Source: Nitrosomonas cryotolerans ATCC 49181
Lineage (GTDB): Bacteria > Pseudomonadota > Gammaproteobacteria > Burkholderiales > Nitrosomonadaceae
DNA: 64,000 nucleotides
Assembly (NCBI RefSeq): GCF_900143275.1
Contig: NZ_FSRO01000001.1
Span: 372,001 to 436,000 of the forward strand
Reading direction: 5' to 3'
This document shows, in pieces, positions 1 through 64,000 of this stretch (position 1 is its first letter; the number at the start of each line of letters is the position of its first letter). The translations under genes were made by a program, and so were the position numbers. The notes beneath the pieces are model-generated. The model saw only the letters and a list, made by a program, of their open reading frames with translations. It was not told the DNA's origin and did no database searches.

Positions 1-29
1 AACCAATTCCTTTTTGTATAATTATAACC

Positions 30-1262
30 ATGAAGCAGATTATACGCAAAGCCTTTAAATCTCGACTCAATCCAAATTCTGACCAAGTACAGAAGATGGT
101 TGAGTTTGCGGGTGCTAATCGGTTTGTTTGGAATAAAGCCTTAGCAATGAATCTGTTCAGATTAGAGCAGAAACAGCCATTGCTTTGGTACAACGAGTTG
201 TCATTTTGGCTAAAGCTATGGAAATCCTCAGAAGATTATGGATTTCTAAAAACCGTTCATTCTCAACCGTTGCAACAAGCCTTAAAAAACTTAGAAAAAG
301 CGTTCAAAGACGGTTTTGATAAAAAACAGCCTTTAAAACGGATTCCAAAATTCAAGAAAAAAGGTTTGAGTGACAGCTTTCGTTATCCACAAGGATTTAA
401 GCTGGAGCAAGAGTCTAACAAAGTGTTCTTGCCTAAAATCGGTTGGGTGAAATATCGTAATTCACGCCAAGTCATTGGTGACGTTAAAAATATGACGATT
501 TCCCGTAAAGGCGGTTATTGGTACGTGTCGATTCAGACTGAGTACGAGACCGAGCTAAAGCGTCATAGCTCAACCAGTATGATTGGTGTTGATATGGGCG
601 TTACCCGCTTTGCAACCTTGTCAGACGGCTCATACGTAGAACCTTTAAACAGTTTTAGAAAGTTATCAAAGAAACTGGCTTTTGAACAGCGTAAGCTGTC
701 TAAAAAAGTCCGTTTCTCTGCTAACTGGAAAAAGCAGAAACAAATCATTACCCGACTGCATGAGCGTATTGCCAATGCTCGTTTAGACTTCTTACACAAA
801 ACCTCAACCGAAATCAGCAAAAATCACGCAATGGTCGTAGTTGAGAATTTAAAGATAGGAAACATGTCTAAGAGTGCCAAGGGCAGTGTTGAAAAGCATG
901 GTAAAAACGTCAAAGCGAAATCGGGTCTAAACAAATCCATTCTTGACCAAGGATGGGGAATGTTCGTTTCGTTCTTGGAGTATAAACAGGCTTGTTCAGG
1001 CGGGGATGTATTGAAGGTAAACCCTCAATACACCTCTCAAACCTGCCCTAGATGTCAACATGTTAGTCGTGACAATCGCAAAAGCCAAAGTGCTTTTGAA
1101 TGTACAGAATGTGGATTTAAAGCCAATGCCGACTTGGTAGGTGCCTTGAATGTACTTGAGCGAGGATATCGCTTGTTAGCCTGTGGAGTTGAAACGTTAG
1201 TTTCGTCTAAGAAACAGGAACCAGTAGGCAGTAGCAATACAAACCTACTCTTAACGGCTTAA
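30..1262 (+). CDS. tnpB: TnpB, RNA-guided endonuclease of IS200/IS605 family
   Basis: A 410-residue TnpB (OrfB). Visible parts are an N-terminal helix-turn-helix-like region with FVWNKALAMN, a RuvC-I strand GVDMGVTRFATLSDG with the catalytic Asp, RuvC-II VVVENLKIGNM with the catalytic Glu, a four-Cys zinc ribbon (CPRC...CTEC) and RuvC-III ANADLVGALNVL with the last Asp. All three acidic residues are intact, so the nuclease is predicted active. The family uses an omega-RNA made from the element's right end to cut DNA and help retain the transposon. The start is the ATG shared with the second copy at 54320. The two proteins differ at 8 of 410 positions. Confidence 0.95.
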   Translation: MKQIIRKAFKSRLNPNSDQVQKMVEFAGANRFVWNKALAMNLFRLEQKQPLLWYNELSFWLKLWKSSEDYGFLKTVHSQPLQQALKNLEKAFKDGFDKKQPLKRIPKFKKKGLSDSFRYPQGFKLEQESNKVFLPKIGWVKYRNSRQVIGDVKNMTISRKGGYWYVSIQTEYETELKRHSSTSMIGVDMGVTRFATLSDGSYVEPLNSFRKLSKKLAFEQRKLSKKVRFSANWKKQKQIITRLHERIANARLDFLHKTSTEISKNHAMVVVENLKIGNMSKSAKGSVEKHGKNVKAKSGLNKSILDQGWGMFVSFLEYKQACSGGDVLKVNPQYTSQTCPRCQHVSRDNRKSQSAFECTECGFKANADLVGALNVLERGYRLLACGVETLVSSKKQEPVGSSNTNLLLTA

Positions 1263-1307
1263 TAAGTCGCTAGGAATCCCCTTCGTTTAGGAAGGGGAGG
1301 ATGTCAA
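1150..1307 (+). ncRNA. Putative omega-RNA (reRNA) of TnpB copy 1
   Basis: In this family the guide RNA overlaps the 3' end of tnpB and runs to the transposon right end. Here the tnpB end is followed by the hairpin 1278-1297 and GGATGTCAA, after which unique DNA would serve as guide. The 3' boundary follows from comparing the two copies. The 5' boundary is a guess. Confidence 0.4.
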
Positions 1308-1511
1308 CCTGCTATCAAAGCTTATGCTGAAGCAGGAATAGAGAAAAATCTGCATTGGTTCTATAGCAAGGGAAATATTGTGACCGTATTAGATAGTGCG
1401 ATTCATTCCCTGATTTCAGCCCCTGGTCCCGGTGGCATAGGGATGGATTTTGCAATGGCTGGCGTCAATCATAAGCCATTCGTAACCCGAATAGTCAATC
1501 AAGATTTCTAG
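1308..1511 (+). pseudogene. 3' fragment of a gene interrupted by the IS200/IS605 element
   Basis: Directly after the IS right end an open frame of about 68 codons runs to TAG at 1509-1511. It has protein-like composition, including HWFYSKGNIVTVLDSAIHSL and APGPGGIGMDFAMAG, and no start codon or ribosome site of its own. It is best read as the C-terminal part of a protein whose N-terminal part lies left of the window or is lost. I do not recognise the family. Confidence 0.6.
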
Positions 1512-1622
1512 TATTTTTTTAAACTCCCTTTTCGCGCCAGCGGATAAAGCGGCGGGGCGCATTGCTTCAACCCTCGTAATCCGACGACAAATCCCGCTGC
1601 GGTGTTTCCTCCGTGCGCATAA
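1512..1622. other. Short non-coding stretch between IS elements
   Basis: GC-rich DNA between the gene fragment and the IS5-family left end. On the minus strand it is open for about 34 codons (GFVVGLRGLKQCAPPLYPLA) but has no start or ribosome site. It may be a dispersed non-coding repeat. The last four bases, ATAA, are one half of the IS5-family target duplication. Confidence 0.35.
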
Positions 1623-2840
1623 GGGGCTGTCGCGTAATTCAATTATTTGCGCCTTGATGCAAAAGATTTACTATTTTTCTTAAGATAGTAGTCTAGATGC
1701 TGCGTAAACAGTGACTAAATAGTAGTTATATCTATGAGATTTGTTAGATTGATGCGGTTTTAGCTGATTCTGGACGCAATGGCTCCTCAAGAAAAGACGA
1801 GACCAGATGGATTAAGCACTAAAATACGTTTGAGGTTGAAACTGATTGCAGACATAAACGCAGCAAATTGATTCTTGGCGATACCGCGATAACGCACGTT
1901 TCGGTTACGTTTAGAGAAAACGCGTTCATAAGGCATTCTCAAGTGACTGAGCCAGCGATCTTTGTCATGATTTTTCGCTAGCATGTGATTCATCATGATT
2001 GCCGCCAAATGGACACCTCGTTTTGCAGCGGCATGCTGTGCAGGTTTAGTGCAATAGCCTTTGTCCGCATAGATGGCCCCTGAACTAGGGCATACATGCT
2101 TGAGCCCTTTTGCATCAGTCACATTCCCTGGTGTCACGGCTATCTTGTTGATTAAACCCGATTGCATGTCAACAGAGCTATGCTGTTTATAACCATACCA
2201 ATATTTGTTTTTTCCTTTACAACCAATCTTTGCCTGCTTATCACAGGCGAGCTTGGGCAGTACTTCGTTGTTAAGCTTGTCCAGTTTTGCTTTGATTGCC
2301 CGATCTCGTTCTTTCCATAAATTCGCTTTGGCAATTAAGTGTGTTGCATCCACAAACGTAAATACCTCACTGATCAAGCCATGACGGGCAAGCTCTTCGC
2401 GCATCTGAGCAAATAGTTGGCTCAACCGTTCGGTACCTATGCGCTTACGGGTACGATAAAACGCATTGTGATCTGGCGTTATCTCACTTAATCCAAATCC
2501 ACACAACCATTTGCCACTCAGGTTCTCTTTCAAAAATCGTTCACATTCCCGATCACTTAAATCTTCCATAAACTGTAATAACAAACCGTAGAACAGACGG
2601 ACTATGCCGTAACCCTCTCGGCCTAAATCAGATGGCACGCCAGATAAACAACGCGTAATAAATGTTTCATTGAGTATCTGCTTAAAATAACGGTAAGGGT
2701 GATCAGGAGGAACTAACTCCTCCAGTGAAATCATTTCAACTTGACGGGACATGGCTGTTTCTTCCAATAATAGTCGTGCCTCTATTTTAACAAATCAATA
2801 CGCCACATATCTTGATTTCGGGATATTTCGAGACAGGCCC
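1623..2840 (-). mobile_element. IS5-family insertion sequence, complete
   Basis: A 1218-bp element. The left end reads GGGGCTGTCGCGTAAT and the right end, on the complement, GGGCCTGTCTCGAAAT: 13 of 16 matches as terminal inverted repeats. It is flanked by a direct ATAA on both sides (1619-1622 and 2841-2844), consistent with a 4-bp target duplication. It holds a single intact transposase on the minus strand. Confidence 0.85.
1787..2752 (-). CDS. IS5-family DDE transposase
   Basis: A 321-residue transposase with an N-terminal DUF772-like region (residues about 10-110, with LFYGLLLQFMEDLSDRE) and a DDE_Tnp_1-type catalytic region. The first Asp is in TFVDATHL, the second in YADKGYC, and the Glu is in MPYERVFSKRNR, the usual YREK-like motif of the family. 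I chose the ATG at 2752, preceded by GGAAG, over the TTG five codons upstream. No frameshift is visible and it fills the IS, so the element could still be mobile. Confidence 0.9.
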   Translation of the reverse strand: MSRQVEMISLEELVPPDHPYRYFKQILNETFITRCLSGVPSDLGREGYGIVRLFYGLLLQFMEDLSDRECERFLKENLSGKWLCGFGLSEITPDHNAFYRTRKRIGTERLSQLFAQMREELARHGLISEVFTFVDATHLIAKANLWKERDRAIKAKLDKLNNEVLPKLACDKQAKIGCKGKNKYWYGYKQHSSVDMQSGLINKIAVTPGNVTDAKGLKHVCPSSGAIYADKGYCTKPAQHAAAKRGVHLAAIMMNHMLAKNHDKDRWLSHLRMPYERVFSKRNRNVRYRGIAKNQFAAFMSAISFNLKRILVLNPSGLVFS

Positions 2841-3150
2841 ATAATCCAGGAAACGGCATAAATGAACTGGCAGTTATCTCTAGCGATGCTTCCCCAAATG
2901 CCTTGAAGGTCAGGCAAATGAATCTTAAGTGGCCCCATACTTTGTTATGCCTGTGAGGTGAATGTGTCGTATGAGATTCTTTCGTTTTACAAGAACCTCA
3001 TGCTTTCTATTTCATGACTATATTATTTAGATTGCACCATAAAATAGAAAAAACCGTACGACAGACACTGTTCCGTTTATCTTCCTATTCGAGCTTTGTT
3101 CAGGTTCAGCGTATCATACTCGTTTACTCTATTTTGGATTCAACTAGTCA
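2841..3150. other. Intergenic region, nothing recognised
   Basis: About 310 bases between the IS5-family right end and the first outer-membrane gene. I see no ORF with a ribosome site, no strong hairpin and no tRNA. Presumably it carries the promoter of the downstream gene. Confidence 0.4.
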
Positions 3151-3891
3151 TTGAATGTAAATGAAATGAAGATATTAATTTCGGTAGTTTCGCTGTTTCT
3201 TTTTTTACTCATACCGAGCGTCAGTCATTCTTCTAGTGGAGGATCCTTTAGCAATACTCCTCGTCTTCCTGAACCCATGGTGTTTGATCTTGTTCTACCA
3301 TTAGGGGCTCAGAAAAATGAATATGAGCTTAATGCGCTGTTTCAGCACGATTTTGCAAATGACGCCGTCACTATGAATCCTGAATTTGAGTATGCTTATG
3401 CCGATGGATATGGCATTGAATTTGAATTGCCGATGGAAACGACTGGCGTAGCTGCCTATAAAATGGCTTTACAAGGTACGTTTGATTTTTTAAATACAAA
3501 CCAATTTATCCACGGCTGGCAATATATCGGAGAATATCATCAGGATGCTAAGAAATTTGAGAATAATTTGTTGTATATATTCGGTTACCAGTTTAATCAA
3601 AACTGGAGCTTGCTTAATATGCTGGGCTCTCGTCTTAGTGATATCCGATCAAAAGGCCATATCGAGGGGTTAGTTAATAGCAATCTTTTTTATTCCCTTT
3701 CTAAAAATTTACTTATGGGACTGGAGACTAACTGGGAATTCCGACCAAACCGGCCCGATATGATGCTTGTTATGCCCCAACTTCATGTTCAGATAGCCCA
3801 GCATGCAAAAGTACAGTTTGGATTTGGAGTGAGGAAGGCCAGTCGCGAGTATTTTCCACATGTTGCTTCACGCGTCATTTTTGGTTTTTAA
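3151..3891 (+). CDS. Outer-membrane beta-barrel protein, function unknown
   Basis: A 246-residue exported protein. The N-terminal signal peptide has a hydrophobic core (ILISVVSLFLFLLIPSVSHS). The rest alternates short amphipathic beta strands, such as MLVMPQLHVQIAQ and VQFGFGVRK, and ends in Phe (RVIFGF), the usual last residue of an outer-membrane barrel. I do not recognise a specific family; a small transporter or anchor barrel is plausible. ATG 3151 and ATG 3166 are both possible starts; the second leaves a more typical signal peptide. A porin-like gene follows 620 bp downstream on the same strand. Confidence 0.7.
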   Translation: MNVNEMKILISVVSLFLFLLIPSVSHSSSGGSFSNTPRLPEPMVFDLVLPLGAQKNEYELNALFQHDFANDAVTMNPEFEYAYADGYGIEFELPMETTGVAAYKMALQGTFDFLNTNQFIHGWQYIGEYHQDAKKFENNLLYIFGYQFNQNWSLLNMLGSRLSDIRSKGHIEGLVNSNLFYSLSKNLLMGLETNWEFRPNRPDMMLVMPQLHVQIAQHAKVQFGFGVRKASREYFPHVASRVIFGF

Positions 3892-4509
3892 GCCTATTCA
3901 TAAGGATATGAGGATTGATTTTCATTTGATCTTTTCAACTGGTAATTAGCTATATCAGCATTGTGGTATCGTCTTCTTGAAGGTAGAATGCTGCCAGACT
4001 TCAGATGGCATCATTTCTATCATCCTGGTTTTCATGCGATAAGGCGTGAATAGAGGGTGGGTTGCCGTGAACTAAAGTAAATGATCGCATCGCTAATCAA
4101 TATTATTAGATCGGATGCGTGAGGCTATAAAAATCTGGACATATCTATAAATTATCAATGTGAGCACAATACCTGTTTTAGATCCTGCTATTAAAATCCA
4201 AACACTTAATAAAATTAATGTGTGATTTTAACTTCATGAAAACGGCTGTGATGTGTTTATTCAATATCTCTGACGTATGCACATAGTTAGGAAATAGATA
4301 AATGCCTGGAAATACCAATAAGGGTTTATAGGAAAAATCTATCTTCTCGAAGGGAAATTCAGCAGCTACAGTGTATACCCAACGCAGCCAAAGCATCGTT
4401 TTGGACGTGCTCATTTTTGAGCCAGAACTAACCAGCGCCAATTTCTTATGCGGAATTTGAGTTCGCATAAAAATTATTGAAGCGCGAATTTTTATTGCCA
4501 CCCCAGAAA
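3892..4509. other. Intergenic region with an imperfect hairpin
   Basis: About 600 bases without a convincing gene. An imperfect inverted repeat (CGCATC..CTAAT / ATTAG..GATGCG) lies at about 4085-4122 and could end transcription of the upstream barrel gene. A minus-strand frame at 4178-4501 lacks a ribosome site and has non-protein-like composition, so I do not call it. Confidence 0.35.
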
Positions 4510-5859
4510 ATGAAATACCTAAAGTGGTTATTAAGTGCCATCGCAGGCAGCCTGTTTTTTTTTAATACTTATTCAATGACGCTCTATGCGCATAACCTGA
4601 AGCATCTATTGAAAGACAATCGGATCGCATTGGGTGGTTGGATAAACGGAGGGGTGACTCTTAATCCTAGTCAGAAGAATGGGTTTAATGGTCCGGTGAT
4701 TATGGCGGATCAGGCTAACCGATTTCAGTTAAATCAATTAAATTTGTTTATGCAACGGGCTGTTGTATCAGAAGGTAATACCTGGGATTTTGGTGGGCGC
4801 TTCGATTTTATGTTTGGGACAGATGCTGTTTTTACTCAAGCTTTTGGTGTGCCTACGCTGGATGTAAATTCCGGAAAACCCTTAAAAAGAAGCAATTGGG
4901 ATCTTGATCTGTGCTGTGACTCTTCAAGAACTTATGGAATTGCACTTCCGCAAGCATATCTGGAGGCACATGTTCCTGTCGGTAACGGACTTAACGTCAA
5001 ATTAGGTCATTTCTATAGCCCTATGGGTTATGAGACGGTACCGGCGTCGGCACCGGATAATTTTTTTTATACGCGAGCTTATAACCTGAATGTGGGAGAG
5101 CCCTTTACTCATACTGGTTTGCTTTCGGAATATAAGCTTAATAAAAACTGGTCCATTATCGGCGCAGCGGTTACGGGTAGCGCGAATGGTGGCTGGGATG
5201 GCGGCTGGGACAAACAACTGGGAAACTGGAGTGGGGTGGCTGGTTTTAATTGGACCAGTGATAATCATTTAACTTCGCTTAAAGTTATCGGTAGCTATGG
5301 TGAAACTTCAACACGCAGCAGTGAGCCATGGGCAACGTATAATATTGTGCTGAAACACAGAATTAATCCTAAAACCTCGCTGGCTTTACATCATGTCTGG
5401 GGCTATGCTGGTGGCGTTTTATTGGATAATCCAAAATATACTAACGTCATAAAAGATACGCAATGGATTAATTTAATGGCTTATTTATATTATGACATTA
5501 CGGATAACGTATCGGTAGGTGTGCGCGGTGAATGGTTTCGTGACAGAGATGGCTCCCGCAATCCATCACCCTTTCGCATAGCGGTTACTACCAATATAGT
5601 GAATGGCAAGGCAGTGAGTCCTGCGGGTGATCCTAATCGTGTGACTATTATGCCCGCAGATTATTATTCAACAACCGTGGGCGTAAACTGGAAAGCAGCC
5701 AAGACGCTAAAACTTAAATCGGATTTAATGAGGAAACTAACTATTCGTTCGAATATCCGTTATGATCGAGTAGATGCTTATCACGCGCCTGCGTATAGAC
5801 CTTTTGCCGGGAATAAAGATCAAGTTTTGTTTTCGCTTGATTTTATTCTGCCTTTTTGA
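4510..5859 (+). CDS. Porin-like outer-membrane protein (BBP2/OmpL-like)
   Basis: A 449-residue protein with a signal peptide (MKYLKWLLSAIAGSLFFFNT) followed by a porin-like barrel. The features match the putative beta-barrel porin-2 family: LGGWINGGVTLNP near the start, FGGRFDFMFGTDA, GLNVKLGHFYSPMGYE, NWSIIGAAVTGSANGGW, VSVGVRGEWFRDRDG and a C-terminal FILPF. It is probably a passive channel for small solutes in the outer membrane; the substrate is unknown. I chose ATG 4510 because it starts directly before the signal peptide; the TTG at 4477 would add eleven residues. No transporter or regulator gene is adjacent. Confidence 0.8.
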   Translation: MKYLKWLLSAIAGSLFFFNTYSMTLYAHNLKHLLKDNRIALGGWINGGVTLNPSQKNGFNGPVIMADQANRFQLNQLNLFMQRAVVSEGNTWDFGGRFDFMFGTDAVFTQAFGVPTLDVNSGKPLKRSNWDLDLCCDSSRTYGIALPQAYLEAHVPVGNGLNVKLGHFYSPMGYETVPASAPDNFFYTRAYNLNVGEPFTHTGLLSEYKLNKNWSIIGAAVTGSANGGWDGGWDKQLGNWSGVAGFNWTSDNHLTSLKVIGSYGETSTRSSEPWATYNIVLKHRINPKTSLALHHVWGYAGGVLLDNPKYTNVIKDTQWINLMAYLYYDITDNVSVGVRGEWFRDRDGSRNPSPFRIAVTTNIVNGKAVSPAGDPNRVTIMPADYYSTTVGVNWKAAKTLKLKSDLMRKLTIRSNIRYDRVDAYHAPAYRPFAGNKDQVLFSLDFILPF

Positions 5860-5944
5860 GTGCGCAGATTGGTGTCAGATTATAGGTAGCATGCATTCTT
5901 AAAGTTGTGATCTATTGATCCTGGATTGTACGTTCGTTCGTATC

Positions 5945-6625
5945 TTAGAAGGCGTCCGTTTCAAAAATCGTAATTGGGGCCGAGCTGCGTTGCAATAGCC
6001 AGACAAGTGGGATTTTGGGGTCCAGGGTTTCATTCAATTGATCCAGCAGGCGTCGTTTTGTCATGCCGGTTACGATCAATGCAATATGCTGGCTATCGGC
6101 TAGTGCGGCCAAGCTTAGACTAATGCGAAGTGACGGTGCAATGGGTGTTTCAACAGCAAGGCATAAGGATGTCATCTGCTGGTCGGGATTCATTCCAGGA
6201 AATAGTGACGCAATATGACCATCTTCTCCCAAACCGAGTATCGTTAGGCTGAATGGCCGCGGTATCTTAATGAGGCGTTCATGAATTTCAGTGATTGCTG
6301 CAGAAGGGTGGAGATGATGGGTTTTTAAGCCAATGAAATTCACCTTATCAGTCATCTGTGCTAACAGATATTTCCGTACCAGGTGCTCATTTGAGATGGC
6401 GGTGCGGGTATCTACCCAGCGTTCATCACTCAATGTCACGGTTATTCTGTCCCAGGGCAGTGAATGGCGACCGAGGGTGGGCAGGTAATGGCGAGGGGTG
6501 TTACCGCCAGGAACGACCAGGCTGGCTTTGGGTTGTTTGGCGAGGGTATCTTTTAAAGCAGTCGCCGCAAAATCAGCAAAATCCATTGCCAGGTGGTGCA
6601 TGTTTGAATAGTAATATCTTTGCAT
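5945..6625 (-). CDS. pgl: 6-phosphogluconolactonase
   Basis: A 226-residue sugar-phosphate lactonase of the DevB/Pgl type. It hydrolyses 6-phosphogluconolactone to 6-phosphogluconate in the oxidative pentose phosphate pathway. Visible motifs are LVVPGGNTPRHYLPTL (phosphate loop), TVTLSDERWVD and LTILGLGEDGHIASLFPG with the catalytic region. The ATG at 6625 shares its A with the upstream TGA (TGATG), so the gene is translationally coupled to the HAD phosphatase and is the last member of the leftward operon. That position is unusual for a housekeeping pgl. A role on a sugar lactone of this pathway is possible, but the sequence looks like ordinary Pgl. Confidence 0.9.
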   Translation of the reverse strand: MQRYYYSNMHHLAMDFADFAATALKDTLAKQPKASLVVPGGNTPRHYLPTLGRHSLPWDRITVTLSDERWVDTRTAISNEHLVRKYLLAQMTDKVNFIGLKTHHLHPSAAITEIHERLIKIPRPFSLTILGLGEDGHIASLFPGMNPDQQMTSLCLAVETPIAPSLRISLSLAALADSQHIALIVTGMTKRRLLDQLNETLDPKIPLVWLLQRSSAPITIFETDAF

Positions 6626-7266
6626 CAATTAATCAGCGCACATAAATCAGGCATCGTTTTAACCTGTTCTGGAAAAGGATTTTGATCTCCCGGACAGACG
6701 CGGCCCAGGAATGCGATGCCGTTTTGTTGTGCGCTCTCATAGTCTATCAGTGCATCGCCGATCATTAGAACGGTCTCAGGTACCAGATTATGAGTGGTTA
6801 AAATATCTGCAATCAGGGCTGGCTTAAGCGTAGGTGCGCCGTGTATTGCGGTAAAGTAAGGCGCTAAGCCTCGTCGCGTAACAATAGTTTTAAGTTCGCT
6901 TTCTGGTGTGCCTGAAGCAATAAATAACGGTATTCTGGAGGCTTCTTGGTAAATGAATTCATGCGCGCCGGATACAGCAGCACTGGCAATCACAGCTTCC
7001 ATAACGAGCTCGGAAAAGCGACGATCCAGTGTCTGTTCTTCACTGAGTGTCAGGGGCGGTTTATTCAATAAATGCTGTTGGAAATAACGAAATTTATGAT
7101 AACGGGATAGACCGCCGTGTTGTTGATGATAATGCACAACAGCGGTAACGACTGCGTCACCATAGGAACGATACAGCTCAGCAAAGGCCTGTGTTTTGAT
7201 CTGTCCAGATTCGACGATAACGCCATCAAAGTCAAAAATAATGGCTTGGCAGTTTGATGTTTTCAT
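6625..7266 (-). CDS. HAD-superfamily phosphatase (subfamily IA)
   Basis: A 213-residue haloacid-dehalogenase-like hydrolase. Motif I is IIFDFDGVIVES with the nucleophilic Asp and the acid/base Asp, motif II is FIASGTPE, motif III is the Lys in TLKPALI, and motif IV is MIGDALIDYESA. It has an alpha-helical cap after motif I. It resembles phosphoglycolate phosphatase and sugar-phosphate phosphatases. It starts five bases after the epimerase stop and overlaps pgl by one base. By context it may dephosphorylate a phosphorylated keto-deoxy sugar acid, as KdsC does in the KDO pathway. It is not KdsC itself, which lacks this cap. Confidence 0.85.
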   Translation of the reverse strand: MKTSNCQAIIFDFDGVIVESGQIKTQAFAELYRSYGDAVVTAVVHYHQQHGGLSRYHKFRYFQQHLLNKPPLTLSEEQTLDRRFSELVMEAVIASAAVSGAHEFIYQEASRIPLFIASGTPESELKTIVTRRGLAPYFTAIHGAPTLKPALIADILTTHNLVPETVLMIGDALIDYESAQQNGIAFLGRVCPGDQNPFPEQVKTMPDLCALIN

Positions 7267-7271
7267 GGTCG

Positions 7272-8216
7272 CTATGCTTTATTATCTGAGGTGGAAGGCG
7301 TTGCATCATCATCCTCGCTGGCGTGTTGCGAGTTTTTGTGAATATCCCGAATGCAGTCAAGTAATCCTTGTCCTAAATCAACATGTTCGTTGAGTACCAG
7401 CTTGCGTCCGATTCTCGGCTGAAAGGCATAAGGCGTAATTTCGTAATGATGTACGGTATTCGCTTCGTCAAAATTTAATTCAACCGGCCATGGCATGATT
7501 TCGGAGATCATGGTCATGACATCTCGAATACGTAATCTTTCCTGACCCGTCAAGATCAGATGGCGATTGGCGTATTCTGGCGAGAGTATCTGTACACTCA
7601 TGCGTGCAGCATCTTCAACATGAATATACTCCCGGATTGCATTACCTTCGCCCTGGTAAGTGATTGAATGCTGTTCTATGGCTTCATGTAGCATGCGGTA
7701 AATGCCATTACGTTTATCGGCTCGCCTGCCATATAAAGAGCCATAACGTAAAATATTGTAATTCAGCCCATAACGATCGTGATAAGTTTCGGTAAAGCGT
7801 TCGGCAGCTTGTTTGCTGGCACGATAAAAAGAGCCAGATTCGGAATAAACATAGACACTGCTGGCAAATACAAAGCGACGTGCACCGGCGAGGCGGGCTG
7901 CTTCCAGCGCGTGCATATTACCTAATACATTGATTGTTGCCGTCGCGACGGGTTTATTATGTGCTTCATCGATATCGGCAATTGCTGCAAAATTATAGAC
8001 AATAGCCGCACCTTCGGCTGCTTCGATTACCTGAGTGGAGTTCATAATATCTCCAACAATCATTTCCTGATCTTGTCTTTGATAAGGAGATGGTGTGCGA
8101 TCGAATAATCGTACCTGATAACCTGCGGCAGATAAAGCGTCAGCAACATGGCTACCCAGAAAGCCACTGGCGCCAAATACGACCGCAATTTCAGGCGCCA
8201 TTAATTTATGTGTCAT
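7272..8216 (-). CDS. NAD-dependent sugar epimerase/dehydratase (extended SDR)
   Basis: A 314-residue extended short-chain dehydrogenase. The Rossmann nucleotide motif GASGFLGSHVADAL lies near the N-terminus, with an acidic residue after strand 2 (RLFDR). The catalytic set is FASSVYVY followed by YRASKQAAERF (YxxxK). The C-terminal half binds the nucleotide sugar (NILRYGSLYGRRADKRNGIY). The family interconverts or dehydrates nucleotide sugars in the cytoplasm. The first ATG overlaps the dehydrogenase gene by 11 bases; an internal ATG at 8201 would remove the overlap. The substrate is unknown. Confidence 0.85.
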   Translation of the reverse strand: MTHKLMAPEIAVVFGASGFLGSHVADALSAAGYQVRLFDRTPSPYQRQDQEMIVGDIMNSTQVIEAAEGAAIVYNFAAIADIDEAHNKPVATATINVLGNMHALEAARLAGARRFVFASSVYVYSESGSFYRASKQAAERFTETYHDRYGLNYNILRYGSLYGRRADKRNGIYRMLHEAIEQHSITYQGEGNAIREYIHVEDAARMSVQILSPEYANRHLILTGQERLRIRDVMTMISEIMPWPVELNFDEANTVHHYEITPYAFQPRIGRKLVLNEHVDLGQGLLDCIRDIHKNSQHASEDDDATPSTSDNKA

Positions 8217-9144
8217 GGATTAAACCTGTCTTGATAAGTCCCTGCAGTAGATTTTCTGCAGCTTCGATTTCCATACGCTGACGTGCTTCCTTTGCGAGTG
8301 AACCCATATGGGCGGTCAGAATTATCTGCTCATATCCAAGTAATGGACCCTGATAGGGTTCTTGTTCAAACACATCCAGCGCGGCTGCACTTAGCTGGCC
8401 ATCGTGCAACGCATTACCCAGTGCGGTTTCATCGATCAGCCCCCCTCGTGCGGCATTAATTACAATGGCCCCTGGTTTCATAGTGGCAAATGCCTTGGCA
8501 TCCAGCAAGTGGTGTGTATCCGGGCTGTAAGGTAGATGCAGGCTAATAATGTCTGCTTGCGCGAATAATTCATTCAAGGATGTTAATGTCACACCCTGTG
8601 ATGATTGATCCAGATGAGGATCATGCGCAATAACTCGGGCACCAAAAGCTTGACATAGATGTGCGACCCGGCGGCCGATGTATCCTAAGCCGATGATGCC
8701 CACCGATTGTGCAGCAAGTAATTGACCTTGCAAGCGTGGCCATTCACCTTTACGTAGCAAACGGTCTGTCTGGCATATTCGTCTCAAAGCAGTCAGCATC
8801 AGTCCTAGTGTCAATTCTGCGACTGCCTGAGCAGGTGCTTCGGGTGTATTAAACACAGCCATATTATAGTGTTGTGCCGCAACCAAATCGACGTTATCCA
8901 TGCCTGTGCCGCAACGCGAAATGACTTTTAAGTTTTTGGCAGATGCTAAAACACGCTCAGTTATGGGCTCGATCCCTGCGATCAACCCAATTACATCATC
9001 ATCGAGTAATGCAATAATTTCATGTTCAGTAAGCTTACGTCGATGGGGATTGCTAATAACTTGTAATCCCTTCTGTATCAGGCGCTGGACAGGTGCATTA
9101 TTGTCTATATCGAATGATGAGGTAGATATAATCAATTTATTCAT
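8206..9144 (-). CDS. D-2-hydroxyacid dehydrogenase (phosphoglycerate dehydrogenase-like)
   Basis: A 312-residue NAD-dependent D-isomer 2-hydroxyacid dehydrogenase. It has an N-terminal catalytic lobe, a Rossmann motif VGIIGLGYIGRRVAHL, the RCGTGMDNVD region, the catalytic Arg in INAARGGLIDE, the Glu in LDVFEQEP and the His in ILTAHMGS. It lacks the ACT regulatory domain of long SerA enzymes. The ATG at 9144 overlaps the aldolase stop as ATGA, which fixes the start twelve codons inside the longest frame. In this operon it probably oxidises or reduces a 2-hydroxy/2-keto sugar acid rather than making serine, but this is inference. Confidence 0.85.
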   Translation of the reverse strand: MNKLIISTSSFDIDNNAPVQRLIQKGLQVISNPHRRKLTEHEIIALLDDDVIGLIAGIEPITERVLASAKNLKVISRCGTGMDNVDLVAAQHYNMAVFNTPEAPAQAVAELTLGLMLTALRRICQTDRLLRKGEWPRLQGQLLAAQSVGIIGLGYIGRRVAHLCQAFGARVIAHDPHLDQSSQGVTLTSLNELFAQADIISLHLPYSPDTHHLLDAKAFATMKPGAIVINAARGGLIDETALGNALHDGQLSAAALDVFEQEPYQGPLLGYEQIILTAHMGSLAKEARQRMEIEAAENLLQGLIKTGLIHDT

Positions 9145-9902
9145 AGTGTTGCCCGAATAGTTTGCAGATGGTTGCGACAAATGGAGTCCAGTATGCGAAT
9201 ATCTAAACTATAGCCGAGAAAATTGAAGCCCGCCTTGATGCGTTGTTGTAGCGCATCAAGATCGGGTTCGATCACATGGATGCCCCCTGGTTTTTTTGCA
9301 CGACATCCCGCATAGTATATTTGCTCTATTGCGGCTTGCACTTCAGGATGGTTTAGTTCGCCCGGTCGGCCCATGGAACCCGACAAATCATAAGGACCGA
9401 TAATGTAGGCATCAATTTCCGGAACAGCAAGAATCGCATCAATTGTATTGACTGCGTCTACATGCTCAATCATGGCAACAATGATTGCATTATCTTCGAG
9501 CCAGCGTTGATACGCTGGGAAGCTTGCGCCATAGCCTTGCGCTCGAGCTAGACCGACGCCCCGTTGTCCTCGAGGCGGATAGTAAACAGCCTTTACTGCG
9601 GCCTTGGCATCAGCAGCAGATTTAATCATGGGGACCATTATACCGGTAGCGCCAGCATCTAAGACACGTTTAATCTGGTCAGGATGGTTTGAAGTTAAAC
9701 GTACGATAGCTGGACATTGTTTTCCGTCAAGTACCTGGATTATTGTCTGAACTTCATTTAACTCAAGGACGCTATGTTCCATATCCAGTACTAACCAATC
9801 AAATCCGGCCGCCGCCATGATTTCGGCAATGGCAGGGTGACCTAGCGTAATCCAGGAGCCGATCGTCAATTCAGAACGAATCAATTTTGATTTCAATTGC
9901 AT
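9141..9902 (-). CDS. HpcH/HpaI-family class II aldolase
   Basis: A 253-residue TIM-barrel aldolase of the HpcH/HpaI/citrate-lyase family. These enzymes use a divalent metal to join or split pyruvate and an aldehyde, giving 2-keto-3-deoxy acids. Visible motifs are GSWITLGHPAIAEIMAAAGFDW, LDMEHSVLEL with the catalytic His, AGATGIMVPMI, VAMIEHVDAV with a metal Glu (usually MIE) and YIIGPYDLSGSMG with the metal Asp. AAGGA lies seven bases before the ATG. Its position between a CMP-sugar synthetase-like gene and a dehydrogenase suggests it makes the carbon skeleton of a 2-keto-3-deoxy sugar acid. Confidence 0.88.
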   Translation of the reverse strand: MQLKSKLIRSELTIGSWITLGHPAIAEIMAAAGFDWLVLDMEHSVLELNEVQTIIQVLDGKQCPAIVRLTSNHPDQIKRVLDAGATGIMVPMIKSAADAKAAVKAVYYPPRGQRGVGLARAQGYGASFPAYQRWLEDNAIIVAMIEHVDAVNTIDAILAVPEIDAYIIGPYDLSGSMGRPGELNHPEVQAAIEQIYYAGCRAKKPGGIHVIEPDLDALQQRIKAGFNFLGYSLDIRILDSICRNHLQTIRATL

Positions 9903-9923
9903 AGAGATTCCTTAGTGAACCAC

Positions 9924-10673
9924 TTAATAGGTGCTAAGCAGCGGGTCGGTTTCCATGAGTTTAGCGACGCGAACCAAGTCTGTTTCAGTGTCTACTGCCT
10001 GAGTGTTCAGCGTGGTGTTGATCATCTTGATTCTATGGCCATGTTCCAATAGGCGCAGCATATCTATGGATTCTAGTTGTTCCAGTGGCGTCGGTGCTAA
10101 GTTTGTGTAATGAAATAGGGTGGCGCGCCGGAATGGAATAACACATACCTGTTTAAAAACACTAGCTTGCATAAATCCGGATTTGGCCAATGTCGGAATC
10201 GGCTGGCGCGACATATAAATGGCATCGCCTTGCAAATTCATGACAACTTTGATTGTATTTGGATTACGAAAATCAGCCTCGTTGTCAATTTTATGTACCA
10301 GATTAACACAGCCCAACTCTGGATCATTTTCAAAGGGCGCCACCGCGATATCCAGCATATCGGGATGTGTCATGGGTTCGTCACCCTGCACCATTACAAT
10401 CAGTTCCGCATCAATATGAGTGACCGCTTCGGCGACGCGGTCACTTGCGCGCTCATGTGTATCGGCGGTCATGATTACAGGTGCGCCGAATTTTTCTGCG
10501 GCCTGTCGAATCGCCTCATCACAAGTAGCGATATAGGTGGTATCGATGGCCTTGCTCAGGGTAACGCGTTTATACACATGTTCTAACATGCTACGGCCAA
10601 GCAATTTTGCGAGGGGTTTGCCAGGAAAGCGCGATGAGCCCATGCGCGCAGGTATCACAGCTATTGTTTTCAT
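9924..10673 (-). CDS. KdsB-like cytidylyltransferase for a keto-deoxy sugar acid
   Basis: A 249-residue nucleotidyltransferase of the CMP-KDO synthetase family: it transfers CMP from CTP to the anomeric hydroxyl of a 3-deoxy-ulosonate. Seen are VIPARMGSSRFPGKPLA (CTP-binding loop), VMVQGDEPMTHPDM, NPNTIKVV and LESIDMLRLLEHGH. It differs from canonical KdsB at several places: SSRFPG instead of STRLPG, HERASDRVAEA where KdsB usually has a SGTER/SGTDR motif, and YMSRQPIPTL instead of YFSRxxIPW. It may be a paralogue with a different acid substrate. It is first in the leftward operon. No strong ribosome site precedes its ATG. Confidence 0.82.
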   Translation of the reverse strand: MKTIAVIPARMGSSRFPGKPLAKLLGRSMLEHVYKRVTLSKAIDTTYIATCDEAIRQAAEKFGAPVIMTADTHERASDRVAEAVTHIDAELIVMVQGDEPMTHPDMLDIAVAPFENDPELGCVNLVHKIDNEADFRNPNTIKVVMNLQGDAIYMSRQPIPTLAKSGFMQASVFKQVCVIPFRRATLFHYTNLAPTPLEQLESIDMLRLLEHGHRIKMINTTLNTQAVDTETDLVRVAKLMETDPLLSTY

Positions 10674-10973
10674 TTTATAATATAGTTATCGAGTATTTAT
10701 TGATTTAAAATATACAAGTTCTATCCCATGCTCTGAGTAAAAATGTGGTTGGTTTGGATGGTTTATCTTGTCATCTGAGTGATGTGTTATGAAAAATTCA
10801 TGTGCTTGCATTTTTTACCATGGATTCACTGTTTTATACGATTCTGTTACTGGTAATTGAATGGTTGCAGGTGTAGAATGGCAGCGCTTCCAGTATCTGG
10901 AAATATCTAGAATAACGAATAAAATGATAGAGATACCGATTTTTTCTAATACGTTTGCAACCATAACGTGGGC
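10674..10973. promoter_or_regulatory. Divergent promoter region of the glycan locus
   Basis: The 300 AT-rich bases between the leftward sugar-acid operon and the rightward transferase arm have no credible ORF and must hold promoters for both. I could not identify clear -35/-10 boxes or an operator by eye. Confidence 0.4.
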
Positions 10974-12239
10974 ATGAAGGCCCTTTTCTTTCTTCGTCAT
11001 TATAACGATATTGATCATATTACCCCGATCATTTTTAAGTGGATTGATTCGGGCCACCAGTGTGATGTTGTTTTGATTGGTTCTGTAAAATTCCGTAACG
11101 ATTTTCGTATTGAATTCTTAAGCAAACTGAATGGTGTCCGCGTTGCACATGTCCGTGAACTGTTTTCGCCCCTGGAATATATCAAATGGCGATTACAGAT
11201 GCTTTTGCTGACGGGAAATCTGAGACGTTTGTTTATTGGCCCATTCGTTCGTGTATTAGCGGATGTCTATCATGCAAGGCGCCGTGATCCTCTGTGGCGG
11301 CGCACCGCTAATCGATTACTAACAAGAAGCTTTGAAAAGAATGATGGTGGTGTGATTGCCTTTGATTGGATTGAAAGAAACTCAGTAATTTGTGTCGAAT
11401 GGGTTGAAGTTGTCGTGATGATGGCGCATAACATGGGACTGAGCGCTGTATCGCTTCCGCATGGTGACAGCCCGCATGCTAATCAGTTAATCCGTCGTGG
11501 TGAGCGGCGCCTTGAACCCGATACTTTGTTTTCCACGGCCCGAATATTCGATAAGCTTGTGGTACCTAATGAATTATGTGCCAAGCGTTTTCGTCCTTTT
11601 CTAGATGAATCGGCGTTAGCCGTACTTGGGTCGCCGCGTTACTGTGAAGAATGGTTAATTCAATTGGCTGAATTACTGCCACCCTCACCGTTAACGCGCT
11701 CAGATAGCCAACTCAAAATCGTTTTATTCTTAAGAAAAGCTAATTTCACGACATTCTGGGAAGAAGTTTCTGAAATAGTGCACATGATTGCCGCTTTTCC
11801 AGGAATAGAGTTGGTGATAAAGCCGCATACTCGTAGTGGTTGGAAACAATCACTGACTAAGGATAGTTCAATAAGACGGCTGTCTAACGTGACGATAGCG
11901 GGTGAAGATATGCATTCTGTACATCTAATGAATTGGGCAGATGTCACGATTGATCTGGCCACGTCGGTTGTATTTGAGGCCGTGAGAGCAGGGAAACCCG
12001 TATTGGCGGCGGATTATTTGCATGCCGGGCGTTCTGCCATTGCGGTATATATGCCTGAAACAGAACTGAGATGCCGGGATGATGTATACGAGAAAATTGA
12101 TTATTTTCTATCCCATGGGTGCGATTCTTTTTATATTGAAGCCCATCGCCAGCGCTTTCTCAGGGAAATGCTGGATGTTCCAGACCAGAATGTGTTACCT
12201 CGTTACGTAGCGCTGTTAGAGAGCGCGGCTAGGATATGA
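10974..12239 (+). CDS. GT-B-like surface carbohydrate transferase, copy A
   Basis: A 421-residue protein, one of a tandem pair with the gene at 13125. It has a Rossmann-like N-terminus MKALFFLRHYNDIDHI, a central SLPHGDSPHANQL, then a second lobe with IVLFLRKANF, LVIKPHTRSGWKQS and DLATSVVFEAVRAGKP. The last two resemble the acceptor/donor motifs of CDP-glycerol and Kdo-type GT-B transferases of surface polysaccharides. The start is the ATG at 10974, which aligns with copy B; the GTG two codons earlier is less likely. Identity to copy B is about 70% by eye. It probably adds a residue, perhaps the sugar acid of the neighbouring operon, to a lipid-linked glycan. The substrate is unknown. Confidence 0.65.
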   Translation: MKALFFLRHYNDIDHITPIIFKWIDSGHQCDVVLIGSVKFRNDFRIEFLSKLNGVRVAHVRELFSPLEYIKWRLQMLLLTGNLRRLFIGPFVRVLADVYHARRRDPLWRRTANRLLTRSFEKNDGGVIAFDWIERNSVICVEWVEVVVMMAHNMGLSAVSLPHGDSPHANQLIRRGERRLEPDTLFSTARIFDKLVVPNELCAKRFRPFLDESALAVLGSPRYCEEWLIQLAELLPPSPLTRSDSQLKIVLFLRKANFTTFWEEVSEIVHMIAAFPGIELVIKPHTRSGWKQSLTKDSSIRRLSNVTIAGEDMHSVHLMNWADVTIDLATSVVFEAVRAGKPVLAADYLHAGRSAIAVYMPETELRCRDDVYEKIDYFLSHGCDSFYIEAHRQRFLREMLDVPDQNVLPRYVALLESAARI

Positions 12240-12306
12240 TCGTTGTGCAAAACATATCGCCTGGTTGGATCGTAAACTCCATTTAATCACTATAGACTGC
12301 GATAAC

Positions 12307-13074
12307 ATGATGCGATTACAAAATATATTTAAAAATCTTGTAATCGCAGCTTATAAAATTGGAGGTGGATGTACAAATATTAAAGTCAGGGGGCAGTCCA
12401 TACTGGTTTCGATAGACCATTGGCGAGTTCTTAAACGAGCAAAGACATACTCTATAAAAGAACCGGATACGCTTGACTGGATAGATAATTTCAGACCTGA
12501 TTCGTGTTATTTTGATATTGGTGCAAATATCGGCCAGTATTCCCTGTATCCGGCTAAGAAATATGGTCAAAGTATTCAAATTTATGCTTTTGAGCCTCAG
12601 AGCAATAATTATTATTCGCTAAATAAGAATATTTCGCTAAATAAGCTGACGAAAAATGTCACGCCCTACTGTGTTGCGATATCCGGACAGAGCCAGTTTT
12701 CCAGATTGTATATACCCAAATTTATTCCTGGCGGGAATCGCTCCCAATTTGGAAAAGAAGATGCTGAGAATATGAAAATACCGGCTAGTCATATTCAAGG
12801 TATGTTTGGCGTGACGCTGGATGATCTGTGCGATAAATGGGGGTTTCCTTATCCGGACTATATTAAAATTGATGTAGATGGCATTGAGATCGCTATTCTC
12901 AAAGGAGCAAAGCGTGTATTAGCGCATCCGGATCTAAAATCTGTTATTGTCGAATTGGGAACACCGCAGGAACAGAAAGAAGCGATCTTTCTGATGAAAG
13001 AAGCTGGTCTGATTATAAAACAAAAAACAATGCAGAACTGGGGTGAAACGTGCTTTATATTTGAAAAAATTTAG
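12307..13074 (+). CDS. FkbM-family methyltransferase
   Basis: A 255-residue SAM-dependent methyltransferase. Motif I is CYFDIGANIGQYSLYPAKK, followed by IYAFEPQSNNYYSL (acidic end of strand 2) and the FkbM signature KIDVDGIEIAILKGA. FkbM enzymes O-methylate hydroxyls of sugars and polyketides. Here, between two transferase copies, it probably methylates a surface glycan residue. ATG 12307 or 12310 is the likely start; the TTG at 12265 lacks support. The gene is more AT-rich than the flanking transferases, which suggests separate acquisition and insertion between the duplicated pair. Confidence 0.85.
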   Translation: MMRLQNIFKNLVIAAYKIGGGCTNIKVRGQSILVSIDHWRVLKRAKTYSIKEPDTLDWIDNFRPDSCYFDIGANIGQYSLYPAKKYGQSIQIYAFEPQSNNYYSLNKNISLNKLTKNVTPYCVAISGQSQFSRLYIPKFIPGGNRSQFGKEDAENMKIPASHIQGMFGVTLDDLCDKWGFPYPDYIKIDVDGIEIAILKGAKRVLAHPDLKSVIVELGTPQEQKEAIFLMKEAGLIIKQKTMQNWGETCFIFEKI

Positions 13075-13124
13075 CGCACATGCGTGTTCATTTCTGATTC
13101 TGCTTATTATGAACCGCAAGTAAT

Positions 13125-14393
13125 ATGAAAGCACTTTTTTTTCTTCGCCATTATAACGATATCGATCATATTGTACCGGTTATTTCCGAATGGGTGCACT
13201 CTGGCCATCATTGTGATGTGGTGATAATCGGAAAAGCAGGATTTATCAAGGACTTTCGTATTGAGTTTTTGAAAAAATTGGACGGGGTTCGTGTCATTCA
13301 TATTCGTCAACTGCTTTCCCTCATGGAGTTTATGCGGTGGCGATTGCAAATGTTATTGTTAGTTCGTAGTTCGCATCATTCTTTCATGGGGCCGCTTATT
13401 AAGTTATTGGCCGAAATCTATGATTCTAAAAGGCGTGGACTGATCTGGCACCGAACTGCTCGATATTTATTTGAATATGGTTTTAAAGAGGGACAGCAGG
13501 GTGTTATTGTCTTCGACTGGATTGAAAGGAACTCAGCAATCTGCGTTGAGTGGGTTGAAGTGGTGGTGGCGATGGCCCGTACTAGAGGATTGGGAACCGT
13601 ATCGTTGCCTCATGGTGACAGTCCTCATGCCAGTCAACTGATTCGACACGGAGAGTGGCGCCTCCAACCTGATATTTCATTCTCTGCTGCAGGAATGTTC
13701 GATCAGGTTGTGGTACCAAATGAATTGTGTTCCAAGCGCTTCCGTCCGTTTCTGGATGCCAGAAAAATAGCAATATTGGGTTCACCGCGCTATTGTGATG
13801 AGTGGTTAGCGAGATTGGCGTTGTTGTTACCACCTTCGCCATTGGTACGTTCTGATAGTCGTCTTAAGATAGCTATATTTCTGAGAAAGGCGAATTTCAC
13901 AACTTTCTGGGAAGAAGTCGAAGAAATGGTAAGGATGATCGCTGCTTTTCCGGGAGTAGAGTTGATGATCAAACCACATACACGTGGCGGCTGGAAACAA
14001 TCCTTAACCAAAAGTACTGTATTGAGGCGTTTGCCAAATGTGACTATGGCGGATGATGGCATCCACTCTACTCATTTGATGAACTGGTCGGATGTTATTA
14101 TTGACTTAGCCACGTCGGTTGTATTTGAGGCAGTGAAGGCAAGTAAGCCTGTTCTGGCAGCGGACTATTTGCATGCGGGTCGTTCCGCGCTTGCCGAATT
14201 TATGCCTGAAACCGCATTGCACTGCCGAGATGATGTATACGAAAAAATTGATTATTTCCTATCCCATGGTTGTGATGTCTTTTATATTGAAGCGCATCGT
14301 CAGCGCTTTCTCAGAGAAATGCTGGATGTTGGAGGGACAGATGTTTTACCTCGTTACGTTAGCTTATTGGAAATGCAAACCCGGAAAGAATAA
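13125..14393 (+). CDS. GT-B-like surface carbohydrate transferase, copy B
   Basis: A 422-residue tandem paralogue of the gene at 10974. It keeps all blocks seen there: N-terminal MKALFFLRHYNDIDHI, SLPHGDSPHASQL, FLRKANFTTFWEEVEEM, MIKPHTRGGWKQS, DLATSVVFEAVKASKP and YFLSHGCDVFYIEAHRQRF. Divergence is concentrated in residues about 65-130, where acceptor specificity could differ. Conservation of the duplicate, rather than decay, suggests two distinct transfer steps or two linkages. Activity is inferred from the fold-like motifs only. Confidence 0.65.
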   Translation: MKALFFLRHYNDIDHIVPVISEWVHSGHHCDVVIIGKAGFIKDFRIEFLKKLDGVRVIHIRQLLSLMEFMRWRLQMLLLVRSSHHSFMGPLIKLLAEIYDSKRRGLIWHRTARYLFEYGFKEGQQGVIVFDWIERNSAICVEWVEVVVAMARTRGLGTVSLPHGDSPHASQLIRHGEWRLQPDISFSAAGMFDQVVVPNELCSKRFRPFLDARKIAILGSPRYCDEWLARLALLLPPSPLVRSDSRLKIAIFLRKANFTTFWEEVEEMVRMIAAFPGVELMIKPHTRGGWKQSLTKSTVLRRLPNVTMADDGIHSTHLMNWSDVIIDLATSVVFEAVKASKPVLAADYLHAGRSALAEFMPETALHCRDDVYEKIDYFLSHGCDVFYIEAHRQRFLREMLDVGGTDVLPRYVSLLEMQTRKE

Positions 14394-14449
14394 AACGTAT
14401 TAGTATTGTATTTTTACGGTTCATTGATTGCTGAGGATCTTGCCAGGAG

Positions 14450-15463
14450 ATGACGAATGTATCTGGGAAGCCATCGATTGACGTGATCATTCCGGTCTAT
14501 AATGCGCCGGCATTGACAAGGCGCTGTATTGATTCGGTGGTTGCCTATCTGAGTCCATCGATACGATATATCTATATTCAAGATGACGCATCGGATATTG
14601 AAACACGCGAGATGCTGGATCAGTTGCCATACGCTGATATCCATATTTATCATGCGCAGAGAAATCAGGGTTTTGGTATGTCCGTTAACGAGGCTGTTGC
14701 TCGATCTAATGCCGATTTCGTGCTGATATTGAATTCTGATACCGAGATGTGTGCGGATTTTTTGCCTGTATTGTATGCGACATTTGTAGCTGACCCGCAG
14801 CTAGCTATTGTTAGTCCAGCGCAAGATGGTTTTACTCGATATGATGTGAACCGATACTTGCGTCGACCAGGCGGCTATATTCCTGTTTATCATTACAAAG
14901 GCTATGCATTTCTGATTCGGCGTAGTGTTTTTTCTGGAGTCGGTGGGTTTGACCCAAAATTTGGCCGTGGTTACTTTGAGGATATGGATTTAAGTCGTCG
15001 GCTGAATCAACAGAACTGGCGTATGGGCGTGCATCCTGACACACGTATTTATCATAGGGGTGGCGGTTCATTCGGACGCGGTCAGGTTTATCGATCATTG
15101 ATGCAACACAATCGCGGGCTTTATCTTTCATGCTACCCTGATGTGCGCCGCAATATTGTGTTGGTTTCAGATTGCTGCGACTTGCCAGACGAGCTGCACA
15201 ATGCTATCGAGGATATATTTCGGCAAGGGGGTAATGTTCATTGGCTGACATCGGTACCCGTGCCCAAACTATCCTGCTTGCAGATGCGGAATAGTCGAAC
15301 TGGTTTGGTGACGATAGTTAGGCTCATGTTACGTGGTTGCATACGTAATGATAAACGTATTTCTGCTGTATGGATTTTGCCGGGTATTCCGTATGCATTA
15401 CGGGGCTTACTGGCCATTTTTGTCTATTTGCGTAAACTTGAAGTTATATTATGGAAAACGTAA
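14450..15463 (+). CDS. Family 2 glycosyltransferase
   Basis: A 337-residue GT2 (GT-A fold) inverting glycosyltransferase. It has DVIIPVYNAPALTRRCIDS at the N-terminus, the sugar-nucleotide loop IQDDASD, the metal-binding LILNSDTEM, GGFDPKFGRGYFEDMDLSRR with the ED catalytic pair, and RIYHRGGGSF. This resembles rhamnosyl and other WbbL-type transferases. A C-terminal segment of about 90 residues is basic and partly hydrophobic. It works on the cytoplasmic face of the inner membrane in building the glycan. It follows the transferase copy B with a 56-bp gap, likely in one operon. Confidence 0.88.
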   Translation: MTNVSGKPSIDVIIPVYNAPALTRRCIDSVVAYLSPSIRYIYIQDDASDIETREMLDQLPYADIHIYHAQRNQGFGMSVNEAVARSNADFVLILNSDTEMCADFLPVLYATFVADPQLAIVSPAQDGFTRYDVNRYLRRPGGYIPVYHYKGYAFLIRRSVFSGVGGFDPKFGRGYFEDMDLSRRLNQQNWRMGVHPDTRIYHRGGGSFGRGQVYRSLMQHNRGLYLSCYPDVRRNIVLVSDCCDLPDELHNAIEDIFRQGGNVHWLTSVPVPKLSCLQMRNSRTGLVTIVRLMLRGCIRNDKRISAVWILPGIPYALRGLLAIFVYLRKLEVILWKT

Positions 15464-15602
15464 TTGCATAAAATCGTCTTCTCGGATTGATACCCGGATC
15501 AGTAGAAAAATGGATTGTTTTCCTCTGTTTCTCAGGAAATAAGTTTCCAGATAGGATCAGGAAGTGAGACAAGTATAATACGGCTCTGGGTTGGGGAAAT
15601 CA

Positions 15603-16823
15603 ATGGATGAAGAAAAAATCCGTTTGTCCAGTTGGATGCAAATGGGCATTTTATGGCGCGAAATACTCGTAAAATTTGCCTTGTTTTTTTTCTGTCTGGC
15701 AATTTGGCGTAATGAGCTGAATCTGTCTAGTTTCTTATTATTAATATTGGTCTGGTTTTTTGATAATGGCCTCGGTAAGCTGAGGCTGATAATCAAGGAG
15801 CCACTGGCTCAGTCGATTCTTGTTTTATGCGCTGCATTATTGCTGGGATTACTTTGGAGCGATCCACCTGAAATTGGTCGCTTGAAGTGGAAGAAATATT
15901 TTATTCTGCTGATGTTTATTCCTTTTCTGTCACTTCTGAATAAGAAACGTTTACCCTGGGCGATGATGGGACTGCTGGCTGGATATGCCGGTGTTTTATT
16001 CGCCGGTATTCATCAGTTCGTTATTCTGGGAGAGCCCGGTGTCGCACTCTTTAAGATGTCTTATCTGAGCTTCTCAGCGATGCTCGGAATTGGCGCGATA
16101 CTGGCAGTTTATCTTGCGGATGTGAGTCGTTACTCAAAGCGGATTAGCATGCTGCTATGGGCTTTCGCGTTGATTCTTTTATTTATTCAATTTAATCAGA
16201 ATGGAAGAGGCGTTCTTCTGGCAACACTGATCACTCTGTTATTTCTATTTTTTTTATTAAATCGGGAAAAAATAAGAAGGTGCGGAGCTATCTTGCTATC
16301 ATTCATAATGGTGGTGTCACTATTTACTTTCAGTAGTACTGCTTTCCAGGATCGACTTACCCAGGCTAAGCGTGATATAGCGTTATTTCAACAAGGAAAC
16401 TATAGTACGAGCGTGGGATACCGATTGGCTATGTGGGACGTAGGTTTAGATGGTATTGCCAAACGCCCATTATTGGGGCATGGTACGGGTATGCCCGAAA
16501 GCTATTTTGAGAATTCGGTTGTGACATATAAAGGAGGTATTTACAAAGATCTCCCCAGGTTTCATAGAACTTCTCATTATCATAACGATTGGATTGAAAT
16601 AGGTATGCATATTGGTATCCTGGGTATGCTGGCTTTAGCTTTTCTATTATGGAGTTGGTATCGAACATTTAAAAGACATCATCTTCCTGTTCTGGGCATG
16701 GCCTTAGTCAGCTATATTTTCTTAGCAGGATTAACTGATACCTTCATTATTTATAGTCGGATTCCCTTATTATTACTGGTGATTACCGCGATTGCTATTC
16801 GCTGGCAAAAGAAGTGCGGCTGA
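15603..16823 (+). CDS. O-antigen ligase/polymerase family membrane protein
   Basis: A 406-residue polytopic protein with about ten to twelve membrane segments. A periplasmic loop carries the Wzy_C/WaaL motif: RTSHYHNDWIEIGMHIGIL, with the conserved His-Asn pair followed by Gly. Family members join O-antigen chains to lipid A-core (WaaL) or polymerise repeat units. Sequence alone does not separate the two roles. ATG 15603 is preceded by GGGGAA at good spacing, which is better than the TTG at 15591. It is the last step of the glycan arm. Confidence 0.85.
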   Translation: MDEEKIRLSSWMQMGILWREILVKFALFFFCLAIWRNELNLSSFLLLILVWFFDNGLGKLRLIIKEPLAQSILVLCAALLLGLLWSDPPEIGRLKWKKYFILLMFIPFLSLLNKKRLPWAMMGLLAGYAGVLFAGIHQFVILGEPGVALFKMSYLSFSAMLGIGAILAVYLADVSRYSKRISMLLWAFALILLFIQFNQNGRGVLLATLITLLFLFFLLNREKIRRCGAILLSFIMVVSLFTFSSTAFQDRLTQAKRDIALFQQGNYSTSVGYRLAMWDVGLDGIAKRPLLGHGTGMPESYFENSVVTYKGGIYKDLPRFHRTSHYHNDWIEIGMHIGILGMLALAFLLWSWYRTFKRHHLPVLGMALVSYIFLAGLTDTFIIYSRIPLLLLVITAIAIRWQKKCG

Positions 16824-16974
16824 TCTTTTGTTAATAACAATAGAAGCAGCCCAGAGGGGAAATATGGGCGGGCATAACTTGTTTGAAGAAAAAATTGCCG
16901 TGATATTATTTTGCTTATTGAACATACGATTAGCAGTATATAAGGATTGAATTTCTTTTTTGTGAGGACAAGAA

Positions 16975-17664
16975 ATGATCGATATATATTCTCCAACAGT
17001 ACAAAATCCAAGCGCTTTGGTGCCAGTTGATCCGGCGATTGAAGGTTATATGCGCAGCTTAGTGAATCAAACCGATCATCCGGTATTGATAGAGATGGAA
17101 GCGCTTGCGAGGCAAAAAAACTTTCCAATCGTTGATCGTTTAGTCGGTATCTTTCTTGAGACTCAGGCAAAGATGATTAACGCCCGGCGAATCTTTGAGT
17201 TTGGAAGCGGTTATGGGTATTCCGCATATTGGTTTGCAAAAGCATTGGGTGTTGAGGGGGAAATGATTTGTAGCGATGGTGATTCGCGCAATCAAGAAAT
17301 GGCTGAGAAGTATCTTTCCACTGCGGGTGTATGGAATAAGATCAATTTTCACGTTGGACTGGCACAGGAAATTTTTATGCAAACCAGTGGTGATTTTGAT
17401 ATTTGTTATAATGATGTTGACAAGGGGGATTATCCTGATGTGTGGAAAATGGCCAGAGATCGGATTCGTCCGGGTGGTCTATACATTGCAGATAATGTTC
17501 TATGGCACGGGCGCGTTGCTGTCGAGGATTTTACCGATATCGTGCCCGGTTGGACTGAGGCAATTCTTGAACATAATCGGCTTATTTTTAGCGATCCCTT
17601 ATTTGATGCTTTTATAAATCCGACGCGGGATGGTGTAATCGTTGCCCGCAGGAAAACGGCATAA
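16975..17664 (+). CDS. SAM-dependent O-methyltransferase
   Basis: A 229-residue class I methyltransferase of the caffeoyl-CoA/catechol type. Motif I is RIFEFGSGYGYSAYWFAKAL, strand 2 ends in MICSDGD, and DICYNDVDKGDYPDVW plus LYIADNVLWHGRV hold the metal-binding acidic residues. The C-terminus is LFDAFINPTRDGVIVARRK. GAGGA lies upstream of the ATG. It might methylate a glycan residue or a small catechol; the substrate cannot be read from sequence. It is 150 bp from the ligase gene and may have its own promoter. Confidence 0.85.
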   Translation: MIDIYSPTVQNPSALVPVDPAIEGYMRSLVNQTDHPVLIEMEALARQKNFPIVDRLVGIFLETQAKMINARRIFEFGSGYGYSAYWFAKALGVEGEMICSDGDSRNQEMAEKYLSTAGVWNKINFHVGLAQEIFMQTSGDFDICYNDVDKGDYPDVWKMARDRIRPGGLYIADNVLWHGRVAVEDFTDIVPGWTEAILEHNRLIFSDPLFDAFINPTRDGVIVARRKTA

Positions 17665-17978
17665 TATTAATTTTCGTGATAAAAATAAGTATTCATGCTT
17701 GAAATCAACGGAATTTCGATGAATTGTTTAAAAAAAGATCGTGTACAATTTCAACTGGCAGCATGCTGGCCTGCCTGAGGTGGTTTTCATGACCGGTGAG
17801 TGAATAAGAGAACATACTATAGCCGCTTTTATCCAAATCGAGTTGAATAGCTACTGTTTATCAGGTAAGCGGGCATATCGCTTCAAGCTTGAATGTGGTA
17901 AATGTTACAGTTCTCCTTGAGTTTCCTGAATCAGCCGGTCTGCACTAATTTACAACTATGAATCTATAAGGAAAAAAT
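17665..17978. other. Intergenic region, nothing recognised
   Basis: About 310 bases before the DUF2024 gene. No ORF with a ribosome site and no known riboswitch core was recognised. AAGGAAAA just before 17979 serves as the ribosome site of the next gene. Confidence 0.35.
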
Positions 17979-18233
17979 ATGCAAATTCATGTTTATGATA
18001 CTTATGTTAAAGCCAAGGATGGCCATACAATGCACTTTGATGTGTTCACTGGGGTAAAGGATGATCAGAAAGCAGTTGAATATGCTAAAGAATGGCTGGC
18101 CTCGATTGGCGAAGGGGATGCCGTAGTGACCAGTAAGGAATGCAGTTTCTGTCATAGCCAGAGTGCTCCAGCTGATGTAACTGAGGCAATTAATAAGGAT
18201 GGTTATTACATATACAAAATGGAAGGTTGCTAA
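17979..18233 (+). CDS. DUF2024 family small protein
   Basis: An 84-residue cytoplasmic protein matching DUF2024 throughout: MQIHVYDTYVKAKDGHTMHFDV at the start, KAVEYAKEWLASIGE, then CSFCHSQ and GYYIYKMEGC. Three cysteines, two of them in a CxxC, could bind metal, but this is inference. The function of the family is unknown. Ribosome site AAGGAAAA lies upstream. The gene stands alone. Confidence 0.8.
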   Translation: MQIHVYDTYVKAKDGHTMHFDVFTGVKDDQKAVEYAKEWLASIGEGDAVVTSKECSFCHSQSAPADVTEAINKDGYYIYKMEGC

Positions 18234-18315
18234 CCATCTGTTCTAATTAAATTAACTCATATCGAGCGCAGATATTTGTTGATTGAACATGATGAAACAG
18301 CATTCTATTTATTTA

Positions 18316-18392
18316 GCCCTTAATCGGTGCTAAAGGGCAGATTGAGAACCAATGTAAGCTGAATAAGGTAACGTACGTATTATCTGCCCTTT
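18316..18392 (+). terminator. Alternative hairpins, possible terminator or attenuator
   Basis: An 11-bp perfect inverted repeat AAAGGGCAGAT (18332-18342) / ATCTGCCCTTT (18382-18392) with a 39-base loop. The left arm can instead pair with GCCCTT at 18316-18321. The two structures exclude each other. It may be the terminator of the DUF2024 gene or a leader of the next gene. Confidence 0.45.
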
Positions 18393-18469
18393 ATTTAGTG
18401 AATGAATCTATATTCTTTGGGCTTGATCTCAAGGACTGCAATGATCTTCTATTTCTCAGGATTTTCGTA

Positions 18470-18985
18470 ATGAGATTAAAATTTGAAAAAATATTTATTT
18501 TTGGTGCCATTCTCGTCTTATCCAATGTTGTAGAGGCGTCGGATCCAAAAATGATTGGTGAATACGGTGACTGGACAGCCTATGTTTTTATGGAAAATAA
18601 GAATAAAGTCTGCTACATGCTCAGCCAGCCAAAAAAAGAAGAAGGGAACTATAAACAACGTGGCGATATTTTTGCTTTAATAACTCACCGGCCCGCTGAG
18701 GGGAGCAAGCATGTGTTTAGCTATAATGCAGGCTATCCTTACAAACCAGACAGCGAAGTAACCGTACGAATTGATGGTCAGAATTTTACTCTTTTCACAC
18801 AAGGCGAATCTGCTTGGGCATCTGATGAAGCGACTGATAGTAAACTTGCCCTTGCGATTCAGCGAGGAAGCTCACTTACGGTGAAAGGTTTATCCATGCG
18901 AGGGACAGCAACAACCGATACTTTTGGACTAAAAGGTTCGTCAGCGGCTTATAAAGCCATATCAGCTGAGTGTGGTATTAAGTAA
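18470..18985 (+). CDS. IalB-like exported protein (invasion-associated locus B family)
   Basis: A 171-residue protein with a signal peptide (FIFGAILVLSNVVEAS) and the IalB-type domain: YGDWTAYVF, KVCYMLSQPK, FALITHRP, VFSYNAGYPYKP, AWASDEATDSKLALAIQRG, GTATTDTFGLKG and a final AxCGIK. Two cysteines may form a disulphide. Despite the name, the family is widespread in non-pathogens and its periplasmic role is unclear. I chose ATG 18470 because it begins the signal peptide; the frame opens 24 codons earlier. Confidence 0.75.
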   Translation: MRLKFEKIFIFGAILVLSNVVEASDPKMIGEYGDWTAYVFMENKNKVCYMLSQPKKEEGNYKQRGDIFALITHRPAEGSKHVFSYNAGYPYKPDSEVTVRIDGQNFTLFTQGESAWASDEATDSKLALAIQRGSSLTVKGLSMRGTATTDTFGLKGSSAAYKAISAECGIK

Positions 18986-19098
18986 TCCAGTTGTAGGAAT
19001 TATCTTGCCAATTAGAATTGGAGATGATGGTGGATAACGGATGTATGGATTTATCCAGAGTACGTGAAAGGAATATGAATTGAAGGATATGTTTTTTT

Positions 19099-19443
19099 AT
19101 GAACGATAAAATTACAATTTATCAGAAGCCGACATGCAGTAAATGCAAAGCAACACTCGCTATTTTGGAGGAAAATAACGTTGCGTTTGAATCTATTAAC
19201 TATTATGAGACGCCAATTACGGTGGAAGATCTAAAGGCGCTGATTCAGAAATTAAATTTGTCGTTACGTGATGTGCTACGTAAAGAAGAATCGATAGCAA
19301 TTAATTTTGATGCGATATCAGACGAAGAGCTTATTAAGATAATGGTTGATAATCCTGATCTGATTCAGCGACCCATCGTGGTGCGTGGGGATAAAGCCAT
19401 ATTGTGTCGCCCAGCAGAAAATGTCAAAATCCTATTAGAATAA
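19099..19443 (+). CDS. ArsC/Spx-family reductase-like protein
   Basis: A 114-residue thioredoxin-fold protein of the ArsC family. The N-terminal KPTCSKCKATLAIL carries the catalytic Cys, and LIQRPIVVRGDKAILCRP carries the Arg-Pro typical of the family. Arsenate reductases pass electrons from glutaredoxin. Many ArsC-like proteins near housekeeping genes are of unknown function (YffB type). No arsenite exporter or ArsR lies nearby, so a role in arsenic resistance is unproven. Confidence 0.8.
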   Translation: MNDKITIYQKPTCSKCKATLAILEENNVAFESINYYETPITVEDLKALIQKLNLSLRDVLRKEESIAINFDAISDEELIKIMVDNPDLIQRPIVVRGDKAILCRPAENVKILLE

Positions 19444-19472
19444 TGATTCCTGGCACGAGAGAAGAAAGGGAA

Positions 19473-19498
19473 GGGAACGCGCGCATGCCTGCGTTCCC
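19473..19498 (-). terminator. Rho-independent terminator of the rplS operon
   Basis: Perfect 8-bp stem GGGAACGC/GCGTTCCC with a 10-base loop between the convergent ArsC-like gene and rplS. On the minus strand it is followed by the pyrimidine-rich TTCCCTTTCTTC. Confidence 0.7.
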
Positions 19499-19526
19499 GG
19501 TATGGTGCTCATAGTCATTACTGAGA

Positions 19527-19922
19527 CTAGACTGTTTCCTGTACCGTCTTTTTATTGTTGCTGGCACGAGCAGGAAGTTTTTCGCGAATACGTGCAGATT
19601 TTCCGGAGCGGTCTCTGAGATAATACAGCTTTGCACGGCGTACGGCACCACGACGCTTGATTTCTATATTGGCGATGAGTGGTGAATACGTTTGAAAAGT
19701 CCGTTCTATACCTTCACCATTTGAAATCTTGCGGACAATAAATGCGGAATTGAGGCCTCGGTTACGTTTAGCAATGACCACACCTTCATATGCCTGTATA
19801 CGTTTGCGCTCTCCTTCGACGACATTAACACTCACGATAACCGTATCACCGGGAGAAAAATCAGGTATGTTTTTATTAAGGCGATTGATTTCTTCTGTTT
19901 CTAGTTGCTTGATCAAGTTCAT
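19527..19922 (-). CDS. rplS: 50S ribosomal protein L19
   Basis: A 131-residue ribosomal protein at the 30S-50S interface. Recognised by [52 protein letters not shown] and [17 protein letters not shown]. Last gene of the conserved rpsP-rimM-trmD-rplS operon, 27 bases after trmD. Confidence 0.97.
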
Positions 19923-19949
19923 ATCTTATTCCTTATTTGCCATCTAGCT

Positions 19950-20720
19950 CTATTTAGTTTTATAGGATTGTTTAAATTCTTCCAGCAGCGCTTCTTCTTC
20001 CTCAGTTATTCCACAAACGGTCTTTAATTTCAACAAATCCGGTCGTTTTAGCCACGTTCTGCCCAATGCCTGTTGTAAGCGCCAACGATTTATTTTGCTG
20101 TGATTCCCAGACAATAGTACTGCGGGTACCGCATTCCCTTTATATACCTCTGGACGCGTGTAGTGGGGAAAATCCAGTAGCCCATCTACAAATGAATCCT
20201 GGTGTGCTGATTCTGGGTCGCCGAGTGTTCCGGGAATTTGTCTCGCGATGCTGTCAATTAATACCATCGCTGCTAATTCACCACCGGAGAGCACGTAGTC
20301 GCCGATTGAAATCTCCATATCCACTTGAGATGCTATCAGGCGTTCATCTATTCCCTCATAGCGACCACATAGCAATATTAAGCCTGGTAATTTGCTCAGC
20401 TGTATGACCATCTCATGATTCAGGCTTTTTCCCTGAGGAGAAAGATAAATAACTCTTGTTTTGTCAATTCCCAGTGCCACCTGTCTGGCCTTCGCCTGAG
20501 TAATAGAGGCTTCCAATGGCTGCGCCAACATTACCATGCCCGGCCCTCCGCCATAGGAGCTATCATCTACTGTGCGATATCGATTTTGGGTGAAATCGCG
20601 TGGATTCCACTTAGTTAATCGAAATACGGTGTCTCTATTTGCTTTCCCTGTTACTCCATATTGGGTTACAGCATCAAACATTTCTGGAAAGAGCGTAATG
20701 ACGTCAAATTCAAAAGACAT
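19950..20720 (-). CDS. trmD: tRNA (guanine-37-N1) methyltransferase
   Basis: A 256-residue SPOUT methyltransferase that makes m1G37 in tRNAs with a G at position 36, preventing +1 frameshifts. It shows [32 protein letters not shown], the SAM-binding trefoil knot with [12 protein letters not shown] and [15 protein letters not shown], and the substrate-binding [16 protein letters not shown]. Length is normal. It lies in the ribosomal operon between rimM and rplS. Confidence 0.97.
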
Positions 20721-20731
20721 TATCCGTCATC

Positions 20732-21298
20732 TCAATAGTCCATTCCCCAATCTACCGTTATCTGTTTGGATTGCAGATCTACTCTCATAACAACCTGATC
20801 GATAAAAGGAATGAGTCTTTCTTTATTGCCCGCATTAGAATCTTGAACCTGCAGTACATCATTGGCACCTGTTTCCAGCAATCCGATGACTTTACCTAAT
20901 TTCTCAGCTTTCAGATTCACGACGCTGCTGTCGATCAAATCAGACCAGTAATAACCCGATTCACCATTTTCTGCTAGATCAGGTAATTGATTACGCGGAA
21001 TTGCAACCTGTAATCCTTTTAATGGCTCTGCTAAGGTCCGATTATGGTAATTTTCTAGCTCAACAGTTAGGGTGTTACCACTGACGTGGCCAGCGATAAT
21101 TCGAATTTCACGCCAGCCACCATTTTTATCGCCCAGCCACCACGTCGAATAATCAAGCAAACTATCGATGTACTCGGTATAGGGACGAACTTTAATGCAG
21201 CCCCGCACACCGAAAGGGCTGATAACATGCCCCATCACGACCATCTTTTTCTCTGGTTGATTTTGATCAGTCGTTTGCAGGATTTTCTGTTTTTGCAT
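20732..21298 (-). CDS. rimM: 16S rRNA processing/ribosome maturation factor RimM
   Basis: A 188-residue 30S assembly factor that binds S19 and helps mature the 16S 3' domain. The N-terminal RimM domain starts [20 protein letters not shown]; the C-terminal PRC-barrel includes [20 protein letters not shown] and LIPFIDQVV. With ATG 21298 it overlaps rpsP by 32 bases; ATG 21244, which begins directly at the domain, would remove the overlap and is a real alternative. Confidence 0.93.
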
Positions 21299-21533
21299 CA
21301 AACTGTTTAATCAGCCGTGTCACGGTATTAGACATTTGCGCACCTTTGGATTGCCAATAGGTGATACGATCTATCTGCATGCGTAATGCTTCTTCACCTC
21401 CCGTTGCTCTGGGATTATAGAAACCGACTCGCTCAATAAACCTGCCATCACGCGTGTCGCGTGAATCCGCTACAACCATGTTGAAAAAAGGACGCTTTTT
21501 TGCGCCGCCTCGTGCCAGTCTAATAATGACCAT
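21267..21533 (-). CDS. rpsP: 30S ribosomal protein S16
   Basis: An 88-residue ribosomal protein, recognised by [38 protein letters not shown] and [15 protein letters not shown]. First gene of the rpsP-rimM-trmD-rplS operon. Its promoter must lie in the 218-bp divergent gap to the GlcF-like gene. Confidence 0.97.
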
Positions 21534-21751
21534 ATTTTTGCCTATGAACTTATAATTTAGCGAAGAATCTAAAAACTCAATAACCCATAATAATACGATA
21601 ATTCTTGTCTTGTTGACAAGTAATAAAATTTTTATATGCGCTTTATGTGTGTGATTCAGTTGTATTTGTTTTGATGTTCCGGATAGGCTGCTTATGTATT
21701 TTACCTGTCTATGTGCAGTGATGATGGCTATGATTAAATTATATAAAGAAG

Positions 21752-23188
21752 ATGCTAATGAGTTCTGTTAAATTTTTGCCCGAATTCTCTCAAGACTTTA
21801 TTCGTAAAGAGGCAGATCGCTGTGTTTCTTGCGGTCTTTGCCTGCCACATTGTCCAACTTACTATTTGACGAAATCGGAAGCGGATTCGCCGCGTGGACG
21901 TATTGCTTTGATGAACGGAGTCGTCAGTGAGCGTATCCCAATGAATGAGCGTTTTATTCAGCATATGGATCGTTGTTTGACTTGCCGCGCGTGCGAGTTG
22001 GTTTGTCCTAATAATGTCGCTTATGGGAAACTGATTGATGAGACGCGTGTCATGATGGCCGCCTCATCATTTACGCCGTTATCTAAGCAGTCTGATCTAA
22101 CAAGGAGTAGGAATAGAGCAGTCAAGAAAAAATCTAGATTACGAATTTTGGCAGAAAAAGAAATTATTGCCAAACCGGCACGTTTTGATAGTTTGCGCCT
22201 GCTTTTTCGTTTTTTCCAGAAAAGCAGGCTGTCGCACTGGTTACAAAAATCAAGGCAATTAGGAAAAATAAAACTGGCTAAGCTCATAGTGCAATTACCA
22301 CCCGTTGGGTTGCCTTATCGTTCTTCTGTAAATAACAGGAAGACAACTCAAAGCAAATGGCAGGAGACTTATCCTGCAGTCGGAGCAGTGCGTGGTGAAG
22401 TAGGGCTATTTTTAGGTTGTGTAGCAAGATTGGTGGATGTAGCTACGCTTAATTCGGCCATCTATGTATTGAATCGTCTCGGTTATACCGTATCTGTGCC
22501 ACCAGATCAGACCTGCTGTGGTGCTTTGCATCAACATAGTGGAGAAACAAGAATGGCGGCACAATTGGCTCAGCAAAATAAAATGGCTTTTGAAAGATAC
22601 AATTTAGATACGATCATCAGTACTGTATCAGGCTGTGGTGTGCAGTTAGTAGAGTCTGGTCATGTTTATGGTCGGGAAGGAAAGAGTGAGCCGGCATCGG
22701 TTTCTCGGAACTCGAGAAATAATCACGTTGTGAGCGGATCAGAAGGAAGTAAAGAAATTAAGCGTCTGAACAGTATTACAGACATCAGCAAGTTTCTAAC
22801 GGTAGCGGAGGGATGGGAGGATATCGAGATACAACCATTACCATATAAAATTGCTGTACACGAACCATGTAGTTTGCGTAATGTGTTGCGTGATCAGGCC
22901 TATCCTTACGCATTGATCGCGCGTATTCCACAAGCAGAAGTGGTACCGTTAAAGGGGAACAGTCAGTGTTGCGGTGCTGCGGGAACTTATTTTCTGGATC
23001 AGCAGGATCTGGCGGAAAAGCTCCTGAATGATAAAGTGTCCGCTGTGCTCGATAGCCGTATACGCTATCTGGTTACATCGAATATCGGATGTTCATTACA
23101 TATTGCGAACGGTCTGCGCGAGATAGGATCGGATGTTGAATTGTTACATCCAGTAACGTTACTCGCAAGACAAATGGGTATACAATAA
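21752..23188 (+). CDS. GlcF-like (Fe-S)-binding oxidoreductase subunit
   Basis: A 478-residue iron-sulphur protein. The N-terminus has two 4Fe-4S motifs, [12 protein letters not shown] and [12 protein letters not shown]. The C-terminal half has two CCG-type domains ending in [10 protein letters not shown] and [10 protein letters not shown]. This matches glycolate oxidase subunit GlcF and related quinone-linked dehydrogenase subunits. It is longer than usual GlcF (about 400 residues) because of basic linkers at residues about 110-200 and 305-345. No GlcD or GlcE lies beside it, so the partner is elsewhere and the substrate is uncertain. Starts at ATG 21752 or 21758. Confidence 0.8.
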
Positions 23189-23222
23189 AAAAACCTGAAT
23201 GTTAATAATGCGGGTATTTTTT
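23189..23222 (+). terminator. Probable terminator of the GlcF-like gene
   Basis: AAAAAACCTG pairs with CGGGTATTTTTT directly after the stop codon, ending in a run of six T. The stem is short with one G-T pair. Confidence 0.5.
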
Positions 23223-23310
23223 GAGAAAATACCTATTTGAAATTTAAAAGATACAATGTGCATGGGGATTCACCATGATTAATTCTATCGTTCACTCAGT
23301 TTAATTGATT

Positions 23311-23937
23311 ATGTTCAATATTGATAAATTTATTATCGGCTTTGACGGTGCTTTACGAACACTCCTGGCGCCTGCACAGACGTTGCGCTCTGTTCCAGGC
23401 AGTGATCTGCCTGAAGCGGAATTGACTGATGCAGAAAGGAAAGAATCTACTGCATTAATGCGCATTAACCATGTAGGTGAAGTATGTGCGCAGGCTTTAT
23501 ATCAGGGACAGGCAACAACCGCACAGAATGCAGTGATACAGCAAACCCTGATGCAGGCAGCTCGTGAAGAAACTGAACATCTGGCTTGGACCGAGCGTCG
23601 TATAACAGAACTAGGTGGACATAAGAGTCTGCTTAATCCGCTATGGTACGGCGGTTCTTTTATGATCGGTGTGATAGCGGGTACACTTGGCGACAAATGG
23701 AATCTCGGCTTTCTTGCTGAAACTGAATACCAGGTTGGCGCACATTTGGCAGGTCATTTGCAGCGTTTGCCGCATAATGACGAAAAGAGCCGCGCCATCG
23801 TTGTGCAGATGCAACTTGACGAAGCAAGTCATGCAGCTATGGCCATGTCGCATGGTGGGGCTGAGCTTCCATTACCCGTAAAATTAGCGATGAAAATGGG
23901 TTCAAAAGTGATGACTCGGACAGCATACTGGGTTTAG
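23311..23937 (+). CDS. coq7: Demethoxyubiquinone hydroxylase Coq7
   Basis: A 208-residue di-iron monooxygenase that hydroxylates 2-polyprenyl-3-methyl-6-methoxy-1,4-benzoquinone in ubiquinone synthesis. Ligands are visible in [37 protein letters not shown] and [11 protein letters not shown]. Hydrophobic segments ([12 protein letters not shown]) anchor it to the membrane. I start it at ATG 23311, not the TTG two codons earlier. Its presence fits a ubiquinone-using betaproteobacterium. Confidence 0.95.
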
Positions 23938-24044
23938 AAATAGCTTATTGGTGATTTAAATTGCGGCATTATGGGAAGGAATTGGCGCCCGTGAGTTTGC
24001 AGCAAACAAAATGGAAGGCTCATTCATATAGGTAAGACATATTT

Positions 24045-24605
24045 ATGCAGAATCTCAATTTGACTGACCATTTCTTGATTGCAATGCCATCGATGATGGA
24101 TTCTGTTTTTTCAAAAACGCTGACTTATGTTTGTGAGCACAATGAACAGGGAGCGTTGGGATTGGTGATCAATCGTCCAACTGATCTTACTTTAGCGAAT
24201 TTGTTTAAACAGCTGGGTATTCCATCAGCTGATCCGCCGCAGGAAATACCTCCCGTACTTTTTGGTGGGCCAGTACAACTTGATTGTGGATTCGTGTTGC
24301 ATCATCCGGTAGGAAAATGGCAATCAACACTAGCGATAAATCAGAAAGTGGGACTTACGACATCACTTGATATCCTGCAGGCAATCGCAAATTCGGAGGG
24401 CCCTGAACAGATTCTGGTTGCGCTGGGTTACGCAGGATGGGCTCCTGGTCAAATTGAGCATGAATTGGGACAAAATGCATGGCTTACCGTGCCTGCTTCA
24501 TCGAGTGTGATTTTTGATTTACCATCTGAAGAGAAACTGCCTGCTGCGATGAAGTTGTTGGGCATTGATTTTTCCAATTTGTCTAACGAAGTGGGACATG
24601 CCTAG
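24045..24605 (+). CDS. yqgE: YqgE/AlgH family protein
   Basis: A 186-residue protein of the AlgH/YqgE family: [20 protein letters not shown] at the start, [53 protein letters not shown] and AWLTVP. Molecular function is unsettled. The gene precedes ruvX in many proteobacteria, as here, and leads into the pyr genes. Confidence 0.92.
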
Positions 24606-24668
24606 CTTGTCCAGTAGTTGATCATTGATGGGTAATATAGATATGTTGATCCGCAATCGAATGGCCAG

Positions 24669-25115
24669 ATGACGGGTATTACAGAAAATCCATGTGGCAC
24701 CATATTGGCTTTTGATTTCGGGAAAAAGCGCATTGGCGTGGCAATAGGCGATAGCATGTTGCAATTAGCTCATCCACTGGTTACCATCGATAATACAGTA
24801 ACTGAGCAGTGTTTTGCTGCAATCGCAAAATTGATAGAGGCGTGGCAGCCGGTATTATTAGTGGTAGGATTGCCCACTCATGACGACGGGAGAGAGCATG
24901 AATTGACTCGTTTGTGTCGACGTTTTGCGCGGCGTTTAACGGGTCGCTTCGGGCTTGAAATTGTACTCATAGATGAGCGTTATACCTCTATCACGGCTAG
25001 TGTGGCATTGAAGGAATTGGGAGTTAGAGGGAAGAAGCAGAAACCAATGTTGGACCAGATGGCAGCGCAGCAAATACTTCAATCTTTTTTTGATGATAAT
25101 CATGCAGTTACCTGA
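24669..25115 (+). CDS. ruvX: RuvX/YqgF Holliday-junction-resolvase-like protein
   Basis: A 148-residue RNase H-like protein with LAFDFGKKRIGVAIGD (first acidic residue), VVGLPTHDDGREHELT and IDERYTSITA with a later Asp (MLDQMAAQQILQ). The family is linked to pre-16S rRNA end processing. Its 3' end overlaps pyrR by 14 bases, indicating co-translation with the pyrimidine genes. Confidence 0.93.
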   Translation: MTGITENPCGTILAFDFGKKRIGVAIGDSMLQLAHPLVTIDNTVTEQCFAAIAKLIEAWQPVLLVVGLPTHDDGREHELTRLCRRFARRLTGRFGLEIVLIDERYTSITASVALKELGVRGKKQKPMLDQMAAQQILQSFFDDNHAVT

Positions 25116-25608
25116 CGCAGAAGAGTTGTTTCATAATTTAGCTAAGAAAATAAAACCTGATATCGAAAAAGACGTTGCGCTAGTAGGTATACATACCGGG
25201 GGGGTGTGGTTGGCTGAGCGTCTGCATCAGGAATTAAAAGTTATGCTGCCATTGGGCGTGCTGGATGTGTCATTTTATCGCGATGATTTCGATAAAATCG
25301 GATTGCATCCGCAAGTTAAACCTTCTAACATTCCATTTGAAGTCGATGGTTGTCACATTATTCTGGTGGATGATGTCCTTTATACGGGGCGCACTATTCG
25401 AGCAGCCGTCAACGAACTATTTGATTATGGGCGTCCAGCTACAATCCGTTGTGCTACCTTAATTGATCGAGGCGATAGGGAGTTGCCTACTGCTGCCCAG
25501 TATATCGGCGCAAAACTTACTCTGCCGGCGGACAGCATGCTGCAATTAGAACGGGAAGATAACGGTAAATTGAGTCTGAACCTGTGTAGCAAAAATCGAC
25601 CAGAATGA
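25102..25608 (+). CDS. pyrR: Bifunctional PyrR: pyr regulator/uracil phosphoribosyltransferase
   Basis: A 168-residue type I phosphoribosyltransferase. The PRPP loop is [21 protein letters not shown], preceded by [17 protein letters not shown] and DVSFYRDDF. In Gram-positives PyrR binds pyr mRNA; in proteobacteria its regulatory role is less clear and it mostly acts as a uracil phosphoribosyltransferase. I start it at the ATG at 25102; the TTG at 25090 would add four residues. It overlaps pyrB as ATGA. Confidence 0.93.
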
Positions 25609-26558
25609 TGAACAGAAATCCACAGTTGAATAGGAAGGGTGAGCTACAACATCTGCTTACTACTGAAGGGTTGCCCTTGTCTATTTTGTTGAATATCCTG
25701 GATACGGCCGAATCTTTTGTTGGCGTAACCGAACGTGATGTTAAGAAAATACCGTTATTGCGCGGGAAGTCTATTTTTAATCTTTTTTTCGAAGCCAGTA
25801 CTCGTACCCGCACAACCTTTGAGATTGCGGCCAAGCGGTTGTCAGCAGATGTACTGAATTTGAATATCGCGGTTTCTGCGCAGTCTAAGGGTGAGACATT
25901 GCTCGATACCGTTAATAATCTCTCGGCCATGAACGCCGATATGTTTATTGTGCGACATTCGCAAAGCGGCGCCGCGCATTTGATAGCCAGTCATGTTCAA
26001 CCGGAGATTCATGTCATTAATGCGGGTGATGGGCGTCATGCACATCCTACACAAGCGTTATTGGATATGTTTACTATTCGACGCTATAAACATGATTTTC
26101 ATAATCTACGTGTAGCGATTATCGGGGACATTCTGCATTCTAGAGTGGCCCGTTCTCAAATTCATGCGTTGACTACATTGGGTGTGCCAGAAGTGCGGGT
26201 AATTGCACCTAAAACCTTGTTACCCAGCAAAGTTGAGCGTCTTGGTGTGCATGTCTATCATGACATGAGAAAAGGATTGAAAGACGTGGATGTATTGCTG
26301 ATGTTGCGATTACAGAATGAACGGATGGAAGGCGCAAGCCTGCCTAGCTTTGAGGAATATTTTAAATATTACGGATTGACTCAGGAAAAATTAGCACTGG
26401 CTCAACATGATGCCATTGTGATGCATCCGGGCCCAATGAATCGTGGTGTGGAAATTGATTCTGTTGTTGCTGACGGCAAACAGTCGGTCATTCTGCCGCA
26501 AGTTACATTCGGTATCGCGGTGCGTATGGCAGTGATGTCCATTCTAGCCGGCCATTAG
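25605..26558 (+). CDS. pyrB: Aspartate carbamoyltransferase, catalytic chain
   Basis: A 317-residue ATCase making carbamoyl-aspartate from carbamoyl phosphate and aspartate, the first committed step of pyrimidine synthesis. The carbamoyl-phosphate loop [28 protein letters not shown] and [14 protein letters not shown] are all present. No pyrI is adjacent. Instead a pseudo-dihydroorotase follows, as in Pseudomonas-type class A ATCase, where PyrC' is needed to assemble the enzyme. Confidence 0.96.
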
Positions 26559-26786
26559 ATGCAGGCATGATGGCTAAGTTGGCTATTGATGAGAAGTAGT
26601 AGTTTTTTATAAAATAAATGGCTGGATTATTTTGGTTTTGAATCATCGCGTATTTTATATCATGAAAATATAAAATGATACGTACAGTTTCTTTTATTTG
26701 TATCACTGTTCAGTTTTTATTCGATAGGTTACTAGATCAAAGGATAAGCAGGAAGCTCGAGTGATGAGTTGACCCAAATACAGGCT

Positions 26787-28061
26787 ATGAAAATTTGTAT
26801 AAAGAATGGACGTCTAGTAGATCCCAGAAATAATATTGATGCAGTTAGGGATGTGTTTATTGCCGCAGGTAAAATTATCGCGATAGGTGCTGCGCCTGAT
26901 GATTTCTGTGCAGACCGGGTGATTGATGCCAATAAATTTGTGGTATGTCCGGGCCTGGTTGATTTATCAGTACGGTTACGTGAACCAGGGTTAGAGTACA
27001 GGGCTACCCTTGAGTCAGAAATGGGCGCTGCTGTTGCGGGAGGAATTACCAGTTTTGCTTGTCCGCCTGATACAGATCCCCCCCTGGACGAACCGGGATT
27101 GGTAGAGATGTTGAAACATCGTGCTAAAAGCCTGAATCAGGCGAATATCTACCCTATTGGCGCATTAACGCAGGGTTTGAAGGGTATGCGGTTAACCGAA
27201 ATGGCGGAGCTATACGATGCTGGCTGTATTGCTTTTGGTCAGCCGGATGTACTGCTTTCGGATATGAAGGTATTGATGCAAGCCATGCAGTATGCGTCCA
27301 CTTTTGGTTATAGTGTGTGGCTGCGTCCACAGGATAAAAGCTTAACCAGCCAAGGTGTGGCGCATGATGGCGAAGTAGCGACTCGACTGGGTCTGCCAGC
27401 TGTTCCTGTTTGTGCAGAGACGCTTGCTTTGTCGAATATCATCTTATTGGCACGCGAGACGGGCGTCAGCGTGCACCTGTGCCGCATCTCCAGTGCGGAA
27501 GGTGTTGCGATGATACGCAGCGCCAAACAACAAGGTTTGCCGATTACGTGCGACGTCGCGATTAACCATGTACATCTTTCCGAGATGGATATTGGTTTTT
27601 TCAATTCAAATTGCCATTTGATGCCGCCATTACGTAGTGCAAGTGATCGAGATACCTTGCGTAGCGGGTTACTTGACGGCACGATTGATGCGGTATGCTC
27701 GGACCATGCTCCAGTAGATGAAGATGCAAAACTACTACCTTTTGGGCAGGCTGAAGTTGGAGCAACGGGTGTGGAGTTACTGCTGTCCTTGATATTCAAA
27801 TGGGGAGTAGAAACGCGCCTTCCGCTTGCAACCGTATTAGCTAAGATTACATTGGAACCTGCACGTATATTGGGCATTGATGCAGGTCATTTGTCACTGG
27901 GCGCTGCCGCTGATGTGTGTATCTTTGATCCTGAGCAATACTGGAAAGTGGCGTCTACAGTAATAATCAGTCAAGGTAAGAATACTCCCTTTCTGGGAAT
28001 GGAATTGCCGGCTAAAGTTCAATACACCTTAGTCAATGGGCATATCGTGTATGAGCATTGA
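26787..28061 (+). CDS. pyrC': Pseudo-dihydroorotase PyrC', predicted non-catalytic
   Basis: A 424-residue amidohydrolase-fold protein of the type I dihydroorotase family. In active enzymes the first metal site is an HxH within PGLVDxHxHxREPG. Here the stretch reads PGLVDLSVRLREPG, so both histidines are replaced (Ser and Arg). CDVAINHVHLSE and CSDHAPVDEDAK remain. It is predicted not to hydrolyse dihydroorotate and to act as the structural partner of PyrB, as reported for Pseudomonas PyrC'. A true PyrC must be elsewhere. I start it at ATG 26787; a 228-bp gap separates it from pyrB. Confidence 0.9.
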   Translation: MKICIKNGRLVDPRNNIDAVRDVFIAAGKIIAIGAAPDDFCADRVIDANKFVVCPGLVDLSVRLREPGLEYRATLESEMGAAVAGGITSFACPPDTDPPLDEPGLVEMLKHRAKSLNQANIYPIGALTQGLKGMRLTEMAELYDAGCIAFGQPDVLLSDMKVLMQAMQYASTFGYSVWLRPQDKSLTSQGVAHDGEVATRLGLPAVPVCAETLALSNIILLARETGVSVHLCRISSAEGVAMIRSAKQQGLPITCDVAINHVHLSEMDIGFFNSNCHLMPPLRSASDRDTLRSGLLDGTIDAVCSDHAPVDEDAKLLPFGQAEVGATGVELLLSLIFKWGVETRLPLATVLAKITLEPARILGIDAGHLSLGAAADVCIFDPEQYWKVASTVIISQGKNTPFLGMELPAKVQYTLVNGHIVYEH

Positions 28062-28258
28062 AGTTTAATTCACATGCTTTATGAAGTTACACGCATACGT
28101 TATTCATATTCTGATTCATTTGGAAACCTTCGTAGAACCCTCATTTGATGCGTGAGTAGTTTGATATTATCAAAACCCGATACCGTAGCCTGCTGCAAAC
28201 ATTGGGGAGAGTACAATTTTTAGATTAATCTGTTTCTACAATTATTACCTGGAGCAAT

Positions 28259-30364
28259 ATGACAAATCCACTACTTGATTTCTCTGGACCGCCACTTTTT
28301 GAGGAAATAAAGAATGCACATATTACACCGGCGATTGAAGCGCTGCTGCGTGAAAATCGTGCAGTAGTGAACAGAGTGCGTGATGATAGTAGTATGCCTA
28401 CGTGGGATGGATTCGTGCAGCCGATGGTGGATGCCAATGAGCGCTTATCGCGCGCTTGGGGGCAAATCTCTCATCTGAATGCAGTAATGAATACTTCGGA
28501 ATTACGTACAATTTATAATGCGAACCTACCGCAGATTACTCAATTTTATGCCGAATTCACGCAAGACCCGTTGTTGTTCAAAAAATTTAAGCAGCTACGT
28601 AATAGTACAGAGTTTGAGCAACTGAATGCCGCTCGAAAAAAGATTATTGAAAATGAGCTGCGAGATTTTCGTTTAGGTGGTGCTGAATTGTCAGCAGAGA
28701 AAAAAAATCGCTTTCTTCAAATTCAGGAAATGCTATCGGCACTTTCTTCTAAATTTAACGATAATTTACTCGATGCAACGAATGCTTTTTCATTATTGGT
28801 GGAGAACAAGGAAGCGGTATCGGGTATTCCCCAGGATGTATTACAAACAGCCAGAGAGCTGGCTGAGAAAGATGCGACTGCTGGCTGGAAATTTACATTG
28901 CATATGCCCTCTTATTTGCCGGTTATGCAATATGCCGATAATCGGGTGCTACGCGAGCAAATGTATCGTGCCTATGTAACGCGTGCGAGTGAGCTGATTG
29001 ATGAGACCGCGTCTAATGATGCCACTGAGTGGGATAATATGCCGTTGATTCATCAAATATTGACATTACGTCAAGAAGAAGCACAGTTACTTGGTTTTGA
29101 CTGTTATGCTGAAGTGTCGTTGGCAGCAAAAATGGCGAATACGCCTAAACAAGTGCTGGATTTTCTCAATGATCTGGCTGCTAAGGCTAAGCCATATGCG
29201 AAAGAAGATTTGCAGGAATTACAGCAATTTGCAGCTGAGAAGCTGAGTCTGGATAGGCTGGAGTCCTGGGATTTACCTTATGTCAGTGAGAAATTACGCG
29301 AAGCGCGTTATGCTTTTTCTGATCAGGAAGTGAAGCAATATTTTCCTGAGACTAAAGTATTATCTGGCATGTTTAAACTGGTAGAGAAGCTCTATGGTAT
29401 TACGATTGTCCCGGTAAAGGCATCGTGTCATGTGCAATGCTGGCATCCTGATGTCAAGTTTTTTGATATTCATCATACGGATGGACAGTTAATCGGGCAA
29501 TTTTATATTGATCTGTATGCGCGGGTTGGTAAACGAGGTGGTGCGTGGATGGATGACGCCATTACGCGGCGGCGTGTTATAAATGAGAAAACCGGAGATG
29601 TGACTATTCAAACGCCCGTCGCCTATCTGACATGCAATTTCTCAGCGCCGGTTCGTACTGATAATGAACCGCGTCCTGCCTTGTTTACGCATGATGAAGT
29701 GATCACCTTATTTCATGAATTTGGTCATGGGTTACATCATTTGCTCACGCAAGCAGAAGATTTAAATATATCTGGTATTAATGGAGTTGAATGGGATGCA
29801 GTAGAGCTACCCAGCCAGTTTATGGAAAACTTTTGCTGGGAATGGGAAGTATTGACGGAAATGACACAACACGTAGAAACAGGCGCGGCCCTTCCCAGAG
29901 TGTTATTTGAAAAAATGTTGGCTGCCAAAAATTTCCAGAGCGGGTTACAGATGTTGCGACAGATCGAATTTGCGTTATTTGATATGCGTCTGCATTTTGA
30001 TTTTAATCCGAAGAATGATAAAACGGCATCACAATTGCTGGATGAAATTCGTCAGGAAATAGCGGTCATTGTGCCGCCAAAATATAATCGTTTTGCTAAC
30101 AGTTTTGCACACATATTTGCCGGTGGCTATGCAGCGGGTTATTACAGCTATAAGTGGGCAGAGGTATTGTCTGCTGACGCCTATAGCTTATTTGAAGAGA
30201 ATATCCAAGACAAGATAGTCAATGCTGAAATAGGCTCACGTTTCCGCCGAGAGATTCTTGCTGTAGGGGGTAGTCGTTCGGCGCTGGAGTCGTTTATTGC
30301 CTTCCGTGGGCGTGAACCGACGATAGACGCATTGTTGCGCCATACGGGTATGGCTGCAGCGTGA
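28259..30364 (+). CDS. prlC: Oligopeptidase A (M3 metallopeptidase)
   Basis: A 701-residue M3-family zinc peptidase that degrades signal peptides and short oligopeptides in the cytoplasm. The zinc site is LFHEFGHGLHHLL (HExxH) with the third ligand Glu about 26 residues on in GVEWDAVELPSQFMEN. N-terminal NPLLDFSGPPLFEEIK and C-terminal AGGYAAGYYSYKWAEVLSAD are typical. GGAG is well placed before the ATG. Length is normal. Confidence 0.95.
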   Translation: MTNPLLDFSGPPLFEEIKNAHITPAIEALLRENRAVVNRVRDDSSMPTWDGFVQPMVDANERLSRAWGQISHLNAVMNTSELRTIYNANLPQITQFYAEFTQDPLLFKKFKQLRNSTEFEQLNAARKKIIENELRDFRLGGAELSAEKKNRFLQIQEMLSALSSKFNDNLLDATNAFSLLVENKEAVSGIPQDVLQTARELAEKDATAGWKFTLHMPSYLPVMQYADNRVLREQMYRAYVTRASELIDETASNDATEWDNMPLIHQILTLRQEEAQLLGFDCYAEVSLAAKMANTPKQVLDFLNDLAAKAKPYAKEDLQELQQFAAEKLSLDRLESWDLPYVSEKLREARYAFSDQEVKQYFPETKVLSGMFKLVEKLYGITIVPVKASCHVQCWHPDVKFFDIHHTDGQLIGQFYIDLYARVGKRGGAWMDDAITRRRVINEKTGDVTIQTPVAYLTCNFSAPVRTDNEPRPALFTHDEVITLFHEFGHGLHHLLTQAEDLNISGINGVEWDAVELPSQFMENFCWEWEVLTEMTQHVETGAALPRVLFEKMLAAKNFQSGLQMLRQIEFALFDMRLHFDFNPKNDKTASQLLDEIRQEIAVIVPPKYNRFANSFAHIFAGGYAAGYYSYKWAEVLSADAYSLFEENIQDKIVNAEIGSRFRREILAVGGSRSALESFIAFRGREPTIDALLRHTGMAAA

Positions 30365-30413
30365 AAGATAATGACAGTTGATTGCTTATTTAATTTAATA
30401 AGGCAGATTATTG

Positions 30414-30433
30414 ATCGCGACCGGTGTCGCGAT
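30414..30433 (+). terminator. Hairpin after prlC
   Basis: Perfect 8-bp stem ATCGCGAC/GTCGCGAT with loop CGGT, 50 bases after the prlC stop. There is no T-run directly after it, so termination is only likely. Confidence 0.45.
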
Positions 30434-30525
30434 ACAGACAGGGATTTGTCATTGTTTTTTACACATTGCCGATATACATAACCAAGAATTCATTAATATC
30501 CTGATTATTAATTCTATTATATTGG

Positions 30526-30541
30526 TGGCATAATTCCTGCT
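30526..30541 (+). promoter_or_regulatory. Sigma-54-like promoter of the PEP-CTERM gene
   Basis: TGGCATAATTCCTGCT has the -24 GG and -12 GC dinucleotides exactly ten bases apart and matches TGGCAC-N5-TTGCW at most positions. It lies about 95 bases before the ATG of the PEP-CTERM gene. PEP-CTERM genes in several betaproteobacteria are known to be controlled by RpoN with the PrsK/PrsR system. Confidence 0.5.
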
Positions 30542-30634
30542 TGTTTATTTTTAAGTGAGTGAAATGGCTTATTTTAAGTCTAAAGAAACTGACTGAATTT
30601 TGGGTATTGATAAAGTAAAGAATAAGGAGTGATT

Positions 30635-31402
30635 ATGTTTGGGCTGCGTCAGATCTGTACTACTGTTTTAAAACTAGGGGTAGGGGCCATTCTTTTTATA
30701 CTGAGTACACATATTGCAAGTGCGACTATTACGCTATTTTTTGATAGTACCAGTTCGTCTAGTAATACCCCAGCAACAGGTGCTTCCGCCAAGGCTGAAT
30801 TTTTGTTTAGTGATGACGGCAGTGGGGGAGTTAAAATTGATTTGCTGTTTACCAATACAACGGGTGCCATTCCAGTCTTTGGATCAGGTGCGACTGAATC
30901 CAAGCTGACAGGCATTGGTTTTGATTTGATTAGATTAAACACGGGTATTACCACCTTTGTTTCGGGAACGCATCTTAATACGCTGATACTGACGCCAACG
31001 CTTCCTCCATTTGAATCATTCGATATCGGCATTGCTGATAATGCCAACTTTCTTGGAGGCAATGCAAATGCGGCTCTCCCTCAAGGTAGTACGGATACTG
31101 CTAGCTTTATTCTAATTGGTAGTGGTCTCACTGCCGCCGTGTTGGAAGACGAATTTTTCGATGGTTTTTCTACTGGTTCACTGGGCTACGTAGCGCGTTT
31201 TCAACAAGTAAATGGAAGCGGAGCTGACAGCGATAAATTACTCGGTGGTACTGCTACTTGTGACAGTTGTGGCTTTGTTCCCCCGCCTCCACCCCCAGTG
31301 GCTATTGCAGAACCCGCAACGCTTGCATTATTTGGTTTAGGCCTGTTAGGTATTGGCGTGGTGCGCCAAGCGCGGTTAAAAGCAGGTTATCTGGTTAGAT
31401 AA
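30635..31402 (+). CDS. PEP-CTERM sorting domain protein
   Basis: A 255-residue exported protein. Signal peptide VGAILFILSTHIASATI, a Ser/Thr/Gly-rich beta-type body with few charges, a Pro stretch (FVPPPPPPVAI), then the sorting tag EPATLALFGLGLLGIGVVRQ followed by basic residues. The tag is the target of exosortase, which cleaves it and releases the protein to the cell surface or matrix. AAGGAG sits seven bases before ATG 30635. No exosortase gene is in the window. Function beyond surface display is unknown. Confidence 0.88.
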   Translation: MFGLRQICTTVLKLGVGAILFILSTHIASATITLFFDSTSSSSNTPATGASAKAEFLFSDDGSGGVKIDLLFTNTTGAIPVFGSGATESKLTGIGFDLIRLNTGITTFVSGTHLNTLILTPTLPPFESFDIGIADNANFLGGNANAALPQGSTDTASFILIGSGLTAAVLEDEFFDGFSTGSLGYVARFQQVNGSGADSDKLLGGTATCDSCGFVPPPPPPVAIAEPATLALFGLGLLGIGVVRQARLKAGYLVR

Positions 31403-31434
31403 GTAATAAGCCCGCTAACGCGAGCTTATTACTT
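31401..31434 (+). terminator. Hairpin terminator of the PEP-CTERM gene
   Basis: An 11-bp perfect stem AAGTAATAAGC/GCTTATTACTT overlapping the stop codon, with a 12-base loop. It could act on both strands. T-tract is weak. Confidence 0.55.
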
Positions 31435-31467
31435 GAAGTGATGTGAACCTATCACGATGTATTAGCT

Positions 31468-31554
31468 GAGACCTTTGCAAAAGCCCTTACCAGAATTTCT
31501 ACTATTGATTATGAAGGGTTGATTTTTTAACTATTGGGCTTTTGCAAAGGTCTC
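31468..31554. mobile_element. MITE-like element, copy A (87 bp)
   Basis: Begins and ends with a perfect 19-bp inverted repeat, GAGACCTTTGCAAAAGCCC and its complement. It has no coding capacity and its interior closely matches the element at 52511-52599. The right end is only 11 bp from the next gene's ATG. Confidence 0.85.
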
Positions 31555-31565
31555 CATCAATATTT

Positions 31566-32336
31566 ATGACTGCTCTTCGCTTGGTCCTGGGTAATAAGCC
31601 AGATTGGACTACTCGTATGATTCCGTTACTTACGTCGGATTTTGAAGTTGCCAGTACCTTGCTCAAAATCGATCATGCTGAATGGGCTGATATCGTTGTT
31701 CCGCTTCATCTATCCGATTATGAAATCTTACGCGCTACGTCACTATTTCAAGGTAAGGCACTATTTCCAGCGCCTGAAACAGTGGCGCTTTGCCATGATA
31801 AAAGGCGCTTCAGAGACTGGTTCAGAACTCACTTCGATCCTGTTTATCTACCTGCGCAGACAGTCCCGGGTTCAGGACTCTTGATTGCCCGGCCCTGTGA
31901 AAGTGAATGGGGTGTTGGTGCGGTACTCGTCGAGTCGAATCAGCAGGGCGGGTTGGTGTGTTCTTATGCGGATTCTGACATGTTTACTGAAGAGTATATT
32001 ACGGGCCATACGGAGTTTGCGCAGCACGTCTTGTTTGACGATGGACATGTGCTGTATTCGGCGTTGTCGACATATGAACATGCGGCAGATCGCTATGTGC
32101 GTGGTGTGGGTTGCGGTCCAACGCGTACCACGCTCGTCGAAACCGATATTATTCCATCGATTTTTGTTGCCATTCTTAGTGAGTTGAATTATTCAGGGAC
32201 GGCCTGTATTGATTATAAAATCGATGCAACCGGCCAAATCAAAATTTTTGAAATCAATCCTCGTATGGGGGGAAGTCTTGCCGGACTGGCGCATTCCTAT
32301 GTTGCAACGTATGCAGGTTACCTGCGGTACTATTGA
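31566..32336 (+). CDS. ATP-grasp domain protein
   Basis: A 256-residue compact ATP-grasp protein. The N-terminal part has WADIVVPLHLSDYEILRAT and CHDKRRFRDWF; the C-terminal half has CIDYKIDATGQIKIFEINPR followed by MGGSLAG, the typical Mg-ATP-binding end (D..E.NPR). ATP-grasp enzymes join a carboxylate to an amine, thiol or similar group. At 256 residues it is shorter than usual carboxylate ligases (350-450), and the acceptor is unknown. The longest frame starts inside the MITE; ATG 31566 is the natural start. The MITE insertion has probably replaced its promoter region. Confidence 0.75.
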   Translation: MTALRLVLGNKPDWTTRMIPLLTSDFEVASTLLKIDHAEWADIVVPLHLSDYEILRATSLFQGKALFPAPETVALCHDKRRFRDWFRTHFDPVYLPAQTVPGSGLLIARPCESEWGVGAVLVESNQQGGLVCSYADSDMFTEEYITGHTEFAQHVLFDDGHVLYSALSTYEHAADRYVRGVGCGPTRTTLVETDIIPSIFVAILSELNYSGTACIDYKIDATGQIKIFEINPRMGGSLAGLAHSYVATYAGYLRYY

Positions 32337-32543
32337 GCAGGAGACTGTTTTGAGGCCATCATTCTGCCTGGCTCGCATGGTCATTAACAGTCACTGATAC
32401 AATAAAAAAATTTAATTTTAGATGTCGCCGGAATAGTTCTATCAGCTTATCTAACGTGCGCTCGCTTGTTTATTGGCTTTGTATAGCCAGTGGCTGTTTC
32501 TGTTATGCGCTTTGTATCATGACATAATGAGAATAAGGTTTTG

Positions 32544-34838
32544 ATGCATTTCCTGAGGCTATTCTGCGTAGGATTCAGTATGTTGCGTTTATTTAAACGG
32601 CTTGTCTTGGGTTTGTGCGTAGGTCTGTTCGGAGTCATGATAGCGCTGGCACCATTCGGCCTGGCTCTTGAGGAACAATTTGGTTTACCCGGGTTATTTT
32701 ATCTACGTGGAGCCATTTCCTCACCCGATGATGTGGTTGTGGTTGCAATAGATCAGCGCTCAGCCCGTCATTTGAATCTGCCGCTTAATCCCCGTTCCTG
32801 GCCGCGCGACTTACATGCCCGTTTAATTGAAAGGCTTACAGAAGCGGGTGCCGGTGTTATTGTTTTTGATCTGATATTTGATACCCATGGCAATGTTCCC
32901 GCACATGATGCGGCGTTAGCTCAGGCAATGGCAGCGGCCCGTAATGTGGTGTTAGTTGAAAGGCTGAGCTCCGAGGATGTTGAGTTATTGATGGAGCCAT
33001 CCGATCAGGCTCAGTATAAGATTACACAAGAAGGGACTATTCAGCCGATACCGATTATTGCAGATGCTGCATTAGTCTGCGCGCCATTTCCTTTACCCAA
33101 ATTATCTCGAGTAAACGGCTATTGGGCTTTCAAAGCAGGTGCCGGAGATATGCCGACATTACCGGTGGCCGCATTGCAGGTTTTTGCATTGCCTGTTTAT
33201 GCGGATTTTACCCGCTTGCTTGCTCATAACAGTCCCGGCTATACAGAACAATTAGTCGTTAACTCCGCTGCACCGGATATCGAAGCATTACTTTTTACGT
33301 TACGCAATATGCTGGTTAATGTGCCAGGGCTGGCGCAGAAGATGTTGGTAGAATTACAGCGTAATACAAGCCTGAATGCAGATACCAAACGCATGCTTAG
33401 GGCGCTCATCAGCGCATATGTGGGTACTGAAATACGCTATCTGAATTTTTATGGTCCGCCCCGTAGTGTGCGGACAATACCTTATTACCAGTTGGTACAG
33501 TCGGCTACTGACCCTGCTGCCCTGAATGATGCTTTTGAATCGATTTTTAAAGGTAAGGCGGTTTTCATCGGGTTTTCAGCTGAAACACAATCGGGCCAGG
33601 ACAGAATAAGAGATGATTACCATACGGTGTTTCCTGGTGCCGACGGATTGACCATGAGTGGTGTTGAGATAGCTGCAACCGCTTTTGCCAATTTGCTGGA
33701 GAATAAGCCTATCAAACCTGTGTCGTTGATAGTCGGTTTAAGTATACTTTTTTTATTAGGTGTTGTGATGGGCGCCGCCTTTCTTATGTTGTCCAATCGT
33801 AGTGGCGCATTCGTGGTCATCGTATTGATCCTTATTTATGTTGGCCACGCATACTATCAATTTGAAGCGATGGGTCTTTGGCTGCCGCTCATTATTCCAC
33901 TTTTTCTACAAATGCCGCTTGCTTTATTTGGTGCAGGATTATTGAAATATGTCGCCGCAAGGCGGGAGGGTAAACAAGTCAAGGATGCATTTGGCTATTT
34001 TCTGCCTGAGCGGGTGGTTAATGATATCGCGAAGAGTGCGGGTAAAGTGAGTGCCAACACGCAATTGGTTTATGGTGTTTGCTTAGCAACGGATGCGGAT
34101 AAGTATACGACACTGGCGGAGAGAATGAGCCCTCGGCAATTGAGCCAGCTTATGAATGACTATTACGCGGTCTTATTTGAACCGGTAAGAAAACAGGGCG
34201 GTATTGTTTCCGATGTGGTGGGTGATGCCATGTTTGCGATATGGGCCCCGCCTTTTTTAGATGCTGACTTGCGTAAACAAGCGTGTCTGGCTTGCCTCGA
34301 TATTGTCGCCGCTGTGGCACATTTTAACCAGATAAATAGTGAGATGCAGCTACCTACTCGGGTGGGTTTACATTTTGGTGAAATCTTATTAGGTAATGTT
34401 GGTGCACTGCATCATTATGAATATCGGGCGGTTGGGGATATCGTCAATACAACCAGTCGTATTCAGGGTGTCAACAAGTATCTGGGAACGAATGCGTTAT
34501 TATCGAGTGAAGTCATTGTGGGTCAGGCTGATTTTTTAACGCGCCCCCTTGGAAATTTTTTACTGGCGGGTAAGTCATCTGTAGTCAACCTGTCAGAGCT
34601 GGTTGCGCATAAGCAGACCGCGAGTTATGAGCAGTACTGGCTATGTGAACGTTTTACTCACGCCTTGCAGGCGTATGAACTAAAAAAATGGAACGAGGCA
34701 TCCAGTGGCTTCCTGGAAATTCTTGACATCTTTCCAGCGGACGGTCCGGCTCGGCTTTTTCTGAATGATAGTCTGCAATATGAGGCTTCGCCACCGCCTG
34801 AATCATGGTTTCCTGTCATGCGGATAGACGGTAAATGA
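32544..34838 (+). CDS. CHASE2-domain class III nucleotidyl cyclase
   Basis: A 764-residue membrane sensor cyclase. Order: one N-terminal membrane segment, a periplasmic CHASE2 domain (residues about 35-390, with VVVAIDQRSARHL, GAGVIVFDLIFDTHG and GKAVFIGFSAET), three membrane segments (about 395-470) and a cytoplasmic cyclase domain (about 505-690). The two metal Asp are in CLATDADKY and VVGDAMFAIW; the transition-state Asn and Arg are in VNTTSRI. The purine-recognition Lys seen in usual bacterial enzymes (VDKxxGD) is Asp here (VSDVVGD), and the partner position before GDxVN is Arg. A C-terminal TPR-like segment follows. ATG 32544 or 32580 are both possible starts. It should make cAMP or another cyclic nucleotide, perhaps sensed by the Crp-like protein downstream. 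Confidence 0.88.
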   Translation: MHFLRLFCVGFSMLRLFKRLVLGLCVGLFGVMIALAPFGLALEEQFGLPGLFYLRGAISSPDDVVVVAIDQRSARHLNLPLNPRSWPRDLHARLIERLTEAGAGVIVFDLIFDTHGNVPAHDAALAQAMAAARNVVLVERLSSEDVELLMEPSDQAQYKITQEGTIQPIPIIADAALVCAPFPLPKLSRVNGYWAFKAGAGDMPTLPVAALQVFALPVYADFTRLLAHNSPGYTEQLVVNSAAPDIEALLFTLRNMLVNVPGLAQKMLVELQRNTSLNADTKRMLRALISAYVGTEIRYLNFYGPPRSVRTIPYYQLVQSATDPAALNDAFESIFKGKAVFIGFSAETQSGQDRIRDDYHTVFPGADGLTMSGVEIAATAFANLLENKPIKPVSLIVGLSILFLLGVVMGAAFLMLSNRSGAFVVIVLILIYVGHAYYQFEAMGLWLPLIIPLFLQMPLALFGAGLLKYVAARREGKQVKDAFGYFLPERVVNDIAKSAGKVSANTQLVYGVCLATDADKYTTLAERMSPRQLSQLMNDYYAVLFEPVRKQGGIVSDVVGDAMFAIWAPPFLDADLRKQACLACLDIVAAVAHFNQINSEMQLPTRVGLHFGEILLGNVGALHHYEYRAVGDIVNTTSRIQGVNKYLGTNALLSSEVIVGQADFLTRPLGNFLLAGKSSVVNLSELVAHKQTASYEQYWLCERFTHALQAYELKKWNEASSGFLEILDIFPADGPARLFLNDSLQYEASPPPESWFPVMRIDGK

Positions 34839-34891
34839 ATGCATTATAGTCCATTGTCGCAACTCAGCGCTGCTTCATGTTCTTAATCGTA

Positions 34892-35004
34892 AAAGACCGC
34901 TGCATAACTGTGTTTTTGAACTTTTCTGATCACTTGTAGCATTGATAAATCAAACACTTAAAAATCTTTCCCAGCCCGAAATACCCAGTTATGCAGCGGT
35001 CTTT
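34892..35004. mobile_element. Palindromic MITE-like element (113 bp)
   Basis: A perfect 19-bp inverted repeat AAAGACCGCTGCATAACTG at 34892-34910 with its complement at 34986-35004, enclosing 75 AT-rich bases with no ORF. The ends look like transposon termini. No clear target duplication was found. It separates the cyclase from the FecR/TPR/barrel gene. Confidence 0.7.
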
Positions 35005-35187
35005 CGAATAAAATCAGGGTAGGGCGCAATGCATAGAATATCCGTTCTGGTATTAGGGATAAGCATCTCGTATAATGAACTGAATAGATTGCGTATACCA
35101 GATTCTCCGGTTTTGTTGGGTTCTTCCGGGTGCTGGAAGGTGGGAGTGGGTCGTATTCGCCTTTCGATTTGGGTTGAATCATAGAAG

Positions 35188-38100
35188 ATGAGAAATGAGA
35201 GCGTGCTGGAAGCGTATGTCGAAGTTGGGGTGTTGCAGAGTATCAATCAGGGTGTTTGTGCTTATTACGGGGTTTTTTTATTATTTTTTCTGAGTGATGT
35301 TTTTGCTGCAAGGTCTTGTGTATCAGTAGTCGCCCGGGTTGTTTCAACGCAGGGCACTGTAGAATTACGGCATGCGAGCGATACATATTGGCAGCCTGCT
35401 GAGATGAATGCTGTACTGTGCGCCGGTGATAGGGTGCGTGTTCGTGCGCGAAGCCGTGCTGCTCTGCGCTTGACTAATGAAAGTATGCTCAGGTTGGATC
35501 AGAAGACGGCCATTACTTTTCCTGAACTGGAAGAAGAGGCGGCTATTTCTCTGATTGATCTATTGAAAGGTGCGATACATATTCTGACGCGCACACCCAT
35601 GCCGTTTAAGGTCACAACTCCCTTTGTTAATGCAGGCGTAGATGGAACAGAATTTTCTGTACGGGTTGATGATGACAGCACGCAACTCGTCATTTATGAG
35701 GGGCGGGTATCAGTCAATAATGATCAAGGCCAGCTGAGGCTTCTCGAGCATGAATCGGCAATTGCGGTCAGAGATCAGGCGCCGCAGAAAGTTGCCCTGG
35801 TTAATCCAAGCGAGGCTGTTCAATGGGCCTTATATTATCCGACAGTGATTGATTATCGGTTGGACCAGGCGGTTTCCACTGAGCCCGCCGTATTAACCGA
35901 GATCAGCAGCGCGATTGCGTTTTATCAGCGGGGTCAGTTGACCGCAGCACTCCTGCAGCTCGATCGCGTGCCACAAGATAAACGTACTGCACGCTTTCTG
36001 ACTTTTTATGTCAGTCTTTTGTTGTCTATTGGGCGGGTCGATGAAGCGCGGGCCGGTATTGAGCAAGTACTCAAGCTTGAGCCGGACAACAGCGATGCGC
36101 ATGCATTGCAGGCCATGATTGCGATTGTACAAAACGAAAAGGCTGCCGCTTTGCGCTTCGCTACTCAGGCTGTGGCATTCAATCGCCTCTCTCCGGCTGC
36201 ACACATTGCGCTTTCCTACGTTCAGCAAGCCAATTTCGAAATCAGCGAAGCACTTGAAAGTGTTCAGAGGGCAGTTACATTGGATTCTGAAAATGCACTG
36301 GCCTGGGCGCGACTGGCTGAATTACAGATGGCAATGGGCGAACCGGATTATGCTTTGGCCGCTGCACAACAGGCGGTCAGTTTAAATCCCAATCTGGCTA
36401 AAACACAAACGGTATTAGGATTTGCACATTTACTGCAAATTGATACTGTGGCTGCCAGACAAGCTTTTATCCGGGCGATCGCGTTCGACCAGGCGGATCC
36501 CCTGCCAAGACTGGGGCTAGGGCTGGCGCTGACGCGCGAAGGCCATCTTGAGGCCGGGCGCATTGAGCTGGAAATTGCCGTGAGCCTTGATCCAGCCAGT
36601 TCATTGATACGCAGTTATCTGGGTAAAGTCTATTTTGAGGAAAAACGCTATGGGCTGGCCAGCACTCAATTTGACCTGGCTAAAAAAAGTGATCCCCAGG
36701 ATCCCACGCCGTGGCTTTATGATGCCATTCAGAAGCAGACACAAAATCGACCGGTGGAAGCATTGCAGGATTTGCAAAGATCAATTGAGTTGAACGCTAA
36801 CCGGGCTGTGTATCGTTCACGGCTGCTGCTTGATCAGGATCAGGCTGCGCGGGGTTCCAGCCTGGCCCGTATTTTTGATAATCTGGGCTTCGAAAAACGC
36901 GCTTTAGTAGAAACAGCCAGCGCCCTGAGTTTGGATCCTGGCAATCATTCGACGCACCGATTTCTTTCAGATATATATACGCATATTCCGCGACATGAAA
37001 TTGCTCGGGTGAGCGAGCTATTACAAGCACAACTTTTGCAGCCGATTAATGTTAACCCGGTGCAGCCTCGTTTAGCCGTGGCTGATCTCAATATCATCAC
37101 GGGTACCGGACCCGCAATAGTGGGTTTTAATGAATTCACGCCATTAGTTGAGCGTAATCGACCACAATTAGTTGCATCCGGGATTGTGGGGAGTCATGAA
37201 ACGCTAGGAGATGAAGTGGTTGCTTCTGCGGTATACGATCGTGCCTCGATCAGCATGGGCCAATTTTATTATCGGACAGATGGGTTTCGCCCAAATAATG
37301 ATCAAAAACACCACGTCTATAATGCCTTCTTGCAATATGCCGTAACGCCCCGGTTTAATATTCAGGCGGAGGTGCGCACACACAAAGCGGCACATGGTGA
37401 TTTATTGCTGGATTTTAATCACAATGCGTTTAAAAAAGATCAGCGCCGTGAACTGATGCAGGATATGGCCCGTATGGGCGCAAACTACAAGCTGTCATCA
37501 AAGCAGAGCCTGATTGCTTCAGCTGCCTATACGTATCGCAGGGAGAATCAAAGGGAATCCTTTGGTCCTGCTAACAGTTTTAACGAAATACTCAAGGATC
37601 AAGGTTATCAGGTTGAGGCTCAATATCTGTATCGAGATCAGCTGGTTAACGTTACGATGGGCGCGGGTACCTATGAAATAGCCGCCAACAGTCAGATACG
37701 CACGGATTTAATGCTCCCCAATGGACCCATATCCAATCAAACGGCGCACGATTTTATGCGGGAACGGCGTAATGGTTATATTTACACGAATTTTAATTAT
37801 TTTAGTGACTTAAGTACGACACTGGGTTTGAGTTATGATGCATTCAAAGAAGATGGCGGATTCGAAATCAAGAAATTTAATCCAAAAATCGGCTTACAGT
37901 GGAGTATTTTGAGTAATTTACGTTTAAGATTAGCGCTTTTTGAAACAGTCAAGTCATCTTTAATCGCGAATCAAACAATTGAACCGACTCAGGTGGCGGG
38001 ATTTAATCAAATGTTTGATGATGTTAATGGGACCAGAGCGCAGCGTAAAGGCTTCGGTCTTGATGCACGGATTACCCATCATATTTTCAGTGGTATTGAA

Positions 38101-38601
38101 GTGTCATCGCGTGATTTAAAGGTGCCAATTATCACGCAACACATAATGGAAAATCAGAAAGAGAAACTATATCGTGCCTATCTCTATTGGCTACCGCATC
38201 CATTTTGGGCAATCAAAGGTGAAGCGCAGTTTGAAAAATTTATGCGCCAGCCGGATCTCTCCAGTACAGAGCCGAATCGGATTGAGACATTGAGTGCACC
38301 TGTGGCTATTCAGTATTTTAATCCGCATGGTCTGTTCGCGAAACTGACAGGAACTTATGTCCGGCAGGAATTGGAGCGTCAGGGACGTATAGAAAATGCG
38401 GGCATCGATCATTTTTTCTTGTTTGATGCAACGTTGGGTTATCGATTTCCAAACCGGATGGGGATGCTGAGTCTGGAAGGCAGAAATCTTCTGAACGATC
38501 ACTTCTTTTTTAGGAATGTCAATTTTCAGCTATCTGAGGCGATGAGCCCTCGATTCATCCCTACCCGTACTATTTTTGCAAGACTGACTTTAAATTTTTA
38601 G
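35188..38601 (+). CDS. FecR/TPR/outer-membrane beta-barrel fusion protein
   Basis: A 1137-residue exported protein with three parts. After a signal peptide (YYGVFLLFFLSDVFAA) comes a FecR-type domain (residues about 50-180: QGTVELRH, AGDRVRVRARSRAALRL, LLKGAIHILTRTPMPF, VTTPFVNAGVDGTEFSV). Next is a TPR array (about 240-590: repeated A.AL.LEP motifs such as QVLKLEPDNSDAHAL). The last 510 residues are beta strands ending in FARLTLNF, a barrel with terminal Phe. It has no plug-type TonB box. It probably sits in the outer membrane with FecR and TPR in the periplasm. Neighbours are a CHASE2 cyclase upstream and a Crp regulator downstream. The function is not known. Confidence 0.85.
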   Translation: MRNESVLEAYVEVGVLQSINQGVCAYYGVFLLFFLSDVFAARSCVSVVARVVSTQGTVELRHASDTYWQPAEMNAVLCAGDRVRVRARSRAALRLTNESMLRLDQKTAITFPELEEEAAISLIDLLKGAIHILTRTPMPFKVTTPFVNAGVDGTEFSVRVDDDSTQLVIYEGRVSVNNDQGQLRLLEHESAIAVRDQAPQKVALVNPSEAVQWALYYPTVIDYRLDQAVSTEPAVLTEISSAIAFYQRGQLTAALLQLDRVPQDKRTARFLTFYVSLLLSIGRVDEARAGIEQVLKLEPDNSDAHALQAMIAIVQNEKAAALRFATQAVAFNRLSPAAHIALSYVQQANFEISEALESVQRAVTLDSENALAWARLAELQMAMGEPDYALAAAQQAVSLNPNLAKTQTVLGFAHLLQIDTVAARQAFIRAIAFDQADPLPRLGLGLALTREGHLEAGRIELEIAVSLDPASSLIRSYLGKVYFEEKRYGLASTQFDLAKKSDPQDPTPWLYDAIQKQTQNRPVEALQDLQRSIELNANRAVYRSRLLLDQDQAARGSSLARIFDNLGFEKRALVETASALSLDPGNHSTHRFLSDIYTHIPRHEIARVSELLQAQLLQPINVNPVQPRLAVADLNIITGTGPAIVGFNEFTPLVERNRPQLVASGIVGSHETLGDEVVASAVYDRASISMGQFYYRTDGFRPNNDQKHHVYNAFLQYAVTPRFNIQAEVRTHKAAHGDLLLDFNHNAFKKDQRRELMQDMARMGANYKLSSKQSLIASAAYTYRRENQRESFGPANSFNEILKDQGYQVEAQYLYRDQLVNVTMGAGTYEIAANSQIRTDLMLPNGPISNQTAHDFMRERRNGYIYTNFNYFSDLSTTLGLSYDAFKEDGGFEIKKFNPKIGLQWSILSNLRLRLALFETVKSSLIANQTIEPTQVAGFNQMFDDVNGTRAQRKGFGLDARITHHIFSGIEVSSRDLKVPIITQHIMENQKEKLYRAYLYWLPHPFWAIKGEAQFEKFMRQPDLSSTEPNRIETLSAPVAIQYFNPHGLFAKLTGTYVRQELERQGRIENAGIDHFFLFDATLGYRFPNRMGMLSLEGRNLLNDHFFFRNVNFQLSEAMSPRFIPTRTIFARLTLNF

Positions 38602-38615
38602 AAGGAGACACAAAA

Positions 38616-39113
38616 ATGCAGGCTGTTATTATTTTTTTAATCGGAACAATAGGGTTGAGTGGTTATTCATTAGAAGTCAATAGTCAGAATACGCTCACTG
38701 TAGCGCCGAAGTCGGGTTTGTCTGGGGAGCATCTGCAAAATCCAGACCTGCCATGTAGATCCGTAGAACGCAATTCAGATAAAACTAAAATTGACCGCAC
38801 TAGCAGAATTTCGGCAGCGTGTCATGATGGGGCTGTCAAGACGTTACCCAAGGAAACTGAGGGTGTGGTAGCAAAAACAGCCGATGTGGGAGACATCGCA
38901 TATATTCTGGTTGTTGGCAGAGATGGTGAGGCGAGTGTATTAAGACCCAATGCCGCGAAATCTTCCAGAGTCTATAAAGCGGGTGATGTGATTCCGAATA
39001 AGGGAATTATGAGTGTTGATTCAATCAGTGTTGTAACCTATCAAGGCTCTCACTGCGTCGGTTCTACATTTAGGTACGTTAGTGGCGGAAATATCTATGA
39101 AATTTGTTATTAG
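38616..39113 (+). CDS. Small exported protein of unknown function
   Basis: A 165-residue protein with a hydrophobic N-terminus (MQAVIIFLIGTIGLSGYSL) likely to be a signal peptide, a low-complexity polar middle and a C-terminal region with VGDIAYILVVGRDGEASVLR, SVVTYQGSHCVGSTFRYVSG and a final ICY. Four cysteines could form disulphides. GAAGGAGA lies before the ATG, 14 bases after the FecR/TPR/barrel stop, so it is co-transcribed with it. No family recognised. It could be a partner or ligand of the barrel protein. Confidence 0.7.
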   Translation: MQAVIIFLIGTIGLSGYSLEVNSQNTLTVAPKSGLSGEHLQNPDLPCRSVERNSDKTKIDRTSRISAACHDGAVKTLPKETEGVVAKTADVGDIAYILVVGRDGEASVLRPNAAKSSRVYKAGDVIPNKGIMSVDSISVVTYQGSHCVGSTFRYVSGGNIYEICY

Positions 39114-39258
39114 CCTGTGCTTAATCTGTTCACTGACTGATTACAGGCTGTGCTGAGAAGAGTTGTCTGTCAACTGGACGATGACGGCTCAGCATGGCTG
39201 ATCAATCTTATTGGTAGAAGAAGTATGCGGCCTGGAAAAAAACAGATAAAGATAATCT

Positions 39259-39981
39259 ATGAGTATACGACACATACCAGCTGAACGGGCTAGCGCAATG
39301 CTCTCGATTGTGAAGGAATTTCAGGGCCTTTCTTTGATAGAGTTGAAAGGAGTGGCGCAGGTGTGCTGCTGGCATCGTTATTCAGCCGGTGAAGCGATTG
39401 TTAGGTATCATGACAGCACAAATAGTGCTTTTCTTGTTATCCAGGGTGAAATTCGTGTTACTTACCATGCTTTGTCAGGTCATGAGGTGATTTTGTGTGA
39501 CTTGTCAGCAGGTGAAATGTTTGGCGAGTTGACTGCGATCGATGGTCGTACCCGGTCTGCAACGGTAGTGGCTAAAACGGATTTATTGCTGGCATCCATG
39601 CCTGCACCGGCCTTCCTGGATCTGGTTTGTTCGAATCGAAAAATATCTGAGGCAATATTGAAGCGATTAACTGAGCAAGTGCGGCGTCTTACTGAGCGTG
39701 TATATGATTTTAGTACACTGGCGGTATGTAACCGGATTCATGCCGAATTATTGCGCCTTGCAAGAGATCATCTTGTGACGCCTAATAGCGCCGTCATTTC
39801 ACCTGCGCCGACGCATTCTGAAATTGCCAATTTGGTTAGCACTCATCGTGAAGCCGTCACGCGTGAGTTGAATAATTTGGTTAGAAAGGAATTGATTGAG
39901 CGCAGAGGCCAGGACCTGCATATATTGGATATATCGAAGTTGACTGAAATGCTCAATGAAGTGCGGGGCACTTTAAAATAG
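39259..39981 (+). CDS. Crp/Fnr-family transcription regulator
   Basis: A 240-residue regulator. The N-terminal cNMP domain has SAGEMFGELTAIDG and RTRSATVVAKTD, so the FGEL and RSA residues that hold the phosphate and ribose of cAMP in Crp are present. The C-terminal winged helix has HSEIANLVSTHREAVTRELN, matching Crp's RETVGR recognition helix. It has no Fnr-type cysteines. It is predicted to bind cAMP (or a related cyclic nucleotide) and a TGTGA-like half site. Position 7 kb... downstream of the cyclase start and directly after the barrel genes suggests it reads the cyclase signal. Confidence 0.9.
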   Translation: MSIRHIPAERASAMLSIVKEFQGLSLIELKGVAQVCCWHRYSAGEAIVRYHDSTNSAFLVIQGEIRVTYHALSGHEVILCDLSAGEMFGELTAIDGRTRSATVVAKTDLLLASMPAPAFLDLVCSNRKISEAILKRLTEQVRRLTERVYDFSTLAVCNRIHAELLRLARDHLVTPNSAVISPAPTHSEIANLVSTHREAVTRELNNLVRKELIERRGQDLHILDISKLTEMLNEVRGTLK

Positions 39982-40127
39982 GGTGGCCCTGATAAAGGTT
40001 AAATTTTTCATTTGGATCCATTCAGTAAAAGTTAATTGATAATCATTATTTATCTACCAGTTATCTATTAAGCCTGGCCTAAATATGGCAAACTCTCAAG
40101 TTGAATCTACAATGGGTATATTAATTC

Positions 40128-41375
40128 GTGTCTCCCTACGAGCTTTTCATTGGTTTACGCTATACACGCGCCAAGCGCCGTAATCATTTTATTTCTTTTA
40201 TTTCACTGATTTCCCTATTGGGTATTACGCTTGGGATGACTGCGTTGATTACAGTCATGTCGGTCATGAATGGTTTTCAAAAAGAAATACGAACCCGCAT
40301 TCTCGGAGTCGCCTCTCATGTTCAGATAAGCAATTTCCAGGGTAATTTAACCGATTGGCGACAAACTGTTGACGAGGTTATCGATAATCCACTGGTTGAG
40401 GCTGCCGCGCCCTATGTGAGTGCTCAGGGTATGGTGTCGTTTAATCAGATTGTTCAGGGCGTGATCGTTCGTGGCATTTTGCCGGATTGGGAGGATACGG
40501 TGGCGGACTTTTCTCACATGATGATCAGCGGTGAGCTGGATGATTTAAGGCCAGGAGAATTTGGCATTGTGATTGGTATGGAGTTGGCACGGGCTATAGG
40601 TGCATTCAGGGGTGACAAGATTGTGCTGATCTCGCCACAGGGACAAGTGACGCCAGCGGGTATATTACCGCGCCTCAAGCAGTTTACGGTGATGGGAATT
40701 TTCGAAGCGGGCCATTTTGAATATGATTCCGGACTGGTGCTGATTCATTTGGCAGACGCGCAGAAACTCTATCGTATGGAGAATGATCAGGTTTCCGGTG
40801 TGCGTCTGAAATTATATGATTTATTTCAGGCACCACAAGTAGTTAGGGAGCTTTCATCTACGGCTTCTGCAGATACTTATATCAGCGACTGGACTCGCCA
40901 GCACGCTAATTATTTTCGTGCTATTCAGATTGAAAAACGGATGTTGTCTCTGATTTTGGCGTTGATCATTGCCGTTGCTGCATTTAATATCGTTTCCACA
41001 TTAGTGATGGCGGTAACAGATAAACAATCGGATATCGCTATCTTGCGTACGTTAGGCGCCAGTCCACGCAGCATTATGAAGATATTTATCGTCCAGGGTA
41101 CATTTATTGGGGTCTTTGGTACGCTGCTAGGGGTCATCGGTGGAATATTGCTGGCCTATAATGTGGGCGAAGTAGTTGCCTTCATTGAGTGGGTGTTTAA
41201 TGTGCAGTTCTTGTCACGTGAAGTATATTACATCAGTACGATTCCATCCGATCCGCAGCTTACTGATATTGTCACCGTTGCGGTCGTATCATTTGTGTTG
41301 AGTCTGCTGGCAACGATTTATCCCAGCTACCGTGCATCTAAAGTGAATCCGGCAGAGGCGCTGCGCTATGAATAA
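40128..41375 (+). CDS. lolC: Lipoprotein-releasing ABC transporter permease LolC/LolE
   Basis: A 415-residue inner-membrane permease of the LolCDE complex, which extracts outer-membrane lipoproteins and passes them to LolA. It has four membrane segments: one after YTRAKRRNHFISFISLISLLG, then a large periplasmic domain, then three near the C-terminus ending in PSYRASKVNPAEALRYE. The start is GTG 40128, which gives the usual family N-terminus. Only one permease gene is present, as in bacteria with a single LolC/E type subunit. It overlaps lolD by eight bases. Confidence 0.93.
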   Translation: MSPYELFIGLRYTRAKRRNHFISFISLISLLGITLGMTALITVMSVMNGFQKEIRTRILGVASHVQISNFQGNLTDWRQTVDEVIDNPLVEAAAPYVSAQGMVSFNQIVQGVIVRGILPDWEDTVADFSHMMISGELDDLRPGEFGIVIGMELARAIGAFRGDKIVLISPQGQVTPAGILPRLKQFTVMGIFEAGHFEYDSGLVLIHLADAQKLYRMENDQVSGVRLKLYDLFQAPQVVRELSSTASADTYISDWTRQHANYFRAIQIEKRMLSLILALIIAVAAFNIVSTLVMAVTDKQSDIAILRTLGASPRSIMKIFIVQGTFIGVFGTLLGVIGGILLAYNVGEVVAFIEWVFNVQFLSREVYYISTIPSDPQLTDIVTVAVVSFVLSLLATIYPSYRASKVNPAEALRYE

Positions 41376-42060
41376 AGCAGTCATTACCTGTCACAATCTG
41401 CAAAAAAGCTTCTTTCAAGGTAAATTGGAAGTGCCGGTATTGAAAGATGTGAATCTGAGTCTTGCAAAGGGTGAAATGCTGGCAATTGTAGGCGCATCCG
41501 GCTCTGGCAAAAGTACGCTCTTGCATTTGCTGGGTGGGCTGGATTCACCGAGTAGCGGTGATATTTGCATTCTGGGTCAGGATATTGCCGACATAGATGA
41601 AGAACAAAAATGTCGATTAAGAAATAATTCACTGGGTTTTATTTATCAGTTTCATCATCTGTTACCTGAATTTAGTGCATTAGAGAATGTTGCCATGCCG
41701 CTGCTAATTAGACGGATACGCCATAGCGAGGCGTATGAGCGTGCTGCAGAAATATTAAAGCAGGTTGGTTTGGGACACCGTCTTTTACATACGCCGAGTG
41801 AATTATCCGGGGGTGAACGTCAGCGTGCCGCTGTTGCGCGCGCACTGGTTACGCAACCTGCGTGTGTTCTTGCTGATGAGCCGACGGGTAATCTCGACCG
41901 GCATACCGCAGAAGGGGTGTTTAATCTTATGCTGGAGCTGAACGATAAAGTGAAGGCAAGTTTGATAATCGTGACACATGATTTACAGCTGGCTGGTCGT
42001 GCCGGACGTACTCAGCGGTTGATAGATGGCGTATTATATGATCCCTCCGGTACTGATTGA
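41368..42060 (+). CDS. lolD: Lipoprotein-releasing system ATP-binding protein LolD
   Basis: A 230-residue ABC ATPase. Walker A is VGASGSGKSTLLHLLGG, the signature LSGGERQRAAVARAL, Walker B VLADEPTGNLD and the switch His in IIVTHD. It powers LolC/E. Translation is coupled to lolC by the overlap ATGAATAA. Confidence 0.95.
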   Translation: MNKAVITCHNLQKSFFQGKLEVPVLKDVNLSLAKGEMLAIVGASGSGKSTLLHLLGGLDSPSSGDICILGQDIADIDEEQKCRLRNNSLGFIYQFHHLLPEFSALENVAMPLLIRRIRHSEAYERAAEILKQVGLGHRLLHTPSELSGGERQRAAVARALVTQPACVLADEPTGNLDRHTAEGVFNLMLELNDKVKASLIIVTHDLQLAGRAGRTQRLIDGVLYDPSGTD

Positions 42061-42198
42061 AGTGGAGTGTTTTGTTATTAAACGCTATGTCAAGAGCTAT
42101 CAGGCTGTTCTCTGTTCGTTCTCAGTACCCTTCTCTGTAAGAAATCACCGGATTTGATGTAACCTGAATTCATTATTCACCTTTTTTATAGCCAGCTT

Positions 42199-43899
42199 AT
42201 GCGCACCCTGTTTACTTATATTATGGTCTTCCCTCGACGCAGCGCATTTGTATTGGTTGCGTTGCTCGCAGCAGGTATTGCTGAAGGACTGAGTCTGACC
42301 GCCTTGCTGCCGCTGTTATCAATTGCGGTCGGGGAGGTGAATGATCCGGGTATTGGGCAGTTCATGGTGGAGGTGTTGCAAAGTATTGGCATAGAGCCAA
42401 CGATAGACATGATACTGCTGATTATTGTCGGCGGGATGTTTGTCAAAGGACTGATACTACTGCTTGCTAGTCGACAGGTGGGTTATACAGTGGCGCATGT
42501 TGCGACCGCCTTGCGACTGGATCTGATTGAAGCATTGCTTGCCAGCCGCTGGGAGTATTATTTGCGCCAGCCGATCGGTTCACTTGCTAATTCAGTAGCG
42601 ACAGAGGCATATCGTGCTGCCAATGGTTTTGAGCACAGTGTTAATGTGCTGGCTTTATCAGTACAAGTACTGGTTTACGCCGTTGTTGCCTTATTTATTT
42701 CATGGCAAGCCACGTTGGCTTCATTGCTAATCGGCCTGGCTTTATTGATGATATTACATCGTCTGGTGCGCGCCACTCGTCGGGCCGGTGCCAAACAAAC
42801 GCATCTGCTCCGTCATTTATTGACCTACTTATCCGATGTGCTGAGTTCAGTAAAATCACTTAAGGCAATGGCACGAGATAATGTTGCCGATGCGATTCTT
42901 CATGATCAGACCCAGCAGCTGGAAAAGGCAACGCGTCGAGAAGTGATGAACGGGGCTGCTTTAATGGCATTACAGGAACCGATCCTGGCGGCCTTGACGG
43001 CCAGCGGCTTATATCTGGCTCTGGTGATCTGGCAGCTTTCGTTGCCCGAAGTCATGGTGATGGTTTTTTTGTTAACACGCATATTAGGTTTGCTGAATAA
43101 AACACAGCGCAGATATCAACAGTTGACCGTGCAAGAAAGTGCTTATTGGGCTTTACGGCAAGCCGCTGAGGATGCGCGCGCGGCAGCAGAAAGCACGACA
43201 GGTACACGCGTGCCGACGTTGACGAAAGGAATTCATCTGCATCATGTCACGTTCGATTATGATAAAAAATCTATTTTTACTGATTTAAACATCACCATAC
43301 CCATCCAGTCGTTTACTACGGTTATGGGGCCATCAGGAGCGGGCAAGAGTACTTTTCTTGATTTGCTCTGTGGTCTTACGGAGCCTAAATCGGGTGAAAT
43401 TCTTATTGATGGCATATCGTTGCATGATATTAATTTACGTCAATGGCGCCATATGATCGGATATGTATCTCAGGATACGATTTTGCTACACGATACGATA
43501 CTGAATAATATTCTTGTTGGCGAACCTACGCTGGACGCTACTGATGCAGAGCGTGCGTTACATCAGGCAGGCGCATGGGGTTTTGTCAGTGCGCTTCCGG
43601 AAGGCTTGCAGACCGTTGTAGGTGAGCGGGGCGGTCTGCTTTCCGGAGGGCAGCGTCAGCGCATTGCGATTGCTCGGGCACTGGCGCATCGACCATCATT
43701 TTTAATTCTGGATGAACCAACCAGTGCGTTAGATCCTGAAAGTGAACAGACTATTTGCGAAACTTTAAAGAAGCTCTCGAAAGAATTAACTATTATCGCC
43801 GTATCACATCAACCTGCCGTCATTAATGCTGCTGATCGTGTTTTTGTATTATCCAATGGTGAAGCAGAACCGCAATTGCAGACCTTATCCGGCGCGTAA
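42199..43899 (+). CDS. ABC exporter, fused permease and ATPase
   Basis: A 566-residue half-transporter of the type I exporter class. Six membrane segments lie in residues about 15-310 (SAFVLVALLAAGIAEGLSL and later ones). The ATPase half has Walker A MGPSGAGKSTFLDLLCG, signature LLSGGQRQRIAIARAL, Walker B FLILDEPTSALDPES and switch His in AVSHQP. It probably works as a homodimer exporting a lipid, peptide or glycan precursor. It resembles MsbA-type flippases only in general. No substrate gene is adjacent. Confidence 0.88.
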   Translation: MRTLFTYIMVFPRRSAFVLVALLAAGIAEGLSLTALLPLLSIAVGEVNDPGIGQFMVEVLQSIGIEPTIDMILLIIVGGMFVKGLILLLASRQVGYTVAHVATALRLDLIEALLASRWEYYLRQPIGSLANSVATEAYRAANGFEHSVNVLALSVQVLVYAVVALFISWQATLASLLIGLALLMILHRLVRATRRAGAKQTHLLRHLLTYLSDVLSSVKSLKAMARDNVADAILHDQTQQLEKATRREVMNGAALMALQEPILAALTASGLYLALVIWQLSLPEVMVMVFLLTRILGLLNKTQRRYQQLTVQESAYWALRQAAEDARAAAESTTGTRVPTLTKGIHLHHVTFDYDKKSIFTDLNITIPIQSFTTVMGPSGAGKSTFLDLLCGLTEPKSGEILIDGISLHDINLRQWRHMIGYVSQDTILLHDTILNNILVGEPTLDATDAERALHQAGAWGFVSALPEGLQTVVGERGGLLSGGQRQRIAIARALAHRPSFLILDEPTSALDPESEQTICETLKKLSKELTIIAVSHQPAVINAADRVFVLSNGEAEPQLQTLSGA

Positions 43900-43927
43900 A
43901 GATCTGGACAGATGATAGTCGTTTTCG

Positions 43928-45160
43928 TTAAATTAATTCAGCCTTAATTTTGGCGATACGCGCTTCGCGTATTCTGGAATGGATGGCGAGGGGTAACTGT
44001 GCTGTGTCTGCGATATTTTTAGCTAATTCAGCAGCAATTGCGCCCGCATCAACGGTTTTAGCTGCGAGGAATGCTTGATACAATCGCTCGGCTTGCGGGT
44101 AAAACTTTTGGTCATAGCCTGGACGACCATGAAAATCACAGGCGCAGGCTTGTAAAAATGCATTAAATCGCTCGGGTTTACGATAAGCATCCACTGCCTG
44201 TAGCATATTTGCGATGGTTGCTGGTGTGAGTGTTTCCGCTCGGTGTGCATCGCCATGATGCCGTGCTACCAGCAGTGCCAGGTTGCGTATTTCTTTAGGG
44301 ACTCTGATGCGTTCACACAAGTCTCTGGTTAATTTCGCACTGCGATTTTCATGCCCGATGTGACGTGGCCATTCTTCCGGCGGTGTGGTTCCTTTACCCA
44401 GATCATGCGTTAATGTAGCAAAACGTACGGGTAGGGAATATTTTTTTACGGCGGCGTGGTCTATCGCGAGCATCACATGTACACCCGTATCAATTTCAGG
44501 ATGTGCGTGTGCTGGCTGGGGGACACCAAATAAGGCTTCGATCTCTGGCATGATACGAGTCAAGGCGCTACACTCACGCAATGTATAAAACATCCGTGAA
44601 GGGTTATATTCCATTAACCCGCGCGCAATTTCTTGCCAAACGCGTTCCGGTACCAATGTGTCGACTTCACCGTTATGCACCATTTCATTCATCAGTGTGA
44701 GTGTTTCTGGTGCAATACGAAAGCTGAAGCGTGCGGCAAATCGGGCTGTTCTGAGTATACGTACCGGGTCTTCAGAAAATGCGGGGCTAATATGACGAAG
44801 TACCCCTGCTTCCAAGTCGGCCACGCCGTTAAATGGGTCAATAATATTGCCATGCTCATCCTTGGCAATCGCATTAATGGTTAGATCGCGTCTTGCCAGG
44901 TCTTCCTGTAGTGTCACTTCAGGCGAAGCGTGCACCTCGAATCCTTTGTATCCCCGCGATACTTTACGTTCCGTGCGTGCTAACGCGTATTGTTCTTGCG
45001 TCTGGGGATGCAGGAAAACAGGGAAATCCTTGCCGACTGGGCGATAACCTAGCTGGACCATTTTTTCTGGTGTGGCGCCTACGACGACATAATCGTGATC
45101 TGTTATTGGTAATCTCAGTAATTCATCACGTACTGAGCCACCAACGAGGTAAGTTTTCAA
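43928..45160 (-). CDS. cca: Multifunctional CCA-adding enzyme
   Basis: A 410-residue class II tRNA nucleotidyltransferase that adds or repairs the 3' CCA. MKTYLVGGSVRDELL and TDHDYVVVG carry the catalytic acidic residues, followed by RRDLTINAIA and RILRTARFAARF. The C-terminal HD domain (FATLTHDLGKGTTP and RHIGHENRSAKL) gives phosphatase and phosphodiesterase activity as in E. coli Cca. It lies 23 bases after slt on the same strand, probably co-transcribed. Confidence 0.95.
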   Translation of the reverse strand: MKTYLVGGSVRDELLRLPITDHDYVVVGATPEKMVQLGYRPVGKDFPVFLHPQTQEQYALARTERKVSRGYKGFEVHASPEVTLQEDLARRDLTINAIAKDEHGNIIDPFNGVADLEAGVLRHISPAFSEDPVRILRTARFAARFSFRIAPETLTLMNEMVHNGEVDTLVPERVWQEIARGLMEYNPSRMFYTLRECSALTRIMPEIEALFGVPQPAHAHPEIDTGVHVMLAIDHAAVKKYSLPVRFATLTHDLGKGTTPPEEWPRHIGHENRSAKLTRDLCERIRVPKEIRNLALLVARHHGDAHRAETLTPATIANMLQAVDAYRKPERFNAFLQACACDFHGRPGYDQKFYPQAERLYQAFLAAKTVDAGAIAAELAKNIADTAQLPLAIHSRIREARIAKIKAELI

Positions 45161-45183
45161 TGTGAGTATCTTGGAAATGAATG

Positions 45184-47097
45184 TTATTTTGCAGCAACAA
45201 TACCTAAACGTTGTGTGAGTGTTGGCGCACTGTGATCATGCTTGAATACTTTGGCATAATGTACGGTGTTATTCAAAACTTTCTTTACATAGTCGCGTGT
45301 TTCATTGAAAGGAATAGTTTCGGCATAGATTGCGCCTTCCAGCGAACTGTGAGTATCCCGCCAGCGTTTTGCGCGCCCTGGGCCTGCATTGTATGCGGCT
45401 GAGGCCAATAGTGTCTGGTTATCAAATAGCGTCAGTACGTGCTTGAGGTAAAACGTGCCCAATCTTAGATTGGTGTTGATTTCCATGGCCAGGCTCTCGC
45501 GATAGTCATAGATTCCGAGTTGCTTAGCGACCCATCTGGCTGTAGCAGGCATGAGCTGCATTAGGCCCATGGCACCAGCACTTGATTTGATGTCAGCAAT
45601 AAAACGGCTTTCCTGCCGAATCAACCCATATACCCAGGCTTCATCCAGCTCTTCCTGTTGCAAAATATGCTTTAATGTGTCGCGATGTGGTGCCAGAAAA
45701 CGTAAGTTAAAATTATGCTGTGAAAGCGTTCTGTTGGCCGTATTGATAGCGCGATCGTACATGCCGTAACGATGTGCAACCTCGGCTGCGGCTAATAATT
45801 GTGTGTCACCGAAGCCACGGATTGTCCAGGCCCATTCACGCGAGGCTTCCGTACGCAAATTCAAGCGATGGAAAGCCAGGCTACGCTGAATACCGGGTGT
45901 TTGCTGGATGGAGGCAATTTCCCGTGCACTGACCTGATAAGATTTTTCCGGTGCACTGAGCATGGTGCCGAGGGCCTCCCTCGCCAGCTGGCCATAGAAA
46001 TCATGCTCATGACTTAATGGAATCAGAATGGCATTCGCATCCAGAATTTTGCCTTGTTCTTTTAGGATACGTGCTTTCCAGTAACGCCATGTATCGATTT
46101 GCTGTTCTGAATCAGACATGTTTTCAATGCTCTCCAGAACCATCCCCCAATTACCTGCACGCAGCGCCGCGCGGGCTTTCCAGGCAAGCAGTGTGTCTGT
46201 AAGCGGATATGAAGGATTGGTGCTGGCTGCATCAGTAAACCAATCCAATGCGCGTGAATCATGCCTTAGTGCTGCTCGATAGGCAAATCTACCGAGAAGA
46301 TAGGATTGATCTATGGCTGTAAATTGCGCTTGTATCTGATACCAATGAGCAAATGCCTGATTGGTATCATTTTGAAGTAGGCGCAATATTGCGAATAAGG
46401 CAATCTCACGATCGGAGCGTGTTCTGATCTGGTTGTGTTGCTCTTCCAGATAACGTCGTGGATCTCTGACCGCCGCATCTAGTTTAGCGGTTTCGAGTGT
46501 CTGGCTGCCTGACAGGTACCGGCTCACATGTTTCGCTACACCAGTTTGTCCCACTTCAAGTGCCATGCGTATGCGCGTCCAAATATCTTCCGCGGTAATC
46601 AGGCCATTGGTAAGGAGTATATCAAACAATGGTGTGCAGCTATTGGGCAAACTATGGGCATTGAACCATAGCTGACGTGCCTCATGTAATGCTCCTTTTT
46701 GCCCTGTATGATGGCGTTGCTGGAACGCGTAACATAAGAGCTCGGTATGTTGGTTAACCAGCAATGGGTATTCTTCAGCGAACAATGCCCACTGCTGATT
46801 TTTGGCCAGAATTTTTAGCCAGTCTTCACGCAGTCTCTCTGCCATGAGACTGTTTCGATATTGAGACAAGAAACGCCGGATTGTCTCTGGTGACGCCGTC
46901 GTGAGATGCAGACGCAATTGATAGTAATGAACGTAAGGCGCCAATGCATGATTCTGTAAACGCTCGGCATGAATAGCTAGCAGTTTAGCATTGCCAGCCT
47001 GGAATGCCTTACGCGCAGCGATAAAGTCGCTATCCTGATTAGCTGAGAGTAATCCGGCATAAAATAATAGCCATAATCCAAACAAATACTTTGCCAT
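45184..47097 (-). CDS. slt: Soluble lytic murein transglycosylase
   Basis: A 637-residue periplasmic enzyme. The signal peptide is FGLWLLFYAGLLSANQ, then an alpha-helical superhelical U/L domain (to about residue 470), then the SLT domain: GLIRQESRFIADIKSSAGAM with the catalytic Glu, GLMQLMPATARWVAKQLG and LASAAYNAGPGRAKRW. It cleaves the MurNAc-GlcNAc bond, giving 1,6-anhydro ends. Length matches Slt70 types. Confidence 0.94.
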   Translation of the reverse strand: MAKYLFGLWLLFYAGLLSANQDSDFIAARKAFQAGNAKLLAIHAERLQNHALAPYVHYYQLRLHLTTASPETIRRFLSQYRNSLMAERLREDWLKILAKNQQWALFAEEYPLLVNQHTELLCYAFQQRHHTGQKGALHEARQLWFNAHSLPNSCTPLFDILLTNGLITAEDIWTRIRMALEVGQTGVAKHVSRYLSGSQTLETAKLDAAVRDPRRYLEEQHNQIRTRSDREIALFAILRLLQNDTNQAFAHWYQIQAQFTAIDQSYLLGRFAYRAALRHDSRALDWFTDAASTNPSYPLTDTLLAWKARAALRAGNWGMVLESIENMSDSEQQIDTWRYWKARILKEQGKILDANAILIPLSHEHDFYGQLAREALGTMLSAPEKSYQVSAREIASIQQTPGIQRSLAFHRLNLRTEASREWAWTIRGFGDTQLLAAAEVAHRYGMYDRAINTANRTLSQHNFNLRFLAPHRDTLKHILQQEELDEAWVYGLIRQESRFIADIKSSAGAMGLMQLMPATARWVAKQLGIYDYRESLAMEINTNLRLGTFYLKHVLTLFDNQTLLASAAYNAGPGRAKRWRDTHSSLEGAIYAETIPFNETRDYVKKVLNNTVHYAKVFKHDHSAPTLTQRLGIVAAK

Positions 47098-47273
47098 ATT
47101 CCGTATGAATACAAATTAAATGAAGAATGACATCCGGGTCGTATGGCAAAACAGGTTGGATCGATAATGTTGCGATAATGCAAAAGTGTTATCGATATAT
47201 TTTGTAGTGATCCACAAATTATCCTCGGAATCCTTTTTATACATAGCATGATAGCGTTTATAGCCGCGATTGG

Positions 47274-48617
47274 CTAGATGACACCTTGGCCCAGCATCGC
47301 ATCGGCTACCTTGACAAACCCCGCTATATTAGCCCCATTAACATAATTGACATTACCATCTGCTGTCGTACCATAGGTGAGGCAAGACTGATGGATGGCT
47401 TGCATGATTTCGAGTAAGCGGGCATCGACTTCCTCATGTGTCCAGGAAAGCCGCATGGCGTGCTGACTCATTTCAAGGCCAGAGGTGGCGACACCGCCCG
47501 CATTACTTGCCTTACCGGGCGCATAGAGAACCTTATTGCGTTCAAAGCACTTTACAGCGCCTGCTGTAGTGGGCATATTCGCTCCTTCGGTGACACAGAT
47601 TACATTATTCTTGACCAGAGTCTGCGCATCCTGTTCGCTAATTTCATTTTGTGTTGCACAGGGGAGCGCTACATCCACAGGAATATGCCACGGACTTCTG
47701 GCGGGAATAAAATCTGCTTTGACGCGTTTGGCGTATTCATCGACGCGACCATATAGGTGGTTTTTGACTTCGATTAACTCTCCCAGTTTTTCTGTGGTAA
47801 AACCGGCTTCATCAACAACCGTACCGCTGGAATCGGAAACGGTGACGACTTTGGCACCTAATGCGATTGCTTTTTCAACAGCAAACTGCGCGACATTTCC
47901 CGAGCCGGAAATGGAGACTCTGAGACCCTTTAGAGAGCGCCCAGCATGTTTGAGTACTTCCTCAGCAAAATAGACTGTGCCATAACCAGTTGCTTCGGGA
48001 CGTACCAGTGATCCTCCAAAACTGAGCCCTTTGCCGGTAAAAATACAATCAGAGCGATTGGCCAGTTTTTTCACCATTCCTGCCATAAAACCAACTTCGC
48101 GGCCACCAACACCAATGTCTCCAGCAGGTATATCGGTGTCTGATCCGATATGACGGAATAATTCGCTCGCATAGGCCTGACAGAAACGCATGATTTCACC
48201 AGGGCTTTTTCCTTTAGGATCAAAATCAGATCCACCCTTTCCGCCACCCATAGGTAATGTTGTTAAGGCATTCTTGAAAGTTTGTTCAAAAGCCAGAAAT
48301 TTTAAAATGGAGAGGTTGACGGATGGATGAAATCGAGTGCCGCCCTTATAGGGGCCGATGGAAGAGCTATGCTGTATTCGATAGCCACGATTAACTTTGA
48401 CTTCGCCTTGATCGTCTACCCATGCTACACGAAAGATGATAATGCGCTCTGGCTCAACCAAACGATCGAGTACACCATGTTCGGCATAACGGGGATTTTC
48501 GCTAATAAAAGGCCACAAGCTTTCCATAACTTCGGTGACGGCCTGTATGTATTCTGGCTGGACTGGATTGCGCTCAGCAACATACGCACCGAACTCCTGA
48601 AAGCTTTGATATTTCAT
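47274..48617 (-). CDS. gdhA: NADP-specific glutamate dehydrogenase
   Basis: A 447-residue hexameric glutamate dehydrogenase that aminates 2-oxoglutarate with ammonium, a main assimilation route. Seen are YRIQHSSSIGPYKGGTRFHP, LPMGGGKGGSDFDPKGKSPG with the catalytic Lys, PAGDIGVGGREVGFM and the NADP Rossmann region VSISGSGNVAQFAVEKA. The frame opens earlier, but the ATG at 48617 is preceded by GGGGGAAA and gives the standard length. It is monocistronic here. Confidence 0.95.
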   Translation of the reverse strand: MKYQSFQEFGAYVAERNPVQPEYIQAVTEVMESLWPFISENPRYAEHGVLDRLVEPERIIIFRVAWVDDQGEVKVNRGYRIQHSSSIGPYKGGTRFHPSVNLSILKFLAFEQTFKNALTTLPMGGGKGGSDFDPKGKSPGEIMRFCQAYASELFRHIGSDTDIPAGDIGVGGREVGFMAGMVKKLANRSDCIFTGKGLSFGGSLVRPEATGYGTVYFAEEVLKHAGRSLKGLRVSISGSGNVAQFAVEKAIALGAKVVTVSDSSGTVVDEAGFTTEKLGELIEVKNHLYGRVDEYAKRVKADFIPARSPWHIPVDVALPCATQNEISEQDAQTLVKNNVICVTEGANMPTTAGAVKCFERNKVLYAPGKASNAGGVATSGLEMSQHAMRLSWTHEEVDARLLEIMQAIHQSCLTYGTTADGNVNYVNGANIAGFVKVADAMLGQGVI

Positions 48618-50182
<1,565 letters not shown>

Positions 50183-50217
50183 GCTGAGTGACCTTGGATT
50201 GAAGCCCCTCATCTTCC

Positions 50218-50832
50218 ATGAAACGACGTGACAAGAAAAAGACCGACGATGTTGTAAACGATACCGATGAGCGTGCGCTATTTCTTGATGCGATGCGAAA
50301 TGTGACACCCTTGCCTGCATCCGACAGGGTTGTGCACGCCGATAAGCACATACAGCCGATTCCTTGTCAAACAGATTGCAGTGAACACAGTGAACAATTA
50401 TTGATGGATGATTCGCTTCCCATCGATATTTCACTAGAAATAGAGATAGGTGACGCCTGGTCTTTTTTGCGTCCTGGTTTATCTCGTCAGACATTACGAC
50501 GGTTAAGGCGAGGTTATTGGGGAATACAGGCTAATCTCGATTTGCATGGGTTGACTCGTGACGAAGCGAAGCCGGAGCTAATCACATTTCTTCATGACAG
50601 CTATATCAAGCATTTTCGTTGTGTGCGGGTGATTCATGGTAAAGGGCTTAGCTCAAAAAATCAGGAGCCCGTACTGAAAACCAGAATTGGAAGTTGGCTG
50701 GCGGAATATCATCACGTGCTGGCTTTCTGTCAGGCTAAGCCGAAAGATGGCGGTGGTGGTGCCGTACTGGTGTTATTGAAGGGCCCGATTGTTGAGAACA
50801 GAATACGGGCACTTTCTCCCGGCCCTGTTTAG
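50218..50832 (+). CDS. Smr-domain protein
   Basis: A 204-residue protein with a variable, charged N-terminus and a C-terminal Smr (MutS2-related) domain: LDLHGLTRDEAKPELITFLHD (LDxHG motif), CVRVIHGKGLSSKNQ (HGxG) and GGGGAVLVLLK. Smr domains nick DNA or cleave RNA; stand-alone proteobacterial members such as SmrA/SmrB act as endonucleases, SmrB on mRNA at collided ribosomes. It follows trxB by 35 bases on the same strand. Confidence 0.88.
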   Translation: MKRRDKKKTDDVVNDTDERALFLDAMRNVTPLPASDRVVHADKHIQPIPCQTDCSEHSEQLLMDDSLPIDISLEIEIGDAWSFLRPGLSRQTLRRLRRGYWGIQANLDLHGLTRDEAKPELITFLHDSYIKHFRCVRVIHGKGLSSKNQEPVLKTRIGSWLAEYHHVLAFCQAKPKDGGGGAVLVLLKGPIVENRIRALSPGPV

Positions 50833-50902
50833 TCTGTTGATTATTTTTAGTATGAAACAGGGCAAGTGTGCGAGACCGGAAACGTAAAAATCTGCTGAAT
50901 GG

Positions 50903-51271
50903 CTACAAGCTTGAGGTTGACTCATGTGGGTAGGCTTTTTCATACTGATTTTGACAGGTAATGCACCGTTGTGCAGATGGGTAGGCAATGAGCCGGCTAA
51001 ATCCAATCTCATGATCACAATCGATGCAATCACCAAACTCCAGTTCACTGAGATGTTTTAAAGAAACCTCAATCTCACGCATCTCATTTATTTGTCGGTC
51101 AACAAGCGCGGTATCGATATCATCCGGTATACCGGAGATAGTATCGGACAGATTAACATCCTGCGCATTATCCGAGTGCAGTTCATTATGAATTTCTTGT
51201 TGTAACTCGATATAACGTTTTTGTAGTGCTGTCTTGAGCTGTGTTAACTGCTCTTCAGTAAAATTTGCCAT
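50903..51271 (-). CDS. DksA/TraR-family zinc-finger protein
   Basis: A 122-residue protein with an N-terminal coiled coil (FTEEQLTQLKTALQKRYIEL) whose tip has DDIDTALVDRQ (the DxxDxA-type acidic tip) and a C-terminal four-Cys zinc finger (GDCIDCDHEIG...RCITCQ). DksA-like proteins insert in the RNA polymerase secondary channel and tune transcription. At 122 residues it is shorter than DksA (about 150), so it may be a secondary paralogue. Confidence 0.88.
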   Translation of the reverse strand: MANFTEEQLTQLKTALQKRYIELQQEIHNELHSDNAQDVNLSDTISGIPDDIDTALVDRQINEMREIEVSLKHLSELEFGDCIDCDHEIGFSRLIAYPSAQRCITCQNQYEKAYPHESTSSL

Positions 51272-51352
51272 TATGAACCTCTGCGGTTACGATTAGCCGG
51301 ATTTTGTTTTGTAAGAGAGACAGGTAGTTAGCCAGGAATAGTGAATGGCGTG

Positions 51353-51895
51353 TTAGTGCGCCGTCTGCACTTGCAGTTGTTTCAAGTCTTCAATTACTTC
51401 AGCTGAATTGTCAGCGGCGCTGGCCGATAAATATATCCGAGAGATCTTTCCCTGTGGGTCTATGAGAAAAGTATTGCGTTTTGCAAACCTGGCGATGCCC
51501 AGATTGATCAGAGACCGGTACCGTGCCGATACCTCCGCTCGGTCATCTGCTAACAGAGGAAAGGGTAAATTGTATTTTTCGGCAAAACTGGCATGACTGT
51601 GAATGTTATCTACACTCACGCCAACGACGGCAGCACCCAGCTCCGTCAGCTTATAAAGATCATCCCGGAATTGGCAGGCTTGTTTTGTACAGCCCGGCGT
51701 ATCGTCCTTAGGATAAAAATACATAGCAAGCCATTTTCCCCGAAAATCAGTTAACGTATGTGTTTTTCCATTCTGATCCGACAGCGTAAAATCCGGCGCG
51801 GGCTGGCCCGGTTTGAGTGCGCTTGTGCGTGTAATCTGAGACCTGAGCAGAAAAACTATGACTATCGTGATAATGAATATTGCCAGCCATTCCAT
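51353..51895 (-). CDS. Membrane-anchored Bcp/PrxQ-type peroxiredoxin
   Basis: A 180-residue peroxiredoxin. The N-terminus is a membrane segment (WLAIFIITIVIVFLLRSQ), so the enzyme is likely tethered facing the periplasm. The thioredoxin-fold domain has PAPDFTLSDQNGKTHTLTDF, then DDTPGCTKQACQFRD with the peroxidatic Cys and a second Cys five residues on, and KRNTFLIDPQGKI. It reduces hydroperoxides using thioredoxin-like partners. The anchor is an addition to standard Bcp. Confidence 0.9.
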   Translation of the reverse strand: MEWLAIFIITIVIVFLLRSQITRTSALKPGQPAPDFTLSDQNGKTHTLTDFRGKWLAMYFYPKDDTPGCTKQACQFRDDLYKLTELGAAVVGVSVDNIHSHASFAEKYNLPFPLLADDRAEVSARYRSLINLGIARFAKRNTFLIDPQGKISRIYLSASAADNSAEVIEDLKQLQVQTAH

Positions 51896-52166
51896 GCCAA
51901 CTCTCCATTTTTATTAACCAGGCTGATGGCAACGAAAAACCGGCATACTGTTCGTCACCCGCCATTTGATCACGTTATGGTACCATCGCTAATGATGATT
52001 AAAAATAACCCTATACATAACGCTGATTTGGCTTATTCTACACTTAATTAATGATTCGATGACAAAATAAAAGTTCCCAAAATTGGAGAGAGAATCCCGC
52101 ACTTTGGAGAATACAGTTTGATTCAGGCTTATTCATTGAGTGATTTTAGCGTAAAATAGCCTGCTT

Positions 52167-52242
52167 GCCCTGGTAGCTCAGTGGATAGAGCAACCCCCTC
52201 CTAAGGGGTAGGTCGCACGTTCGATTCGTGCTCAGGGCACCA
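52167..52242 (+). tRNA. tRNA-Arg (anticodon CCT)
   Basis: A 76-base cloverleaf: acceptor GCCCTGG/TCAGGGC (one G-T), D stem GCTC/GAGC, anticodon stem ACCCC/GGGGT with loop CTCCTAA (CCT at 52200-52202), variable AGGTC, T stem GCACG/CGTGC with TTCGATT, and encoded CCA. Reads AGG. It is followed by an integrase fossil, so it probably served as a genomic-island attachment site. Confidence 0.97.
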
Positions 52243-52331
52243 TCAACTCGAATAATTAGGCTATTCTCGGCTATCCACCGATTATCTGTTTCGTCACGAT
52301 TTCAGCACAACTGATGTGAAGAGAGGCGAAA

Positions 52332-52510
52332 ATGGCAACAATCACAAAAACCCAATCTGATATTTTTAAAATTCAAATCTGAAAGATTGAGATACCTACA
52401 ATCGAAAAAACCTGTAAAACTAAATAATGTAATCGCGAAATGAAAAATATGAGAGCCTTGTAAAAACGAGAAAATCTCGTATGATGTATTCACATCGCAG
52501 GCATGGTATT
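52332..52510 (+). pseudogene. Fossil tyrosine integrase N-terminus
   Basis: From ATG 52332 one frame reads MATITKTQSDIFKIQI, stop, KIEIPTIEKTCKTK, stop and further decayed sequence. This matches the N-terminal arm-binding domain of phage/island integrases, which commonly reads ITKTQSGxWKAxIRK followed by PTxSKTFxTK. The first stop is TGA where CGA (Arg) is expected. The fragment lies 89 bases downstream of tRNA-Arg and is cut off by a MITE at 52511. Confidence 0.65.
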
Positions 52511-52599
52511 GAGACTTCTTCAAAAGCCCTCGCTAAAAGTTTTCTACTATTGATTATAAAGGATTAATTTCCCCACTATTGGGGTTTTGCAAAGGTCTC
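52511..52599. mobile_element. MITE-like element, copy B (89 bp)
   Basis: The right end GGTTTTGCAAAGGTCTC matches copy A; the left end GAGACTTCTTCAAAAGCCC is diverged. The interior TTTCTACTATTGATTATAAAGG is nearly the same as in copy A at 31468-31554. No coding capacity. It sits in the integrase fossil. Confidence 0.8.
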
Positions 52600-52637
52600 A
52601 TTTAATTAACTACTTTTTAAATCACTTGAGTCCGCAA

Positions 52638-53462
52638 TTAAATACGGTTATCCAAATTATTACCTATCTTCCTTGCTTTTAGCATGAAAGCTCTTTTTTT
52701 ACCGATACTATAATTGTTATAACGTGAACTGTCTTTTACACACATATATCGTAGTATCTCGTTATTAAATGGTTTTAACGATTTCGGTAGATACTTTTTT
52801 ATTATTTCCAATCTTCGAGGAGTGTCATATTCACATGCCTGAAATACGTTTTCAGTAATATCTCTTATCAGCGCTATTTCGAATCCAGAGGCTTCTATAG
52901 ATTTGAAGATTCCATCTAATTTTTCAAAATTAGCGTTATCGTAGTAGATAAAAACCCCGTCATCATCTAATAACTTATGGATATCGCTAAAAATACTTGG
53001 GTTTTTGTAGATGCCTGTCTCAACACTCATAACGGCATCAAATTTTTTATTATCTTTATGTATTTCGTTAATGCTGTTGTATAACTTAATGTCACTTTGC
53101 TGCTCATCAAAAAAGTATTTGCATGTTTTTAAAGCTTCTTTGCAACGATCCAGGCCTGTGAAATTTGTTTGAGGTAAACATGATTGCATGTACATAAGGC
53201 CGCCACCAGCACCGCAACCAATTTCCAATACCTGTTCAATATTTTCACCTGCTAGAAGAGTGACATACTCATCATACAATTGCAGCTGATATTTATCATG
53301 CGCATCTATCTTGGTAGGGTAGAAACCATAATTGTTAGTTTTAATACTTACCCCATGTTTTTTACTAATTTGCCTAAATTCACGGTAGATGAAGAAGTAC
53401 AGCCAAGCTTCCATGTTTAGTTTTTTTGCAAACTTAATGAAATCGTGTGTGTTAACACTCAT
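52638..53462 (-). CDS. SAM-dependent methyltransferase, substrate unknown
   Basis: A 274-residue class I methyltransferase. Motif I is VLEIGCGAGGGLMYMQSCL, strand 2 ends with FTGLDRCKEAL, motif II region is FDAVMSVETGIYKNPS and motif III region LDDDGVFIYYDNANF. It resembles methyltransferases that act on small molecules or lipids. The gene is clearly more AT-rich than the core of the window, which together with the flanking integrase fossil, MITE and IS points to horizontal acquisition. Confidence 0.8.
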   Translation of the reverse strand: MSVNTHDFIKFAKKLNMEAWLYFFIYREFRQISKKHGVSIKTNNYGFYPTKIDAHDKYQLQLYDEYVTLLAGENIEQVLEIGCGAGGGLMYMQSCLPQTNFTGLDRCKEALKTCKYFFDEQQSDIKLYNSINEIHKDNKKFDAVMSVETGIYKNPSIFSDIHKLLDDDGVFIYYDNANFEKLDGIFKSIEASGFEIALIRDITENVFQACEYDTPRRLEIIKKYLPKSLKPFNNEILRYMCVKDSSRYNNYSIGKKRAFMLKARKIGNNLDNRI

Positions 53463-53590
53463 ATGATGGTTAATTCACTTCCAGAAAAGCCCGAGGCTTA
53501 TTTTGTTAGCCCCTCAAAGGGGCGAAAGCTGGTGCCGTCTAATAAAGGCAGCATCAGATACCAAGCTTGAGTTGATCATAGTGCGTACTA

Positions 53591-53610
53591 GCTCAGACCT
53601 GATCTGACAG
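53591..53610. repeat. Probable terminal repeat of the IS481-like remnant
   Basis: GCTCAGACCTGATCTGACAG, about 40 bases beyond the stop of the transposase fragment, resembles terminal repeats of IS481-type elements as I recall them. The opposite end is missing. Confidence 0.35.
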
Positions 53611-53650
53611 TTACCCGTTTTTTTAAGGCATCTACCAGTTTAGATTTAGG

Positions 53651-53824
53651 CTAAATTTTTTCCACCAAAACCGATTTCCCATCAAGTAATGTTTCCAATG
53701 GTGCGCGTTCACAGCACATTTCTACTTGATGTATTTGATCATTATTGTAGTAATTTATCCATTCGTCTAGATCTTTTTGTTGTTCCTTCCTGGTTGAATA
53801 AGGTTTTTTATCAAATAGCGCGTA
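53651..53824 (-). pseudogene. C-terminal fragment of an IS481/IS3-type transposase
   Basis: On the minus strand about 57 codons are open to TAG at 53651-53653 and include KPYSTRKEQQKDLDEWINYY, then NNDQIHQVEMCCERAP and LETLLDGK. This is the typical C-terminus of an integrase-core (DDE) transposase: the conserved YN.ERxHQG.MCxGxTP-like block. The upstream part is cut off exactly where the IS200/IS605 left end starts, so that element inserted into or replaced the older IS. Confidence 0.75.
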
Positions 53825-53872
53825 AAACTTCGTCCTTCAGGGCGGAGATATAAGCGCACAGGCGAAGCCTAT

Positions 53873-54289
53873 TTAATGCGGTCTTTGCTGTTGTTCAATA
53901 TATTGCTTAATAATCGAGAGTGGCGCTCCACCACAACTACCCGCAAAATAGCTTGGACTCCAAAGCATATTACCCCAAAGCTTATTTTTAATTTCGGGAT
54001 AATTCTTTTTGCGAATAAGTCGGCTTGAAACGCCTTTCAAACTATTTACCAAGTTAGAAATAGCAATTTTTGGTGGATAGTTAACTAAAAGGTGAATATG
54101 ATCATGCTTACCGTTAAATTCCACCAATTCTGCTTCAAAATCCAAACACACGTTTTTAAATATTTCTTCCAAATCAATTAATACCCTTCCGGAGAAAACA
54201 TCCCTACGGTATTTTGTTACAAAGACCAAATGAACATGAAGATTAAAAATGCAATGTCTTCCTGTTCTTACATCGTTATTAACTTGCAT
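53873..54289 (-). CDS. tnpA: TnpA, Y1 HUH transposase of IS200/IS605
   Basis: A 138-residue single-strand DNA transposase. The HUH metal motif is GKHDHIHLLVNYPP and the nucleophilic Tyr lies in SIIKQYIEQQ. N-terminal HCIFNLHVHLVFVTKYRRDV is typical. It cuts and rejoins the hairpin ends during lagging-strand synthesis. It reads away from tnpB; the two ATGs are 30 bases apart, so the promoters overlap. Complete and predicted active. Confidence 0.95.
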   Translation of the reverse strand: MQVNNDVRTGRHCIFNLHVHLVFVTKYRRDVFSGRVLIDLEEIFKNVCLDFEAELVEFNGKHDHIHLLVNYPPKIAISNLVNSLKGVSSRLIRKKNYPEIKNKLWGNMLWSPSYFAGSCGGAPLSIIKQYIEQQQRPH

Positions 54290-54319
54290 AGACTAATTCC
54301 TTTTTGTATAATTATAACC

Positions 54320-55552
54320 ATGAAGCAGATTATACGCAAAGCCTTTAAATTTCGACTCAGTCCAAATTCTGACCAAATACAGAAGATGGTTGAGTTTGCG
54401 GGTGCTAATCGGTTTGTTTGGAATAAAGCCTTAGCAATGAATCTGTTCAGATTAGAGCAGAAACAGCCATTGCTTTGGTACAACGAGTTGTCATTTTGGC
54501 TAAAGCTATGGAAATCCTCAGAAGATTATGGATTTCTAAAAACCGTTCATTCTCAACCGTTGCAACAAGCCTTAAAAAACTTAGAAAAAGCGTTCAAAGG
54601 CGGTTTTGATAAAAAACAGCCTTTAAAACGGATTCCAAAATTCAAGAAAAAAGGTTTGAGTGACAGCTTTCGTTATCCACAAGGATTTAAGCTGGAGCAA
54701 GAGTCTAGCAAAGTGTTCTTGCCTAAAATCGGTTGGGTGAAATATCGTAATTCACGCCAACTCATTGGTGACGTTAAAAATATGACGATTTCCCGTAAAG
54801 GCGGTTATTGGTACGTGTCGATTCAGACTGAGTACGAGACCGAGCTAAAGCGTCATAGCTCAACCAGTATGATTGGTGTTGATATGGGCGTTACCCGCTT
54901 TGCAACCTTGTCAGACGGCTCATACGTAGAACCTTTAAACAGTTTCAGAAAGTTATCAAAGAAACTGGCTTTTGAACAGCGTAAGCTGTCTAAAAAAGTC
55001 CGTTTCTCTGCTAACTGGAAAAAGCAGAAACAAATCATTACCCGACTGCATGAGCGTATTGCCAATGCTCGTTTAGACTTCTTACACAAAACCTCAACCG
55101 AAATCAGCAAAAATCACGCAATGGTCGTAGTTGAGAATTTAAAGATAGGAAACATGTCTAAGAGTGCCAAGGGCAGTGCTGAAAAGCATGGTAAAAACGT
55201 CAAAGCGAAATCGGGTCTAAACAAATCCATTCTTGACCAAGGATGGGGAATGTTCGTTTCGTTTTTGGAGTATAAACAGGCTTGTTCAGGCGGGGATGTA
55301 TTGAAGGTAAACCCTCAATACACCTCTCAAACCTGCCCTAGATGTCAACATGTTAGTCGTGACAATCGCAAAAGCCAAAGTGCTTTTGAATGTACAGAAT
55401 GTGGATTTAAAGCCAATGCCGACTTGGTAGGTGCCTTGAATGTACTTGAGCGAGGACATCGCTTGTTAGCCTGTGGAGTTGAAACGTTAGTTTCGTCTAA
55501 GAAGCAGGAACCAGTAGGCAGTAGCAATACAAACCTACTCTTAACGGCTTAA
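54320..55552 (+). CDS. tnpB: TnpB, RNA-guided endonuclease, copy 2
   Basis: A 410-residue TnpB, differing from the left-edge copy at 8 residues by my count (for example Phe/Ser at 11, Gly/Asp near 93, Ala/Val near 285, His/Arg-flanking Tyr near 383). RuvC Asp, Glu and Asp and the four-Cys ribbon are intact. The frame is open upstream to 54230, but the ATG at 54320 is shared with copy 1 and avoids running through tnpA. Confidence 0.95.
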   Translation: MKQIIRKAFKFRLSPNSDQIQKMVEFAGANRFVWNKALAMNLFRLEQKQPLLWYNELSFWLKLWKSSEDYGFLKTVHSQPLQQALKNLEKAFKGGFDKKQPLKRIPKFKKKGLSDSFRYPQGFKLEQESSKVFLPKIGWVKYRNSRQLIGDVKNMTISRKGGYWYVSIQTEYETELKRHSSTSMIGVDMGVTRFATLSDGSYVEPLNSFRKLSKKLAFEQRKLSKKVRFSANWKKQKQIITRLHERIANARLDFLHKTSTEISKNHAMVVVENLKIGNMSKSAKGSAEKHGKNVKAKSGLNKSILDQGWGMFVSFLEYKQACSGGDVLKVNPQYTSQTCPRCQHVSRDNRKSQSAFECTECGFKANADLVGALNVLERGHRLLACGVETLVSSKKQEPVGSSNTNLLLTA

Positions 55553-55597
55553 TAAGTCGCTAGGAATCCCCTTCGTTTAGGAAGGGGAGGATGTCAA
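55440..55597 (+). ncRNA. Putative omega-RNA (reRNA) of TnpB copy 2
   Basis: Same layout as copy 1: tnpB 3' end, hairpin 55568-55587, GGATGTCAA, then unique DNA that would give a different guide from copy 1 (GAATATGATTTG... versus CCTGCTATCAAA...). The 5' end is a guess. Confidence 0.4.
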
Positions 55598-55936
55598 GAA
55601 TATGATTTGATAACATTCACTTAGAATCATTTTGTGGAATCGTTTACAGATACTACTTGTCTGCGACGACATGGTTTTTGTTCCGGAATGATGAGTATCA
55701 TTAATCATGCAATACAGTGGGTAATTCTGCTGATCAACACGACCGTAATGCTTTGTATCAAATTGGCTCGATTTTTTCGAAGATTTTTTTGTTCATTCAG
55801 CAGCGAGTTTGGCTGCATGCGCGACTTAACGTGTATTTCACTTTAACGGCTATAATCTTCTATCCTATGGTTACTAATCTCGGCGAGAACCGATTGCTGT
55901 AAATACGTTTACCTTGACCTGCTTCGTCTCGCTACG
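55598..55936. other. Intergenic region, possibly a decayed transposase end
   Basis: About 340 bases with no confident gene. One plus-strand frame (55717-55899) contains DRNALYQIGSIFSKIFLF and LNVYFTLTAIIFY. This vaguely recalls the C-terminus of IS5-type transposases (RN.IE..F.KIK.F..), but the resemblance is weak. Confidence 0.25.
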
Positions 55937-56854
55937 CTAGGTTGGCATTTTTCCGGTAGCAAGCCAATGGGCACATTCCGGCCCCAATTTTTCGAGTGCT
56001 AATTTTTCGTATCTGGTGCTATCAGCTTCGCTTAATACATCACGCCAACGATTATTGGTTCCCTTATTGATGAAAGTTTTGGCACCACCTTTCCATAAGG
56101 CGCCACCCAAGGGTGAGCTTTGTTCCGCATGTTCTTTCATATAATCAAAACTACAATGTTTAAGAATCAGGTCCCATTTGTTTTCATCAATGGGTATTTC
56201 AAGAAACTGAGCTATTCTGCGAATTTCTCCGGGCATGTCCTTCTTTAATGTGTTGAAATGAAGCATCAGTAAGTTTGGCAGGTGACGATATTCCCACCAA
56301 GTGGCGATGTTCTCCCAAAAGGACCAGATTGGGTAACCATCCTGCTCTAACCATTTGCGGTAATATTCAATGATGTCGTCTTGCGGGGGTTTAAAGGGCT
56401 CAACATCGGGTCCGCAGGCTTCATTAAGCATTTCGTAAACAGCTTCGGTATGGCTGGAGTGGTGATGGTAATAGCTCCATAGTACGTCACGCCCATCTCG
56501 TGCAATATAAAGATATTTTGCTTTGGGAGAATAAACCAGTGCATCCAGAGGCAGATGCGTCTTAAGAAAACGGCGGTGCTGTTGTTCCGCGATTGTGGCT
56601 AATTTGATTTCCTTCGGTGGTAGTCGAAAGTCAATCCAGGGAGACATGTTTGCTACATTACGATTTATTTCACCGTTAAAGAGCAGTTGGGAAACGATTT
56701 GTTGAATCCAGGTTGTACCTGATTTGGCATAGGTAGCAATGAAGATGTCATCATCACGAAATGGAAAATCGTTCCAGATTGTTGAATCGAAATGACTGTG
56801 GTAAACCTCACGTTTTTTTAGTGGCCACTTGATAGAGCTTGTATCCTTATTCAT
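55937..56854 (-). CDS. PAPS-dependent sulfotransferase
   Basis: A 305-residue sulfotransferase of the cytosolic SULT-like (Sulfotransfer_1) family. The 5'-phosphosulfate loop is IATYAKSGTTWIQQIVSQLL, a catalytic His is expected in FLKTHLPLDAL, the 3'-phosphate site is YIARDGRDVLWSYYHHH, and the C-terminal PAPS loop is WKGGAKTFINKGTNNRW. It moves sulfate from PAPS to a hydroxyl or amine of a small molecule or glycan. The acceptor is unknown. It lies in the accessory segment next to the ATP-grasp/CocE operon. Confidence 0.9.
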   Translation of the reverse strand: MNKDTSSIKWPLKKREVYHSHFDSTIWNDFPFRDDDIFIATYAKSGTTWIQQIVSQLLFNGEINRNVANMSPWIDFRLPPKEIKLATIAEQQHRRFLKTHLPLDALVYSPKAKYLYIARDGRDVLWSYYHHHSSHTEAVYEMLNEACGPDVEPFKPPQDDIIEYYRKWLEQDGYPIWSFWENIATWWEYRHLPNLLMLHFNTLKKDMPGEIRRIAQFLEIPIDENKWDLILKHCSFDYMKEHAEQSSPLGGALWKGGAKTFINKGTNNRWRDVLSEADSTRYEKLALEKLGPECAHWLATGKMPT

Positions 56855-56973
56855 CGTTACTGGTCTTCCTTAAATATAAAGAATAATTCGGCAATCCCGG
56901 AAAAATTGACTGCAGGACCTGGCAGGGTGATTAAATTTAACGCCGCTACTGAAATAGAAGTGAGACTAATGAT

Positions 56974-57609
56974 CTAGTCTTTAGTATATCTCAAAGTAAT
57001 CGTTGTAGAAGTCGCTGATGCGCTAAGCTGAACAACGACGTTATCACTAATTTCAAGTAAGTTACCATCGCCAAAGCGGATGTTTGATTCAGTCACGGGT
57101 AAGCATGACCGAGCGGCTTGTGTTTGAGAGGAGACCTCACCACAAACCAGCTTATATACTGCGCGCGCAATAGTAAATTCATCGGCAGGAATGGGCTCCG
57201 CTTGCGCCGAGCTTTTGATGCGTCCACCTGTCTTGCCGCGGAAATAGGTAATCTGGCGGTGCGTAGCCGTATCTTCTATTTCAATTCGGTAGACCGATTT
57301 GCGTTGACCGGGTTCCTGGGTTTGTTTGGTATAAGTTGCTTGTCTTGCCTGGCTGTAACTATTTTTTTCAAGAATAACGGGGATCATTTCGGGTGGTGTC
57401 CTGAGCGAAATTCCTTCAACTTCTGTAACAAGGAAGCCTTGATAATCAAACTTTTTTTCCGCCTCAATAACGGATGCTTGGACTGGTGGCGATGATAATT
57501 GGATAATTATAAGTAAAGCCAGTGCGAATAGGGGTATCAAGAGAAATAAGTGGATAAACGCCGCAGGAGAATTGCTATTGGTTGTCGATAATGTTTTGAA
57601 AGCTTGCAT
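56974..57609 (-). CDS. Membrane-anchored protein of unknown function
   Basis: A 211-residue protein with one N-terminal hydrophobic segment (FIHLFLLIPLFALALLIIIQ) and a polar domain, probably periplasmic. The domain has FDYQGFLVTEVEGISLRTPP, VYRIEIEDTATHRQITYF and two cysteines (LVCGEV, SCLPVT). No family recognised. It is 120 bases upstream of the sulfotransferase on the same strand and may be co-transcribed. A 7-bp tandem repeat lies about 240 bases before its ATG. Confidence 0.6.
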   Translation of the reverse strand: MQAFKTLSTTNSNSPAAFIHLFLLIPLFALALLIIIQLSSPPVQASVIEAEKKFDYQGFLVTEVEGISLRTPPEMIPVILEKNSYSQARQATYTKQTQEPGQRKSVYRIEIEDTATHRQITYFRGKTGGRIKSSAQAEPIPADEFTIARAVYKLVCGEVSSQTQAARSCLPVTESNIRFGDGNLLEISDNVVVQLSASATSTTITLRYTKD

Positions 57610-57850
57610 TTGTATTTAGCCCCTTAAGTATGTGGTAAGGTAAGCAGAAGAACTAATTTATACTGCTAAGTAAGACTGAAATATCAATATGATAGTGTGT
57701 ATAGGCAATGATGGAATTAATTGTATAAAGAAATAATAATGATCCAGTGTGACCGCCAAAATGCTTGATCATCTTGGCGTACTCACTCGAGTACCGCCGT
57801 GATTACCTGTAAAGACACGCAACTTCTTGAACCTGCTTGATTCCAAATTG

Positions 57851-57921
57851 CTTTCTGCTTTCTGCTTTCTGCTTTCTGCTTTCTGCTTTCTGCTTTCTGC
57901 TTTCTGCTTTCTGCTTTCTGC
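57851..57921. repeat. Heptanucleotide tandem repeat (CTTTCTG)x10
   Basis: Ten exact copies of CTTTCTG in a row, plus one base. It lies between the CocE hydrolase stop (57988) and the ATG of the membrane-anchored protein (57609). Because the unit is not a multiple of three and contains no stop in any frame, copy-number change would shift any reading frame or change promoter spacing. Confidence 0.97.
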
Positions 57922-57987
57922 GTCGCTCTTCGCTACAGGACTTCGATTAATGGTACAAACAGTTATTTTATAAGTGGGATAACCAAG

Positions 57988-60009
57988 TTAAACATAATCA
58001 CGTGGAATTTTTCGATCCCAGCTGACACAATAGACTCGCTTTTGACCTTCATAGGCATCCAGATCAGCGAGTAAATGAAAATGGGTGGCATTAGAAGTCA
58101 GCGTGGTGCGTGTGATCGTTTTTACGAACCAATCGTTACGCTTGAATCCGCGAGTACAGTGTGTTTCCCCTTTCACCGACAAAAAATCATCGGCACGATA
58201 GGTATATCTTTCTATCGTTTTGCTTTGGACTTCGAGATTTATCGTTTCGAGCCGGTATATGCCTCTATCGTTGACCACTTTCAAGGTGGATTCATCCTTG
58301 GCTAGATCCCGAATAACGTGCCAGTTATGATGTTCGGGTTCTATGAGTGATTTTTTAAGGGGTTTAGAACCTTCCGCTTCGCCGAATTCATGACACTGAT
58401 AATCGGATTCACGCGGGTGGCGCGCCGGTATTTTAAAAATACTCGTCCCAGAATAAATTGAAAGACGGACTGGTTCAGGTGGCGGCCAGGCCAGTGGCCA
58501 ATACGACGTTGAAATAGAAAGACGGAGCCGATGCCCTTGCGGAAAGACCTGGGCAATATCGTTTAATTGCACCTGCACTCGGAACCGCTCCCCCGGTTGC
58601 ACAGGTTCAGGATTTTCACTGCTATTCCGATGCGTGAGATTTAATAAACCATACGTAATTCGGGTTGCTTTGTCATCCTGGGCTACATCGGATAAACGAA
58701 CCGCCACCATAGCGATAGGCTTGTTCGCATGCAGGTCAAGCTCGATGACTGGTGAGCCAAGAATCTCCATCGATTTATTGAGCGGTGCACTATCAAATAC
58801 CAGCGCGCCACCATCCTCCTCTCGTTGATCATGCGCTAAGTCAGGACCAGCTGCATAGGAACACCATTTTCCGGCAAACAACCCTACGCTGAGAGGTGAT
58901 TGAATCGTCAAAGCAGTTACAGGAATTTTTGCACCGGAATCATCCAGTTCCCCTTTGGCTAATGTGTAAGCATGATAGTCAATGGTGGATGAAGGCCATG
59001 AAGCTTCACAGACCCAGCGGCCAGGCCGCTCTGCATAATAAGTGGTCGGCGGGACACTGTCCTGCATCCAGACGCGCAACATGGGCTCATCCATAATGCC
59101 TGTATCAATGCCTTTTAGCCATTTATCCCACCAACGCAACGCTTCCTGAAGAAAACCAATGGCGGGTCCAGGAATACCTAAGTGTGGATATCGATGGCTC
59201 CAAGGACCAATGAGACCTTTTCGGGGTGTTTTTAGATTAGCCAGCAGCCGAAGCACCGCATTGGAATATCCATCAGCCCACCCACTGATGGCAAAAACGG
59301 GGCAAGTAATTGCAGAGAAATCTTCACAAATGGAGCCATGTTTCCAGTATGCATCGCGTCGTTGGTGGCGCAACCAAGTGTCCAGCCATAAACCACTGCC
59401 CTTTAACCGTTCTAACCAAAGTGCCTTCCATTTTTCTCCGACGATTAAAGGATCTGGCGGACAGGAGTTATAGGCAAACATGGTTGATGCCCAGGAAAGA
59501 TTATCACTCAGCAGACATCCACCCATATGATGAATGTCATCGGCATAACGATCATCGGTCGAGCAGATAGTGATGATAGCCTTCAATTGTGGAGGACGAA
59601 GCGCGGCTATTTGTAACGCATTAAAGCCTCCCCAGGAAATCCCCATCATGCCGATTGATCCATTGCACCAAGGCTGTGCCGCGATCCATTGCAACACCTC
59701 GATCCCATCCTGTAATTCCTGAGCTAAATATTCATCTTTCAGCACGCCCTCAGAATCACCACTGCCGCGCAGATCAACCCGCACACAGGCATAGCCATAT
59801 CCCGCAAAATAGGGATGAATGGTCGAGTCACGGTAAGCGGCGCTATCACGTTTACGATAGGGAATATATTCTAAAATTCCGGGGACTGGTATTGCCTCTG
59901 CGGTGTCTGGTAACCAAATTTTTGCCGACAACCGGACACCGTCAGACATAGTGATCCATAGATGTTCTATTTCACGAATTTGATGAGGAAAAGTGGTCGC
60001 TATCTTCAA
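57988..60009 (-). CDS. CocE/NonD-family alpha/beta hydrolase
   Basis: A 673-residue serine hydrolase of the Xaa-Pro dipeptidyl-peptidase/CocE class. Nucleophile Ser is in MMGISWGGFNALQI, Asp in AISGWADGYSN and His in LIGPWSHRYPHLG. A C-terminal jelly-roll domain follows (about residues 400-560: SPLSVGLFAGKW, GHRLRLSISTSYWPLAWPPP). The last 100 residues extend beyond the standard CocE. The family cleaves esters, amides or peptides, and some members form amide bonds in biosynthesis. It starts 36 bases after an ATP-grasp ligase, so the pair probably acts in one pathway. Confidence 0.88.
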   Translation of the reverse strand: MKIATTFPHQIREIEHLWITMSDGVRLSAKIWLPDTAEAIPVPGILEYIPYRKRDSAAYRDSTIHPYFAGYGYACVRVDLRGSGDSEGVLKDEYLAQELQDGIEVLQWIAAQPWCNGSIGMMGISWGGFNALQIAALRPPQLKAIITICSTDDRYADDIHHMGGCLLSDNLSWASTMFAYNSCPPDPLIVGEKWKALWLERLKGSGLWLDTWLRHQRRDAYWKHGSICEDFSAITCPVFAISGWADGYSNAVLRLLANLKTPRKGLIGPWSHRYPHLGIPGPAIGFLQEALRWWDKWLKGIDTGIMDEPMLRVWMQDSVPPTTYYAERPGRWVCEASWPSSTIDYHAYTLAKGELDDSGAKIPVTALTIQSPLSVGLFAGKWCSYAAGPDLAHDQREEDGGALVFDSAPLNKSMEILGSPVIELDLHANKPIAMVAVRLSDVAQDDKATRITYGLLNLTHRNSSENPEPVQPGERFRVQVQLNDIAQVFPQGHRLRLSISTSYWPLAWPPPEPVRLSIYSGTSIFKIPARHPRESDYQCHEFGEAEGSKPLKKSLIEPEHHNWHVIRDLAKDESTLKVVNDRGIYRLETINLEVQSKTIERYTYRADDFLSVKGETHCTRGFKRNDWFVKTITRTTLTSNATHFHLLADLDAYEGQKRVYCVSWDRKIPRDYV

Positions 60010-60045
60010 AGATGCTCCCTTATTTATCGGTCAATAAATTGATGG

Positions 60046-61317
60046 TTACTGAAATTCGAATTTTAAAATTTCAAGACATTGCCGGTGATTGTCCAGCAGT
60101 GCATGCTCATTGTCAGCGCCCATACAAACATACCCTAATTCATAGCTGTAGCTTTCTTGACTCTGCAAATCTGAAGGCCGCATGCCTTCTTTTACATGAA
60201 TGTTAATTAATGCATCAGGAAAACGTTTTTTTACGCGTTGAATCTGTTCTTGACCTGGGACTTGTTTTAAAACGCCATTATGATGTGTGCGGAAGAAAAA
60301 TTTAGCGGCACAATGAAAATTTCCCTTTCTTTTGGGAAAATCCGGCTGATCTCCAAGTGCAAGATCAATCATGACTTCATGATGGGAAGCGCCGTCCACC
60401 TTTCTAAAGATATCGCAATGAGATTGTGAAATTCGGGGGTTGATTTCCAGCAACCAGATATGATCGTGGCGTTCCTCATAGAAAAATTCAATATTAAAGG
60501 GCGCATTATCATACTGTAGATGGTTCATGACTTTCTGCGCTTCGCTGATCATCCGCTGCTGAATTCGTTGAGGCAGGTGGGATGGGTATTGATACCTGGA
60601 GAATGTTGATCGATTAGGTTCTCTAATGGAATCGATGACACCATAGATTTCCACCTGACCATGATACACATAGCCCTCAAGTGTACACTGCCGCCCCGAA
60701 ATAATTGATTCAGCGATGCAGAATTCCCCATTGATATCAGCGACGGATTGTGGACGCGTAATCTGATTAAGAAAGTAATTAAATGGTGTGGAAAATCGCC
60801 CAATTCCTTCGCGAATTATCGCAATGCTTTCTTTAAATTCTTTATCATTATGAATGCGAAATCCTAAATGAGATGCAAATGACTTTACCGGTTTAATCCA
60901 GAATGGATAAGCCAGATTGATCTTGGACCGCACATCTTTATCATGCGGGTTAAATACACAAAACTTTGGAATATCTTGCGTCACCTGGCTTTGCTCAACA
61001 CGACTCCAATATTTATGTTCGCATTTTAAGACACTTTGAAGAGAAGGGCCCGGAAGACCCATTTTCTTATTCAAGAAAGGGACGAGACATGTAGTAGGAA
61101 AATCCCAGTAGCCAACAATCGCGTCGATTGACCCGGAAAATTGCTTGAGCCGTTCCTCAGCTTTGGATAACAGATTTTCGGGAAAGTAATGTTTCTGCCG
61201 CTTAACTTCATTCGTCGCCAGGAGAGAATGAAAGCGATAGTTTTTTTTCTTCCCAATAGGTTCTAGCAGGGCATAATTAAAGTTATCAAAGCCAATGACA
61301 AAAATGTTTTTTGGCAT
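60046..61317 (-). CDS. ATP-grasp carboxylate-amine ligase-like protein
   Basis: A 423-residue ATP-grasp protein. It shows an N-terminal VIGFDNFNYALLEPIG, an ATP-binding region FWIKPVKSFASHLGFRI, a central ADINGEFCIAESIISGRQCT and the metal-binding end PFNIEFFYEERHDHIWLLEINPR. The last part (FHCAAKFFFRTHHNGVLKQV) resembles the C-terminal domain of amino-acid ligases. It is predicted to activate a carboxylate as acyl phosphate and join it to an amine. First gene of a two-gene operon with a CocE-type hydrolase. Confidence 0.85.
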   Translation of the reverse strand: MPKNIFVIGFDNFNYALLEPIGKKKNYRFHSLLATNEVKRQKHYFPENLLSKAEERLKQFSGSIDAIVGYWDFPTTCLVPFLNKKMGLPGPSLQSVLKCEHKYWSRVEQSQVTQDIPKFCVFNPHDKDVRSKINLAYPFWIKPVKSFASHLGFRIHNDKEFKESIAIIREGIGRFSTPFNYFLNQITRPQSVADINGEFCIAESIISGRQCTLEGYVYHGQVEIYGVIDSIREPNRSTFSRYQYPSHLPQRIQQRMISEAQKVMNHLQYDNAPFNIEFFYEERHDHIWLLEINPRISQSHCDIFRKVDGASHHEVMIDLALGDQPDFPKRKGNFHCAAKFFFRTHHNGVLKQVPGQEQIQRVKKRFPDALINIHVKEGMRPSDLQSQESYSYELGYVCMGADNEHALLDNHRQCLEILKFEFQ

Positions 61318-62042
61318 ACGATTCTCAATTAGACGATATAGCGATTCCTCTTCACTGGATAACCTGAGTCAATTAAGTATTACAGCCAGTTAAACAAACT
61401 CAGGCATCAGGCAGGTTGAGGAACTGCCGGAGCTTAATAGTAGACTGCATCAGGTGTTCAGTTGTCAAGAATTTAATCAAATCATTGCTCTTAGTATTAC
61501 TGAAATTATAAGCTATTTCAGGTAACATTTTGATTTGGATTAATATTTTAAGTGAGCCACGTTGGTGCTTGATTAAAATAAATAAACGATGAAACTTTGA
61601 ACCGGTAAATGGCAAACCTATTAGCGAGAATCATCAATGCTTCACTAAGGACCCTTCAGTCAACTCAAACTTTTTTTCCGCCCAACAAGATTTTGGATCG
61701 ACGGAATTCATTTTTTTATCTGACCCCCGGAGAACCCCGGTCTTAAGGTCGGGGATGGATAGGGAGTCAGCTGCGCTGATGTTAAAACCCACCCTTGGGC
61801 ATCTTTTGCCTGAAGCGCCAAAATGCGGAAAAATCTTTAATTTTTCGTGTTAACTGAAGCGACATAGCGCCATTTTTCGATCGATTATCATCATGTTTGA
61901 CAATCGAGCCCGCTTTCAGTACATTCAAAATTCATGGAAAAGGTAGCTTATTTTTCCTATATCTCCTGCTTAATATTTAAAGCATATCAACGCTGAGTAT
62001 TTTAGAAATAAATTTTTAAACTACATGTTTACAAGGAAATAT
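61318..62042. other. Intergenic region with an orphan IS605-type right-end hairpin
   Basis: About 720 bases. A minus-strand frame (61400-61615) lacks a convincing ribosome site and family. At 61735-61754 there is CCCCGGTCTTAAGGTCGGGG followed by ATGGATAGG, which resembles an IS200/IS605 right end, without a tnpB beside it. Before the P-II-like gene the DNA is AT-rich and probably holds its promoter. Confidence 0.4.
61735..61754 (+). repeat. Orphan IS200/IS605-type right-end hairpin
   Basis: Stem CCCCG/CGGGG extended by G-T, T-G and C-G pairs around the loop TTAA. It is similar in layout to the right-end hairpins at 1278-1297 and 55568-55587 and to omega-RNA 3' scaffolds. No tnpB remnant could be read upstream. 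Confidence 0.4.
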
Positions 62043-62378
62043 ATGAAAAAGATAGAGGCGATTGTTCTTGCATCCAGAGAAAAAAACATTTTAGATGCTT
62101 TGCGAAAATTAGAAATTGGTGGATTGACCGTAATTCCTGGAAAGGGTCGTGGACAAGGACCTAGGAACGTTCAGCCAGGGCCAGGTCGATACATTGAAAA
62201 ATACAATGATGTTGTAATATTTTACATCGTTGTTGAAGATTCCAAAGTAGACGAAATAGTATCAGCAATTATAGAAGCATCTCATACAGGTAATTTGGGT
62301 GATGGCAAAATCTTCATCTCTACAATTGATGATGTTATTGATATCACAACCAAACAAAAAGGAGAGAAATGCATCTAA
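62043..62378 (+). CDS. Divergent P-II-like regulatory protein
   Basis: A 111-residue protein aligning with GlnB/GlnK over its length: MKKIEAIVLASREKNILDAL, IGGLTV, YIVVEDSKVDEIVSAII and TGNLGDGKIFI (the B-loop). The T-loop is different: GKGRGQGPRNVQPGPGRYIE in place of GFGRQKGHTELYRGAEY, so the uridylylated Tyr51 is missing. In the C-loop the Arg pair of RIRTGE is replaced (VIDITTKQ). It may sense another ligand or partner. The ribosome site AAGGAAA fits ATG 62043; the frame opens six codons earlier. No amtB or carboxylase neighbour. Confidence 0.8.
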   Translation: MKKIEAIVLASREKNILDALRKLEIGGLTVIPGKGRGQGPRNVQPGPGRYIEKYNDVVIFYIVVEDSKVDEIVSAIIEASHTGNLGDGKIFISTIDDVIDITTKQKGEKCI

Positions 62379-62552
62379 GATGGCATTGCCAGGTTAAATT
62401 GAAGGCTGCTTTTAATCGGGCTTTATAAATATAATTTTACAAAGATCGGCGTATTATCGCTTTGCGGTAGATTTTTAGAGGGCTTGTGATGTGGATTATC
62501 CATTTTGTCTGCGGGCAAGCTTATAGTGGATTTCCTTCTATTTTTGTTTGGA

Positions 62553-63542
62553 CTAAGGTTGAGTCTGTTGTTTGTTGCGAGAGTGAGGGGAGTTAAAGTC
62601 GATCACTGGCCCTAGAGGCACCACACCGCTTGGATTGATGCTGGCATGGCTACTATAGTAGTGATTTTTAATATGAACCATATTAATCGTTTCGGCAACA
62701 CCCGGCTGTTGATAAAGATCACGCGTATAGGCCCAAAGATTTGGGTAATCAACCAGACGTTTCAGATTACATTTGAAGTGTCCGACATATACGGGATCAA
62801 AACGAATGAGTGTGGTAAATAAACGCCAGTCTGCCTCGGTGATTTGATTGCCGGTTAAATAGCGTTGCGTTGCCAGCCTTTGCTCTAACCAATCCAGGGT
62901 TTCGAATAAAGGAATAAGCGCTTCTTCATAGGCTTCCTGTGTCGTAGCAAAGCCAGCTTTATAAACGCCATTGTTTACTGTGTCATAGATGCGTGCATTG
63001 AGTGCATTAATATCTTCACGCAAGTTTTCAGGATAATAATCACCTTCAATAGCACCTAATGTATCAAAGGCACTATTAAACATGCGAATGATTTCAGAAG
63101 ACTCATTGGAAACAATCGTGTTGGTTTTTTTATCCCAAAGGACGGGAACCGTAACACGGCCTGAATAGTTATTGTTTGCATGTAAATAAATTTCGCGTAA
63201 ATAGGCTGCATTAAAGAGCGGATCGGCAATGACACCTTCTCCATCGTCAAAGGTCCAGCCTTCTTCAGCCATATGCCAGTGCACGTTGGACAAGGAAATC
63301 ATTTTTTCCAGCCCTTTAATTTTACGAAAGATCAGCGTGCGATTCGCCCATGGGCAGGCATAAGATACGTATAAATGGTAACGTCCTGCTTCCGCCTTAA
63401 ACCCTGCACGCCCAGTTGGTCCAGCAGAACCATCCGCGGTAATCCAGTTACGAAACTGGGCCGCTGAACGAACAAACCGTCCTTGAGTTTCTTCGGTTGG
63501 ATACCAAATGTCTTGCCACTGCCCGTCAATTAATATACCCAT
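62553..63542 (-). CDS. yqjG: Glutathionyl-hydroquinone reductase (Xi-class GST)
   Basis: A 329-residue Xi-class glutathione transferase. The catalytic motif is YVSYACPWANRTLIFRK (CPWA), followed by VPVLWDKKTNTIVSNESSEI (glutathione-binding SNES) and the helical C-terminal domain with NNGVYKAGFATTQEAYEEA and EADWRLFTTLIRFDPVYVGHF. It reduces glutathionyl-hydroquinones to hydroquinones in the cytoplasm. Next to a pirin gene, a pairing that fits quinone or stress metabolism. Confidence 0.93.
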   Translation of the reverse strand: MGILIDGQWQDIWYPTEETQGRFVRSAAQFRNWITADGSAGPTGRAGFKAEAGRYHLYVSYACPWANRTLIFRKIKGLEKMISLSNVHWHMAEEGWTFDDGEGVIADPLFNAAYLREIYLHANNNYSGRVTVPVLWDKKTNTIVSNESSEIIRMFNSAFDTLGAIEGDYYPENLREDINALNARIYDTVNNGVYKAGFATTQEAYEEALIPLFETLDWLEQRLATQRYLTGNQITEADWRLFTTLIRFDPVYVGHFKCNLKRLVDYPNLWAYTRDLYQQPGVAETINMVHIKNHYYSSHASINPSGVVPLGPVIDFNSPHSRNKQQTQP

Positions 63543-63715
63543 TTTAATTCCTTATTTATGCGCAATTGCTGTGCTGTCATCGACTTGTTACCCAATAGGG
63601 CAAAAAACCCTGCTTCGACTTCTGTGAGTAATGCCTTGGAAGCTCAAAAAAATAATTACTACTTGTATTATATGCGTTGGATTGAGTTGCTCTTCGATTT
63701 TGGTTTTCTGCTCCC

Positions 63716-64000
63716 CTAATTAGTAAATATTAATTTATTTTGCCTGAAATCTTCAAATGCTTGTAATACTTCTGCCTTGGTATTCATGACAAACGGACCG
63801 CCACGCGCAACCGGTTCATTTAAGGGGTGCGCTGCCACTAATAAAAATCGCGTTTCTTGATTGGCAGTAACAACGACTTGATCGCCATTATGTAAGACGC
63901 CCATTTGATGGCGATTAATCTTGCGCATTGAATCACCGACAGATAGCTCACCGCTAATAACAAAAATAAAAACATTGTCATCAGCACCTACAGCCTGCTC
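63716..64000 (-). CDS. Pirin-family protein, C-terminal part (cut by window edge)
   Basis: The frame is open from the window end to TAG at 63716-63718, about 94 residues. It shows DNVFIFVISGELSVGDS, a cupin strand pair, and the pirin C-terminus ETRFLLVAAHPLNEPVARGG followed by PFVMNTKAEVLQAFEDF. Pirins are metal-binding cupins; some act as quercetin dioxygenases. The N-terminal cupin with metal ligands is outside the window. Confidence 0.88.
   Translation of the reverse strand, partial: EQAVGADDNVFIFVISGELSVGDSMRKINRHQMGVLHNGDQVVVTANQETRFLLVAAHPLNEPVARGGPFVMNTKAEVLQAFEDFRQNKLIFTN

Follow-up and report, generated by a model that had tools for sequence, protein, structure and literature searches.

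A CHASE2 cyclase and FecR-TPR-barrel locus in Nitrosomonas cryotolerans: a candidate trans-envelope receptor with an exchangeable barrel and small-protein cassette

Layout of the locus

The window analyzed here is a stretch of 64,000 nucleotides from Nitrosomonas cryotolerans ATCC 49181. Within it, genes for a cyclase, a FecR-TPR-barrel protein, a small exported protein and a Crp-type regulator follow one another on the plus strand, in the order that an earlier note on this DNA had described:

32541..34838, plus strand: P0001, CHASE2 class III nucleotide cyclase (Pfam: CHASE2 E=2e-30, Guanylate_cyc E=6e-10), with CHASE2 at about 32694-33758 and the catalytic domain at about 34089-34478
34892..35004, strand not applicable: MITE-like element with 26-bp inverted arms, between the cyclase and barrel genes
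35188..38601, plus strand: P0002, predicted FecR-TPR-barrel outer-membrane receptor of 1137 aa (Pfam, AlphaFold2, Foldseek), with FecR at about 35428-35709, TPR helices at about 35806-36816 and a predicted 22-strand barrel at about 37165-38592
37255..39113, plus strand: variable cassette, comprising the barrel from about residue 690 and the small-protein gene (approximate at the 5' end, not fixed at the 3' end)
38616..39113, plus strand: P0003, small exported protein of 165 aa, of a hypervariable barrel-linked family without Pfam or NCBIfam match
39259..39981, plus strand: P0004, Crp-family regulator (cNMP_binding E=8e-19, HTH_Crp_2)

The inverted-repeat element, which is about 113 bp long and present in about 41 copies in the genome, separates the cyclase gene from the barrel gene, so that a single four-gene transcript is not assured. 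The small-protein gene begins 14 bp after the stop of the barrel gene.

Comparison with homologues places the likely true start of P0001 at the ATG at 32580 rather than at 32544. In the homologue alignment, the metal-binding residues Asp518 and Asp562 and Arg640 are invariant and Asn636 is conserved. The base-selecting pair D558/R629, by contrast with the canonical residues of a second class III cyclase in the same genome (C1:2384112), is unusual, and the product of P0001 therefore cannot be predicted.

P0002 combines FecR (Pfam E=3e-17), TPRs and a TonB_dep_Rec_b-barrel domain (E=3e-11), with FecR following an N-terminal hydrophobic helix within the barrel protein itself. The AlphaFold2 model (mean pLDDT 75) has 22 barrel strands, and Foldseek matches it to FecA, PqqU and other TonB-dependent receptors. 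Of the two hallmarks of such receptors, the 22-strand barrel is thus predicted, whereas the N-terminal plug was not found in a Pfam scan that does detect Plug in another receptor gene (L045:3019-5070). Fec-type sigma/anti-sigma signaling was rejected, as the neighbors are a cyclase, a small protein and Crp, with no ECF sigma factor among them. Slam/type XI secretion was likewise set aside on the basis of the 22 predicted strands, compared with 14 in the Slam barrel, and the lack of any Slam-family match, although the adjacent partner gene typical of that system is present. VIA-align rows were taken up by TPR proteins and were uninformative for the barrel or FecR.

Linkage of cyclase, barrel protein and regulator

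A single-protein contig search with the cyclase returned 0 relatives, and an alignment of barrel proteins was needed as the query instead. Upstream sequence is available for 73 homologous barrel genes, and in 46 of these a CHASE2 cyclase lies immediately upstream, which is the adjacency across genomes that the earlier note had proposed to look for; in the other 27, some of them second copies within a tandem array, no cyclase occupies that position. The N. cryotolerans genome holds one CHASE2 gene only, and this adjoins the sole FecR-TPR-barrel gene. Since the pair also recurs across the family, the arrangement far exceeds chance.

CHASE2 and FecR co-vary with a rho of 0.84, and the partial rho of 0.60, given the catalytic and TPR domains, exceeds the permutation maximum of 0.41 in tests that incompletely remove shared ancestry. 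CHASE2 co-varies more strongly with FecR than with its own catalytic domain, and the partial correlation of the catalytic domain with FecR is −0.11, although catalytic DNA sits between CHASE2 and FecR. The idea that FecR communicates with CHASE2 to yield a cyclic-nucleotide output thus gains support from the co-variation, and the interpretation given in the earlier note is, as a whole, supported in part. The co-variation also points to a testable contact for how outer-membrane barrels may signal to inner-membrane CHASE2 enzymes.

The best bacterial PDB match of P0004 is Clr of Sinorhizobium (S.) meliloti (7pza). Of the cAMP-binding residues previously ascribed to the regulator, Gly89, Glu90, Arg99 and Ser100 of the cyclic-nucleotide pocket are retained and do not vary among 31 orthologs; the first base-contacting Thr of Clr (T140), however, is replaced by Leu144. 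The Crp ortholog co-occurs with CHASE2 cyclases and not with other cyclases: it is present in two genomes whose sole class III cyclase is the CHASE2 one (G020 and G028), while four genomes with other class III cyclases (G001, G012, G021, and G035) have neither CHASE2 nor the Crp ortholog. No class I cyclase occurs in the 11 genomes examined. Of 54 fetched loci, only 19 include the Crp gene. The window contains 27 E. coli-type Crp sites, with 31 expected by chance, and given this lack of excess, Crp autoregulation is unsupported. PADLOC matches to the Pycsar anti-phage system reflect only shared catalytic and cNMP-binding folds, and no TIR or membrane effector accompanies them; a role in defense was therefore rejected.

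The small protein and the exchanged cassette

Members of the P0003 family are matched at E<1e-8 solely at barrel loci, in 26 of 61 genomes, and their genes lie at a near-constant distance of 10–21 bp behind most barrel genes. The proteins are highly diverse and often lipidated, and one is RTX-like (locus L047 of genome G006). Two Cys residues (C147 and C164) in the C-terminal domain of P0003 are invariant; its AlphaFold2 model is weak (mean pLDDT 66, pTM 0.35) and yielded no PDB match. By a simple rule, 28 of the 71 small proteins encoded behind barrel genes lack an export signal, which is awkward for reading them as secreted ligands.

The small protein tracks the barrel, not FecR or the cyclase. 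Its co-variation with the barrel has a rho of 0.44, vs. 0.05 with the FecR/TPR half, and the partial value of 0.44 was reached in 0 of 499 permutations, which again remove shared ancestry incompletely; the outer barrel half shows the stronger association (partial 0.34 vs. 0.12). The small-protein classes are exactly congruent with barrel clades, requiring 13 changes on the barrel tree, which is the minimum of 13, vs. 21–23 on the FecR-TPR tree. In seven pairs, DNA homology ends at nt 1865–2124 of the barrel gene, placing an exchange break near residue 690, with FecR-TPR and the cyclase staying behind while, in relatives, the barrel and the small gene move together. Such co-inheritance does not prove binding, since the genes are neighbors. 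Judging from these sequence patterns, the small protein most likely serves an NsrA-type receptor as the cognate partner of its barrel, either as ligand or as lid. Literature searches for a swapped barrel-partner system and on Nitrosomonas, FecR and cyclase returned no match, and the role proposed for the small protein was found in no paper.

Interpretation and known systems

In S. meliloti, genetic evidence connects NsrA, an outer-membrane barrel with FecR, to the CHASE2 cyclases CyaK, CyaD1, and CyaD2 and on to the Crp-family Clr (PMC7529298, PMC13001267, citing Garnerone 2018). From the gene content, linkage, Crp co-occurrence, both co-variations and exchange boundary computed here, we propose, with moderate confidence, that the locus encodes an NsrA-CyaK-Clr-type receptor spanning the envelope, in which the small protein is the barrel's cognate partner and the pair is exchanged as a cassette. 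The outer-membrane barrel would bind something at or near the cell surface, and its state would pass through the periplasmic TPR arm to FecR, which would touch CHASE2 of the cyclase in the inner membrane. This enzyme may then alter its cyclic-nucleotide output, to be read by Crp with consequent changes in transcription. The small exported protein would most likely act as an endogenous ligand or as a lid under ligand control, and strains would exchange barrel and partner as a single cassette, with cyclase, FecR and TPR as the constant chassis. The direction of the signal and the nucleotide are inferred, as are the physical contacts and the effect of the partner, be it activating or blocking. 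Points that weigh against this model are the partners that lack an export signal, the 27 barrel genes with no cyclase in front of them, the low number of fetched loci that include Crp and the non-canonical base-selecting residues of the cyclase.

Alternatively, the barrel might be a channel that exports or displays the small protein, resembling TPR-barrel translocators, with FecR-CHASE2 reporting cargo that passes or is docked and no external ligand involved. A TPR arm and a plug-less barrel beside a variable, often lipidated partner gene, with which the barrel co-varies, would fit such a channel, but we regard it as unlikely given the TonB-receptor-like 22 predicted strands, the missing Slam-type match and the 28 partners without a signal for reaching the periplasm; moreover, NsrA receives a protein signal from outside (PMC7529298). 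A somewhat more doubtful possibility is that the barrel detects external molecules, as NsrA does uL2, that pressure from phages or the environment drives its diversification, and that the small gene is no more than a hitchhiker or accessory chaperone in the exchanged block. NsrA works without such a partner gene, the small proteins are very diverse, including the RTX-like one, and adjacency by itself can yield co-inheritance; however, a hitchhiker accords poorly with the near-constant spacing, the exact congruence with barrel clades and the closer co-variation seen for the outer barrel half.

It is also conceivable, but improbable, that Crp serves another cyclase or ligand, and that the four genes do not form one pathway. 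The second, canonical class III cyclase, the unusual D558/R629 pair and the absence of Crp-site excess are in keeping with this, whereas the retention of Crp in single-cyclase genomes, its absence where only non-CHASE2 class III cyclases occur and the lack of class I cyclases argue against it. Returning to the proposed receptor, its exchangeable cassette suggests that receptors of this kind can be equipped with an encoded partner of their own that differs from strain to strain; nitrifiers would thereby have a candidate system for recognition between cells, with a cyclic nucleotide as output. A tentative and rather speculative extension is kin or self-recognition in ammonia-oxidizing bacteria, in which every strain would have a surface barrel matched to a secreted or released small protein, a change of type would occur when the two are swapped as a cassette, and recognition would be signaled by a cyclic nucleotide via FecR-CHASE2 and Crp.

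The earlier note knew of no described pathway with this logic, a view that the published NsrA-CyaK-Clr pathway and a CHASE2-cyclase/FecR cluster reported in Campylobacterota overturn. The Nitrosomonas locus shares with NsrA-CyaK-Clr a FecR-TPR-barrel protein, a neighboring CHASE2 class III cyclase and a Crp-family protein with a cyclic-nucleotide pocket. NsrA is homologous to P0002 over FecR and TPR (hhalign 99.3%, E=5e-20), to which the match is limited. The nsrA gene overlaps cyaK, but in an order reversed relative to Nitrosomonas; CyaK is about 24–26% identical to P0001 and, unlike it, has canonical base-selecting residues. The Clr gene lies outside the fetched nsrA-cyaK locus, and no small partner gene follows nsrA. 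In Campylobacterota, a CHASE2 cyclase clusters with a phosphodiesterase, a FecR-domain outer-membrane protein and TPR, for which the authors propose one pathway (PMC9239204); there, however, the TPR protein is separate, a phosphodiesterase belongs to the cluster and no exchangeable barrel-partner cassette is reported. The BiofilmReg operon similarly pairs a periplasmic LysM-FecR protein with a CHASE2 sensor, in this case a histidine kinase with two-component output and neither barrel nor cyclase (PMC5192318).

P0002 resembles FecA/FecR/FecI in its predicted FecA-like 22-strand fold and periplasmic FecR, but fuses FecR to the barrel via TPRs, without plug or sigma factor and with a cyclase as output. 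ComQXP and Agr are polymorphic signal-receptor loci, in which a variable part of the receptor and a small protein encoded beside it diversify together while the signaling chassis stays constant, as the barrel and its neighbor do here by cassette exchange. In those systems the receptor is an inner-membrane kinase, whereas here an outer-membrane barrel and a cyclase take its place and the small protein is a putative ligand.

Gene content and linkage of the locus

The four plus-strand genes described in the earlier note were borne out, and the locus is laid out as follows (window coordinates):

32541-34838, +, P0001, cyclase with CHASE2 and a class III catalytic domain
34892-35004, MITE-like element with 26-bp inverted arms, between the cyclase and barrel genes
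35188-38601, +, P0002, protein with FecR, TPRs and a barrel
38616-39113, +, P0003, small exported protein of 165 aa with a hydrophobic N-terminus
39259-39981, +, P0004, Crp-family regulator

The source genome encodes one CHASE2 gene, two class III cyclases, three FecR domains and four cNMP-binding proteins, and carries about 41 copies of the MITE-like element (roughly 89-95% identity). Upstream of the cyclase lie genes for a PEP-CTERM protein (30629-31402) and a weak ATP-grasp-like protein (31542-32336), with no evidence that either belongs to the module.

Close relatives of P0002 carry the names Nitrosomonas, Nitrosospira and Nitrosovibrio, and the barrel protein is present in about 31 of 36 same-genus genomes at 52-63% identity. 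Conserved adjacency of cyclase and barrel gene, proposed as a check in the earlier note, was found among 83 barrel genes from 77 named loci: of the 73 with at least 1.5 kb of upstream sequence, 46 directly follow the cyclase and 53 share a locus with it. Those without a directly upstream cyclase include second copies of tandem arrays. The cyclase is also upstream in two distant carriers, L158 (Nitrospirales) and L157 (a deltaproteobacterial MAG). The barrel genes of L157, L158 and L159 (the deltaproteobacterial MAG and Nitrospirales/Nitrospiraceae MAGs) are about 46% identical, possibly reflecting transfer between nitrifiers or a binning error.

The Crp ortholog lies inside the locus in 19 of 54 and is encoded elsewhere in other genomes, and its occurrence tracks CHASE2 cyclases. 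Four genomes (G001, G012, G021 and G035) possess other class III cyclases and are without CHASE2, barrel gene and Crp ortholog; G020 and G028, in which the CHASE2 cyclase is the only class III cyclase, keep the ortholog; and in G023 the ortholog occurs alongside a different CHASE2 cyclase, without the barrel gene. A class I cyclase was looked for in 11 genomes and none was found.

At L045 (3019-5070), a TonB-dependent receptor gene (Plug and barrel) lies directly upstream of the cyclase, and a gene of similar length occupies this place at L060, L061, L064, L065, L070 and L072, the domain scan covering L045 only. In G006 (L047, 4786-7797 and 11331-14171), a barrel copy without cyclase is followed by a 1003-aa RTX-like gene and preceded, on the same strand, by a TIR-nSTAND1-FGE gene.

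Joint exchange of the barrel and the small protein

The small gene starts 10-21 bp past most barrel stops, usually preceded by a Shine-Dalgarno-like sequence. By BLAST, 27 of the small proteins in the first set group into a single family, which has a C-terminal domain with two invariant cysteines and no family match in Pfam or NCBIfam; in a profile search of 61 genomes, every match with E<1e-8 falls at barrel loci, in this genus only. Sorted by a simple rule, 71 small proteins comprise 24 lipoproteins, 19 signal-peptide or membrane-anchored forms and 28 with no evident signal. P0003 is at most 25% identical to most relatives, compared with about 57% for P0002.

Across 71 loci, small-protein similarity follows that of the barrel (rho 0.44; partial 0.44, reached in 0 of 499 permutations) rather than that of the FecR-TPR half (0.05), with a step near residue 680-720 and stronger co-variation in the outer half of the barrel. 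When the small proteins were grouped into 14 classes, the barrel tree required 13 changes, which is the minimum, vs. 21 on the FecR-TPR tree and about 34 on either tree after shuffling; looser cut-offs (0.85 and 0.9) gave 17 and 14 changes on the barrel tree, where the minima are 15 and 11, and 27 on the FecR-TPR tree. In DNA comparisons of locus pairs, homology extends from the cyclase into the barrel gene as far as about nt 2034-2124 and is then lost through the rest of this gene and the small gene, with strong homology returning further downstream in L138/L152. The break is at nt 1865 in L113/L131, and L129/L147 is the reverse case, sharing the barrel side and differing upstream. L134, from one MAG, carries tandem copies whose FecR-TPR parts are 100% identical, whose barrels are 42% identical and whose small proteins are unrelated. 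Change points from 29 pairs have their median at residue 696.

An AlphaFold2 model of P0002 contains a plug-less, 22-strand barrel, with matches among TonB-dependent receptors, FecA included; the exchange boundary sits just past the first barrel strands of the model. The linker before the barrel (about residues 560-660, window about 36865-37167) is a low-confidence region of the model and might close the plug-less barrel. This linker, SELLQAQLLQPINVNP...GFNEFTPL, is the best-conserved stretch of P0002.

FecR-CHASE2 co-variation and the cyclic nucleotide

The earlier note had suggested that FecR could communicate with CHASE2. Over 42 loci holding both genes (861 pairs), CHASE2 identity correlates more strongly with FecR (rho 0.84) than with its own catalytic domain (0.68), and the relation persists after control for catalytic and TPR identity (partial 0.60; permutation maximum 0.41; 0 of 499), the catalytic-FecR value being −0.11. 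Distance alone is insufficient to account for this, because the catalytic DNA sits between CHASE2 and FecR. The co-variation supports a FecR-CHASE2 contact, although it is not proof of one.

P0001 has invariant metal aspartates (D518/D562), an invariant R640 and a conserved N636. Its base-selecting positions are D558/R629 (acidic/Arg), vs. Lys/Ser in the Sinorhizobium meliloti CHASE2 cyclase CyaK. An acidic residue is usual at the first of these across the genus, and the second class III cyclase of the source genome has the canonical Lys/Thr pair. In the L064 and L071 cyclases, the Gly preceding the second metal Asp is altered too. P0004 has invariant G89, E90, R99 and S100, the phosphate- and sugar-holding positions of the S. 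meliloti regulator Clr; at the place of Clr T140-T141 it has L144-T145. Given D558/R629 in the cyclase and L144-T145 in P0004, sequence does not identify the nucleotide.

Comparison with known receptor cyclases

The locus is best read as an NsrA-type receptor cyclase, in which the barrel has its own encoded, co-exchanged partner, a candidate ligand, lid or cargo; a kin-recognition role of the barrel/small-protein pair is possible, though unproven. The earlier view that no described pathway has this logic did not hold, given the NsrA-CyaK-Clr precedent and the Campylobacterota clusters. In S. meliloti, nsrA lies just before cyaK and overlaps it, and NsrA, annotated as a FecR-domain protein, aligns to the barrel-protein family profile across FecR and TPR. 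In two reports (PMC7529298, PMC13001267), NsrA and CyaK are required to perceive a protein signal, with uL2 as a candidate, and S. meliloti CHASE2 cyclases act via Clr. CHASE2-cyclase/FecR-OMP clusters are described in Campylobacterota (PMC9239204), and operons pairing a CHASE2-kinase with LysM-FecR in Burkholderia (PMC5192318). Therefore, signaling from barrel-FecR through CHASE2 and a cyclic nucleotide to Crp is of an already existing kind.
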